A DNA stretch of 36,952 nt. It comes from Desulfurivibrionaceae bacterium. GTDB lineage: Bacteria; Desulfobacterota; Desulfobulbia; Desulfobulbales; UBA5123. Position 1 is the first letter of the stretch. Every line of letters starts with the position of its first letter. The translations under genes were made by a program, and so were the position numbers. The stretch spans positions 1 to 36,952 of the forward strand of contig JAQYVW010000028.1 in assembly GCA_030145325.1 (NCBI GenBank), in the 5' to 3' direction. This document shows, piece by piece, positions 1 to 36,952 of this stretch. A model generated the notes under the pieces. The model did no database searches and was not told where the DNA came from. It was given only the letters and a program-made list of their open reading frames with translations.

Positions 1-23
1 ACGCCGCTTTCCGACATTTCCTC

Positions 24-52
24 TTGTCAAAAAATGAATCTGCGTTTAATAT
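24..52 (+). promoter_or_regulatory. Promoter of the tRNA-Cys gene
   Basis: A -35 box TTGTCA (24-29) and a -10 box TAATAT (47-52) are separated by 17 bp and lie 16 bp upstream of the mature tRNA start. Both are close to sigma70 consensus. This is host DNA, so the tRNA keeps its own promoter after phage integration. Confidence 0.75.
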
Positions 53-68
53 TGCCCCGTTTTCCAAT

Positions 69-144
69 GGCGGCGTAGCCAAGTGGCTAAGGCAGCGGTC
101 TGCAAAACCGTTATTCATCAGTTCAAATCTGATCGCCGCCTCCA
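69..144 (+). tRNA. tRNA-Cys (GCA), phage integration target
   Basis: A complete cloverleaf can be drawn. The acceptor stem pairs GGCGGCG (69-75) with CGCCGCC (134-140). The anticodon stem is GCGGT (95-99) with ACCGT (107-111), with anticodon GCA at 102-104, so the tRNA reads cysteine codons. The T stem is ATCAG (117-121) with CTGAT (129-133) around loop TTCAAAT, then discriminator T and an encoded CCA (142-144). The part from position 100 onward is duplicated at the right prophage end, so the 3' half here is phage-supplied and restores an intact gene. Confidence 0.96.
100..144 (+). other. attL core (45-bp identity block)
   Basis: These 45 bp, from the anticodon loop through the CCA end of tRNA-Cys, recur exactly at 36807-36851. 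The flanking bases differ at both ends (T before and G after here; C before and A after at the right copy). Crossover within the anticodon loop to 3' end of a tRNA gene is classic for phage tyrosine integrases, and the integrase gene lies immediately inside this end. Confidence 0.96.
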
Positions 145-154
145 GTAAAATCAA

Positions 155-186
155 GGGGTTAGAGCTTTTTGCTCTAACCCCTTTTT
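155..186. terminator. Bidirectional terminator between tRNA-Cys and integrase
   Basis: An 11-bp perfect stem (155-165 with 171-181), a 5-nt T loop and a T tract at 182-186 make a strong rho-independent terminator for the tRNA. An A-rich run on the other side gives a T tract for transcription in the opposite direction, so it can also end the integrase transcript. The integrase stop codon (174-176) lies inside the hairpin. Confidence 0.85.
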
Positions 187-1370
187 GTTTTGGTTGCGTA
201 TAGGTTGCGATTGGTTGCGTCGGGATTGTCTAATTGATCGATGTCTGAGCGGCTTTCTGATGGTATCCATTTGTAGTAGGTCTGGTAGGTGATGGTGACA
301 GTTGAGTGACCCATTTCTTTGCTGACTTCGGCCAGGCTGTCGCCGTTTGAGAGGCGCAGGGTGGCGTAGGTGTGGCGCATATCGTGCGGGGTGCGTCGGC
401 GTAGGCCTGTTTTTTCCATGGCCCGGTTCCAGATCCGGTGGATAAAATTGCCGTAGTTGATGGGCATCATGGCCGGGCCCACGAATAGCCAATCCGGCAC
501 ATCTTTGCCCGCTTTTAGTGATAGCTCTTTAACATGGCTCCGGTGGGCCTGCAAGACTTCCACGAGCTGGGAGGTCATTCGCACTTGGCGGCGGCTTGAT
601 TTGCTTTTGGGTGTGGTGACGCGGCCCCTGGTGATGTTTCGCTGGACGGTGATCAGGCGGGTGGTGTAGTCGATGTCGCCGATCTGCAGGCCTATTAGTT
701 CGCCGATCCGGAGTCCGGATCGGGATCCGCAGACGATCAGCGGATAGTATTCAGGGTAGTGATCGGCAAATACCTTTTCGACGGCTGTCCGCTCTTCAAA
801 GGTGAATGGGTCTGGCTCTCGGGATGGCCTCTCGCGCTCTGGCGTGGGCACGGTGACGCCTCGGGCGGGATTGGCAGGGATATAGCCGTCCGGGTTACAG
901 GCGTGCTGTAGAATGGCACTCAGGCAGTTTTTGATGTTCTTGACGGTTTGGCTGCGTAGACCTTTGCGGGTGAGTAGGGAGACAACGAGGTCGCCGATCT
1001 GGCGCGAGGTGATCCGGTCGAGGCGGGTGTTGCCGAAGGTCGGCAACAGGTGGGTGGCGATGATAGCCTCGTAGCTTTTGCGGGTGGAATGTTTGCGGGA
1101 GAGCTGGGCGACATCGATCCAGCCGGGCCGGTAGCCGTCGGGGGATTCCCATCCGTTGACGTATTCGCGCAAGGTTGGGCAGTGGGCGGCATCACCGCCC
1201 AGGAAGCCGAGGTCGCCCTTGATTATCTGCTCTTCAAGTTTTTTGGCGACTTCCTTCGCCAGCGGGTGGTTTTTGCCTATTTTTTTGGCAAGCCGCTGGT
1301 TGTTGTGGTTGACGAACACCCACCAAGTCCCGGATCGTGGTGGTCTTTGCCGAATTGTGACGCCCATCAC
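174..1370 (-). CDS. int: Phage tyrosine recombinase (integrase)
   Basis: The protein catalyses site-specific integration and excision between attP and the tRNA-Cys attB. It is 398 aa, normal for phage integrases: an N-terminal arm-binding region (about 1-70), a core-binding SAM-like domain (about 75-175) and a catalytic domain (about 190-370). Catalytic residues are visible: R221 (SGLRIGE), a lysine at 255 or 257, H329/R332 (TPHDMRH), H355 (EMGH) and nucleophile Y365. The frame opens with GTG at 1370 followed by ATG at 1367. The ATG overlaps the stop of a short leader ORF (TGATG) and may be the real start. The gene points at attL, and repeated GGTTGCG motifs near its 3' end are candidate arm sites. 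The position next to a tRNA att site makes the assignment firm. Confidence 0.96.
   Translation of the reverse strand: MMGVTIRQRPPRSGTWWVFVNHNNQRLAKKIGKNHPLAKEVAKKLEEQIIKGDLGFLGGDAAHCPTLREYVNGWESPDGYRPGWIDVAQLSRKHSTRKSYEAIIATHLLPTFGNTRLDRITSRQIGDLVVSLLTRKGLRSQTVKNIKNCLSAILQHACNPDGYIPANPARGVTVPTPERERPSREPDPFTFEERTAVEKVFADHYPEYYPLIVCGSRSGLRIGELIGLQIGDIDYTTRLITVQRNITRGRVTTPKSKSSRRQVRMTSQLVEVLQAHRSHVKELSLKAGKDVPDWLFVGPAMMPINYGNFIHRIWNRAMEKTGLRRRTPHDMRHTYATLRLSNGDSLAEVSKEMGHSTVTITYQTYYKWIPSESRSDIDQLDNPDATNRNLYATKTKRG
192..219. repeat. GGTTGCG repeats, candidate integrase arm sites (left)
   Basis: GGTTGCG occurs three times, at 192, 203 and 213, that is one helical turn apart. The first lies in a 13-mer GGTTGCGTATAGG (192-204) that recurs exactly at 36715-36727, near attR. 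Repeats placed at both ends of the prophage beside the cores fit arm-type sites of a tyrosine integrase or sites for its excision factor. They also encode the last residues of the integrase. Confidence 0.6.
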
Positions 1371-1456
1371 CTAAAACCTAACCATTTGTTTAGAAAGGAA
1401 AAAGCAAAAAAAGTGAGTAGCGACTCACCTTTTAGTCTAGACATGATTAACCCCAT
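1367..1456 (-). CDS. Possible 29-aa leader peptide upstream of integrase
   Basis: An ATG at 1456 (a second in-frame ATG at 1444) opens a 29-codon ORF ending in TGA at 1369-1367. That stop overlaps the integrase ATG as TGATG, an arrangement typical of translational coupling. The ORF runs through an intrinsic-terminator-like hairpin at 1413-1428. The peptide is hydrophobic and resembles nothing I recognise. The ribosome site is modest (AGGA). It could be a leader for attenuation control or a chance ORF. Confidence 0.3.
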   Translation of the reverse strand: MGLIMSRLKGESLLTFFAFSFLNKWLGFR

Positions 1457-1596
1457 GTACTATCATTTTCCTAAAGAGACAGTCTCTGCCGTGATGGCGG
1501 CGGCTGTTTTTTCGTAACGTTTATACTGTTGCAAACCGGCTTTCATGCCGATGAGATAATCAAGAAGTAATTTCATAGTTATAGGGAGGCACCCTT
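1371..1596. other. Control region upstream of integrase
   Basis: No large gene is convincing here. Apart from the leader ORF and attenuator there is a perfect 13-bp dyad AGAGACAGTCTCT at 1475-1487, a plausible protein-binding site, and a GC-rich hairpin followed by six T near 1489-1514 that could act as a weak plus-strand terminator. I could not identify a consensus promoter for the integrase with confidence. Confidence 0.4.
1406..1428 (-). terminator. Possible attenuator in the integrase leader
   Basis: Read on the minus strand, GTGAGT-CGCT-ACTCAC forms a 6-bp stem with a 4-nt loop, followed by a run of seven T. This is a short intrinsic terminator lying about 45 nt before the integrase start and inside the leader ORF. 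It could prematurely end integrase transcription unless ribosomes or another factor disrupt it. Confidence 0.5.
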
Positions 1597-1653
1597 ATGT
1601 TGTTTAATGGAAGAGTTGCACAGGAGTGGCCGGAAGATCCGGACGGTGATTAG
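1597..1653 (+). CDS. Tiny 18-aa protein ending EWPEDPDGD
   Basis: The ORF encodes MLFNGRVAQEWPEDPDGD. A good ribosome site (AGGGAGG) lies 7 nt before the ATG. Its last nine residues are identical to those of a 17-aa ORF on the opposite strand at 2461-2514, while the N-termini differ, which argues that the short frame is translated and selected. It is acidic and proline-containing, with no signal peptide or membrane segment. I do not recognise the family. It lies between the integrase and the DUF4760-like gene, pointing toward the latter's 3' end. Confidence 0.5.
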   Translation: MLFNGRVAQEWPEDPDGD

Positions 1654-1684
1654 CAAATTTTAGTGCTAACCGCGCAAGAAAAAA

Positions 1685-1726
1685 AACAAGAAAAGCGATG
1701 GGAGTTATCCCGTCGCTTTTCTTGTT
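1685..1726 (-). terminator. Terminator of the leftward cargo operon
   Basis: A long inverted repeat pairs 1685-1703 with 1708-1726 through 19 positions, one of them a wobble, around the loop GTTA. On the minus strand the descending arm is followed by a T-rich run. The stop codon of the gene at 1705-2433 sits in the loop. It would also work for transcripts arriving from the plus side, such as that of the tiny ORF at 1597. Confidence 0.8.
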
Positions 1727-2433
1727 GGTGGAATGGGTTCCTTCCCCTTTTCAAGATCTGCCCCTAAATCTTTTAAATGTACCCAAACGTCACCACCCCG
1801 GTCGGGATACATTTCGCCATTAAAGTGCTCAATATATAGGCTGAACACCCGCGCCACTTTTTTCATTGTCCCGCCATATAGCGCCAAGACGGTTTTTCTA
1901 TCAAAAACCCCTTGATATACCCCCGCTGCCAGGTATTCAAAACTGTTAAGCACATGCTTAATCGCTTTTCTCGTTTCCTCTGCCTCCGGCTTCCGACAAA
2001 GTTCATAATGTCTTGCCCCTTCTTTTTTTACAAACTCACCTTTGTCGCCTTTTCCACAAATTTCATCGTGAATTTCTTTGACCGCGATGGGGTTAGATTT
2101 TTCACGGCGTAGATATCCAAACTTTTTATCGAGAATGAGGATGTGTTTGTTCATCCCCTCTTTAATTTTCCACATGGTATCCATGGCAAATTGCCGTCGA
2201 TTCCAATCGTGGGTGGCTTTACTTTGAGCAACAAGTTGTTCGCTTTGAATAATGGCCTGTTTGTACAGGAGTGAGGCGTATAAAACAGAAGCTATCGCGA
2301 AAGTAAAACCGAAGTAGCTAATGCGGTCGGCAACTTCTACAAGCTGGCCATCTCTCCATATGTAGGCCCCATAGATAACTGCAATAATAATGGCCAGTAC
2401 AAACACTTTTGACGAATTCTTTGTGTTGCTCAC
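1705..2433 (-). CDS. Membrane-anchored DUF4760-like protein
   Basis: The product is 242 aa with two N-terminal membrane helices (about residues 9-26 and 38-57) and a charged soluble domain of about 180 residues. The pattern of W/R/T-rich helices and a segment near LNSFEYLAAGVYQGVFD resembles DUF4760 proteins, a family of unknown function often found in prophages; that match is from memory. The start is GTG at 2433, preceded by GGGAGGG. The gene follows the tiny EWPEDPDGD ORF by 27 nt on the same strand and is probably cotranscribed with it. Lying between integrase and repressor, it is a candidate lysogenic-conversion gene, for example for superinfection exclusion; that role is inference. Confidence 0.75.
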   Translation of the reverse strand: MSNTKNSSKVFVLAIIIAVIYGAYIWRDGQLVEVADRISYFGFTFAIASVLYASLLYKQAIIQSEQLVAQSKATHDWNRRQFAMDTMWKIKEGMNKHILILDKKFGYLRREKSNPIAVKEIHDEICGKGDKGEFVKKEGARHYELCRKPEAEETRKAIKHVLNSFEYLAAGVYQGVFDRKTVLALYGGTMKKVARVFSLYIEHFNGEMYPDRGGDVWVHLKDLGADLEKGKEPIPPTRKATG

Positions 2434-2460
2434 GGAAACCCTCCCCCATTTTTTTTGTAG

Positions 2461-2514
2461 TTAATCTCCATCCGGATCTTCTGGCCATTCCTTTAATATC
2501 GGACAATTTTTCAT
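2461..2514 (-). CDS. Tiny 17-aa protein ending EWPEDPDGD
   Basis: The ORF encodes MKNCPILKEWPEDPDGD. AGGAGG lies 7 nt before its ATG. It shares the exact ending EWPEDPDGD with the 18-aa ORF at 1597-1653 on the other strand, but the N-terminal halves are unrelated, so this is more than a simple DNA duplication. The codons of the shared part differ (GAT against GAC, CCA against CCG), which suggests selection at the protein level. It is the first gene upstream of the DUF4760-like membrane protein. I do not know its function. Confidence 0.55.
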   Translation of the reverse strand: MKNCPILKEWPEDPDGD

Positions 2515-2559
2515 GTTTACGCCCTCCTGTGTTTAATTTGATGAAACTGGTGACAATCT

Positions 2560-2880
2560 TTACGCGGTCTCAAGCTGAGGAATCTGCATGCCGAGCTTGG
2601 CTGCGGTAAATTCCATATCTCCGCCTATAATGGTCTTGGCCTTGTAGCCTGCATTAATCAGGTCTTTGATATAGAATTTATTGTAGGTGAACATGAAAAA
2701 AAGGCTGCTTAAACCGAATGAGCAAAGAGCTGCTATAAACATGATGGCCGCCCACTTCCAGTCGCTCCTGAAAAGTGCCGGAAAAAATCCAAAGAAAAAA
2801 ACAGTCCAGGAGAAACCAACTGGTGCCTCTTTCATCATTCCCGTTTTGGGATTTTCAAACACAATTTTTTCCTTTGCCAT
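2560..2880 (-). CDS. Small membrane protein (HrgC-like)
   Basis: With the start at the ATG at 2880 (GGAGGAG just upstream) the product is 106 aa. A longer frame is open to 2973 but has no ribosome site and overlaps the nuclease gene. A cytoplasmic N-terminus (KEKIVFENPKTG) is followed by a conserved-looking stretch APVGFSWTVFFFGFFPALFR, then a second hydrophobic segment (about residues 42-68) and a basic tail (YNKFYIKDLINAGYKAK). I recall this layout from proteins annotated as HrgC or as phage membrane proteins of unknown function. It lies in the leftward cargo operon beside a secreted nuclease. Confidence 0.7.
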   Translation of the reverse strand: MAKEKIVFENPKTGMMKEAPVGFSWTVFFFGFFPALFRSDWKWAAIMFIAALCSFGLSSLFFMFTYNKFYIKDLINAGYKAKTIIGGDMEFTAAKLGMQIPQLETA

Positions 2881-2914
2881 GGTACTCCTCCGAGCGAACT
2901 TTTTTAAAACTTCT

Positions 2915-3367
2915 TTATTGACACCAGTCCTGCCGATGCCCTCCGTCATATTTAACGCCAAGCCCGTTGGCAATCAGCGACTCAGCAAAATCCTGTTCAT
3001 CTACCACGACCCTGGCAACAATCCGGAAGTACTTCCCGCGCCGAACATTGATAAGATCAACCCTCTTTGCTTTGGTTAGGGCTCCTTCGACAAACCGCTT
3101 CGCTTTTGAGGCCAAAGCTTTTTCCTTCTCGCACTTCCCTCTGATCTCTGGTGTGTCTATTCCATCTATGCGAACACTGATCTTCTTCCCTATAAGGGGA
3201 TGCAGACCTGCAATATCCACCGTGATGGTATCACCATCGTAATTTCGGACAAACTGCACATCGTTAAAGTCGCCATAGCTTTCTCCGGCAAAAGATAGTG
3301 CCGTTGACAACATGCATACCGTAAGGCAACAGGCCAGCAATAAAGCGCATCGTGGTTTGATATTCAT
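2915..3367 (-). CDS. Secreted staphylococcal-nuclease-like thermonuclease
   Basis: The 150-aa protein starts with a signal peptide (basic NIKPR, hydrophobic core, likely cleavage after LSFA near residue 27) and continues as a single SNase domain. The Ca-binding YDGDT motif (about 43-47), the RIDGIDTPE motif with the catalytic Arg/Glu pair (about 66-74) and a later Arg in the FRIVARV segment match the active site of the micrococcal nuclease family, which cleaves DNA and RNA. The product is expected in the periplasm or outside the cell. As prophage cargo it could degrade incoming or extracellular DNA; that role is inference. The ribosome site is weak. The gene ends 35 nt before the start of the HrgC-like gene. 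Confidence 0.88.
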   Translation of the reverse strand: MNIKPRCALLLACCLTVCMLSTALSFAGESYGDFNDVQFVRNYDGDTITVDIAGLHPLIGKKISVRIDGIDTPEIRGKCEKEKALASKAKRFVEGALTKAKRVDLINVRRGKYFRIVARVVVDEQDFAESLIANGLGVKYDGGHRQDWCQ

Positions 3368-3405
3368 TGTTATTCTATTGGGTGTGTTTTGGCTCTGAGG
3401 GGTGC

Positions 3406-3437
3406 CCCTTATTTGAAACAGGGAACACCCTTATTTG
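3406..3437. promoter_or_regulatory. Paired 10-bp repeats upstream of the nuclease gene
   Basis: CCCTTATTTG occurs at 3406-3415 and 3428-3437, exactly 22 bp (two helical turns) apart, between the repressor gene and the nuclease gene. GGGTG and CACCC segments around them add partial dyads. This suits an operator or activator site for the leftward cargo operon. The protein that binds is unknown. Confidence 0.4.
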
Positions 3438-3488
3438 GATAGGGGAAATGCCTCTACTGGACACTATTAGATCAAGTAATGAATCCCA

Positions 3489-3935
3489 TTAACCGATCTT
3501 TTGCCGGGGATGACCATCCATCCCGCTGGCAGTTCGGCCTTTTTTTTCGTCATACCATTCCTTAAACTCTGGAACAGAGTCAAGGACGGCCATCATGGCA
3601 TGGGTGTAGGCAGTAGGATTATTGGTCAACACTTCCCCTAACCATTCTTCTACTATCCCAACCCTTTTCCTTTCCCCTTCTTTTTCCCTTGGGTGATCAT
3701 CCTCTTCCGTTTTTTTGCCGGCAATTAGCCAATCGAGGGTAACGTCCCCGGCTATGTCCGCAGCGTCGCAAAGGACTTGTGTCGGCACCTTAATGGTGCC
3801 ATTTAAATATCCGGAGACGGTGCTTTCTGATTTTCCGATTAGCGTCGCAAAACGAAGCTGGCTGATGTTTGCTTCCGCAATAACCTGCTTAAGTCTATCC
3901 GCAATGTCTTTGGGGTTTATTCGCGTTTTCATCAT
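3489..3935 (-). CDS. XRE-family phage repressor (CI-like)
   Basis: The product is 148 aa. Its N-terminal helix-turn-helix (about residues 10-70; ISQLRFATLIGKSESTVSGY is the core) is of the XRE/Cro-CI type. The middle is very charged and the C-terminal region (about 95-130) is probably for oligomerisation. There is no S24-type peptidase catalytic domain, so release of repression is unlikely to go by RecA-stimulated self-cleavage. Two consecutive ATGs (3935, 3932) are possible starts with a weak ribosome site. It is divergent from a second XRE gene across a 190-bp region full of repeated motifs, the usual layout of a lysogeny switch, so it is the best candidate for the immunity repressor. Confidence 0.85.
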   Translation of the reverse strand: MMKTRINPKDIADRLKQVIAEANISQLRFATLIGKSESTVSGYLNGTIKVPTQVLCDAADIAGDVTLDWLIAGKKTEEDDHPREKEGERKRVGIVEEWLGEVLTNNPTAYTHAMMAVLDSVPEFKEWYDEKKGRTASGMDGHPRQKIG

Positions 3936-4125
3936 TTTCTTTTATCACTTTTTCCAAACAAACTAAACAACTTTAGCAAAACTAAACATCAAGCGAAAAC
4001 AATGCATTATGGGTGCAGTCAGACCAAAGAAACACACTAGACCTTCAGTCTAGCTAATTATTTTCACTTGACACTTTAGTCAAACCGAATATATGGTTTA
4101 GTCAAACACAAGATTGAGGTGTGGG
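3936..4125. promoter_or_regulatory. Lysogeny-switch control region with operators and rightward promoter
   Basis: A rightward promoter is clear: TTGACA (4068-4073), a 16-bp spacer and TATATG (4090-4095). TTTAGTCAAAC occurs at 4075-4085 and 4097-4107, 22 bp apart, flanking the -10 box. Related AAACTAAAC copies sit at 3960-3968 and 3979-3987, near the repressor start. A perfect dyad CTAGAC-CTTCA-GTCTAG covers 4037-4053. Repressor bound at the 4075/4097 repeats would block the promoter. I could not define a convincing leftward promoter. Confidence 0.7.
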
Positions 4126-4683
4126 ATGAAAATAGGATCGTTGATAAACAAGGCCCGTAAGCGGGCAAAAATGAAGCTTGAAGATCTCGGGCATGCCGTC
4201 GGGTTGTCAATGTCGTCTATGTCCGCATACGAGAATAACAAGCTGAAGGGATCAATCGACCCTGATGTTCTGGTTAAGATCGCCGATACCCTGAACGATC
4301 TCTCCATCCTTGTCCACCACTGTGAAAGCTGCCCTGTCCGGAAACACATTTTCATCAAGCAGTTTCCCGATCTGAACAACATCCGTCACGATCCCGCCAT
4401 TATTTCCGGCCGCCTGGGGAAAGAACTACAAGAGGCCGTTACCGCCGCCGCCGATCTCGGTGAGCAATTTTCCAACAAGGATTTTAAGGACCGCCCTGAC
4501 TACAAGGAAATTTTTGGCAAGGCGATGGAACAGGTGATCGACGTCAAGCGGTGTATCGAGATTTTCGAGTTTGAATTGATCCTGTCCGGCACTCATAGCA
4601 GTAAAGACCTGCAGCGGGTGTATGACAAACAGCAAAAGAAATGCGAGGAGCGTGGCCACCATAAGCCGGAGGGTGCGGTGTGA
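4126..4683 (+). CDS. XRE-family regulator, first gene of the early operon
   Basis: The protein is 185 aa from the ATG at 4126, preceded by GAGGTG; an upstream TTG at 4114 is also open but less likely. An N-terminal HTH (about residues 4-62; LEDLGHAVGLSMSSMSAYEN) is of the XRE type. It is followed by a CESCPVRKH motif (about 70-78) that may bind metal, and a long helical C-terminal part. It is the first gene after the rightward promoter and so is probably the Cro-like or early regulator opposing the divergent repressor. The C-terminal region does not match a family I know. Confidence 0.75.
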   Translation: MKIGSLINKARKRAKMKLEDLGHAVGLSMSSMSAYENNKLKGSIDPDVLVKIADTLNDLSILVHHCESCPVRKHIFIKQFPDLNNIRHDPAIISGRLGKELQEAVTAAADLGEQFSNKDFKDRPDYKEIFGKAMEQVIDVKRCIEIFEFELILSGTHSSKDLQRVYDKQQKKCEERGHHKPEGAV

Positions 4684-4997
4684 ACGCTTCCGGGTCTATC
4701 ACAATGGACATCGACGGGCTTTCTCTCACCTTGTCCGTGGCAGCTTCTTCCGAAGTTTGTCGGCGTCTTGTTCAAGTCGGAGAAGACGACCACGCATCTG
4801 GAGAATTAGAAGCCGGAGACTTCGCGGCAGTTCTTCAGGTGGCTCTTGAGGAAGCGCTGCCTTTGCTTCGGCAAGCGCACGATACAGTTTCTTTAAGTCT
4901 ACAGAGTTCGTCATTGAAGATCCTTGAAGAGAGTTTTGAGGCTACCCGCGAGCCGTTGCCGGATGACTTTAAGGAGGATAGCTCATGGCCTGGATGA
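4680..4997 (+). CDS. Small early phage protein of unknown function
   Basis: A 105-aa ORF opens with GTG at 4680, overlapping the stop of the regulator gene (GTGTGA), and ends overlapping the next gene's start. The protein is acidic and mostly helical (EAGDFAAVLQVALEEALPLL), with no cysteine cluster or membrane segment. No family is recognised. Tight overlap on both sides supports it being a real member of the early operon. Confidence 0.6.
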   Translation: MNASGSITMDIDGLSLTLSVAASSEVCRRLVQVGEDDHASGELEAGDFAAVLQVALEEALPLLRQAHDTVSLSLQSSSLKILEESFEATREPLPDDFKEDSSWPG

Positions 4998-5209
4998 AAG
5001 CAAAAAAAGCCGCTGAGTATGCCGGGGTAAGTCTGGACGTTTTTGAGGAATTCATCAAGGACGGCTTGCGCTACGCCCAGCCGCGCAAGCTGCGGTTGTT
5101 TCGGGCCTCGGATATTGATGCCTTCATGGAACGGTACATGATTGACCGCTCTGGTCAGGCCACCAAGATTGCCGGGGATATCCTGGCCAGCATGAATATG
5201 ACCCAGTGA
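4985..5209 (+). CDS. Small helix-turn-helix protein (excisionase/MerR-like)
   Basis: The 74-aa product has the pattern of a winged-helix domain of the excisionase type: KAKKAAEYAGVSLDVFEEFI as the helix-turn-helix and LRLFRASDIDAFMERY as the wing and following helix. AAGGAGG lies 8 nt before the ATG. Such proteins bind DNA as excisionases (bending att arm sites) or early regulators. Its place in the early operon, which is on when the prophage induces, fits excisionase, and no other Xis candidate is visible; that role is inferred. Confidence 0.7.
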   Translation: MAWMKAKKAAEYAGVSLDVFEEFIKDGLRYAQPRKLRLFRASDIDAFMERYMIDRSGQATKIAGDILASMNMTQ

Positions 5210-5222
5210 GGAGATGCGGACC

Positions 5223-5600
5223 ATGAAGGAATTTCTTGTCCAGTGCCGTGAGACCTGCCCCACCTGTTTCGGCTGCGGCACCGTCTACAGCGATGTGTGG
5301 AAGGAATACAACGAATTTCACAAGGAGTTGGTGGAGCGCACCGGTTTGTCGTCCCCCGTGGTTGACGATAAGCACGCCGAGGAGCAGTTCGAGTGGTGGC
5401 GCGATCAGGGGTTCGACGTGACGAGTTGGGCGGATATCGGCCGCAACACGCCACAGGAGGAGTGGCAGTGCGATGATTGCGCCGGCACCGGGATGTACCA
5501 GCACGAGATTTCGCTGGTAGAGGCCCTGCAGAATCTCGGCGTTGTACCTGCCGACAACACCAGCGAGGAGGCAAAAGATGATGAAAGCGACATGGGATGA
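5223..5600 (+). CDS. Cysteine-rich putative zinc protein
   Basis: The product is 125 aa from the ATG at 5223, 9 nt after GAGGAG; an upstream in-frame ATG at 5214 is too close to that ribosome site. Cysteine clusters (CPTCFGCG near the N-terminus and CDDCAGTG about 80 residues later) resemble the paired CxxC zinc knuckles of DnaJ-type zinc fingers, with a long acidic segment between them. The C-terminus overlaps the next gene. No specific function is recognised; DNA or RNA binding is plausible. Confidence 0.6.
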   Translation: MKEFLVQCRETCPTCFGCGTVYSDVWKEYNEFHKELVERTGLSSPVVDDKHAEEQFEWWRDQGFDVTSWADIGRNTPQEEWQCDDCAGTGMYQHEISLVEALQNLGVVPADNTSEEAKDDESDMG

Positions 5601-5811
5601 TCAGGCGGCGGCCCTGCGGGGCGCGTTGGATAAACTGCGGCGGCTCAAGAAGGTTGGCGCGGCACCTTCCACAGTGCATGGCCGGTTGTTGTTTGTCGAG
5701 CAGCATTACAACCGGCGGCTTTCCGGCGAGACGGTGCAGATCGTCACAACCGGCCAGCTTCGGCGGGTGGTCGCCGGGTCGCGGATCAACCAGGCCGGGG
5801 TGGGGGCCTGA
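5578..5811 (+). CDS. Small basic early protein of unknown function
   Basis: A 77-aa ORF starts at tandem ATGs (5578, 5581) behind GAGGAGG and overlaps the end of the previous gene by 23 nt. It is strongly basic (LRGALDKLRRLKKVG, NRRLSGETVQIVTTGQLRRVV), which suggests nucleic-acid binding. No family is recognised. Confidence 0.6.
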   Translation: MMKATWDDQAAALRGALDKLRRLKKVGAAPSTVHGRLLFVEQHYNRRLSGETVQIVTTGQLRRVVAGSRINQAGVGA

Positions 5812-5813
5812 TC

Positions 5814-6113
5814 ATGGACAACAAGCTGGAATTTCGAGCCAAGCCCCCCGAGCCGGAGTGCCGCCCTACCCTTGTTTTTTGGGATGGCAAAAAGATCGGT
5901 GAGTTTAGCAAACTTAATGAGACCGCTGTCTCCGCCGATCATCTTTTTTTGGCCAACCTGACCATCAACGAGGAAATCGAACTGGGCGGGTTTATGCAGG
6001 GGGTTGGATCGTCGCCAGAAGCTGCCGTCAAATCTGCGCTGGAGTCCGGCGAGAAGGGTTTGCAATCTCTACTTGACCAGTGTCGGCTAGTCAAATCGCA
6101 GATATGCGGATGA
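5814..6113 (+). CDS. Early phage protein of unknown function
   Basis: A 99-aa ORF begins 2 nt after the preceding stop. It is slightly acidic. The segment EELGGFMQ-type with SSPEAAVKSALESGEKGLQ suggests an alpha/beta fold with a helical end. There are no motifs I can assign. Gene spacing and codon use match the flanking phage genes. Confidence 0.6.
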   Translation: MDNKLEFRAKPPEPECRPTLVFWDGKKIGEFSKLNETAVSADHLFLANLTINEEIELGGFMQGVGSSPEAAVKSALESGEKGLQSLLDQCRLVKSQICG

Positions 6114-6120
6114 GGCGACC

Positions 6121-6378
6121 GTGATTGAGACGTTGACATGGATATTGACAGGGCTCGGTGTGGTTGGCGCGGTGTTGAACTCGCTCCAGCGCCGGGCCTG
6201 TTTTGCGTGGTGGATCGGCGCGAACATCGGCTGGATCTGCGTCAATGCCTATCGCGGGCTGCACGCCGAGACAGTGTTGTTTTCTGTTTATCTGGCCCTG
6301 GCGTTGTTGGGGTTGATTAATTGGCGCCGGGTGCGTCGGCCCTCGGCCGGGCTGGAATTGCCACGGGTGCGGCCATGA
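6121..6378 (+). CDS. Small PnuC-like membrane protein
   Basis: The 85-aa product, started by GTG at 6121 behind GAGGCGACC, is mostly membrane: segments at about residues 3-20, 26-43 and 50-68, ending in a basic tail. The spacing of tryptophans (CFAWWIGANIGWICVNAYRG) resembles the small PnuC-like (nicotinamide mononucleotide transporter family) proteins seen in phages, but it is far shorter than a true PnuC, which has about 200 aa. Transport function is therefore doubtful. Its stop overlaps the next start (ATGA). Confidence 0.6.
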   Translation: MIETLTWILTGLGVVGAVLNSLQRRACFAWWIGANIGWICVNAYRGLHAETVLFSVYLALALLGLINWRRVRRPSAGLELPRVRP

Positions 6379-6530
6379 GGCCATCACCGCCGGGCCGGTA
6401 TCTGCCGCGCCGTTGCCCGCACGATAAGATCAAGGGCCAGCCGCCCGCCTGGGGCGAGTGTGTCCGCTGTAAAGCCCGGTGTTTGTTTGCCCGGCTTGAT
6501 GATGTGGAGGGTAAGAGATCATGCGTCTAA
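6375..6530 (+). CDS. 51-aa cysteine-rich protein
   Basis: The ATG at 6375 overlaps the previous stop (ATGA) and the ORF runs 51 codons, overlapping the following gene by 10 nt. It has a CPH motif near residue 15 and CVRCKARC further on, a possible small zinc site. Tight overlap on both sides argues for a real gene. No family is recognised. Confidence 0.55.
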   Translation: MRPSPPGRYLPRRCPHDKIKGQPPAWGECVRCKARCLFARLDDVEGKRSCV

Positions 6531-7093
6531 TGTCATTTCGCCTGACCATTGAGCAGTTCAAAGACCGATCCAAGGACGTGACCCGTCGGATGGGTTGGGG
6601 GGATCTGCGGCCCGGTGATCGGCTGATGGGGGTCGAGCAGGCCATGGGGTTGAAGCTCGGAGAGACTGTCAGTCGGTTAGGTGAGATTGAGGTTGTCTCC
6701 ATGCGGATCGAGCCGCTTTATCTGGCGGACGCTGCCGAGGTGGCGCGGGAGGGCTTCCCCTACATGGCCCCGGAGGAGTTTGTCGAGATGTTCTGCCGCG
6801 CCAATCGCTGCAGGCCGGACACCATGGTGACCCGGATCGAGTACCGCTACTGCGAGGAGGTCGGCCCGATGGATATCTGCACCAAGCACCGCAAGCAACT
6901 CAAGCAAGGCGACGAGATCCAGTTCTACGTCGAAGACGGTGGCGAGATTTACGAGTACACGGGCTTTTACCTGACCTGCCCCGAGTGCGGCTTTGAGATA
7001 TTACGCACGGCCTGTAACCACACGGGCTTTGCCCATCACGTTGACACGCTGCCCACCGACGCGGTGGTGTTCGAGGAGGACGCCCTGCGATGA
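6521..7093 (+). CDS. ASCH-domain-like protein with C-terminal zinc motif
   Basis: The 190-aa protein begins MRLMSFRLTIEQFKDRSKDVTRR and contains GWGDLRPGDRLMGVEQ, a beta-barrel pattern of ASCH/PUA-like domains that bind RNA or nucleotides (about residues 1-120). The C-terminal third carries C-x2-C (LTCPECGFE) and CNHTGFAHH, likely a zinc site. ASCH proteins are common small phage and integrated-element genes with few known functions. The gene has an ATGA overlap with the next ORF. Confidence 0.65.
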   Translation: MRLMSFRLTIEQFKDRSKDVTRRMGWGDLRPGDRLMGVEQAMGLKLGETVSRLGEIEVVSMRIEPLYLADAAEVAREGFPYMAPEEFVEMFCRANRCRPDTMVTRIEYRYCEEVGPMDICTKHRKQLKQGDEIQFYVEDGGEIYEYTGFYLTCPECGFEILRTACNHTGFAHHVDTLPTDAVVFEEDALR

Positions 7094-7377
7094 CCGTTGC
7101 TAGTTCTCCTGGATTGTTACTGATCGATGCCCGCCCGCCCTGGTTGCCCTCCGTGCGTGTCGCTGCTGACGCGCTGCAGGGTGCCGGGGCGGTGGGCGTT
7201 GGGGCGGGAGGGCGTACCTTCTCAGGGTGGCCTTGTCTCTCCCTCTCCCCCGCGCCCCCTCTCCCCCAAAAGCGCATGCCAGGATTCAAACCCTCCCCAC
7301 CTGTTGCGGGTCCTTCTGGCGACCTTGCCGCTATACGGGTCGGAACGCCCCGGAGCGTGCGCACGGGGGAAGTTTGA
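7090..7377 (+). CDS. Doubtful 95-aa ORF
   Basis: The ATG at 7090 overlaps the previous stop (ATGA), the usual arrangement in this operon. However, the translation is low in complexity (Pro, Gly, Ala and Ser rich) and the DNA at about 7240-7285 is an unusual C-rich pyrimidine tract. It may be a genuine but poorly conserved gene or a noncoding spacer. No domain can be seen. Confidence 0.35.
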   Translation: MTVASSPGLLLIDARPPWLPSVRVAADALQGAGAVGVGAGGRTFSGWPCLSLSPAPPLPQKRMPGFKPSPPVAGPSGDLAAIRVGTPRSVRTGEV

Positions 7378-7379
7378 AT

Positions 7380-7709
7380 ATGGGCGGAAAAACGGAAACT
7401 GCCGGGGCCGTTGGGGTTGTTGCAAAAAGGGTGGGTGGGGTTGGTCTCCTCTGCCCCCGGTGTGGGAGTTGCAAAGTTTGGGGGGATGGTCGGAAACGTG
7501 CAGGAAAGAGGGGTTGGCGGTGTGGTGATTGTGGCAAGGCTTTTGTCGAGGCCCGGCACGGGATACCTCAAGAAGTTCGCACCATCGCCGACCGGATGAT
7601 CAATGAACAGATATCACCACCAATAATCGCCACCGTCCTACAGGGATGGGTGTCTAAACGCTGGGTCTATGACCGGCGCAAAAAGGTAAATACGCGCAAT
7701 GCTGGATGA
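7380..7709 (+). CDS. Zinc-ribbon/helix-turn-helix DNA-binding protein
   Basis: The 109-aa product starts at the ATG at 7380 behind GGGGGA. It has a classic zinc ribbon, C-x2-C (LLCPRCGSCKVW) then about 15 residues to a second C-x2-C (WRCGDCGKAF), followed by a probable helix-turn-helix (ISPPIIATVLQGWVSKRWVY). This pair resembles the N-terminal DNA-recognition part of InsA-type transposases, but no transposase catalytic domain or inverted repeats follow. In this position, overlapping the helicase gene by 11 nt, it is more likely a phage regulator or replication accessory protein. Confidence 0.65.
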   Translation: MGGKTETAGAVGVVAKRVGGVGLLCPRCGSCKVWGDGRKRAGKRGWRCGDCGKAFVEARHGIPQEVRTIADRMINEQISPPIIATVLQGWVSKRWVYDRRKKVNTRNAG

Positions 7710-9294
7710 TAAAAGCAAACAGGAAATATTGGATTATCGGAAGGAAGCCGAGGCGATGGCCGCCGAGGAGAAAGCCAAGCAGCCGCCAAAGGATGATGAT
7801 GCCGCCGCCTCCGCCGAGCCGGATATCAGATTCGTCCACAAGTGCTACCACTCCAACGCGCTCGGGGATTCGCTGCTTTACAACATGCTTAACGAGGGCA
7901 AGTTTGCTTTCAACGTCATCAATGGCCGGTGGTTGAATTACGTCGGGCCACATTGGGAGATCGATTACACGGGCCGTTCCTTAGCCGCCATCGAATCAAC
8001 GGTGGTGCCTCAGTACCTCCGGCTGCTGGGAGAGATAGATAAAGAGATAGCCAACGATCCCGAGAATACCGACCAGGTGAAGAAACTCAAGAAAAGGAAG
8101 GGTGGGATCCTCGGCAGGATAGAACGCCTCCGCGATGTACCCGGTCGAAAGAACTGCCTCACTTGCGCCCACACCAACGCCGCGCCATTGGTAGTCCATG
8201 AAAAAGATCTGGATCAACACCCATGGCTGCTGGCTACTCCCAACACCGTTGTTGATTTGCGTACCGGCGAAGATCGCCCCGGCGCTCCGGGTGACTGGCT
8301 CACCAAAACAACCAAGACCGAATGGCGCGGACTCGATGCCAAGTGCCCGAAGTATGACACCTTTATCCGTGAGGTACTGGGCGATAACGATGAACTGATC
8401 GCCTTTTTCGATAGGGTTATCGGCTACGCCCTCACCGGCCTCAATGTCGAGCGGATGTTTCTTGTCCTCTTCGGCGCCCACGGCCAGAACGGTAAGGGCA
8501 CAATTATGGAAATCCTTTATCACATCCTGGGTGCCCTGGCCGGGCCGATCCAGGCCGAAATCCTGATCAGTAACCGGTCATCAAAACCGGGCTCGGCTCC
8601 ATCCCCTGAAATTCTGGCCATGAAAGGAATGCGCCTTCTTTGGGCAAGCGAGGTTTCCGACTCTCACCGGTTCGCTGCAGACAAAGTCAAGCTGCTCACC
8701 GGCGGCGACCCCCTCACCGGGCGAGGTCTCAACGACAAAGATCACACCACTTTCATGCCCACCCACACCCTCTTTCTGCTCACCAACTGCAAGCCCGGCG
8801 CTCCGGCCAGCGATGACGCCTTTTGGGAGCGAACCTTCATTATCGATTTTCCATTTTCATTTGTCGCCCATCCTGATCCGGAGAAGCCATACCAGAAGAA
8901 AGCCGTCCGGGGATTAGCCGAGGAGCTACTCGAAGAGGCCCCCGGCATCCTGGCACGGTTCGTCCGTGGCTGTCTGGACTACCAGCAAAAGGGATTATCG
9001 CCGCCTGAGTGCGTAATGGAACACACCAGACAGTACCGACGCGGCGAGGATACCATTGCCGACTGGGTGGATGAGTGCATCGATACCGGATCCGGTGATG
9101 ACTACAAAACATCGTTCAAATCTCTCTACGAAAATTACAAGGTTTGGTGGGAGGGGGTCAGTCCCTACCGGCCTATGACCCGTAAAAAATTCGGGGAACA
9201 ACTCTCAATGAAATATGAAAAGGTGAAAACAGGCGGAACTATTCACTATTATGGCCTTCGTCCCAAATTAATGGTGGGGGATTCCACGTCATGA
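7699..9294 (+). CDS. D5/P4-type superfamily 3 replicative helicase
   Basis: The 531-aa protein resembles the D5_N/P4-alpha family of phage and plasmid replication helicases, ATP-driven ring helicases that unwind at the origin. Walker A GAHGQNGKGT is at about 259-268, Walker B WASEVSD at 315-321, motif C (FLLTNCKP) near 358-366 and the arginine-finger region FWERTF at 375-380. The part before residue 200 is the D5_N-like module; the C-terminal about 80 residues are probably a winged helix (MTRKKFGEQLSMKYEKV). It lacks a primase domain, which is encoded separately in the next gene, so helicase and primase of P4 alpha are split here. A candidate origin lies between the two genes. Confidence 0.9.
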   Translation: MLDDKSKQEILDYRKEAEAMAAEEKAKQPPKDDDAAASAEPDIRFVHKCYHSNALGDSLLYNMLNEGKFAFNVINGRWLNYVGPHWEIDYTGRSLAAIESTVVPQYLRLLGEIDKEIANDPENTDQVKKLKKRKGGILGRIERLRDVPGRKNCLTCAHTNAAPLVVHEKDLDQHPWLLATPNTVVDLRTGEDRPGAPGDWLTKTTKTEWRGLDAKCPKYDTFIREVLGDNDELIAFFDRVIGYALTGLNVERMFLVLFGAHGQNGKGTIMEILYHILGALAGPIQAEILISNRSSKPGSAPSPEILAMKGMRLLWASEVSDSHRFAADKVKLLTGGDPLTGRGLNDKDHTTFMPTHTLFLLTNCKPGAPASDDAFWERTFIIDFPFSFVAHPDPEKPYQKKAVRGLAEELLEEAPGILARFVRGCLDYQQKGLSPPECVMEHTRQYRRGEDTIADWVDECIDTGSGDDYKTSFKSLYENYKVWWEGVSPYRPMTRKKFGEQLSMKYEKVKTGGTIHYYGLRPKLMVGDSTS

Positions 9295-9298
9295 CGTA

Positions 9299-9407
9299 GG
9301 GAGGAAGGGAGGATTAGAGGGCGGTTTGTATTGGTTTAAATTCTTAAAAACACAATACCCGGAATTTTTCCCGCCTTTATATATATATCCCTTCCTCCCT
9401 TCCTCCC
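9299..9407. other. Nested inverted-repeat region, candidate replication origin
   Basis: The only sizeable noncoding gap in the replication module holds three nested inverted repeats: a perfect 15-bp polypurine arm (9299-9313) with its complement (9393-9407), GGCGG (9320-9324) with CCGCC (9371-9375), and GTATTG (9328-9333) with CAATAC (9353-9358). Inside are AT-rich blocks around 9334-9350 and an alternating TA run at about 9378-9388. A dyad-rich, easily melted site between helicase and primase genes is a good origin candidate. A transcription-control hairpin is the alternative. Confidence 0.5.
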
Positions 9408-9464
9408 CTTTTAAGAAAAAAGAAAAAGAAACAAACAGACTCTTTTATTTTTTTGGATTTGCGT

Positions 9465-10880
9465 ATGAACGTTTTAGAAATTTATAGGGCCGATGGCCAC
9501 GATCCACTCCGCGCCGGCGACGAATGGCAAGGGCCGTGCCCGGCCTGCGGCGGTGATGATCGCTTTTGCGTCCGCGAGAATGCCAACCACAAGGACGGCG
9601 TTGCCCGTGGCTGGTATCACTGCGGCCACGGCAGCGGCGGCAACGGCTGCGGTAAGAGCGGCGACAATATCCAGTACATGCGGGATTTCCACGGCATGGG
9701 CTACCGCGAGGCCTGCGACCATGTGGGCATCACCCCTGAGAACATGCAGTCCGATGTCAACCGGTACAGCGCCCCCCGGATGCCGCGCAAACAGCAAGGC
9801 CCGCAGAGTCACACCCCCAAGACCTGGGAGCATCCTCCCGAGGTTGTCGACGTTGCCACCTGGCGCGAGCATGGGATGAAATTTGTCGACGCCTGCCACG
9901 AGGCGTTGCTTGGTCGGCAAAAGTCGCTTGATTGGCTGGCCGGTCGCGGCATCCCTCTGGAAATGGTCGTCAAATACAAGCTGGGCCTCCACATCGGCAA
10001 AACCCGCAAGGGCGAAGAATGGGAACCGGATTTCCGCCCCTGGCCATCCTGGGGCCTGCGTGCCGAGAAGAAAGCAAACAACCGCCCCCGGATGATCATC
10101 CTGCCCGCCGGGATCGTGGTCCCCTGGATCACCAACGGCGAACTCCGCCGGATCAGGATCCGCCTCGCCAAGCCGAACCCGCAAAATCCAAAAGAAAAAT
10201 ATCACGTCGTCAAGGGCTCGGCCATGGATCTGTTCCACACCGGCAACCTCAAAGCCGCCGCCTTCATCACCACGGAAACAGAACTCGACGCCATCATGAT
10301 CGACAACGCCGCCGGGGATATCATCACCGCCGTTGGCCTCGGCACCGTCGGCGGCAAACCGGACGCGGTGGTTGCCGGATCCATGCGCCGGTCTGTCCGG
10401 ATCCTTAACGCCATCGATTTTGACGAAGCCGGGCACAAGGCCTCCGGCTGGTGGGAAGAACAATTCCCCAACTGTCGCCGCTGGCCAGCACCGCGACCGG
10501 CCAAGGATCCCGGCGAGGCTTGGCAGAACGGCGTCAATATCCGCGCCTGGGTCATGGCTGGGTTGCCGGTTTCCCTGCACCGGGATCAGACACCCACCCA
10601 GGCAGAAAAACAGATTGCCCACCGTGCCGCCCAACAGGCGATCGCACCAACCGGCGAGGTTGCCGAGTTGCTGGAGCTGCTCAAAATCAGCGGCGGCAAT
10701 ATTACCCGCAGCGAGGAAGGGGTCAATATGCGAATCAACCTTGATGAGGATTGGCGCGAGGCCAACCAAAAGAAAGCCGCCCGGATCACGGAGCTGGTGT
10801 TCCTGGCAATAGATGCCGGTGATTATCTGGCAACCCTGCCGGATGGGGTTTATTCAGCTAGGAATATGGTGAGAAAATGA
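9465..10880 (+). CDS. P4-type DNA primase (zinc finger plus TOPRIM)
   Basis: The 471-aa protein starts at the ATG at 9465 (MNVLEIY); an upstream in-frame TTG is less likely. An N-terminal zinc-binding domain has C25 and C28 (CPACGGDDRF) and a later His/Cys cluster (WYHCGHG and NGC), as in P4 and DnaG-like primases. A TOPRIM-like part follows, with TETELDAIMI near 269-278 and the acidic IDFDEAG motif at about 317-323 (D318, D320). It should make RNA primers for the helicase encoded upstream. The C-terminal 100 residues are not assigned. Its stop overlaps the methyltransferase start (ATGA). Confidence 0.9.
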   Translation: MNVLEIYRADGHDPLRAGDEWQGPCPACGGDDRFCVRENANHKDGVARGWYHCGHGSGGNGCGKSGDNIQYMRDFHGMGYREACDHVGITPENMQSDVNRYSAPRMPRKQQGPQSHTPKTWEHPPEVVDVATWREHGMKFVDACHEALLGRQKSLDWLAGRGIPLEMVVKYKLGLHIGKTRKGEEWEPDFRPWPSWGLRAEKKANNRPRMIILPAGIVVPWITNGELRRIRIRLAKPNPQNPKEKYHVVKGSAMDLFHTGNLKAAAFITTETELDAIMIDNAAGDIITAVGLGTVGGKPDAVVAGSMRRSVRILNAIDFDEAGHKASGWWEEQFPNCRRWPAPRPAKDPGEAWQNGVNIRAWVMAGLPVSLHRDQTPTQAEKQIAHRAAQQAIAPTGEVAELLELLKISGGNITRSEEGVNMRINLDEDWREANQKKAARITELVFLAIDAGDYLATLPDGVYSARNMVRK

Positions 10881-12394
10881 AAACCCAACTGCGTTTTCCT
10901 TTCCACGATGATTTGATTGTCGACAACTTCGCCGGTGGCGGTGGTGCTTCGACTGGCATTGAGATGGCCCTGGGTCGCTCGCCAGACATCGCCATCAACC
11001 ACGACCCGGAGGCGGTGGCTATGCACACCGCCAACCATCCACATACTCGGCATTATTGTGAGGATGTTTTTGTTGTTGATCCGAGTGAGGTCACTATGGG
11101 CAAGCGGGTGGCGCTGGCTTGGTTTTCGCCGGACTGTAAACATTTCAGCAAGGCCAAAGGTGGCAAGCCTAAGTCAAAAAAAATACGCGGACTTGCCTGG
11201 GTGGTGATCAAGTGGGTGAAAAAGTTAGGGCCTGAGCGTCAACCCCGGGTGATCATCTTGGAGAACGTCGAAGAGTTTGAGGGATGGGGCCCGCTTTTGG
11301 AAGATGGAACCCCTTGCCCCGACCGCAAAGGAAAGACCTTTGACCTCTGGAAAAGCCGCCTCCGCTCTTTCGGTTACACGGTGGAAAGCCGACAACTCAC
11401 CGCCTGCGACTTCGGCGCTCCCACCAGCCGCACCCGGTTGTTTATAGTCGCCCGCTGTGACGGCCAGCCCATTGTCTGGCCGGAACCAACCCACGGCACC
11501 GGCCTGTTGCCTTACCGCACCGCCGCCGAGTGTATCGACTGGTCGAATCCCTGCCCGTCAATCTTTGAGCGCAAAAAGCCGTTGGCTGATAACACCCTGC
11601 GGCGGATCGCCAAGGGGTTGCAGCGGTATGTCTTCGAGACTGCCGAGCCTTTTATTGTGCCTATTGCTCACTACAACGGCAGCGTCACAGTCCACTCGGC
11701 AAAAGAACCACTGCGAACAATAACAGCATCGCCAAAAGGCGGCGCGTTTGCCGTTGCTGTTCCTCACCTGCAGCGGCAGTTCGGCCGCAGTATCGGTTCC
11801 GGTGTGTTTGACCCAGTGGCCACGATCACCGCAGGTGGCGGTGGTAAGACGGCTCTTGTCTCGGCTTTTCTTGCCAAACACTACACCGGCGTAGTTGGCC
11901 ATGGAGTTGAGCGGCCCATTGGCGCCATAACCACCGCCGATCATCATTCCCTTGTCACCTCGCACATGATCAAGTTGCGCGGAACCTGTCGCCATGGTCA
12001 AGACCACCGTCAACCGATGCCAACCGTCACCGCTGGAGGGCTCCACCTCGGTGAAGTGCGGGCCTTCCTGATTAAGTATTACGGCCAGGGTGTTGGGCAA
12101 CCGGCCAACGATCCACTCCACACTATAACCAGCAAAGACCGAATGGGGCTGGTCACTATCCACGGCGAAGAGTACCAACTGGCCGACATCGGTATGCGGA
12201 TGTTGCAGCCCCGCGAACTGTACCGCGCCCAGGGCTTCCCGAATTCGTACATTATCGACATCACCCGTCCGGATGGTAAGCCGTTGACTAAAACCGCCCA
12301 GGTGCGAATGGTCGGCAACTCGGTTTCCCCTTACCCCGCCGCCGCCCTGGTGTCTGCAAATTGTACCGAACTGGCAAAGGCGGTGGCGGCATGA
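10877..12394 (+). CDS. C5-cytosine DNA methyltransferase
   Basis: The 505-aa protein transfers methyl groups from SAM to cytosine C5 in DNA. Motif I is NFAGGGGASTG (about 17-27). Motif IV, usually PPC, appears as SPDCKHFS with nucleophile C87. Motif VI is ENV (about 129-131). A C-terminal motif X-like VRMVGNSVSPYPA is present. The target-recognition part contains five copies of a P-x-x-T-[IV]-T signature spaced 33-35 residues (near 11707, 11812, 11914, 12013 and 12112). No restriction enzyme gene is nearby, so protection of phage DNA from host restriction is the likely job. Both ends overlap neighbouring genes by 4 nt. Confidence 0.92.
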   Translation: MKTQLRFPFHDDLIVDNFAGGGGASTGIEMALGRSPDIAINHDPEAVAMHTANHPHTRHYCEDVFVVDPSEVTMGKRVALAWFSPDCKHFSKAKGGKPKSKKIRGLAWVVIKWVKKLGPERQPRVIILENVEEFEGWGPLLEDGTPCPDRKGKTFDLWKSRLRSFGYTVESRQLTACDFGAPTSRTRLFIVARCDGQPIVWPEPTHGTGLLPYRTAAECIDWSNPCPSIFERKKPLADNTLRRIAKGLQRYVFETAEPFIVPIAHYNGSVTVHSAKEPLRTITASPKGGAFAVAVPHLQRQFGRSIGSGVFDPVATITAGGGGKTALVSAFLAKHYTGVVGHGVERPIGAITTADHHSLVTSHMIKLRGTCRHGQDHRQPMPTVTAGGLHLGEVRAFLIKYYGQGVGQPANDPLHTITSKDRMGLVTIHGEEYQLADIGMRMLQPRELYRAQGFPNSYIIDITRPDGKPLTKTAQVRMVGNSVSPYPAAALVSANCTELAKAVAA

Positions 12395-12942
12395 CCAAAA
12401 CCAAACAACCCGAATTCAAATCAAAAGCCGCTGTCTATCGCTGGCTGCTCGATAACAATCGGCAGATCAGCGAAACCCAGTTTTACGATCATTGCAAAGA
12501 AGGCCTCCTCCGCAAGAAGCGCGGCGCCAAGGTTTTCACCCTGGCCGCTGTCAAGAAATATTCCAAGCTCCACACCAAGTCCGCCGAGACCGGCGAGAAG
12601 GAACGCGACCACCTGGACAAGATGCAGGAGGAGTTGAAGGAGATCGAACTCCGCACCGCCCGCCTCAAGATGGAGGAGCGGGAACACACCCTCTCTGTCA
12701 AGAAAGGCAAGGTCATCACCATGGACGAACACGAGACCGCCATTGTCGGGCGGGTGGTGGCGTTCCGGGCGCAGTTGTCGCACATGGCGCAGAAGAAGGT
12801 CGCCGACTGGATCGAGCTGGTGGGTGGGGATCAGACCAAGGCCCCGGCCATGCTGGAGTCGATGCTTGAAGAGATGGCCCAACATCTCAGCGTTTTTGCC
12901 GCCGACGCCGAGTTTGATGTCATCCTGGAGGGTGATGCCTGA
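12391..12942 (+). CDS. Terminase small subunit (Nu1-like)
   Basis: The 183-aa protein starts at the ATG at 12391, overlapping the methyltransferase stop. An N-terminal winged-helix-like segment (SKAAVYRWLLDNNRQISETQFYDHC, about 8-60) is followed by a long charged coiled coil (KERDHLDKMQEELKEIELRTARLKMEE in part) and a C-terminal helix. This is the plan of lambda Nu1-type subunits that recognise pac or cos DNA and recruit the large subunit. Position directly upstream of a GpA-type large terminase makes the call good, although sequence similarity is only general. Confidence 0.8.
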   Translation: MTKTKQPEFKSKAAVYRWLLDNNRQISETQFYDHCKEGLLRKKRGAKVFTLAAVKKYSKLHTKSAETGEKERDHLDKMQEELKEIELRTARLKMEEREHTLSVKKGKVITMDEHETAIVGRVVAFRAQLSHMAQKKVADWIELVGGDQTKAPAMLESMLEEMAQHLSVFAADAEFDVILEGDA

Positions 12943-14921
12943 TGGGTTACGCGCAGATGATCAGCAGGGACAACCCGGTTGTCCGTCTCCGCACCTCGCC
13001 GGAGTATCTGCCCGAGCGGTACCGTAACCGTACCGAGCGGATCCGGATCAAGTTCCGTCCGCTCAAGGGCGAGCGCCGTGTCCTGCGCCGGCACAAAAAG
13101 ATTGCCCCCTCGGCCTGGGCTCCAAAATATCGCACCGTCACCTATGGCCCCCTTGAGGGCGCGAAGTGGGACAACGACTTCATGCCGCACATGGTCGGGA
13201 TCATGGACGCCTCGTTCCATCCGTCCGTCCGCGAGACCGGCAACTGTAAATCCCCGCAGGGCGCAAGCTCGGCAGGCCTTGAGACCATGCTCGGCTATGC
13301 CTCCGACATGCGGCCCGGCCCGGCCCTGATCAACTTCCCCGACCGCGACACGACCAAGAAACGCTGCAGCGATTACCTGCAACCCATGTTCAAGAATTCG
13401 CCACGCCTCGCCGGTCTGCTCACCGGCATTGATGACGATATGGCCGGGCTCCGCATCAAGTTGCGGACCATGCTCATCTATATGGGCTGGGCCGGGTCAA
13501 CCACCTCGATGTCCAACGTCTCGGCGATGTATGTCGTCAATGATGAGATTGACAAGATGCCGCAGAAGGCAGGCACCAAGGAGGGTGCGCTCCGCGAGTA
13601 CATCCGGCAACGGGTTATTGCCTACCCAATGGCGAGCAAGATTTGGTGGTCATCCACTCCCACCCACGTCGAAAACCATATCACCCAGTACATGACCAAA
13701 GAGTCCCAGGTCATTTTTGATTACTGGGTCAAGTGCCCGGACTGCGGTCATGAGCAGCTGATGAATTTTGACCAGATCATGAAATCTTTCCCCAAGGAAT
13801 TGGTTGACCCCAAGGAAATGGAGTTGCACAAGCGTGCGGGCTATGTCTGCCAACGTGAACATTGTGGATCAATATGGGATGACCGCAAGCGCAACCGGGC
13901 GGTGATCGCCGCCATGCACACCGGCTGGCGTGCCCGTGGTGATGGCCGCCGGTTGATGGATTATCTCAACGAGGAAAACCCGGAAAAGATTTGTTTTCAT
14001 TCCCCGAGCTGGATCTCGCCGCTGATCCCGTTCTGGAAGATCGCCGCCTCCTGGCTGCGCGGCCGCACCGATAAAGATGAGATGCAGTCCTTCTTTAACA
14101 ATCACAAGGCCGAGGCGTTCAAGGACTTTGCCACCGAGCGCAAGGAGGACAAGATACTCGCCCTGCGCGATCACCGCCCCGCCGGTCTGGTGCCGGGCGG
14201 TGGAGTGGTTGCCGCCCTGGTCGCTGGGGCAGATACTCAGGATAACGGATTTTATTACACTATCCGCGCCGTTGGTTGGGGGTTGGATCAAGAAACATGG
14301 AAGATCAAGAGCGGGTTTGTCCTCACTTTTGAGGCGCTGGATAAGGTGTTATTCGAGGATGAATACCGCGACGAAAACGGCATTGTCTACCCTGTTCATC
14401 TGGCCGTGCAGGATTCGCAGGGTCACCGCACAAAAGAGGTGTACGACTACTCCGCCAAAAGGCCGGGGCGACTGGTTGCCTATCGTGGACAACAGCGCAA
14501 ATCCAGCCCCACCACCTGGTCAAAAATCACCACCTATCCCGGCACCAATAAGCCGATCCCCGGTGGCGTTAACCTGCTGAACGGGGATTCGAGTTTCTTC
14601 AAAAACGACCTGGCCCGTCGGTTGCTGATCAACAAAACCGATCCCGGTGCGTGGCATTTGGACAAAGACACCACCGAGGAATTCGCCGCGCATATGTGCG
14701 CCGAGTACCGCGACGGTAAAGGGTTGTGGCAGTGCCCAAGCGGTAAGCCAAACCATTATTGGGATTGTGAGTATATGGCGCTGGTTGCGGCCTATGAGTT
14801 GGACATTAAGGGATGGCCACGGCCCGGATCCACACCGCCACCTAAAAGCGAGAAGAAAAACAACGCCGATAGTCAGGGCGACAACCCGTTTACCGGCGGC
14901 ACGAGTATTTTCGGCGGATGA
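12942..14921 (+). CDS. Terminase large subunit (GpA family)
   Basis: The 659-aa protein is the ATPase and nuclease that packages DNA into the prohead. Its length matches lambda gpA. A P-loop-like segment SPQGASSAG lies near residues 103-111, and a Walker B-like YVVNDEID is at about 196-203. A CPDCGHEQ zinc-like site (near 265) with a partner further on (VCQREHCG) is typical of the family. The C-terminal half has acidic residues (GADTQDNGFY) suited to the RNase H-like nuclease. The canonical lysine of Walker A is not obvious, as in other GpA proteins. TGATG overlap with the small subunit shows coupled translation. Confidence 0.92.
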   Translation: MGYAQMISRDNPVVRLRTSPEYLPERYRNRTERIRIKFRPLKGERRVLRRHKKIAPSAWAPKYRTVTYGPLEGAKWDNDFMPHMVGIMDASFHPSVRETGNCKSPQGASSAGLETMLGYASDMRPGPALINFPDRDTTKKRCSDYLQPMFKNSPRLAGLLTGIDDDMAGLRIKLRTMLIYMGWAGSTTSMSNVSAMYVVNDEIDKMPQKAGTKEGALREYIRQRVIAYPMASKIWWSSTPTHVENHITQYMTKESQVIFDYWVKCPDCGHEQLMNFDQIMKSFPKELVDPKEMELHKRAGYVCQREHCGSIWDDRKRNRAVIAAMHTGWRARGDGRRLMDYLNEENPEKICFHSPSWISPLIPFWKIAASWLRGRTDKDEMQSFFNNHKAEAFKDFATERKEDKILALRDHRPAGLVPGGGVVAALVAGADTQDNGFYYTIRAVGWGLDQETWKIKSGFVLTFEALDKVLFEDEYRDENGIVYPVHLAVQDSQGHRTKEVYDYSAKRPGRLVAYRGQQRKSSPTTWSKITTYPGTNKPIPGGVNLLNGDSSFFKNDLARRLLINKTDPGAWHLDKDTTEEFAAHMCAEYRDGKGLWQCPSGKPNHYWDCEYMALVAAYELDIKGWPRPGSTPPPKSEKKNNADSQGDNPFTGGTSIFGG

Positions 14922-15175
14922 AGAGGAGAGATAAATTGACCCAGGCAACGGCATTGATTGTGCTGAAAAAGCAAGAGGCAGAGGGCGGCGTTGATTACTC
15001 ATCCCGCCACGGTGCGTTGTGCCCGGCCTGTGGCAAGAAGGCCCGGATATACTCAACGAAAAAGTGGGAAGGGTCGGTGCGGATCCGCTATCACCGTTGC
15101 GAAACCGCCGGGTGCTATCTAGCCGCCATGGGGGTGAGTATTAAATCAATCGAAGAGGATAAGGTAAAGGCATAA
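14918..15175 (+). CDS. Ogr/Delta-type zinc-finger protein
   Basis: The 85-aa product overlaps the terminase stop (ATGA at 14918). It has CPACGKKARIYS followed about 25 residues later by HRCETAGC, that is C-x2-C and C-x4-C, the spacing of the Ogr/Delta family. In P2 and P4 these proteins activate late promoters by contacting RNA polymerase. Here it sits inside the late operon rather than near the tail genes. It may be a late activator, or an Ogr-like protein with another role. The integron-like insertion begins directly after it. Confidence 0.7.
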   Translation: MKRRDKLTQATALIVLKKQEAEGGVDYSSRHGALCPACGKKARIYSTKKWEGSVRIRYHRCETAGCYLAAMGVSIKSIEEDKVKA

Positions 15176-15257
15176 TGGCTGAAATATGCCGCAGGCCAGA
15201 AGCTAAATACCGATAGGCCGCAGCGTTGCCCCTGTCGGAATAATTGATTTGTTAGCA
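15176..15257. other. Left boundary of the cassette array (attI-like or attC remnant)
   Basis: The stretch between the zinc-finger gene and the first cassette ends with a core-site heptamer GTTAGCA (15251-15257); cleavage between G and TT would make 15252 the first base of cassette 1. A hairpin-like region (CCGATAGG with CCCTGTCGG, about 15210-15239) precedes it. I cannot find a full R''-L''-L'-R' set, which fits an attI-type site better than an attC. It is not adjacent to the integrase gene, however, so the identity stays open. Confidence 0.45.
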
Positions 15258-15273
15258 CGTATTGGGAGTAATT

Positions 15274-15630
15274 ATGGATAATTTTGGTTTTGATGTCACC
15301 TATGAAGGCAAGGAAAGTTTTGTGAAAGCTTTTCTCATGTGTAATCGGGATAAAGTAGTTACCGGGTATAAAATCAAAGAGAACAAGACACTTGTATTGT
15401 TTTGGGCCGACTCCACCAATGCTGAAAAAATGCCCTATGGAATGACGCCACCACAAGCCGCAGAGTTTGCTTATGGTTGGGTGACAGGAAGTGCAGACTA
15501 TGGTCAAGAGCCAGACCATGACGGAGATAATGGGAAAGGGTGGAGAATTTATACGGGTGATTGGGGCCAGATTAACGAATGGCAGGCACACCTTGCAATA
15601 GAACCAAGCTGGGCTTGCTACGGTAAGTAG
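15274..15630 (+). CDS. Integron cassette 1 protein, unknown function
   Basis: The ORF encodes 118 aa from the ATG at 15274 (GGGAG 5 nt upstream); an upstream in-frame TTG is unlikely. The protein has a well-ordered C-terminal half with MTPPQAAEFAYGWVTG, EPDHDGDNGKGWRIYTGDWG and EPSWACYGK, features I recall from small proteins of unknown function in phages and cassettes. There is no signal peptide. The DNA is visibly more AT-rich than the flanking late genes. The stop codon (15628-15630) directly abuts the attC heptamer TGCTAAC, as is usual for cassette genes. No promoter of its own is evident; read-through from the late operon would express it. Confidence 0.8.
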   Translation: MDNFGFDVTYEGKESFVKAFLMCNRDKVVTGYKIKENKTLVLFWADSTNAEKMPYGMTPPQAAEFAYGWVTGSADYGQEPDHDGDNGKGWRIYTGDWGQINEWQAHLAIEPSWACYGK

Positions 15631-15760
15631 TGCTAACGACCTAGCTCACCTGAAAAACGGGTGGAAAGCTAGGTAGATGACGGTGTTTTTATTTTAACAA
15701 CTTAACAAATGGCAACCAACGCTCGCACCGGGTTTTCAGTTGTGGAGCGTTTTGTTATAA
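15631..15760 (+). repeat. attC recombination site of cassette 1
   Basis: The site fits the attC plan: R'' TGCTAAC (15631-15637), 6-nt spacer, L'' GCTCACC (15644-15650), a folded central region with ACCTAGCT/AGCTAGGT and CACC/GGTG pairing, then L' GTGGAGC (15742-15748), a 5-nt spacer and R' GTTATAA (15754-15760). L'' and L' pair except for one unpaired base, as expected for the extrahelical base of attC. R'' is the exact complement of GTTAGCA, the core at the cassette's own start, as required for a circular cassette. Its 130 bp is inside the known attC size range. Confidence 0.75.
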
Positions 15761-15784
15761 ATCGATAACTTAAAAGGAGCAGTC

Positions 15785-16075
15785 ATGGAAGTAGTGGACA
15801 GAAAATTTAAATTTGTTGCCGTAAATCCTTGTAATGGCAAAGTTTATACGGAAGAAAATGCCGTGGTTTTTTGCGCCAAAGATCGAGCTTTGGTTGCTGC
15901 AATCGAAGCATACATTTCATCTGCCGGTTTTTTCGGGGCTGCCGATGAACACCTTGAGAGCATGGGACTCTTGTTGGGTCGAGTTAATGAATACCAGCGA
16001 ACTATTGAGTGCCGGGTGCCAGATACTGAAACCGACTGCGAAATTGACCGGTGCATAGGCGGCAAAGGTTTATAA
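15785..16075 (+). CDS. Integron cassette 2 protein, unknown function
   Basis: The 96-aa protein starts at the ATG at 15785 behind AAAGGAG. It begins with a beta-rich segment (FKFVAVNPCNGKVYTEENAVVFCAKD in part), then a helical middle (LVAAIEAYISSAG) and a C-terminus with several cysteines. The motif pattern CNGKVY...ENAVVFCAKDRALV resembles small proteins of unknown function that I recall from cassettes and phages. The cassette begins at T15755. The stop codon lies inside the next heptamer TTATAAC (16070-16076), which is the exact complement of its own start core GTTATAA. Confidence 0.78.
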   Translation: MEVVDRKFKFVAVNPCNGKVYTEENAVVFCAKDRALVAAIEAYISSAGFFGAADEHLESMGLLLGRVNEYQRTIECRVPDTETDCEIDRCIGGKGL

Positions 16076-16126
16076 CATCCAACTACACAGACAAACGTCC
16101 GCATAACCAAAACAACGGAGGCGCTT
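16070..16126 (+). repeat. Truncated attC of cassette 2
   Basis: TTATAAC (16070-16076) is the R'' heptamer expected for cassette 2, but no matching L'' and L' pair or R' core can be found before the integrase gene opens at 16127. The right half of this attC appears to have been lost, so cassette 2 may no longer be mobile. The rest of the gap carries the integrase ribosome site ACGGAGG. Confidence 0.5.
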
Positions 16127-17122
16127 ATGGCAACTCAGCAAAAACCAAAACTGCTTGACCAGGTCAAGGATTTGATGCGGCTGCAGCGAAAGAGCGACCG
16201 CACGATTGAAGCCTATATTTACTGGATTTGCGAGTTTCTCCGGTTTCACGGGATGCGACATCCTTCTGAAATGGGCACCGCCGAGGTTGGGCAATTCCTC
16301 ACCCGTCTGGTTAGCAATAAGCGGGTTGCAGCCTCTACGCAAAAGCAAGCCTTGTGTGGGGTTGTTTATCTTTACAAGCAGGTTTTGCGGATTGACCTCG
16401 GCGATATCTCTTATTTGCATTGCAAGCGTCAGCCCCGGTTGCCGACGGTGTTGAGCCGCGATGAGGTTTGGGCGGTGCTTGATTGTCTGGCTGGTGATTG
16501 GTGGGTAATGACCGCCCTGCTTTACGGTTGCGGCCTGCGGCTCATGGAGTGTCTGCGGTTGCGCGTCGGGGATATCGATCTCGCCCGGATGACCATCACC
16601 GTCCGCAGTGGCAAGGGTGATCGGGATCGCATTTTGCCTGTGCCGCAGATGTTGGCCCCTCACCTGTCGCGGCAGATCGAGCGAGTCGAGCGAATGCACG
16701 GACGCGATGTTACCGCCGGTCTCGGCGCGGTGAGTCTGCCCGGTGCGTTGGCTCGAAAATATCCAGCCGCCCCATGGGAGTTGCGCTGGCAATGGCTTTT
16801 CCCTGCCGCTCAATTCAGCCTTGATTCTGCGGACGGCAAGCGTAAACGCTACCACCTGCATGAGTCGGCCCTGCAAAAGCAGATCCGCAACGCCGGCCGC
16901 CGCGCCGGGTTGGTGAAGCGGGTCACGCCGCACACCATGCGCCACACCTTCGCGACCCATTGGCTCGAAGATGCCGAGGGGGCGCAGGATATCGTGCTGC
17001 CTCGGCTGCAGCGGTTGCTCGGCCATAAAAAGATAGAGACCACCATGGTCTACCTGCACTTAATCACCCCGGCCAAGGTCGGCAGCCCCTTGGACAACCG
17101 CCCCCTCGCCATTGCCATTTAG
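16127..17122 (+). CDS. intI: Integron integrase (IntI-type tyrosine recombinase)
   Basis: The 331-aa protein has an N-terminal core-binding domain (about 10-90) and a catalytic domain with R138 (GCGLRLMECL), K163 (SGKGDRDR), H269/R272 (TPHTMRH), H300 (LLGHKK) and nucleophile Y309. Between the lysine and HxxR motifs it carries the extra segment ARKYPAAPWELRWQWLFPA (about 209-227), the additional patch that marks integron integrases rather than phage integrases or XerC/D. A four-residue insertion (EGAQ, about 284-287) precedes the QRLLGH helix. ACGGAGG lies upstream. It has the same orientation as the cassettes and lies downstream of them, unlike the usual divergent layout. A terminator follows. 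Confidence 0.93.
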   Translation: MATQQKPKLLDQVKDLMRLQRKSDRTIEAYIYWICEFLRFHGMRHPSEMGTAEVGQFLTRLVSNKRVAASTQKQALCGVVYLYKQVLRIDLGDISYLHCKRQPRLPTVLSRDEVWAVLDCLAGDWWVMTALLYGCGLRLMECLRLRVGDIDLARMTITVRSGKGDRDRILPVPQMLAPHLSRQIERVERMHGRDVTAGLGAVSLPGALARKYPAAPWELRWQWLFPAAQFSLDSADGKRKRYHLHESALQKQIRNAGRRAGLVKRVTPHTMRHTFATHWLEDAEGAQDIVLPRLQRLLGHKKIETTMVYLHLITPAKVGSPLDNRPLAIAI

Positions 17123-17143
17123 CAAAACCCATGCCATAAAACC

Positions 17144-17180
17144 AAAGCCGTCGGCCTCTCTGTAGGGTCGGCGGCTTTTT
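17144..17180 (+). terminator. Terminator after the integron integrase
   Basis: AAAGCCGTCGGCCT pairs along 14 positions (G-U wobbles included) with GGGTCGGCGGCTTT around a 7-nt loop and is followed by a T run. It ends transcription of the cassettes and integrase 22 nt after the integrase stop, so the head genes beyond must have their own promoter or depend on antitermination. Confidence 0.85.
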
Positions 17181-17269
17181 CGTGACCCCTCGCCCTGACC
17201 GCCTCCTGCCTCCCCTATTTGTCCGTCATCTATAAATTGCACATCTTGTGCCACAACCCTTCAACTTGA

Positions 17270-17335
17270 TACCACCAGTGGTACTATACCACCAGTAGTA
17301 CGTTACCACCGCTAGTACAGTACCACCTGTGGTAT
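17270..17335. repeat. Four imperfect palindromes at an exact 17-bp period
   Basis: Units of 15 bp with the form TACCACC-N-GTGGTAC start at 17270, 17287, 17304 and 17321, each separated by 2 bp. Unit 1 is a near-perfect palindrome; units 2 and 3 keep the left arm and the final GTAC, and unit 4 ends GGTAT. They lie in the 280-bp gap between the integrase terminator and the gpW gene. The array looks like a cooperative operator or activator site controlling the head operon. No coding potential is seen. Confidence 0.7.
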
Positions 17336-17402
17336 CGACCCTCTTTTTTTCTCTTCGCCCCTCCTCTACACTGTCCCTCAAAGCAAACCAAACGAGGAAT
17401 CA

Positions 17403-17627
17403 ATGGCCACCACCACCGAACTGCAAGAACGTCTGGCTCTCTATAAGACCGCCGAAAAAGCCATCCTTGAAGGCTCGCAGGAATATCAGATCGGCAAGCG
17501 CCGTTTGACCCGTGCCAGCCTCTCCGAGATCCGCAACGAGATTGACAAACTTGAGGCCCGGATTGCTGCCAGTCAGAACGGTGGGCTCTTCGGTCACTCG
17601 GTTACTGTCTTTGGAGGGCGTCGATAG
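17403..17627 (+). CDS. gpW-like head-tail joining protein
   Basis: The 74-aa product has the size and helix-rich pattern of lambda gpW-type connectors: two helices (ELQERLALYKTAEKAILEG and LSEIRNEIDKLEARIA) around a short beta turn (SQEYQIGKRRLTRASL). gpW joins the portal to the tail interface after DNA packaging. GAGGAATCA precedes the ATG. It stands directly before the portal gene, its normal place. Confidence 0.85.
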   Translation: MATTTELQERLALYKTAEKAILEGSQEYQIGKRRLTRASLSEIRNEIDKLEARIAASQNGGLFGHSVTVFGGRR

Positions 17628-19214
17628 ATGGCGGATCGGGTCGAGACATCACCAGTTGGCTTCCGCCGCCGGGCTTATGATGCGGTTACCTCTCTGGTGG
17701 GCGGAACCATCGGTCTGTTTAATCCTGCCCGCGCTGCATTTTACACCCACGGTCGCAACGTCCTCCGCACCTATGTTGCCGGTGAGCTGGCCGGGCCGAA
17801 CAAAAACTGGCGTCCCCGTAATAAGTCCGCCGACGCCGAGATCAAACGCGCCTCAAAGTGGCTCACCGGCCGGGCGAGGGATCAGGTCCAGAATAACGGC
17901 TACATCTCCGGGGCCATCGATAAAATTTGCAACAACGTAGTCCGTAAGGGCATCCGCCCGCAGGCCTGTTTCAAAAAGCCGTCCGGCGAGCTGGACACCA
18001 ATCTCAACAACAAGGTCGAGGGGCTGTGGTCGCGCTGGGCGCGGTATGCCGATGTCACCGGCCATGATTCCGTTGCCGCTCTGCAGCGGTTGATCCTCCG
18101 CCATATCTGGATCGACGGCGAGATCCTCATCCACCGGGTGTGGGACAACTCGCTGAAAGGGATCGTGCCGCTGCGCCTGGAGGTGATCGAGTGCGACATG
18201 CTCGACGCCCGGATCGACGGCCCGCTCTCAAACGGCAACATCGGCCGGCGCGGCGTGGAAGTGAGCGCCGAGACCGGAAAGGCCGTTGCCTACCATATCT
18301 TGGAGAGTCACCCCGGCGATTATCTGTTTATGGGAGTGGCCGGAGAATCCCGCCGGATCGACGCGGCGGACATGATCTATATCTTCGACCGCCGCCGCGC
18401 CTCGCAAACTCGCGGGATCTCTTGGCTGGCCGCCATCATAATCGAGTCTTACGACATCTCCGAATACAAAGGGATTGAGATGATCGGGGCCAAGTTGGCC
18501 GCCGCCTTTGGGGTGTTCGTCAAATCAGCATACCCGGATGGCCCCGGCGCGGGGATTGGTATCCCCAGCACTCAGGCCGCCACCATCGACACCGGCGTGG
18601 GTTGGGGCGACCTGCCCGACTATATCGATCCGGGCCGTATCCAAAAGTTGCCGTTCGGGGCAGATATCAAGATCGCCGAGCATAACCGGCCCGGCAATCA
18701 GTATGAGCCTTTTGTCCGGGAGGGTGTGCGCGGGATGTCTGCCGGGGCCGGGATGAGCTACGAGTCATTCAGTAACGATCGATCCAACTCATCATATTCA
18801 TCTGGCCGGGATGGGAGTCTTGAGAACCGGCTCTCCTACGGCGGTCAGCAATTTTTCCTCAACGAAAAACTCAACAACAAATTATGGGCCTGGTTCCTCG
18901 AGGCTGCGTGGATGGACGGCCAGTTGCCGGAGCTGCGTAACTACGCATTCGACCCGCTGCCGTATCACGAAGCAGTCACCTGGCAGAACCCCGGCTGGAT
19001 GTGGGTTGACCCGTTGAAAGACAGTAAAGCCGCCAATCAGGGGATCGAAAACACCACCACTACCCGCACCAAAATCAACGCCGGGCAAGGCGAGGATTGG
19101 AATGAAACCTTGGATGAGGCCATCCGCGAGGAAGGGCAGCTCACCAAACTTTATGAACTGCGGGCGAAGAATCAAAAGCTGTTGGAGGAAAACAAGAATG
19201 GCCCTAACGCCTGA
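17628..19214 (+). CDS. Portal protein (lambda family)
   Basis: The 528-aa protein matches lambda gpB-type portals in length and layout. It forms the dodecameric channel at one capsid vertex through which DNA enters and leaves. Recognisable segments include ARDQVQNNGYISGAIDKICN near the start (about 85-105), WIDGEILIHRVWDN (about 163-176), VAYHILESHPGD (about 222-233) and YESFSNDRSNSSYSSGR (about 379-395), all typical of the family. It begins at the base following the gpW stop and overlaps the capsid gene by 17 nt. Confidence 0.93.
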   Translation: MADRVETSPVGFRRRAYDAVTSLVGGTIGLFNPARAAFYTHGRNVLRTYVAGELAGPNKNWRPRNKSADAEIKRASKWLTGRARDQVQNNGYISGAIDKICNNVVRKGIRPQACFKKPSGELDTNLNNKVEGLWSRWARYADVTGHDSVAALQRLILRHIWIDGEILIHRVWDNSLKGIVPLRLEVIECDMLDARIDGPLSNGNIGRRGVEVSAETGKAVAYHILESHPGDYLFMGVAGESRRIDAADMIYIFDRRRASQTRGISWLAAIIIESYDISEYKGIEMIGAKLAAAFGVFVKSAYPDGPGAGIGIPSTQAATIDTGVGWGDLPDYIDPGRIQKLPFGADIKIAEHNRPGNQYEPFVREGVRGMSAGAGMSYESFSNDRSNSSYSSGRDGSLENRLSYGGQQFFLNEKLNNKLWAWFLEAAWMDGQLPELRNYAFDPLPYHEAVTWQNPGWMWVDPLKDSKAANQGIENTTTTRTKINAGQGEDWNETLDEAIREEGQLTKLYELRAKNQKLLEENKNGPNA

Positions 19215-21327
19215 ACAGAAAGCGCGGATCCGGAAACAGATGGAAAGTCGGGGTCTGACCTACGGCTTCTCCGCCCGTGCCGCTGGTATGCGCGCCAACC
19301 CTGCGACCTTTGATGAGGAAACCAACTCGGTTCGTTTTGTGGCCACCGTCGAACAGCCGGTGATGGTGTTTGACTGGGAGCGTTGGGATTTCGTCAACGA
19401 GATCCTGGTCAGTGCCGGCATGGTCCTGCCTGATGGCGACCATGTGCGTTTGCTCGATACCCATAGCCGCTACTCGGTTGCCGATGTCCTCGGCTCTGCC
19501 TCTGATTTTCTGGATTGCGACGTTGACGGGATGCCGGGCAAGGATTGCCGGGTTGAATTTTCCAGCGTGCAAGAGGGCCAAGACGCCGCGACCAAGGTTC
19601 GCGAGGGCCATATCACTGATGTTTCGGTGGGCTACCGGGTCACGGAATCGTACTGGGTGCCGGAAGGCGAAAAGCAGATCATCGACGGCAAATCATACGA
19701 GGGGCCGGTTAAGGTCTCGACGCGCTGGGAACTGCGGGAACTCTCGCTGGTGCCCATCGGCGCGGATAATTTAGCGAAAGTACGGTCCCTGATGAGTGGG
19801 CCGGGGGCCGATGAAGGCCGTCAACAACACCACGATGGAGGAAACACCATGCACAAATGTCCAGAATGCGGAAAAGATTTCGACGGCAAGCGTTGCGCGT
19901 GCGGTCATCGGGCCGACCAGGCCCCCGACACCAACACCCGAGGCGACCAGGGCACCGCGCCCCAGGCTCCGGCACCTGCAGAGGGAGACCAGGGCCGCGC
20001 CGCCGGTGGGCAGGGGATGACCTCTGAACAAGTCCAGGCACAGATCGCCGAGGGCCAGCGCGCCGAGCGCGAGCGGGTCAACGGTATCAATGACGCCGTT
20101 TCCGTTGCCGGTCTGGACGCCGAGTTTGGCCGTGGTCTGGTTGATCAGGGCGTCTCTCTGGATCAGGCTCGGGCAAAGATCTTCGAGAAGCTCAAAGAGC
20201 GCGGCCCCGCCCTTGGCGCAGGCAGTGGCTTGAGTATCGAGGTCGGCACCGAAGGCCGCGAAAAGTTCCGCGCCGCTGCCATTGATGGCCTTGTTTTGCG
20301 CGGCGGTCGTCGGGTTGAAAAACCCTCCGAGGGATCCAATATTTTCCGGGGGATGTCTCTCCTCGATCTGGCTCGCGAGAGTCTGGAAGGTGTCGGTATC
20401 AGCACCCGTGGCATGGATCGCCGGATCATCGCCGCCCGTGCCTTGAGCCCTGCCAGCTCCAGTGATTTCCCGGCCATCATGGCGGCAGTCACCGGCAAGC
20501 ATCTCCTCGGCGCATATCATGAGGCCCCTTCGACCTGGAAACAGTGGGTCGCTGTTGTCGACGCGCCGGACTTTAAAGAGATGCACGGCATCAAATTTTC
20601 CGAGTCTCCGGATCTGGATGATATGGACGAGAACGGCGAATATAAGACCGCCAAGTTTGCCGACTCTCAGGAGAGCTATCGGGTGATCACCAAGGGCCGC
20701 AAGGTCAAGCTTACCCGGACCATGATCATCAACGATGATGTCCGGGCGTTTACCCGTATTCCGACCATGTTCGGTTTCGCCGCCGTTCGCTTCGAGGATG
20801 ATGCGGTGTACTCCCTGCTCACCAGTAACCCGGCGATGAGCGACGGCAAAGCGTTGTTCCATGCCGACCACAATAATATCGTCACCGCCGCTGCTCTTGG
20901 TTCCGCTGGCCTCTCCGCTGGTCGCACCAAGATGAAGGCACAGAAGGGCATGAACGGCGCACGGCTCAACATCCGCCCCGCCTTCTTACTGGTGCCGGAT
21001 GAGCTGGAAACCGACGCCGAGATCCTGCTCCGCTCCACTTCTCTCCCGGACGACAACAAGTCAGCCGGGGTCATTAACCCGTGGGCCGGCAAGCTCACCC
21101 CCATCGCCGAGGGCCGTTTGTCCGACGACTCCGCCACCGCTTATTACCTCGTAGGCCATCCCAACCAGGCCCCGGCCATTGAGGCCGCCTACCTGATGGG
21201 CGATGCCCAGCCGTTTATCGATGATGAGGTGGAGTTCGCCTCCGATTCGTTGGTGGTCAAGGTGCGCCATGACTTCGGCGCGGGTGTGGTCGATTACGCA
21301 GGTATCAACAAAAACGCCGGCGCATAA
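19198..21327 (+). CDS. Prohead protease-major capsid fusion protein
   Basis: The 709-aa protein starts at the ATG at 19198. Residues about 20-200 are an HK97-type prohead protease, with the catalytic His in LLDTHSRY (about 83-90) and Ser in HITDVSVGY (about 138-146). A linker follows with a zinc-like CPECGKDFDGKRCACGH (about 220-236), then a charged coil (RAERERVNGIND) that may scaffold. The last 330 residues resemble Mu gpT-type capsid proteins (SDFPAIMAAVTGK to the end). Fusion would couple scaffolding, proteolysis and shell assembly. An internal GGAGG-ATG site at 19837-19851 could give a second product without the protease. Confidence 0.88.
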   Translation: MALTPEQKARIRKQMESRGLTYGFSARAAGMRANPATFDEETNSVRFVATVEQPVMVFDWERWDFVNEILVSAGMVLPDGDHVRLLDTHSRYSVADVLGSASDFLDCDVDGMPGKDCRVEFSSVQEGQDAATKVREGHITDVSVGYRVTESYWVPEGEKQIIDGKSYEGPVKVSTRWELRELSLVPIGADNLAKVRSLMSGPGADEGRQQHHDGGNTMHKCPECGKDFDGKRCACGHRADQAPDTNTRGDQGTAPQAPAPAEGDQGRAAGGQGMTSEQVQAQIAEGQRAERERVNGINDAVSVAGLDAEFGRGLVDQGVSLDQARAKIFEKLKERGPALGAGSGLSIEVGTEGREKFRAAAIDGLVLRGGRRVEKPSEGSNIFRGMSLLDLARESLEGVGISTRGMDRRIIAARALSPASSSDFPAIMAAVTGKHLLGAYHEAPSTWKQWVAVVDAPDFKEMHGIKFSESPDLDDMDENGEYKTAKFADSQESYRVITKGRKVKLTRTMIINDDVRAFTRIPTMFGFAAVRFEDDAVYSLLTSNPAMSDGKALFHADHNNIVTAAALGSAGLSAGRTKMKAQKGMNGARLNIRPAFLLVPDELETDAEILLRSTSLPDDNKSAGVINPWAGKLTPIAEGRLSDDSATAYYLVGHPNQAPAIEAAYLMGDAQPFIDDEVEFASDSLVVKVRHDFGAGVVDYAGINKNAGA
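19837..19851 (+). promoter_or_regulatory. Internal ribosome site and in-frame start in the capsid gene
   Basis: GGAGG (19837-19841) stands 7 nt before an in-frame ATG (19849-19851) at codon 218, exactly between the protease domain and the zinc-like linker. Translation from here would give a scaffold plus capsid product of 492 aa. Nested starts are known in phage protease/scaffold genes such as lambda C/Nu3. Use of this one is inference. Confidence 0.6.
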
Positions 21328-21350
21328 GCCGGGCTGATGGAATAACCGCA

Positions 21351-21373
21351 CCCGCCTCCGTTTGAGGGGCGGG
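21351..21373 (+). terminator. Hairpin after the capsid gene
   Basis: CCCGCCTC pairs with GGGGCGGG, one position being a G-T wobble, across a short loop 24 nt after the capsid stop. No T run follows, so it may stabilise or attenuate the mRNA rather than end it, allowing abundant capsid message. Confidence 0.4.
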
Positions 21374-21405
21374 CGTGACAACCAACCTTTCGAGGAGGCA
21401 CCACC

Positions 21406-21738
21406 ATGGCACAAAATCATATTCAACCGGGCGAGGCTATGCCCTACACCAACTCCACCGGCTCCAATATTGCCAGCGGCGATCCTGTCCTGGTTGGTAA
21501 CCGTCTTTGCGTCGCTCTCGGCGATATCGCCGACGGCGCATCCGGCCAGCTTGCAACCTGCGAGGTTTTCGAGCTGCCCAAGGTCGCGGCAACCGCCATC
21601 GGTCAGGGCGCGGATATTTACTGGGACGATACAGCCAAGAACATCACCAACGTGGCCACCGCCAATACTCTGGTTGGTTGCGCTTTTGCCGCCGCCGCCG
21701 CTGATGACGCCACTATTCAGGCCAAGTTGGGCGGCTGA
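21406..21738 (+). CDS. DUF2190-like capsid decoration protein
   Basis: The 110-aa protein has the pattern of the DUF2190 family: NHIQPGEAMPYTNSTGSNIASGDPVLVG at the start (in part), FELPKVAATAIGQGADIYWD in the middle and VGCAFAAAAADDATIQAKL at the end. DUF2190 members are beta-rich proteins encoded next to capsid genes and probably cement or decorate the shell. GAGGAGG precedes the start. Position straight after the major capsid supports the role. Confidence 0.85.
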   Translation: MAQNHIQPGEAMPYTNSTGSNIASGDPVLVGNRLCVALGDIADGASGQLATCEVFELPKVAATAIGQGADIYWDDTAKNITNVATANTLVGCAFAAAAADDATIQAKLGG

Positions 21739-21771
21739 TCTTAATCACCTGATTCTTTGGAGGTCAGCACC

Positions 21772-22116
21772 ATGGCAGCAACGGTAATCAAGATGCAAGA
21801 CAACTCCTGGGGCGGCGACAAGCGCCGCCTCGGGCTCGGCACCACTCACATGGTGCCGGATGAGGTTTCCGCCGAGGACGCGGAAATCCTTGTCAAGGCG
21901 GGCAAGGCTGAATGGGTCGAGGGTGAGGCTCCGGCAGCGCCGGTAACTCAGGCCGAGATCATTGAGGCCATCGGCAAGCTCGACCAGGCCAACCCGGATC
22001 ACTTCACCCAGGGCGGCAAGCCGCAGGTAAAAGCTATCGAGGAGCTTCTCGGCAATCGGCAAATCAGCGCCGGGGATCGTGACGCGGCGGTGGCTGAGAT
22101 GGCTAAGGAGGGCTGA
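21772..22116 (+). CDS. Mu-like small head protein with LEM/HeH-like end
   Basis: The 114-aa protein starts at the ATG at 21772, behind TTGGAGG. A beta-rich N-terminal segment (TTHMVPDEVSAEDAEILVKAGKAEWV, in part) resembles FluMu/Mu gp35-like proteins. The C-terminal segment (IIEAIGKLDQANPDHFTQGGKP and following) resembles HeH/LEM-type small helical modules. These proteins occur between capsid and connector genes of Mu-like phages. Their role is not well defined. Confidence 0.6.
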   Translation: MAATVIKMQDNSWGGDKRRLGLGTTHMVPDEVSAEDAEILVKAGKAEWVEGEAPAAPVTQAEIIEAIGKLDQANPDHFTQGGKPQVKAIEELLGNRQISAGDRDAAVAEMAKEG

Positions 22117-22120
22117 GATC

Positions 22121-22372
22121 ATGGGGTCAATTCCTTTGCCGCTGGCTGCAGTTCTGTTTGTCGTCTCAATTGCATTCTATGAGGGGGTAAAGCTCACGGT
22201 CGGACTTCTGTTTGGCCGCCTGACCGCGCCAGGATTCGTCAAAATCAAAGACTGTGAGGATTGCGCGGCAAAGGAGTTAGCCCACGACATTAAGGCCATC
22301 CGGCGCGTGTTGGTGGTGATGGCCACCGGCGGCGAGGTGGATGAGGATGATATCAAGGATTTGGTGAATTGA
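22121..22372 (+). CDS. Small membrane protein, possible lysis accessory
   Basis: The 83-aa product begins at the ATG at 22121, behind AAGGAGGG. One membrane helix (about residues 5-22, LPLAAVLFVVSIAFYEGV) may be followed by a re-entrant segment. The tail is soluble, with a CEDCAAKE motif and an acidic end. It sits just before the lysozyme gene, so it may be a pinholin, antiholin or spanin-like helper, but no family is recognised. Confidence 0.5.
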   Translation: MGSIPLPLAAVLFVVSIAFYEGVKLTVGLLFGRLTAPGFVKIKDCEDCAAKELAHDIKAIRRVLVVMATGGEVDEDDIKDLVN

Positions 22373-22373
22373 A

Positions 22374-22865
22374 ATGATCGAAACAGACAAAGAGCTTGAG
22401 CAGCAATTAATCCGCCATGAAGCCTTGCGGCTGAAAGCCTACAAATGCCCAGCCGAAAAACTCACCATCGGCGTAGGCCGCAATCTGGATGACGTCGGGC
22501 TCACTCCGTCCGAGTTGCAGATGATCCGGCAGCGGAAAAGCGACTGGGTGTTCGGCGATGATATCACCGAGGCCGAGGCGCTGGCCATGCTGCGCAACGA
22601 CATCATCCGAGTGCGGAGCGAGTTGCGGACGGTGGTCTACGGCTTCGACGGCCTCACGCCTGAACGCCAACGCGCCCTGGCTGATATGTGCTTCAACCTC
22701 GGTTTGTCGCGGTTCTCAAAGTTTAAAAAGATGCTCGCGGCGGTTGAGGCCGGTGATTTTGCCCGCGCCTCCGCCGAGATGAAAGACAGCCGGTGGGCTC
22801 GACAGGTCGGCGATAAGCCGGGTCAACGTGCCCATAATCTTATGACCATGATGTGGGAGGGATAA
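22374..22865 (+). CDS. Endolysin, phage lysozyme (GH24 family)
   Basis: The 163-aa protein is a T4-type lysozyme that cleaves the bond between N-acetylmuramic acid and N-acetylglucosamine. The catalytic Glu is in RHEALRLKAYKCPA (E16), and the following TIGVGRNLDD supplies the Asp/Thr part of the E-D-T triad. RQRALADMCFNLG (about 99-111) and SRWARQVGDKPGQRA (about 139-153) are typical of the C-terminal lobe. There is no signal peptide, so release needs a holin. Holin-like genes flank it. Confidence 0.9.
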   Translation: MIETDKELEQQLIRHEALRLKAYKCPAEKLTIGVGRNLDDVGLTPSELQMIRQRKSDWVFGDDITEAEALAMLRNDIIRVRSELRTVVYGFDGLTPERQRALADMCFNLGLSRFSKFKKMLAAVEAGDFARASAEMKDSRWARQVGDKPGQRAHNLMTMMWEG

Positions 22866-22868
22866 CCC

Positions 22869-23237
22869 GTGGAACACTTAATCGCAAATGTAGTCAGCCC
22901 GTTGTTGATCACTGGCTTGCAAGGATTGGCCGTCGTTCTTTTGGCTCTCGGCACCCGGTATCTGCACAAGAAAACCGGGATCAAGATCAACCAGGGCACC
23001 CAGCAGCTTGCCGAAGCTGCCGCGCTTCGGTCGGTGATGGCCGTCGAGGAGATCGCCGAGCGCAAGATCAAGGAGACGGGCAGCAAGATGTTGTCCGAGA
23101 CCAAACACGGCCAAGCTATTGATCTCCTCTTGGCTGCCGTCCCGGCTATCTCTCAGGGTCAGGCCTCCAATATGGTGACCTGGGCGGTCGCTAATGTGAT
23201 GGGGCTCGGTGCAACTGCAAATAAGCTCGGTAAGTAA
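22869..23237 (+). CDS. Putative holin (LLH-type)
   Basis: The 122-aa protein opens with GTG at 22869, behind GGAGGGA. One N-terminal membrane helix (about residues 9-27, SPLLITGLQGLAVVLLALG) is followed by a mostly helical charged region (AEAAALRSVMAVEEIAERKIK) of the type in holin superfamily 6 (LLH). It would perforate the membrane to release the endolysin encoded just before. The family assignment rests on layout and recalled pattern, not on a search. Confidence 0.65.
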   Translation: MEHLIANVVSPLLITGLQGLAVVLLALGTRYLHKKTGIKINQGTQQLAEAAALRSVMAVEEIAERKIKETGSKMLSETKHGQAIDLLLAAVPAISQGQASNMVTWAVANVMGLGATANKLGK

Positions 23238-23551
23238 TGCCCGCCTTCAAGGATCAACTGGCGGCAGACGCCGCCATCTTCACCAACCCCGAGGAATTCG
23301 GGGATCTGGTGGAGTTCGACGGCACGGAAGATATCCCGGCCTCGGTGGAGGATGTGGAGTTTGACGCCGCCAAGCACGGCTATGACGGCTACAGCATCGA
23401 GCGCAAGCGGATGTTTGTTGCCGAGGCTGATCTCCCGGTTCTGCCGGTGCCGGAACAGTATCCGACTTTGAATGGCGAGTCATGGCGGGTCGGCTCGGTG
23501 ATCACCGACGACGGCATGGTGGAAATCAATCTGGAAAGGAACCGCTCATGA
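23237..23551 (+). CDS. Head-tail attachment protein (gpFII-like)
   Basis: The 104-aa protein overlaps the preceding stop by one base and the next start by four. It ends with a beta pattern (LNGESWRVGSVITDDGMVEINLER, in part) characteristic of lambda FII-type head-tail joining proteins, which complete the portal connector and accept the tail. Its order, before a gpZ-like and a further connector gene, supports the call. Confidence 0.65.
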   Translation: MPAFKDQLAADAAIFTNPEEFGDLVEFDGTEDIPASVEDVEFDAAKHGYDGYSIERKRMFVAEADLPVLPVPEQYPTLNGESWRVGSVITDDGMVEINLERNRS

Positions 23552-24144
23552 TCCGGATCGACATCGAAGAGTCCGCCATTGATGCCGAGGTGGCAAGGTT
23601 CACGGCCACGGTGGAACAAGCCGAGACCGCCCGCCTCCGCGCCCTGCGCAAGACCGCCAAATGGATGAGTAAAAAAGTCATTCAGGCGGTGGCTAAAAAA
23701 GAGCGGATGCCTCAACGGGCATTACACAACCGGGTGTTTGTATCAAAGATCGGCCGGGGTGCCACCGAAGCGGATGTCTTTATCGGCACCATGCCGGTGG
23801 ATGCCACCCGGATTGGTCGCCCTGTGCAGACCGGTAGCGGGGTCAAGGTTGGCCGGCAGAGTCATCCCGGCGCGTTTGTCGGCCGGATATACACCGGCAA
23901 GGAAAAGGTGTGGATCCGGTTGGGCAGCAAGTATTACGACCCGGCCCGGTATCCGACCCGGCACCGCAAGGGTGACCGCTTCGGCGGCAACCCAAGCCTG
24001 CTTGGCCGGTTCCCGGTGGTCAAGGCGGCGGTGCCGATCAACGACACCGTTGAGGAAGTTGTCGAGATGTTTGAGGCGGATGTGCCCGCCGAGTTTTTCA
24101 AGCATTTACGGCATGAACTGAACTACGAGGCCAATGTCAGATGA
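23548..24144 (+). CDS. Tail completion protein (gpZ-like)
   Basis: The 198-aa protein starts at the ATG at 23548 (ATGA overlap). An N-terminal helix (ETARLRALRKTAKWMSKKVI) and a central glycine- and arginine-rich beta part (HPGAFVGRIYTGKEKVWIRLG region) resemble the lambda minor tail protein Z family (prophage gpZ), which tops the tail and connects it to the head. The gene order fits. Confidence 0.7.
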   Translation: MIRIDIEESAIDAEVARFTATVEQAETARLRALRKTAKWMSKKVIQAVAKKERMPQRALHNRVFVSKIGRGATEADVFIGTMPVDATRIGRPVQTGSGVKVGRQSHPGAFVGRIYTGKEKVWIRLGSKYYDPARYPTRHRKGDRFGGNPSLLGRFPVVKAAVPINDTVEEVVEMFEADVPAEFFKHLRHELNYEANVR

Positions 24145-24686
24145 CCTACTTTTTGCAAAAGGCGCTCAAGGAATTTTTGCTTGCAACCTTTGCCGGTTCG
24201 TGGGCACCGTCGCCGCCCAGCGGTGATATGGTCACCCCCCGCATTATCATCGGGGCACTGCCGCCCAAACGGTCCACCGCCGAACAGGGCGAAGACTTTC
24301 CTTTCTTTATCGTGCGGGCTACCGACGGCGAGGATCCGGCAGAAGAAAAACCGGAGGTCGGGATCGACATCATCATCGGGGCCTGGGTGCCGCCGGACTC
24401 CGCAGCCGAGGAAGGCGTGATCGAGATCCACAAGATGAACGACAAGGCCCGGCTCGCTCTCCGTAATGTGGGCGAGGGCTCCGGCCTGCTCGAAAACAAA
24501 TACGAGCTGCAATATCCCATCAAGTGGAAAGCCGGGGTGCGTGACTCCGACGGCTCAGAAGCCGGAGGCCAGCCCCACCCCTATTACTACATCACCATCA
24601 ACACCAGGTGGCTGTTGCCGCCGGTAACCAAACCGTTATCAGTCACTGAGGAGGTGCAGGATCATGGCGCAGGATTCGAAGAGTAA
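24141..24686 (+). CDS. Tail/connector protein of unknown family
   Basis: The 181-aa ORF overlaps the gpZ-like gene by four bases. It has a mixed alpha/beta pattern (PEVGIDIIIGAWVPPDSAAEEG, then YELQYPIKWKAG and HPYYYITINTRWLLPP), with an even spread of charges. Its size and place, between gpZ and the sheath gene, suit a tail terminator or connector, but gpU, encoded later (31835-32233), is the better terminator candidate. Confidence 0.55.
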   Translation: MTYFLQKALKEFLLATFAGSWAPSPPSGDMVTPRIIIGALPPKRSTAEQGEDFPFFIVRATDGEDPAEEKPEVGIDIIIGAWVPPDSAAEEGVIEIHKMNDKARLALRNVGEGSGLLENKYELQYPIKWKAGVRDSDGSEAGGQPHPYYYITINTRWLLPPVTKPLSVTEEVQDHGAGFEE

Positions 24687-25050
24687 AGACAAAGGTAAGA
24701 AGGGGCCGACCAAGGAGTATTTGGCCTCCCAAGAGGCCAAGGACGGTAAAGCACATAAGGCAAACGTCGACAGGTTAGCGGCACGAAAAAAGGCCGCCGC
24801 CGCTTCGCTTGCCTATGTCGGCCCAAACATGGCCGGAGAAATCACACTGCGTCAGTTTCAGATTTTCCGGGGCGGGTTGCCTGAGCATTTGGCGGCCGCC
24901 GTGAAAGACGATCGGGAAATGAAGGCGTTGTTTGTGCCGGTGGCTGATCTCTCCACCGCCCGGCAGCAATTAAAGAAAAAGGGCTCGCTCTTGAACCGGG
25001 CTCATAGTGAGACGCTGCGGAAATACCTGGCGTCGCGGGGGGCTAAATAA
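24664..25050 (+). CDS. Unknown basic phage protein before the sheath
   Basis: The 128-aa protein starts at the ATG at 24664, behind GAGGAGG. It is strongly basic at the N-terminus (KSKDKGKKGPTKEYL and AARKKAAAA) and has a compact centre (GEITLRQFQIFRGGLPEHLA) with a basic end. It resembles small FluMu/Mu-type proteins at this spot. No role is known. The next gene (sheath) overlaps its stop by one base. Confidence 0.55.
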   Translation: MAQDSKSKDKGKKGPTKEYLASQEAKDGKAHKANVDRLAARKKAAAASLAYVGPNMAGEITLRQFQIFRGGLPEHLAAAVKDDREMKALFVPVADLSTARQQLKKKGSLLNRAHSETLRKYLASRGAK

Positions 25051-26486
25051 TGTACGACCATGGCGTAACAATCACGGAACAGCCGACCTCTATCCTGCCG
25101 CCGCGCCGGGTCTCGGCCTCGCTGCCGGTGGTAGTCGGTACCGCTCCGGTTCACATGCTGGCCGGTGGCGCAATGGGCCCGGTCAATGAGCCGGGTCTCT
25201 ATTATACCTATGCCGAGGCCGTGCTGGCCATGGGCTACAACACGGACTGGGAGAAGTACACCCTCTGCGAGTTTATCAAATCACATTTCGCGCTCTTTGC
25301 CGTGTCCCCGGTGGTGTTCATCAACGTCTTTGATCCGGCGGTGCATAAAACCAGCGTCGCCGAGGCGAGCCAGGATTTTGTCGGCGACGATCTGCAGCTC
25401 CCTAACGAGGGCATCCTCGACGCGACTCTGGTGATCAAGGATTCCACCGGCACCACCACCTATGTGTTGGATACCGATTACAGCGTTGACCTGATCACCG
25501 GTCTGGTGACCAGGATCGCCACCGGCGCTATTGCCGCCGATGAGTCCATCCTGCGCGGCTATGAATACGGCGACCCGACCCTGGTCGATGCCGACGATAT
25601 CATCGGCGGCGTGGATGGCGGTACCGGAGCCCTCACCGGCCTTGAACTGATCAACGAGGTTTTCCCGCGCTTCCGGCTGGTGCCTGGACAGATCGTTGCT
25701 AACGGCTGGTCGCAGGATCCGGCGGTGGCGGCGGTGATGGATGCCAAGGCGGGCAACATCAACGGCGTTTTTAAGGCCATCTGTCTGGTTGATATGCCCG
25801 AGACCGTGGATCTTTATACCGAGGCCCCGGCATACAAGAATGACAACAATCTCACCGATGAGCAGATGGCGGTCTGTTGGCCCAAACTCCAGCTCGGTGA
25901 TGATGAGTATTGGCTCTCCACCCAGTTGGCCGGGTTGATCTGCCAGACTGACGCCGCCCATGACGATATCCCTTACAAGTCACCCAGCAACGAACGGCTG
26001 CAGATGACCGCCGCCGTGGTTGGTGGCGAAGAGGTGTGGCTCGGCCAGGACCAGGCGGCCTATCTCAACGGCAACGGCGTTATCACCGCTCTTAATTTCG
26101 TGGGCGGCTGGAAGTGTTGGGGCAACCGTACCGGCGCATATCCGGCGGTGACCGATGTTAAGGACGCATTCTTGCCCATCCGGCGGATGTTTAACTGGAT
26201 CGGCAACACCCTGACCCTGACCTGGTGGCAGAAGATCGACGCCCCCATCACTCGGCGGCTGGTGGAGACCGTGATCGATTCGGCAAACATCTGGCTCAAC
26301 GGCCTCGCCGCCCGCGAGTACATCCTCGGCGGTCGGGTGGAATTCAACGATGATGAAAACCCGACCACCGATCTGATGGACGGCATCATCAAATTCCATG
26401 TGTATATCACCCCGCCCAGCCCGGCCCGGGAGATTAACTTTATCCTCGAATACGATCCGACCTATTTGGATACCCTTTTCGGGTAA
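25050..26486 (+). CDS. Contractile tail sheath protein (P2 FI-like)
   Basis: The 478-aa protein opens with HGVTITEQPTS, the conserved start of sheath proteins, then VSASLPVVVGTAPVH. Between these and the last domain is a beta-rich insertion (about residues 125-175: LVIKDSTGTTTYVLDTDYSV in part), which makes it longer than P2 FI (about 396 aa). The final third (RRLVETVIDSANIWLNGLAAREYI region) is the conserved packing core. The sheath contracts to drive the tube through the cell envelope, so the virion is a myovirus. Confidence 0.9.
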   Translation: MYDHGVTITEQPTSILPPRRVSASLPVVVGTAPVHMLAGGAMGPVNEPGLYYTYAEAVLAMGYNTDWEKYTLCEFIKSHFALFAVSPVVFINVFDPAVHKTSVAEASQDFVGDDLQLPNEGILDATLVIKDSTGTTTYVLDTDYSVDLITGLVTRIATGAIAADESILRGYEYGDPTLVDADDIIGGVDGGTGALTGLELINEVFPRFRLVPGQIVANGWSQDPAVAAVMDAKAGNINGVFKAICLVDMPETVDLYTEAPAYKNDNNLTDEQMAVCWPKLQLGDDEYWLSTQLAGLICQTDAAHDDIPYKSPSNERLQMTAAVVGGEEVWLGQDQAAYLNGNGVITALNFVGGWKCWGNRTGAYPAVTDVKDAFLPIRRMFNWIGNTLTLTWWQKIDAPITRRLVETVIDSANIWLNGLAAREYILGGRVEFNDDENPTTDLMDGIIKFHVYITPPSPAREINFILEYDPTYLDTLFG

Positions 26487-26514
26487 GCCGGTAGCGTCAT
26501 AAGGAGATACGACC

Positions 26515-27033
26515 ATGGGAAAAATCCCTGAGAAATTGATCAACTTCGCCATCTATAACGATGGTAACGAAATGCTCGGTGCGGCGGACATCACCCTGCC
26601 GAGCCTTGATCCGATGACCGACACCGTTGGCGGTGCCGGTGTTGCTGGAGAAGTCGAGAGTCCTGTTCTCGGCCACTTTAAATCGATGTCTGTGGGGATA
26701 AAATTCCGCACTATCACCGGCAACGTCACCGGTTTGGCTGCGCCCAAGGCGCATCATCTGGACATGCGCGGATCTATCCAGATGTATGATTCTGGATCGG
26801 GTGAATATGTGCCTACCCCTGTCAAGGTAGTGGTTAAGGCGATGCCTAAGAAAACAAATCTTGGCAAACTCGCTGTTGGTAAACCACAGGATTCCGAGAA
26901 CGAGTTTGAGGTTGTCTATATGAAACTTTGGCTCGATGGCACGGAAGAGATCGAAATCGACAAATACAACTATATCTGCGTGATCGACGGCGTGGATTAT
27001 CTCGCCGCTGTTCGGGCTAATCTTGGCAAGTGA
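26515..27033 (+). CDS. Tail tube protein (P2 FII-like)
   Basis: The 172-aa protein, with AAGGAGA 9 nt upstream, has the expected size and the typical start IPEKLINFAIYNDGNEMLGAADITLP (in part), a beta-barrel that stacks to form the inner tail tube. KVVVKAMPKKTNLGKLAVGK and EEIEIDKYNYICVIDGVDY also match the family. It follows the sheath gene as in P2. Confidence 0.92.
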   Translation: MGKIPEKLINFAIYNDGNEMLGAADITLPSLDPMTDTVGGAGVAGEVESPVLGHFKSMSVGIKFRTITGNVTGLAAPKAHHLDMRGSIQMYDSGSGEYVPTPVKVVVKAMPKKTNLGKLAVGKPQDSENEFEVVYMKLWLDGTEEIEIDKYNYICVIDGVDYLAAVRANLGK

Positions 27034-27044
27034 GGGCTTGAGTG

Positions 27045-27389
27045 ATGCCGCCTAAAGACAAAAATCAAAACGTGGTGCCGGATAATCCAAACCCACCGCC
27101 CACGCCTCCAACCAAGTCTGGTGGGGTTCACACCCTCAACCATCCGCTTAATTTAGGCGATCGGGAAGTGACCGAGGTCACCCCCCGCCGACTCACCGGT
27201 AAGGACCAGCTCGACATGGACCGGGAAATCCAGGCCGTCACCCCGGCAAAGGATTACGGGTCCATCGGATCCGGCGAGCGGATGATGCGTTTCATCGGCA
27301 AATCCTGCGGGCTTGCCTTCGAGGATGTGCTGATGATGGATGCCACCGACATTAATATTTTGTCGGAGCGGGTGAACGATTTTTTGTAA
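27045..27389 (+). CDS. Tail assembly chaperone, short form (E-like)
   Basis: The 114-aa product starts at the ATG at 27045; a GTG one codon earlier is possible. It has a Pro/Lys-rich N-terminus and the helical core LTGKDQLDMDREIQAVTPAKD, with SGERMMRFIGKSCGL and ATDINILSERVNDFL near the end, as in P2 E-type chaperones that hold the tape measure during tail assembly. It lies between tube and tape measure. The ribosome site is GAGGG. Confidence 0.85.
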   Translation: MPPKDKNQNVVPDNPNPPPTPPTKSGGVHTLNHPLNLGDREVTEVTPRRLTGKDQLDMDREIQAVTPAKDYGSIGSGERMMRFIGKSCGLAFEDVLMMDATDINILSERVNDFL

Positions 27390-27529
27390 CCGACATCCGG
27401 GCGGTCTGCCTGAGTATGGCCGCCCGGTTTCACACCTCGTATGACTATTGGCTGTCGCTGCCGCTTGATGAATTGCAGCGATGTTTTAAAACCGGCGAGC
27501 GGGTTGTCCCCGTGGATAAAGGCGAGTAG
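27045..27529 (+). CDS. Tail assembly chaperone, -1 frameshift product (E'-like)
   Basis: The heptamer T TTT TTG at 27380-27386 is in the correct register for a -1 slip, just before the stop TAA (27387-27389). After slipping, the reading frame continues 47 codons to TAG at 27527-27529, giving VTDIRAVCLSMAARFHTSYD followed by LSLPLDELQRC, an ending of the E' type that gpG-T/E-E' pairs show. The long form would be about 161 aa. Programmed -1 shifting at this spot is known in many tailed phages. Confidence 0.85.
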
Positions 27530-29844
27530 TGAAAACATTTGGCGTCAACTTTAAGATAGGAGCCGGAAAGGGCTCCGGCTTTGACCGTGCTTTTGGCTCG
27601 GCTGCTCGAACCGTTAAAGGTCTGGGTGCCGAGATCAAGGGCTTGGAGAAGGTCAAGGCCAACGCCGCCAAGTTCGCCAACCTACGCCGAGGGCTGCGTG
27701 GCACCGAGGCCGATATGCGGGCCGCTCAGGCTGAGTCTGCCCGGCTGGCTGCCGAGCTGAAAAACACCGCCAAGCCGACCAAGAAACTCCGGCAGGAATT
27801 TGCCCGCGCCCAGGACCGGGCGCATAAGCTCAAGGAAAAGCTGGCCGCCGAGCAACAAACCCTCCAGGGGCTCCGGGGTGGCCTTGCTGCCGCCGGGGTA
27901 TCTACCAAGAATCTCCGGAAAGACACCGACCGCCTCACTAAATCCATTGATGCGGCCCGTAAATCTCAGGCCGCCTTTGCCAAGAACGCCAGTCGGCAAA
28001 AAGCCAATCTGTCAAAGCGTGACGATTACCAGGGCCGGATGTTGGGCGCTGGTGTGGCAGTGGCTGCATTTGCTGCCCCAATGGTGCAGTCGGCGCAAAT
28101 CCAAGAATCAGAGATCCGGCTCTCCACCGTGATCAACGCGGCGGACAAGGGTCTCGCTATGGCCAAGGCCAAGGATCAGGCCAAGGCTATCGCCAAATCC
28201 GGGTTGGCCTCTTACTCCGACGCCTACGATGCCCAGTATGCCCTCAACTCCGCCGGGCTTGCCGCCGACGCCGCCAATGCCGCATCTATGGTTGTGGCCA
28301 AGGTCGCCCGTGTGACACGGGGTGCCACCGAACAGGTGGGCGAGGTGATCGCCACCACCTACAACAACATGGGCGACACTCTCACCGGATCCACCGAGGA
28401 GAAGATGGCCCGGATCGGTGACCTGCTCACCAAGGTGCAGTTCAAATTCCAGATCCGCGATTTCGGTCAGCTCGGCGAGTCCCTCAAGGAGGGGGCCGCC
28501 GGTATGTCCAACTATAATGTGCCGCTGGCTCAGGGCGTGACCTTGCTCGGCCAGTTGAACAGCGCCGGTTTGCAAGGTGGCCGGGCAGGCACCGCCCTGA
28601 ATGCCGTCCTGCGTAATCTTGGCCGGGCTCAAAAGGAATGGGGCACCGAGATTGTCCGCAACCAGGCGGGCGAACTGGATATGATCGCCACTATGGATGG
28701 GATTAAAAAGTCCCTGGACGAAACCTTTGGTGATGATCTGGATGGACGCGCCCAGGCTATTCAGAAGATTTTCGGTGATGAGGGTGCCCGCGGGTTCGTG
28801 CCGCTGATCAATAAGCTCGATGAGTTGCACGCCGCCGAAAAAGATGTGATCGAAGGGTCGAAGGGGCTCACCGACCGCGAGGTCAAGAAGTTTACCGAGT
28901 CAGCTATTGGCCAATTTAACAAGCTGAAAGGCAGTCTCACCGTCACCGCTGACGGCTTTGCGCGGGTGCTGCTCCCCGGTGCGAATGCGGCCATGGGCGG
29001 TCTTGCCGCCGTGACAGGCTTCGCCGCCGCCGGTGCGGAAAAATTCCCCACCCTGACCAAGGTCGTCACCTTTACCGCCGTTGGGTTGATTGCCATGAAC
29101 GCCGCCGGGATCGCTGCCGGGTATGCGTCCACCTTTGTGGTGGGTGGGTGGCTCAAGGCACAAAAGGTTTTGATGGTCACCCGCTCCATTCTCACCGCCG
29201 CCAGGTCCGGCACCCTCGGCCTGGCCATCGCGCAAAAGGCCTCCGCTATCGCCACCGGGATCATGACCGGTGCCCAGTGGGCGCTCAATGCCGCCATGAC
29301 CGCCAACCCCATTGGTTTGGTGGTTGCCGGGGCCGTGGCTTTGGGTGCGGTTGGGGTGCTTCTTTACAATAAGTGGGAGCCGTTCCGTAAGGGGATTGAC
29401 TGGGTATGGAACAAAATGAAGATGATCGGCGGGCTTGCCGCCAAGTTGATGTCATTTTCTCCCGCTGGTCTGGCTGCCAAGGCCGGCAAGGCGATATTCA
29501 GCAAGACTAAGTCCGTTGCCGCCTCGCCAAAGGCGATGAAGACGGTCAGGGCCGCCACCGCCGCCACCATGGTCGCCAGTGCCCCGGCGCTGGCTGTCGC
29601 CGCCCCGGCTCCGCAAGTCCGACAGGCCTCCCCGATTTCCGTCCGCCCTGGTCAATCCGGCCCGGCGGCATCCGGCAGCGGCCCTATCACTATCACTATT
29701 TCCCCCACCATTAATATGCCGGGCGGGGTATCTCCGGAGGCCCGCGCCCAGGTTGATCAGGCTATGCAAGCCAGCGAGGCGCGGCTCAAAGAAATGATCG
29801 AGCGAATTTTGAACGGCGACAAGAGGCTCACTTATGGCAGTTAG
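27529..29844 (+). CDS. Tail tape measure protein
   Basis: The 771-aa protein opens with GTG at 27529, overlapping the E' stop. The N-terminal 180 residues are a charged coiled coil (QRT- and LRKDTDRLTKS-type repeats). Then comes the TP901-like core (about 180-430; LSTVINAADKGLAMAKAKDQ, STEEKMARIGDLLTKVQ), several hydrophobic helices at about 490-630 and a Pro/Ala-rich end. It sets tail length and is extruded with the DNA. At about 1.5 angstrom per residue its length suggests a tail of roughly 115 nm. Confidence 0.93.
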   Translation: MKTFGVNFKIGAGKGSGFDRAFGSAARTVKGLGAEIKGLEKVKANAAKFANLRRGLRGTEADMRAAQAESARLAAELKNTAKPTKKLRQEFARAQDRAHKLKEKLAAEQQTLQGLRGGLAAAGVSTKNLRKDTDRLTKSIDAARKSQAAFAKNASRQKANLSKRDDYQGRMLGAGVAVAAFAAPMVQSAQIQESEIRLSTVINAADKGLAMAKAKDQAKAIAKSGLASYSDAYDAQYALNSAGLAADAANAASMVVAKVARVTRGATEQVGEVIATTYNNMGDTLTGSTEEKMARIGDLLTKVQFKFQIRDFGQLGESLKEGAAGMSNYNVPLAQGVTLLGQLNSAGLQGGRAGTALNAVLRNLGRAQKEWGTEIVRNQAGELDMIATMDGIKKSLDETFGDDLDGRAQAIQKIFGDEGARGFVPLINKLDELHAAEKDVIEGSKGLTDREVKKFTESAIGQFNKLKGSLTVTADGFARVLLPGANAAMGGLAAVTGFAAAGAEKFPTLTKVVTFTAVGLIAMNAAGIAAGYASTFVVGGWLKAQKVLMVTRSILTAARSGTLGLAIAQKASAIATGIMTGAQWALNAAMTANPIGLVVAGAVALGAVGVLLYNKWEPFRKGIDWVWNKMKMIGGLAAKLMSFSPAGLAAKAGKAIFSKTKSVAASPKAMKTVRAATAATMVASAPALAVAAPAPQVRQASPISVRPGQSGPAASGSGPITITISPTINMPGGVSPEARAQVDQAMQASEARLKEMIERILNGDKRLTYGS

Positions 29845-30049
29845 GACACACACCACCAGTCAGGGCGAGATGTGGGATCAGTTAGCCAAGGATCTGCTCG
29901 GCTCCGAGTTGCTCATGGGTCAGTTGATCGCGGCTAATCCGACCCACGCGGATACGGTGATTTTTAGCGCCGGGGTGATGTTGACTGTGCCGGATGTCTC
30001 GCCGCAACCTACCCTGTTCCCGAAACCTCCCTGGGCGGAATCCGTATGA
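29834..30049 (+). CDS. Tail protein X (LysM-like)
   Basis: The 71-aa product carries a single LysM-like fold: TSQGEMWDQLAKDLLGSELLMG, then LIAANP and FSAGVMLTVPD. P2 gpX proteins have this size and pattern and act in the hub or tail tip. It overlaps the tape measure by 11 nt and the D gene by 4, in the P2 order X-D. Confidence 0.9.
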   Translation: MAVRTHTTSQGEMWDQLAKDLLGSELLMGQLIAANPTHADTVIFSAGVMLTVPDVSPQPTLFPKPPWAESV

Positions 30050-31050
30050 AACAAGCATCCCTGCAGATAACCTACGATTCCTATGACATCTCGGCGGCTA
30101 TTGCGCCGTTTGTTGTGGGGTTTAGCTACACCGATAACAGCGGCGGCAAAGCGGATGATCTGCAGATCACCCTTGAGGATCGGGACGGTCGGTGGAAATC
30201 GGCATGGTATCCGGCCAAGGGTGCCAAGCTCACCGCCCGGATTATCTCCGAGGTTGACGGTGAAATGACCGCCTTGGATTGCGGGGTGTTCGAGATAGAT
30301 GAGATCGAGCCGTCCGGCCCGCCGGAGCGGATCACCATCAAGGCCGCCTCGGCGGCGGTGAGTAAATCAATCCGGGCTGAAAAAAAGACTGTTGCCTGGG
30401 AGTCCATCACCCTTCGCGAGGTTGCCGGCACCATCGCCGGCAACCACGGCCTGACTGTTTATTACGAGGCCGAGGTGGTGGACTTCACCCGTATTGACCA
30501 GCGCGAGGAATCGGACCTGTCGTTCCTCTCCCGTGTCTGCGAGGAGAACGGCCTCAACCTTAAGGTGGCGGATGAAAAGTTGATCATCTTTTCGGGCAAG
30601 GATTTCGAGGCCAAGGCGGCGAGTTTCACCATTTACAGGCTGTCGAGAAGCCGCAAGACCTATCGCTTCACCGACAAGGCCCACGACATCTACCGGGCTT
30701 GTGAGGTTAGTTATCAGGATCCAGCGGCCAAGGCCGACCAGGCCTACACCTTTACCCCTGAGAATGGCCCGACCGTGGGCGAGGTGCTTAAGGTCAACCG
30801 GAGGGTGGAGAGCCTGGCCGCTGCCCAGCGGGTGGCTAAGTCGGAATTGCGGCGCAAGAATAAAAACGAGGTCAAGGGTTCGTTGACCTTAATTGGTCAC
30901 ACCGGCATGGTTGCCGGGCTCAATATCACCGCCAAGGATTTTGGTCAATACGACGGCAAGTATTTCATCGACACCGCTGTCCATGCTTATGACCGGAGTA
31001 GCGCGGGATATACCGTCGCCCTCACTATCCACCGGGAGCTTGGATACTAA
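30046..31050 (+). CDS. Baseplate hub protein (P2 gpD, late control D)
   Basis: The 334-aa protein belongs to the late control D family. DSYDISAAIAPFVVGFSYTDN, DDLQITLEDRDGRWKS and TIKAASAAVSKSIR are the expected N-terminal beta motifs, and FLSRVCEENGLNLKVAD lies in the second domain. It forms the hub at the base of the tail tube together with the spike V. The order X-D-V is conserved. Confidence 0.92.
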   Translation: MKQASLQITYDSYDISAAIAPFVVGFSYTDNSGGKADDLQITLEDRDGRWKSAWYPAKGAKLTARIISEVDGEMTALDCGVFEIDEIEPSGPPERITIKAASAAVSKSIRAEKKTVAWESITLREVAGTIAGNHGLTVYYEAEVVDFTRIDQREESDLSFLSRVCEENGLNLKVADEKLIIFSGKDFEAKAASFTIYRLSRSRKTYRFTDKAHDIYRACEVSYQDPAAKADQAYTFTPENGPTVGEVLKVNRRVESLAAAQRVAKSELRRKNKNEVKGSLTLIGHTGMVAGLNITAKDFGQYDGKYFIDTAVHAYDRSSAGYTVALTIHRELGY

Positions 31051-31529
31051 TGTCACTCGCCGATTTGATGAACCGGATCGCCGTACTCGAGGCGAAACTT
31101 GCGCAGACTGTGCGGGTCTGTGAGGTGGCGAGTGTGCAGGATGCTAAAGGCACCGTGCGCGTGAAGCTGCCGGACAGCGGCAATATGTTGAGCGGCCCCC
31201 TGCCGGTGCTGGTTCGTAAGGTACAAGATGATCAGGACTACTGGCTCCCGGATGTGGGCGAGCAGGTGGTTTGCCTGTTTCTGCCCATCGGCCTGGAGCA
31301 GGGGTTTGTCCTTGGTGCGTTTTATCAATCGGTGGACGGGGTGCCGGTGGCGGATAGGAATAAGCGGCATATCGCCATGAAAGATGGAGGGTTCGTTGAA
31401 TATGACCGCTCCAGCGGCAAGTTGACGGTGGAGGTCAAGGGCGATGTCAATTGGTCGGTGGGCGGTGACATGCTGCTCGATGTGGACGGATCGCTCACCC
31501 TGAAGGGCAACCCAATCTACGAAAACTAA
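31050..31529 (+). CDS. Baseplate spike protein (gpV-like)
   Basis: The 159-aa protein contains an OB-fold (about 20-95: VCEVASVQDAKGTVRVKLPD, then PVLVRKVQDDQDYWLPDVGE) and a C-terminal beta-helix with short repeats (LTVEVKGDVNWSVGGDMLLD, then VDGSLTLKG). It is a trimeric cell-puncturing spike in P2-like phages. It overlaps gpD by one base and is followed by a PAAR tip gene. Confidence 0.9.
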   Translation: MSLADLMNRIAVLEAKLAQTVRVCEVASVQDAKGTVRVKLPDSGNMLSGPLPVLVRKVQDDQDYWLPDVGEQVVCLFLPIGLEQGFVLGAFYQSVDGVPVADRNKRHIAMKDGGFVEYDRSSGKLTVEVKGDVNWSVGGDMLLDVDGSLTLKGNPIYEN

Positions 31530-31541
31530 AAAGGACAAACG

Positions 31542-31835
31542 ATGCCCGCAGCGCATAGACATACCGACACCGGCAGCGGCCACGGTTGCTACCCTGCCCG
31601 CGCCAACGCGGAAGGGTCGCCGGACGTGTTTGTCAACGGCCTTGGCGCTCACCGGGTGGGCGATGCCTGGGAGTCTCATGGCTGCGCGACGTGTGAGCCT
31701 CATGGCGGATCAGCCGCCGCAGGCAGCCCCGACGTGTTTGTCAACGGCAAGGCAAAATGCCGAATCGGCGACCCGGTTGACTGTGGCAGCACCATGTCCA
31801 CCGGGAGCCCCAACGTTTTTGTGAATGGTGCGTAA
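31542..31835 (+). CDS. PAAR-domain spike tip protein
   Basis: The 97-aa protein has the PAAR pattern: His/Cys residues that bind a metal at the cone apex (HRHTDTGSGHGC, HGCATCEPHG) and three repeats of GSP-x-VFVNG (about residues 25-33, 61-69 and 87-95). PAAR proteins sharpen the spike of contractile injection machines. AAAAGGACAAACG precedes the start. Confidence 0.92.
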   Translation: MPAAHRHTDTGSGHGCYPARANAEGSPDVFVNGLGAHRVGDAWESHGCATCEPHGGSAAAGSPDVFVNGKAKCRIGDPVDCGSTMSTGSPNVFVNGA

Positions 31836-32233
31836 TGCAACTGGGATCGTTCGGTGAAATAGTTTTCGAGACCTCGGCGGACAGAATCCGCACCTGGCAA
31901 CAGATGTCCCGCAAGGGGTCGGCCCGGTTTGCCGAGCATGTGGTTGCTGAGGGCAAACCCCGGCTGGAGTTTCTCGGCCCCGGCCTGGAGGAACTGACCC
32001 TTTCTGTTCGGCTGGACGCTCAACTCGGCCTTGATCCGGAAACCGAACTGGGGTCCATGCGCGAGATCCGCGACGCGGGGCAGGAAAAAACTCTGGTGAT
32101 CGGCGGCAAGGTGGTGGGCAAGTTCGTGCTGGAAGAGATCGGCGAAGAGCATAAACGCCATGACGGATCCGGCGGCTTATTGCTGGCCGAGGTGACCCTC
32201 AAACTCAAGGAGTATATCCCGGATGGAAGTTGA
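31835..32233 (+). CDS. Tail terminator protein (gpU-like)
   Basis: The 132-aa protein begins MQLGSFGEIVFETSADRIRT and has KPRLEFLGPGLEELTLSVRLDA and MREIRDAGQEKTLVIGGKVV, the pattern of phage protein U. gpU caps the tail tube and sheath when the tape-measure length is reached. It starts on the last base of the PAAR stop and overlaps the W gene by 11 nt. Confidence 0.85.
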   Translation: MQLGSFGEIVFETSADRIRTWQQMSRKGSARFAEHVVAEGKPRLEFLGPGLEELTLSVRLDAQLGLDPETELGSMREIRDAGQEKTLVIGGKVVGKFVLEEIGEEHKRHDGSGGLLLAEVTLKLKEYIPDGS

Positions 32234-32540
32234 TATTTCCGCATCCACCACGGCGGTGGTGATCGGTGCCACCGGCCTTGAAGAAATATACCAGAACGTG
32301 CGCACCATCATCACCACCCCCAAGGGCTCGGTCCCACTGGATCGGGAATTCGGGGTTGATCAAACCTTTTTGGATATGCCCACCATGGCGGCCATGACCA
32401 GGGCACTCCCCGCCATTGTCGACGCGGTGGAAAAATACGAGCCACGGGTCAAGGTAACGGCGGTGAACTGGATCGAGTCCGATGTCATGGACGGCCGAAT
32501 GATCCCACAAGTGCGGATAAGGATTAGAGATGGATATTAA
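32223..32540 (+). CDS. Baseplate wedge protein W (gp25-like)
   Basis: The 105-aa protein matches gp25-type wedges: ATGLEEIYQNVRTIITTPKG and VPLDREFGVD near the start, and EKYEPRVKV in the middle. gp25/gpW binds sheath to baseplate and starts sheath assembly. The EPR triad present here is the hallmark of the family. Confidence 0.93.
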   Translation: MEVDISASTTAVVIGATGLEEIYQNVRTIITTPKGSVPLDREFGVDQTFLDMPTMAAMTRALPAIVDAVEKYEPRVKVTAVNWIESDVMDGRMIPQVRIRIRDGY

Positions 32541-33660
32541 CAGCCTGCCGGATATCACATTTTGCGAGACCGACGCCGCCAAAGTTGAAAGCGCCGTCCT
32601 CACCGCCTATGAGGCCATTGCCGAGGTGAGCCTGGCTAAGGGTGACCCGGTGCGGTTGTTTTTGGAGGGGCTGGCTGCCATCGTCGCCCAGCAAAACCAG
32701 TTGATCGACCAGACCGGCAAAAATAATCTGCTTCGTTATGCAAATGACGACTACCTCGACCACAAGGGCGTGATGACCGACACCGAGCGCCTCGCCGCCA
32801 CCGCCGCGATCACCACGGTGCGGTTCTCCCTGGATGCGATTCTTGATTTTGCGGTGACCATTCCCACCGCCACCCGTGTGACCCCTGATGGCCAGTTGAT
32901 GTTTGCCACCACCGCCTCCGCCGAGGTCGCCATCGGCCAGACCTATGTTGATGTCTCCGTCCAGTGCGAGACCGTGGGCGAAGCCGGCAACGGGTATGTG
33001 GCGGGGCAGATTAACCGGCTGGTGGATGTCAACGACAACCCCTACATCGTCTCGGTGAGCAACACCACCGAATCAAGCGGTGGCGCGGAGATCGAAGAAA
33101 ATGACCGCTACCGGGAGCGGATCCAATTATCACCGGAGCGGCTTTCCGTGGCTGGGCCGGATGGCGCGTATGAATACTGGGCCAAGACCGCCCACCAGGA
33201 CATTGTTGATGTGTCGGTCAGCTCTCCATCGGCTGTATCAGTATCGATTAAACCGCTGCTCACAGGCGGCGAGATCCCGACCCAGGACATCCTTGATCTG
33301 GTGGCTGCGGCGGTCTCGGCTAAGACCCGCCGCCCCCTCACCGATCAGGTGACGGTCGAAGCGCCCACCGCTGAGCCCTATGACCTCACCGCCACCTATT
33401 ACATCTCCACCGCCGATTCGGCCCTCTCCGCCCAAATCCAGGCGGAAGTTGAAGCGGCCACGGATGAATATCTGGAGTGGCAGCGGTTAGTGATCGGCCG
33501 CGACATCAACCCGGATGAGTTGATCAGCCGGGTGAAGGCGGCAGGGGCTAAGCGGTTGGCCATCACCGCCCCGGTTTATACCGTATTGAGCCGTGACGAC
33601 GGCGAGATCGCCCAGGAAGGCACGGTCACCTTGACCTATGGAGGCCTTGAGGATGGCTAA
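32530..33660 (+). CDS. Baseplate protein J
   Basis: The 376-aa protein belongs to the baseplate J (gp6-like) family. AKGDPVRLFLEGLAAIVAQQ (about 36-55), TDTERLAATAAITTVRF (about 82-98) and DRYRERIQLSPERLSVAGPD with AYEYWAKTA (about 193-222) are typical. It forms the wedge dimer linking hub and fibres. It overlaps W by 11 nt. Confidence 0.94.
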   Translation: MDINSLPDITFCETDAAKVESAVLTAYEAIAEVSLAKGDPVRLFLEGLAAIVAQQNQLIDQTGKNNLLRYANDDYLDHKGVMTDTERLAATAAITTVRFSLDAILDFAVTIPTATRVTPDGQLMFATTASAEVAIGQTYVDVSVQCETVGEAGNGYVAGQINRLVDVNDNPYIVSVSNTTESSGGAEIEENDRYRERIQLSPERLSVAGPDGAYEYWAKTAHQDIVDVSVSSPSAVSVSIKPLLTGGEIPTQDILDLVAAAVSAKTRRPLTDQVTVEAPTAEPYDLTATYYISTADSALSAQIQAEVEAATDEYLEWQRLVIGRDINPDELISRVKAAGAKRLAITAPVYTVLSRDDGEIAQEGTVTLTYGGLEDG

Positions 33661-34312
33661 GTCTCTTGCCGATGTCAAATTTATTGACCTGTTGCCGCCC
33701 TCCATCTCCGGTGATCCGACCATCCGCGCCGCTGCCGAGGCGTTGGACTCGGTGCTGGCTAAGACCACGGCCAATATCGAGTTGATTAACATCTGGTCGC
33801 GGATTGACGAACTCGAGGAACCGTTGCTCTCGACCCTGGCCTGGGAGCTGCACGTTGACTACTGGAACCCGGCCTGGCCGAACTCGGCTAAGCGGGCCAC
33901 TATCAAAAAAGCCTACATCCTGCACATGCGCAAAGGCACCCCGGCAGCGGTGGAGGAGGCGGTCAAGGCGGCAGTCGGTGCCGGGGCGGTGGAGGAGTGG
34001 TTTGATTATGCCGGAGACCCTGGCCATTTTAAAGTCCATGTCGACCTCGTGACCAGCGGCGCGGATGCTAACTCCTGGGATGAGATGACCAGGCTGATCA
34101 ACGAATATAAAAACACCCGCTCATGGCTGGATGCGTTGCTGGTATACCTCACCGCCTACGGTTCGCGGGTGCTGGCCACTACGTTGTTGTCCGGCGAGAC
34201 GGTGACGGTTTACCCATATGCCATCACCGAACTTGAGCAGGTAGGCACTATCAACTACGCGACGACCTTTCATGCCGTCGAAACCGTGACGGTTTACCCA
34301 CAAGCCGCATAA
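33653..34312 (+). CDS. Baseplate/tail protein I
   Basis: The product is 219 aa from the ATG at 33653, behind GGAGG and overlapping J by 8 nt. LLPPSISGDPTIRAAAEALD and LEEPLLSTLAWELHVDYWNP, then KGTPAAVEEAVKAAVGAG, match P2 gpI, which attaches fibres to the baseplate. A VTVYP motif appears twice near the C-terminus (about residues 184-188 and 212-216). Confidence 0.9.
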   Translation: MAKSLADVKFIDLLPPSISGDPTIRAAAEALDSVLAKTTANIELINIWSRIDELEEPLLSTLAWELHVDYWNPAWPNSAKRATIKKAYILHMRKGTPAAVEEAVKAAVGAGAVEEWFDYAGDPGHFKVHVDLVTSGADANSWDEMTRLINEYKNTRSWLDALLVYLTAYGSRVLATTLLSGETVTVYPYAITELEQVGTINYATTFHAVETVTVYPQAA

Positions 34313-34322
34313 GGAGATAATC

Positions 34323-36164
34323 ATGGCGGATGAGACCTTTTACACAATCCTGACCGCACTCGGCAAGGCCAAGCTGGCCAATGCTCAGTCCAATTCCACA
34401 TCGGTGGATTTCGCCACCATGAAGGCCGGCGACGGCGGCGGCGATTATTACAGCCCCAGCGAAGATCAAACCGCCCTGGTCAACCAGGTATGGAGCGGGG
34501 CGATCAACTCCATCTACATCAATCCGAATAACGAAACCTATGTGATCGTTGAGGCGGTGATCCCCGAAGATGTCGGCAATTTTTATATCCGCGAGGTGGG
34601 TATCTTTGACGATGAGGGCGACATGATCGGCATCGGCAAATACCCCGAGACCTATAAGCCGACCCTCGCCCAGGGCAGCGGCAAGGATCTATATCTCCGC
34701 TACATCATGGAAACCAGTAACGCTGCAGAGGTTGAGTTGAAAATTGACCCCTCAGTGGTGCTGGCCACCAAGAATGATGTGGCGATCCACGAAGCCAAGG
34801 CGGCCAGCGAGACCGCGGCGGGGCATGTGGAGTTGGCGACCAGTGCGGAGACTCTGACCGGCACAGACAACACCAGGGCCGTGCATCCGGCAGGATTAAA
34901 AGCGGCTATTGATGCTCTCCTGGATGGCGCACCCGGTGCCCTGGACACCCTGAACGAGTTATCTGCCGCCCTCGGAGATGATGCGGACTTTGCCGCGACC
35001 ATAACCACGGCACTGGCTGGCAAGGCGGCACTTGGTGGCTTGTCCACGCAGGTGTTTAAGGCGGCACCGGCCACGGCGGATGATGAGGTTATAACCAAAT
35101 TACAAGCACAAGGGTTGATCGCCAATCTCGTGCCCTATGGCTTCTACAAACTCGACCCAATGTCCGTTGCGCTCATTAAAACCGGTGCGGAAACCCTCTC
35201 AATCAAAGCTGGCACGTCAATCGAGGTGGCCGGGCAAACAATTACATTTGCAGCCGACACCGCGCTGGTGATGCCCTCAATGTCGGCTGGCATCGATTAT
35301 GCCTGGTATGCCTGCACCGACGGCACGGTGCGGGCCGATGTCTCTTTCACCGCCCCCACCGGCTATGACATCAGCAACAGCCGCCTCATGGGCGGGTTCC
35401 ATTACGGTCTGGTTGCCCCTGGCGAGACTGTGGCGGGCGGCTCGTTTGCCACCACCGGCAACGGCATGATCTGGACTCAGGCGGATGTGGATGCAATCGC
35501 CGGGATCAACGCCTTTTCCTTATGGGATCTCAAGTGGCGGCCTCTCTGCGACCCCAAGGGCATGGCCCTGGTTTCTGGCCGCACCTGGGTGGATATCTAC
35601 CTCTGCGGCACCAACCACACCACCAACGGTACCAGCAAGGCGGGCACGGATATCGCCTCCGGCACGGTGCTGCCGAAAAAACCGTTGGAGTTTGGCGGCA
35701 ACGGCACCGTCACCTATGCAACGCCCATGTGGTGGGATTTTGTCGAAATCGCCAACGCCTATAAAAAGCGGTTGCTGCGGGAGCAGGAGTTTATCCTGGC
35801 AGCCTTCGGTGTAACAGAAAACCAGTCCATCGACTCCACCGCTGCCACCTACCCCACCACCCAACGCAACGCTGGCTACACCAGCAAGTATGGGCTGGAG
35901 CAGGCAAGTGGACACCACTACACCTGGGGCGAAGATACGGGCATGTATTACGACACCACAACCTGGTCGTGGAAGACCAGCAACGGTGGCCGGGGGCAAA
36001 TTTACACTCAGGGCACCTACGGCCTTACCAGGGTTTTTCTGGGCGGCGCTCGGACGTACGGCGTCTACTCTGGCTCACGGTGCTCGAGCTGGAGCGGCTC
36101 CCCGTGGCACGTGGGCTGGGGCATTGGCCTCCGTGCCGCCTGTGACCACCTGGCCCTTGTGTAG
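34323..36164 (+). CDS. Tail fibre with Mtd-like, DGR-variable C-terminus
   Basis: The 613-aa protein should bind the host surface. The N-terminal about 150 residues (FYTILTALGKAKLANAQSNS, NFYIREVGIFDDEGDMIGIG) are the P2 gpH-type tail-collar domain that docks to gpI. A fibre repeat (GHVELATSAETLTGTDNTRA) follows at about 161-185. The last 150 residues (WDFVEIANAYKKRLLREQEF, TSKYGLEQASGHHYTWGED, then LGGA to CDHL) resemble Bordetella phage Mtd, a C-type-lectin fold. The final 41 residues align without gaps to the Mtd variable region as I recall it. AAGGAGA precedes the start. It is followed by a GACA-loop hairpin. Confidence 0.9.
   Translation: MADETFYTILTALGKAKLANAQSNSTSVDFATMKAGDGGGDYYSPSEDQTALVNQVWSGAINSIYINPNNETYVIVEAVIPEDVGNFYIREVGIFDDEGDMIGIGKYPETYKPTLAQGSGKDLYLRYIMETSNAAEVELKIDPSVVLATKNDVAIHEAKAASETAAGHVELATSAETLTGTDNTRAVHPAGLKAAIDALLDGAPGALDTLNELSAALGDDADFAATITTALAGKAALGGLSTQVFKAAPATADDEVITKLQAQGLIANLVPYGFYKLDPMSVALIKTGAETLSIKAGTSIEVAGQTITFAADTALVMPSMSAGIDYAWYACTDGTVRADVSFTAPTGYDISNSRLMGGFHYGLVAPGETVAGGSFATTGNGMIWTQADVDAIAGINAFSLWDLKWRPLCDPKGMALVSGRTWVDIYLCGTNHTTNGTSKAGTDIASGTVLPKKPLEFGGNGTVTYATPMWWDFVEIANAYKKRLLREQEFILAAFGVTENQSIDSTAATYPTTQRNAGYTSKYGLEQASGHHYTWGEDTGMYYDTTTWSWKTSNGGRGQIYTQGTYGLTRVFLGGARTYGVYSGSRCSSWSGSPWHVGWGIGLRAACDHLALV
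36039..36161 (+). repeat. DGR variable region (VR) in the fibre gene
   Basis: The last 41 codons keep fixed residues (LGGA, SGSR, W, P, IG, CDHL) around variable ones. Many variable codons are TAC, AGC, GGC or CAC, each reachable from AAC by changing only the adenines, the signature of adenine mutagenesis. The end (about 36129-36161) would be the conserved initiation (IMH) segment. No second copy that could be the template repeat is seen in this window. Confidence 0.8.
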
Positions 36165-36182
36165 CCGGGCGACAGCCCGGCT
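36163..36182 (+). other. GC-rich hairpin with GACA loop downstream of VR
   Basis: AGCCGGGC (36163-36170) pairs perfectly with GCCCGGCT (36175-36182) around GACA. An 8-bp GC-rich stem with a GRNA tetraloop just downstream of the target is the recognition element described for the Bordetella phage DGR. It overlaps the fibre stop codon. It has no T run, so it is unlikely to be a terminator. Confidence 0.8.
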
Positions 36183-36194
36183 TTGGAAAAAATT

Positions 36195-36281
36195 ATGATG
36201 GGAGAAACCGTGGAGAGAACCAGCCAGCGGACAATGGGCCGACACCCACAACCTATTAACCCACATGGAGACAAATTTTGA
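36195..36281 (+). CDS. Possible 28-aa ORF before the last tail gene
   Basis: Tandem ATGs at 36195 and 36198 open a 28-codon ORF whose TGA (36279-36281) overlaps the TTG start of the next gene. The translation is basic (ERTSQRTMGRHPQPIN). Translational coupling is possible. The ribosome site is weak and no family is recognised, so it may be spurious. Confidence 0.3.
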   Translation: MMGETVERTSQRTMGRHPQPINPHGDKF

Positions 36282-36715
36282 ATTACTATCATCCGACAAC
36301 ACTCGAGCATATCCGTAATCCACTCCCGGCTGTTGCCGAGTGGGCAATGGGCACTGATTTAGCGGTGCCTGACTACGACCCACAAACACAACGGTGCGCC
36401 TTTATCGATGGGGCATGGGTGGTAGAAACATGCACCGCACCACTCCCCGATCTGGCTGATTATCAAACGCTAGTACAGGGCAAACTGGACGATAAGGCGC
36501 GTGAGCGTAAATATGATGGCATCCTCTCTCTGTGTACCTACGCAACCAGTACCAACACGACATTCGCGGCAGAGGGTCAGGCCGGAGTCGCGTGGCGTGA
36601 TGGTGCATGGGCTGCATGCTACGCCCTGCTCGCCCAGTGGCAGGCGGAGGAGATACCCCAGCCAACCCTCGCCGAGGTCGAGGCCACGTTGCCGGTGATG
36701 GAGTGGCCGGGATAG
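36278..36715 (+). CDS. Tail fibre-associated/assembly protein
   Basis: The 145-aa protein starts at TTG (36278), 7 nt after GGAG; no in-frame ATG fits better. It begins with NYYHPTTLEHIRNPLPAVAEWAM and contains ADYQTLVQGKLDDKARERKYDGILSLCTYAT (in part), a pattern of fibre-assembly or DUF4376-like proteins encoded after tail fibres. It probably helps fold or attach the fibre. It is the last gene of the prophage. Confidence 0.7.
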   Translation: MNYYHPTTLEHIRNPLPAVAEWAMGTDLAVPDYDPQTQRCAFIDGAWVVETCTAPLPDLADYQTLVQGKLDDKARERKYDGILSLCTYATSTNTTFAAEGQAGVAWRDGAWAACYALLAQWQAEEIPQPTLAEVEATLPVMEWPG

Positions 36716-36727
36716 GTTGCGTATAGG
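36715..36727. repeat. Right copy of GGTTGCGTATAGG, candidate integrase arm site
   Basis: This exact 13-mer also occurs at 192-204, inside the left end. Its presence about 80 bp from the attR core suggests an arm-type integrase site. It overlaps the stop codon of the last gene. Confidence 0.6.
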
Positions 36728-36806
36728 GTGCAAGTATGGGTGTTTTACAGCTTATTAACACACAGTAACTACCTGATATTACTAGACCACGAAACTATCC
36801 AGACAC
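36728..36806. other. Noncoding gap before attR
   Basis: This AT-rich stretch after the last phage gene holds no ORF of note. I see no clear intrinsic terminator for the late operon in it. Confidence 0.5.
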
Positions 36807-36851
36807 CTGCAAAACCGTTATTCATCAGTTCAAATCTGATCGCCGCCTCCA
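36807..36851 (+). other. attR core (45-bp identity block)
   Basis: This is an exact repeat of 100-144, the 3' part of tRNA-Cys including the CCA end, without a 5' half. It is the displaced tRNA remnant left by integration and marks the right prophage boundary. Confidence 0.96.
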
Positions 36852-36863
36852 AGGACTTACAAA

Positions 36864-36897
36864 GGGTTACAACCTTACCGGTTGTAACCCTTTTTTT
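36864..36897 (+). terminator. Original host terminator of tRNA-Cys
   Basis: An 11-bp perfect stem (36864-36874 with 36880-36890), a 5-nt loop and a run of seven T follow the attR core. Before integration this would have terminated the tRNA-Cys transcript; the phage carries a replacement at 155-186. Confidence 0.88.
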
Positions 36898-36952
36898 GTG
36901 CTCCCGCCCCGGCTGTCCTAGCTGGTACCTGATATCCCCGCCCAAGTCAACC

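Follow-up and report, generated by a model that had tools for sequence, protein, structure and literature searches.

A prophage tail fibre as a probable former target of an Mtd/BPP-1-type DGR lost by deletion

Prophage and tail fibre gene

The window, by which we mean the whole 36,952-nucleotide stretch that was analysed, is the entire contig C49 of a draft host genome of a Desulfurivibrionaceae bacterium (3.36 Mb, 168 contigs, 97.8% complete). It contains a complete prophage encoding an integrase, a repressor, a primase, a GpA-type terminase, portal, capsid, sheath and tube proteins, P2-type baseplate proteins and a tail fibre, and a 45-bp repeat of a tRNA-Cys 3' end forms its two borders.

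100..144, +: attL, the 3' end of tRNA-Cys (69-144)
36807..36851, +: attR, a 45-bp copy of attL that closes the prophage

With both att copies located within the contig, no part of the prophage is hidden past the contig ends, and a concealed DGR beyond them was thus ruled out. Searches of 4 genomes of the family and 395 of the phylum recovered no sister prophage. A second tyrosine recombinase of the Phage_int_SAM_4 type (16127-17122) is encoded between the terminase and portal genes, separate from the integrase at the left end.

The features of the fibre region are as follows.

34323..36164, +: Mtd-type tail fibre gene, 613 aa (Pfam, PDB sequence search, PHROGs)
36042..36161, +: orphan variable region (VR), from comparison with the template repeats (TRs) of L008 and other relatives
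36163..36182, +: hairpin/cruciform after the VR, with an 8-bp stem and a GACA loop, identical to that of L008

L-numbers denote the loci that were compared, L005 and L006 being segments of host contigs C87 and C98, respectively. The fibre consists of a tail-collar fibre N-terminus, an Mtd second domain and a C-type-lectin-type end that carries the VR. It matched Pfam mtd_2nd (E 7e-20) and a PHROG tail family (E 1e-93), and its residues 268-612, including the C-terminal VR domain, matched the solved Bordetella phage Mtd proteins in the PDB with E values from 4e-73 (1yu3) to 2e-69. A preliminary description, made from the nucleotide sequence alone, had placed the fibre and its VR correctly and had likened the fibre end to the scaffold of the Mtd variable region; given the strength of the PDB matches, that resemblance is a real relationship. 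An AlphaFold model (17 sequences) had a pLDDT of 38 and was set aside.

Variable region of the fibre

Mtd, the logic by which VR, TR, Avd and reverse transcriptase (RT) act together, and the hairpin are established. Because the window prophage has no TR of its own, we used as reference the TR of L008, the closest relative with a DGR (fibre 85% identical). The variable core of the window VR spans 36042-36146, with adenine-derived differences at 36042-36121 and a constant, IMH-like 3' part that runs to 36161. Of the 23 adenine sites of the L008 TR, 13 differ in the VR, against 3 of the 84 other sites (p = 2.6e-8), and none of the eight AAY codons is left unaltered: in the window they have become A, Y, S, S, G, H, G and G. 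The three non-adenine differences have counterparts among the relatives: at 36147, where the TR match ends, the L008 VR has the base of the window; 36100 is A in the L008 VR and in the TRs of L009 and L047; and the T at 36064 is also found in the L047 TR and the L177 VR. When the TR positions at 36100 and 36064 were set to the ancestral state inferred from relatives, the differences over 105 positions became 14/23 at adenines versus 0/82 elsewhere; since these two positions were picked via the relatives, 3/84 is the conservative figure. The differences are thus concentrated at TR adenines, as in a DGR target, which bears out the earlier proposal that the fibre end varies mainly at adenine-derived positions. 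The constant 3' end and the hairpin that follows it are both identical to those of L008, and the hairpin is intact with the geometry of that of BPP-1.

Remnants of avd and RT

The preliminary description had reported that the window holds no RT, no Avd-like protein and no second copy of the VR. This is correct for intact genes and for the VR copy, but traces of both genes lie directly behind the hairpin.

36183..36230, +: fossil avd, the first 16 codons with a TTG start, (M)EKIMMGETVERTSQR (alignment to L008 avd, tblastn E 4e-9)
36226..36232, +: avd/RT deletion junction, with about 1.55 kb missing relative to L008 (alignment to L008)
36232..36277, +: fossil RT, the last 15-17 codons (QWADTHNLLTHMETN), from the 3' end of BPP-1 brt and the L008 RT end
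36278..36715, +: the gene that follows RT in relatives, 145 aa, 64% identical to L008 5942-6379

Of the components of a functional DGR, the RT is thus reduced in cis to its last 15-17 codons and Avd to its first 16, and neither an adenine-tolerant scan of the window nor a blastn search of the draft genome (97.8% complete) found a VR copy or a matching TR. The RT fossil is 87% identical to the 3' end of BPP-1 brt over 39 bp and also matches the L008 RT end; its peptide, QWADTHNLLTHMETN, aligns with QWADTHNLFTWMEEQ of Brt, and within its DNA lies the GGAG (36267-36270) that serves the next gene as ribosome-binding site. After the fibre stop, the hairpin, the avd 5' fossil, the RT 3' fossil without a gap and the post-RT gene of L008 follow one another, and the gene order on both sides of the junction is that of L008. 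From its position, the product of 36278..36715 probably functions in tail-fibre assembly. The fused avd/RT frame has 32 codons and its TGA stop overlaps the TTG start of this gene, so that translational coupling may persist.

The cis-DGR phages L008, L009 and L010 are the closest fibre relatives (79-85% identity) and have the same hairpin region, and L008 also shares the following gene of the window. Unlike the window, all three retain avd, TR and RT, complete and at the equivalent site. With the avd start fused to the RT end, a deletion of about 1.55 kb of avd-TR-RT is indicated as the event that orphaned the fibre. A DGR that is present in the real prophage and was collapsed out of the contig could give the same picture, as the assembly is a draft and VR/TR repeats with variable sites assemble poorly. 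However, the two sequences that meet at the junction are avd codon 16 and the RT end, which have few bases in common, rather than VR and TR, and contigs from independent metagenomes have similar deletions with other breakpoints; we therefore regard such an artefact as very improbable. A further alternative, that the Mtd-like end shares only the fold and was never a DGR target in the lineage of the window, could draw on some distant Mtd-type phages that have neither a DGR nor a fossil. The adenine-specific differences and the hairpin stand against it and the avd and RT fossils refute it, which leaves it virtually no likelihood.

Recurrent DGR loss among relatives

Relatives were sought in phage records and among viral and genome contigs, which gave 74 distinct Mtd-type fibre ends. 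Scripted rules assigned 41 of them to phages with a DGR in cis and 26, counting the window, to phages without one; five with too little downstream sequence were left undecided, and two, L052 (an engineered T7-Mtd chimaera) and L054 (at a contig end), were set aside. The DGR is therefore absent from 26 of the 67 scorable ends. L007, whose VR 3' end is odd and lies at a contig end, was not relied upon, and L176, found by a pattern match, proved to be unrelated. In the cis relatives whose VR-TR pairs were compared in detail, the core differences fall almost all at TR adenines. In L014 (13311-14291) and L043 (14616-15668), a second DGR-like RT lies on the opposite strand about 4-5 kb past the first.

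When the VR was left out of tree building, the window was nested with strong support among cis phages, and the cis/orphan label changes at least 13 times on well-supported branches. Seven relatives, L018, L028, L046, L087, L110, L149 and L177, have an Mtd-type fibre with a VR and partial traces of avd, RT or both, at breakpoints unlike those of the window. In L018, avd is joined in frame through codon 109 to the last 17 RT codons; in-frame avd-RT fusions are likewise found in L046, at an LTSQ common to both genes, and in L110. L087 keeps the hairpin, the avd start and the last ~35 RT codons, the RT end of L028 lies immediately 3' of the fibre stop, and L149 and L177 are cut shortly after the avd start; in another relative, L050, the avd start alone is left. 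Similar fossils with other breakpoints in several relatives mean that DGR loss has been recurrent, and the fossils support loss as the direction of change. For orphans without fossils, loss is assumed, and a DGR may never have been present in some of the distant ones.

A common deletion hot spot was considered, as the RT ends of the window, L018 and L028 lie within a few codons of one another, and was rejected, the end points in L087, L046, L110, L149, L177 and L029/L038 being elsewhere. The simpler reading is that many deletions reach as far as the next gene's ribosome-binding site. Two observations may be added: the in-frame avd-RT fusions of L018, L046 and L110 are three independent ones, and deletions often end near that ribosome-binding site, as if selection had kept translation into the gene that follows. 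A search of the open-access literature yielded no account of DGR fossils in Mtd phages or of repeated loss of their DGR; as most subscription journals lie outside this scope, the negative result is weak evidence for the apparent novelty of both.

DGRs of the host genome

The preliminary description had left two readings, an orphaned target or a fibre diversified in trans, and had proposed a search of the host genome for a near-repeat of the VR beside an RT. Two DGR-type RTs were found, on contigs C98 and C87, but a matching TR was not.

L006 4670-8643 (C98 about 40670-44640): DGR whose single TR is accompanied by two VRs, each in a separate protein
L005 3340-4986, -: DGR of C87, with an HRDC-like protein, RT and TR

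The C98 DGR is complete: besides Avd, RT and TR it has two VRs, which lie in FGE-type proteins and differ from the TR at 14/28 and 9/28 adenines. By inspection, the two VR proteins are a NACHT-like and a KAP-like NTPase, each with a terminal FGE/SUMF1-type domain, and they are putative defence-type sensors. The C87 TR has no matching VR across the assembly, so that here the template lacks a target, the reverse of the situation of the orphan fibre. The FGE, Avd and HRDC labels of the host DGRs were assigned from inspection of the sequences, without a profile search. The presence of two DGR-type RTs and TRs in the genome speaks for an action of C98 or C87 on the prophage fibre. However, both TRs are of the FGE/SUMF1 type and mismatch the window VR at 33-36% of the positions compared in their best placement even when TR adenines are forgiven, and the C98 TR already has two VRs of its own; such an action is hardly conceivable.

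Diversification in trans by another phage

The hairpin and 3' flank, both required for homing, are intact, and for this reason the window VR could be served by the DGR of another phage, an L008-like co-infecting phage whose Avd, RT and TR RNA would rewrite it in trans. Laboratory BPP-1 phages lacking avd-TR-brt are indeed targeted from a donor plasmid, in a process that requires the hairpin (PMC3240598), and the constant 3' end and hairpin of the window are the same as those of L008. Synonymous sites give a further argument: between the window and L008, 0 of 29 differ in the VR and 54% in the preceding 40 codons. Ongoing homing in trans would likewise be compatible with the intact hairpin and with a count of non-adenine changes of zero to three. 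However, the draft genome of the host holds no such DGR, and intact cis elements are equally explained by a recent deletion.

The contrast at synonymous sites also appears where both of the phages compared possess a DGR (L017/L043, L096/L097 and others). Since VR homogeneity is present in such cis-cis pairs, it does not single out action in trans, and we rejected it as a sign of trans homing. Near-identical synonymous sites in the VR, beside fibre codons that differ at about half of their synonymous sites, were observed in, for example, L017/L043, L096/L097 and window/L008/L177, which suggests exchange or homogenisation of VR/TR blocks from phage to phage.

Comparison of VR alleles, also proposed earlier, could be made in related phages. 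Cis-DGR contigs with identical 500-bp flanks (L063/L066/L067 and L030/L033) differ at 6-13 VR sites, and the orphan pairs have no excess of VR differences: the sisters L029/L038 differ at 11/500 flank and 5/120 VR positions, all five of the latter at third codon positions, and L024/L027 have one flank and no VR difference. These alleles support the view that diversification stopped after DGR loss in L029/L038 and L024/L027, and they weigh against service by another phage. L147/L149 (16 flank and 20 VR differences) was rejected as a trans case: L147 retains the avd start, and its VR may therefore simply have been written in cis. On balance, rewriting of the window VR by a co-infecting phage is unlikely. 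The more general idea that orphan Mtd fibres keep the hairpin and the constant 3' end because the DGRs of co-resident relatives still rewrite them is equally doubtful; if it were true, the orphans would be DGR-deleted phages using a shared mutator, and the near-identity of VR synonymous sites would be a trace of shared templates.

Discussion

Of the two earlier readings, the orphaned target is the one that stands, on the fused avd/RT ends at the site where relatives have avd-TR-RT; diversification in trans gained no support. The surprise that a fibre served in trans would be is likewise unsupported, as the host TRs are mismatched and service by another phage, though conceivable, found no backing. 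The fibre is very probably a former target of an Mtd/BPP-1-type DGR that was lost by deletion, with a VR that is now fixed. This DGR would once have stood directly downstream of the fibre in the same phage, and an internal deletion would have taken most of avd, the TR and nearly all of RT. Codon 16 of avd would thereby have been fused with the final RT codons, and the fibre, the hairpin behind the VR and, for the next gene, both ribosome-binding site and start would have been spared. The VR would then represent one fixed set of receptor-contacting residues, dating from the final rounds of homing that preceded the loss; the fibre would be expected to work as an ordinary, non-diversifying receptor-binding protein. 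We infer that it is still functional, that this phage no longer diversifies it and that the deletion happened recently.

The DGR of BPP-1 (mtd-avd-TR-brt) has in common with the window the fibre family, the VR scaffold, the hairpin geometry and the gene order before the deletion. In BPP-1-delta-ATR (PMC3240598), avd-TR-RT was lost and the VR and hairpin were kept, as in the window, and the best reading is that the window phage, with its fixed fibre, is a natural counterpart of this laboratory phage. It differs from both in the natural origin of the loss, its tail-collar N-terminus, its P2-type tail and the two fossil ends that were left. Mtd-type proteins without an annotated RT nearby are already published for Marinomonas phage P12026 and Synechococcus phages S-CBS1/S-CBS3. 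Like the window, P12026 has retained a 5' piece of avd, but these fibres are 36-39% identical to that of the window and an RT 3' fossil was not found in these phages. The present locus is thus a clear, well-resolved case of a known kind.

A target without its mutator is here explained as an identifiable event of which both deletion ends are visible, and absence of the diversifier is common among Mtd-type phages (26/67). The natural cis and orphan phages form a matched set in which one may ask when diversification of host range repays its cost, and the same set bears on whether orphan targets can be served by the DGR of another phage.
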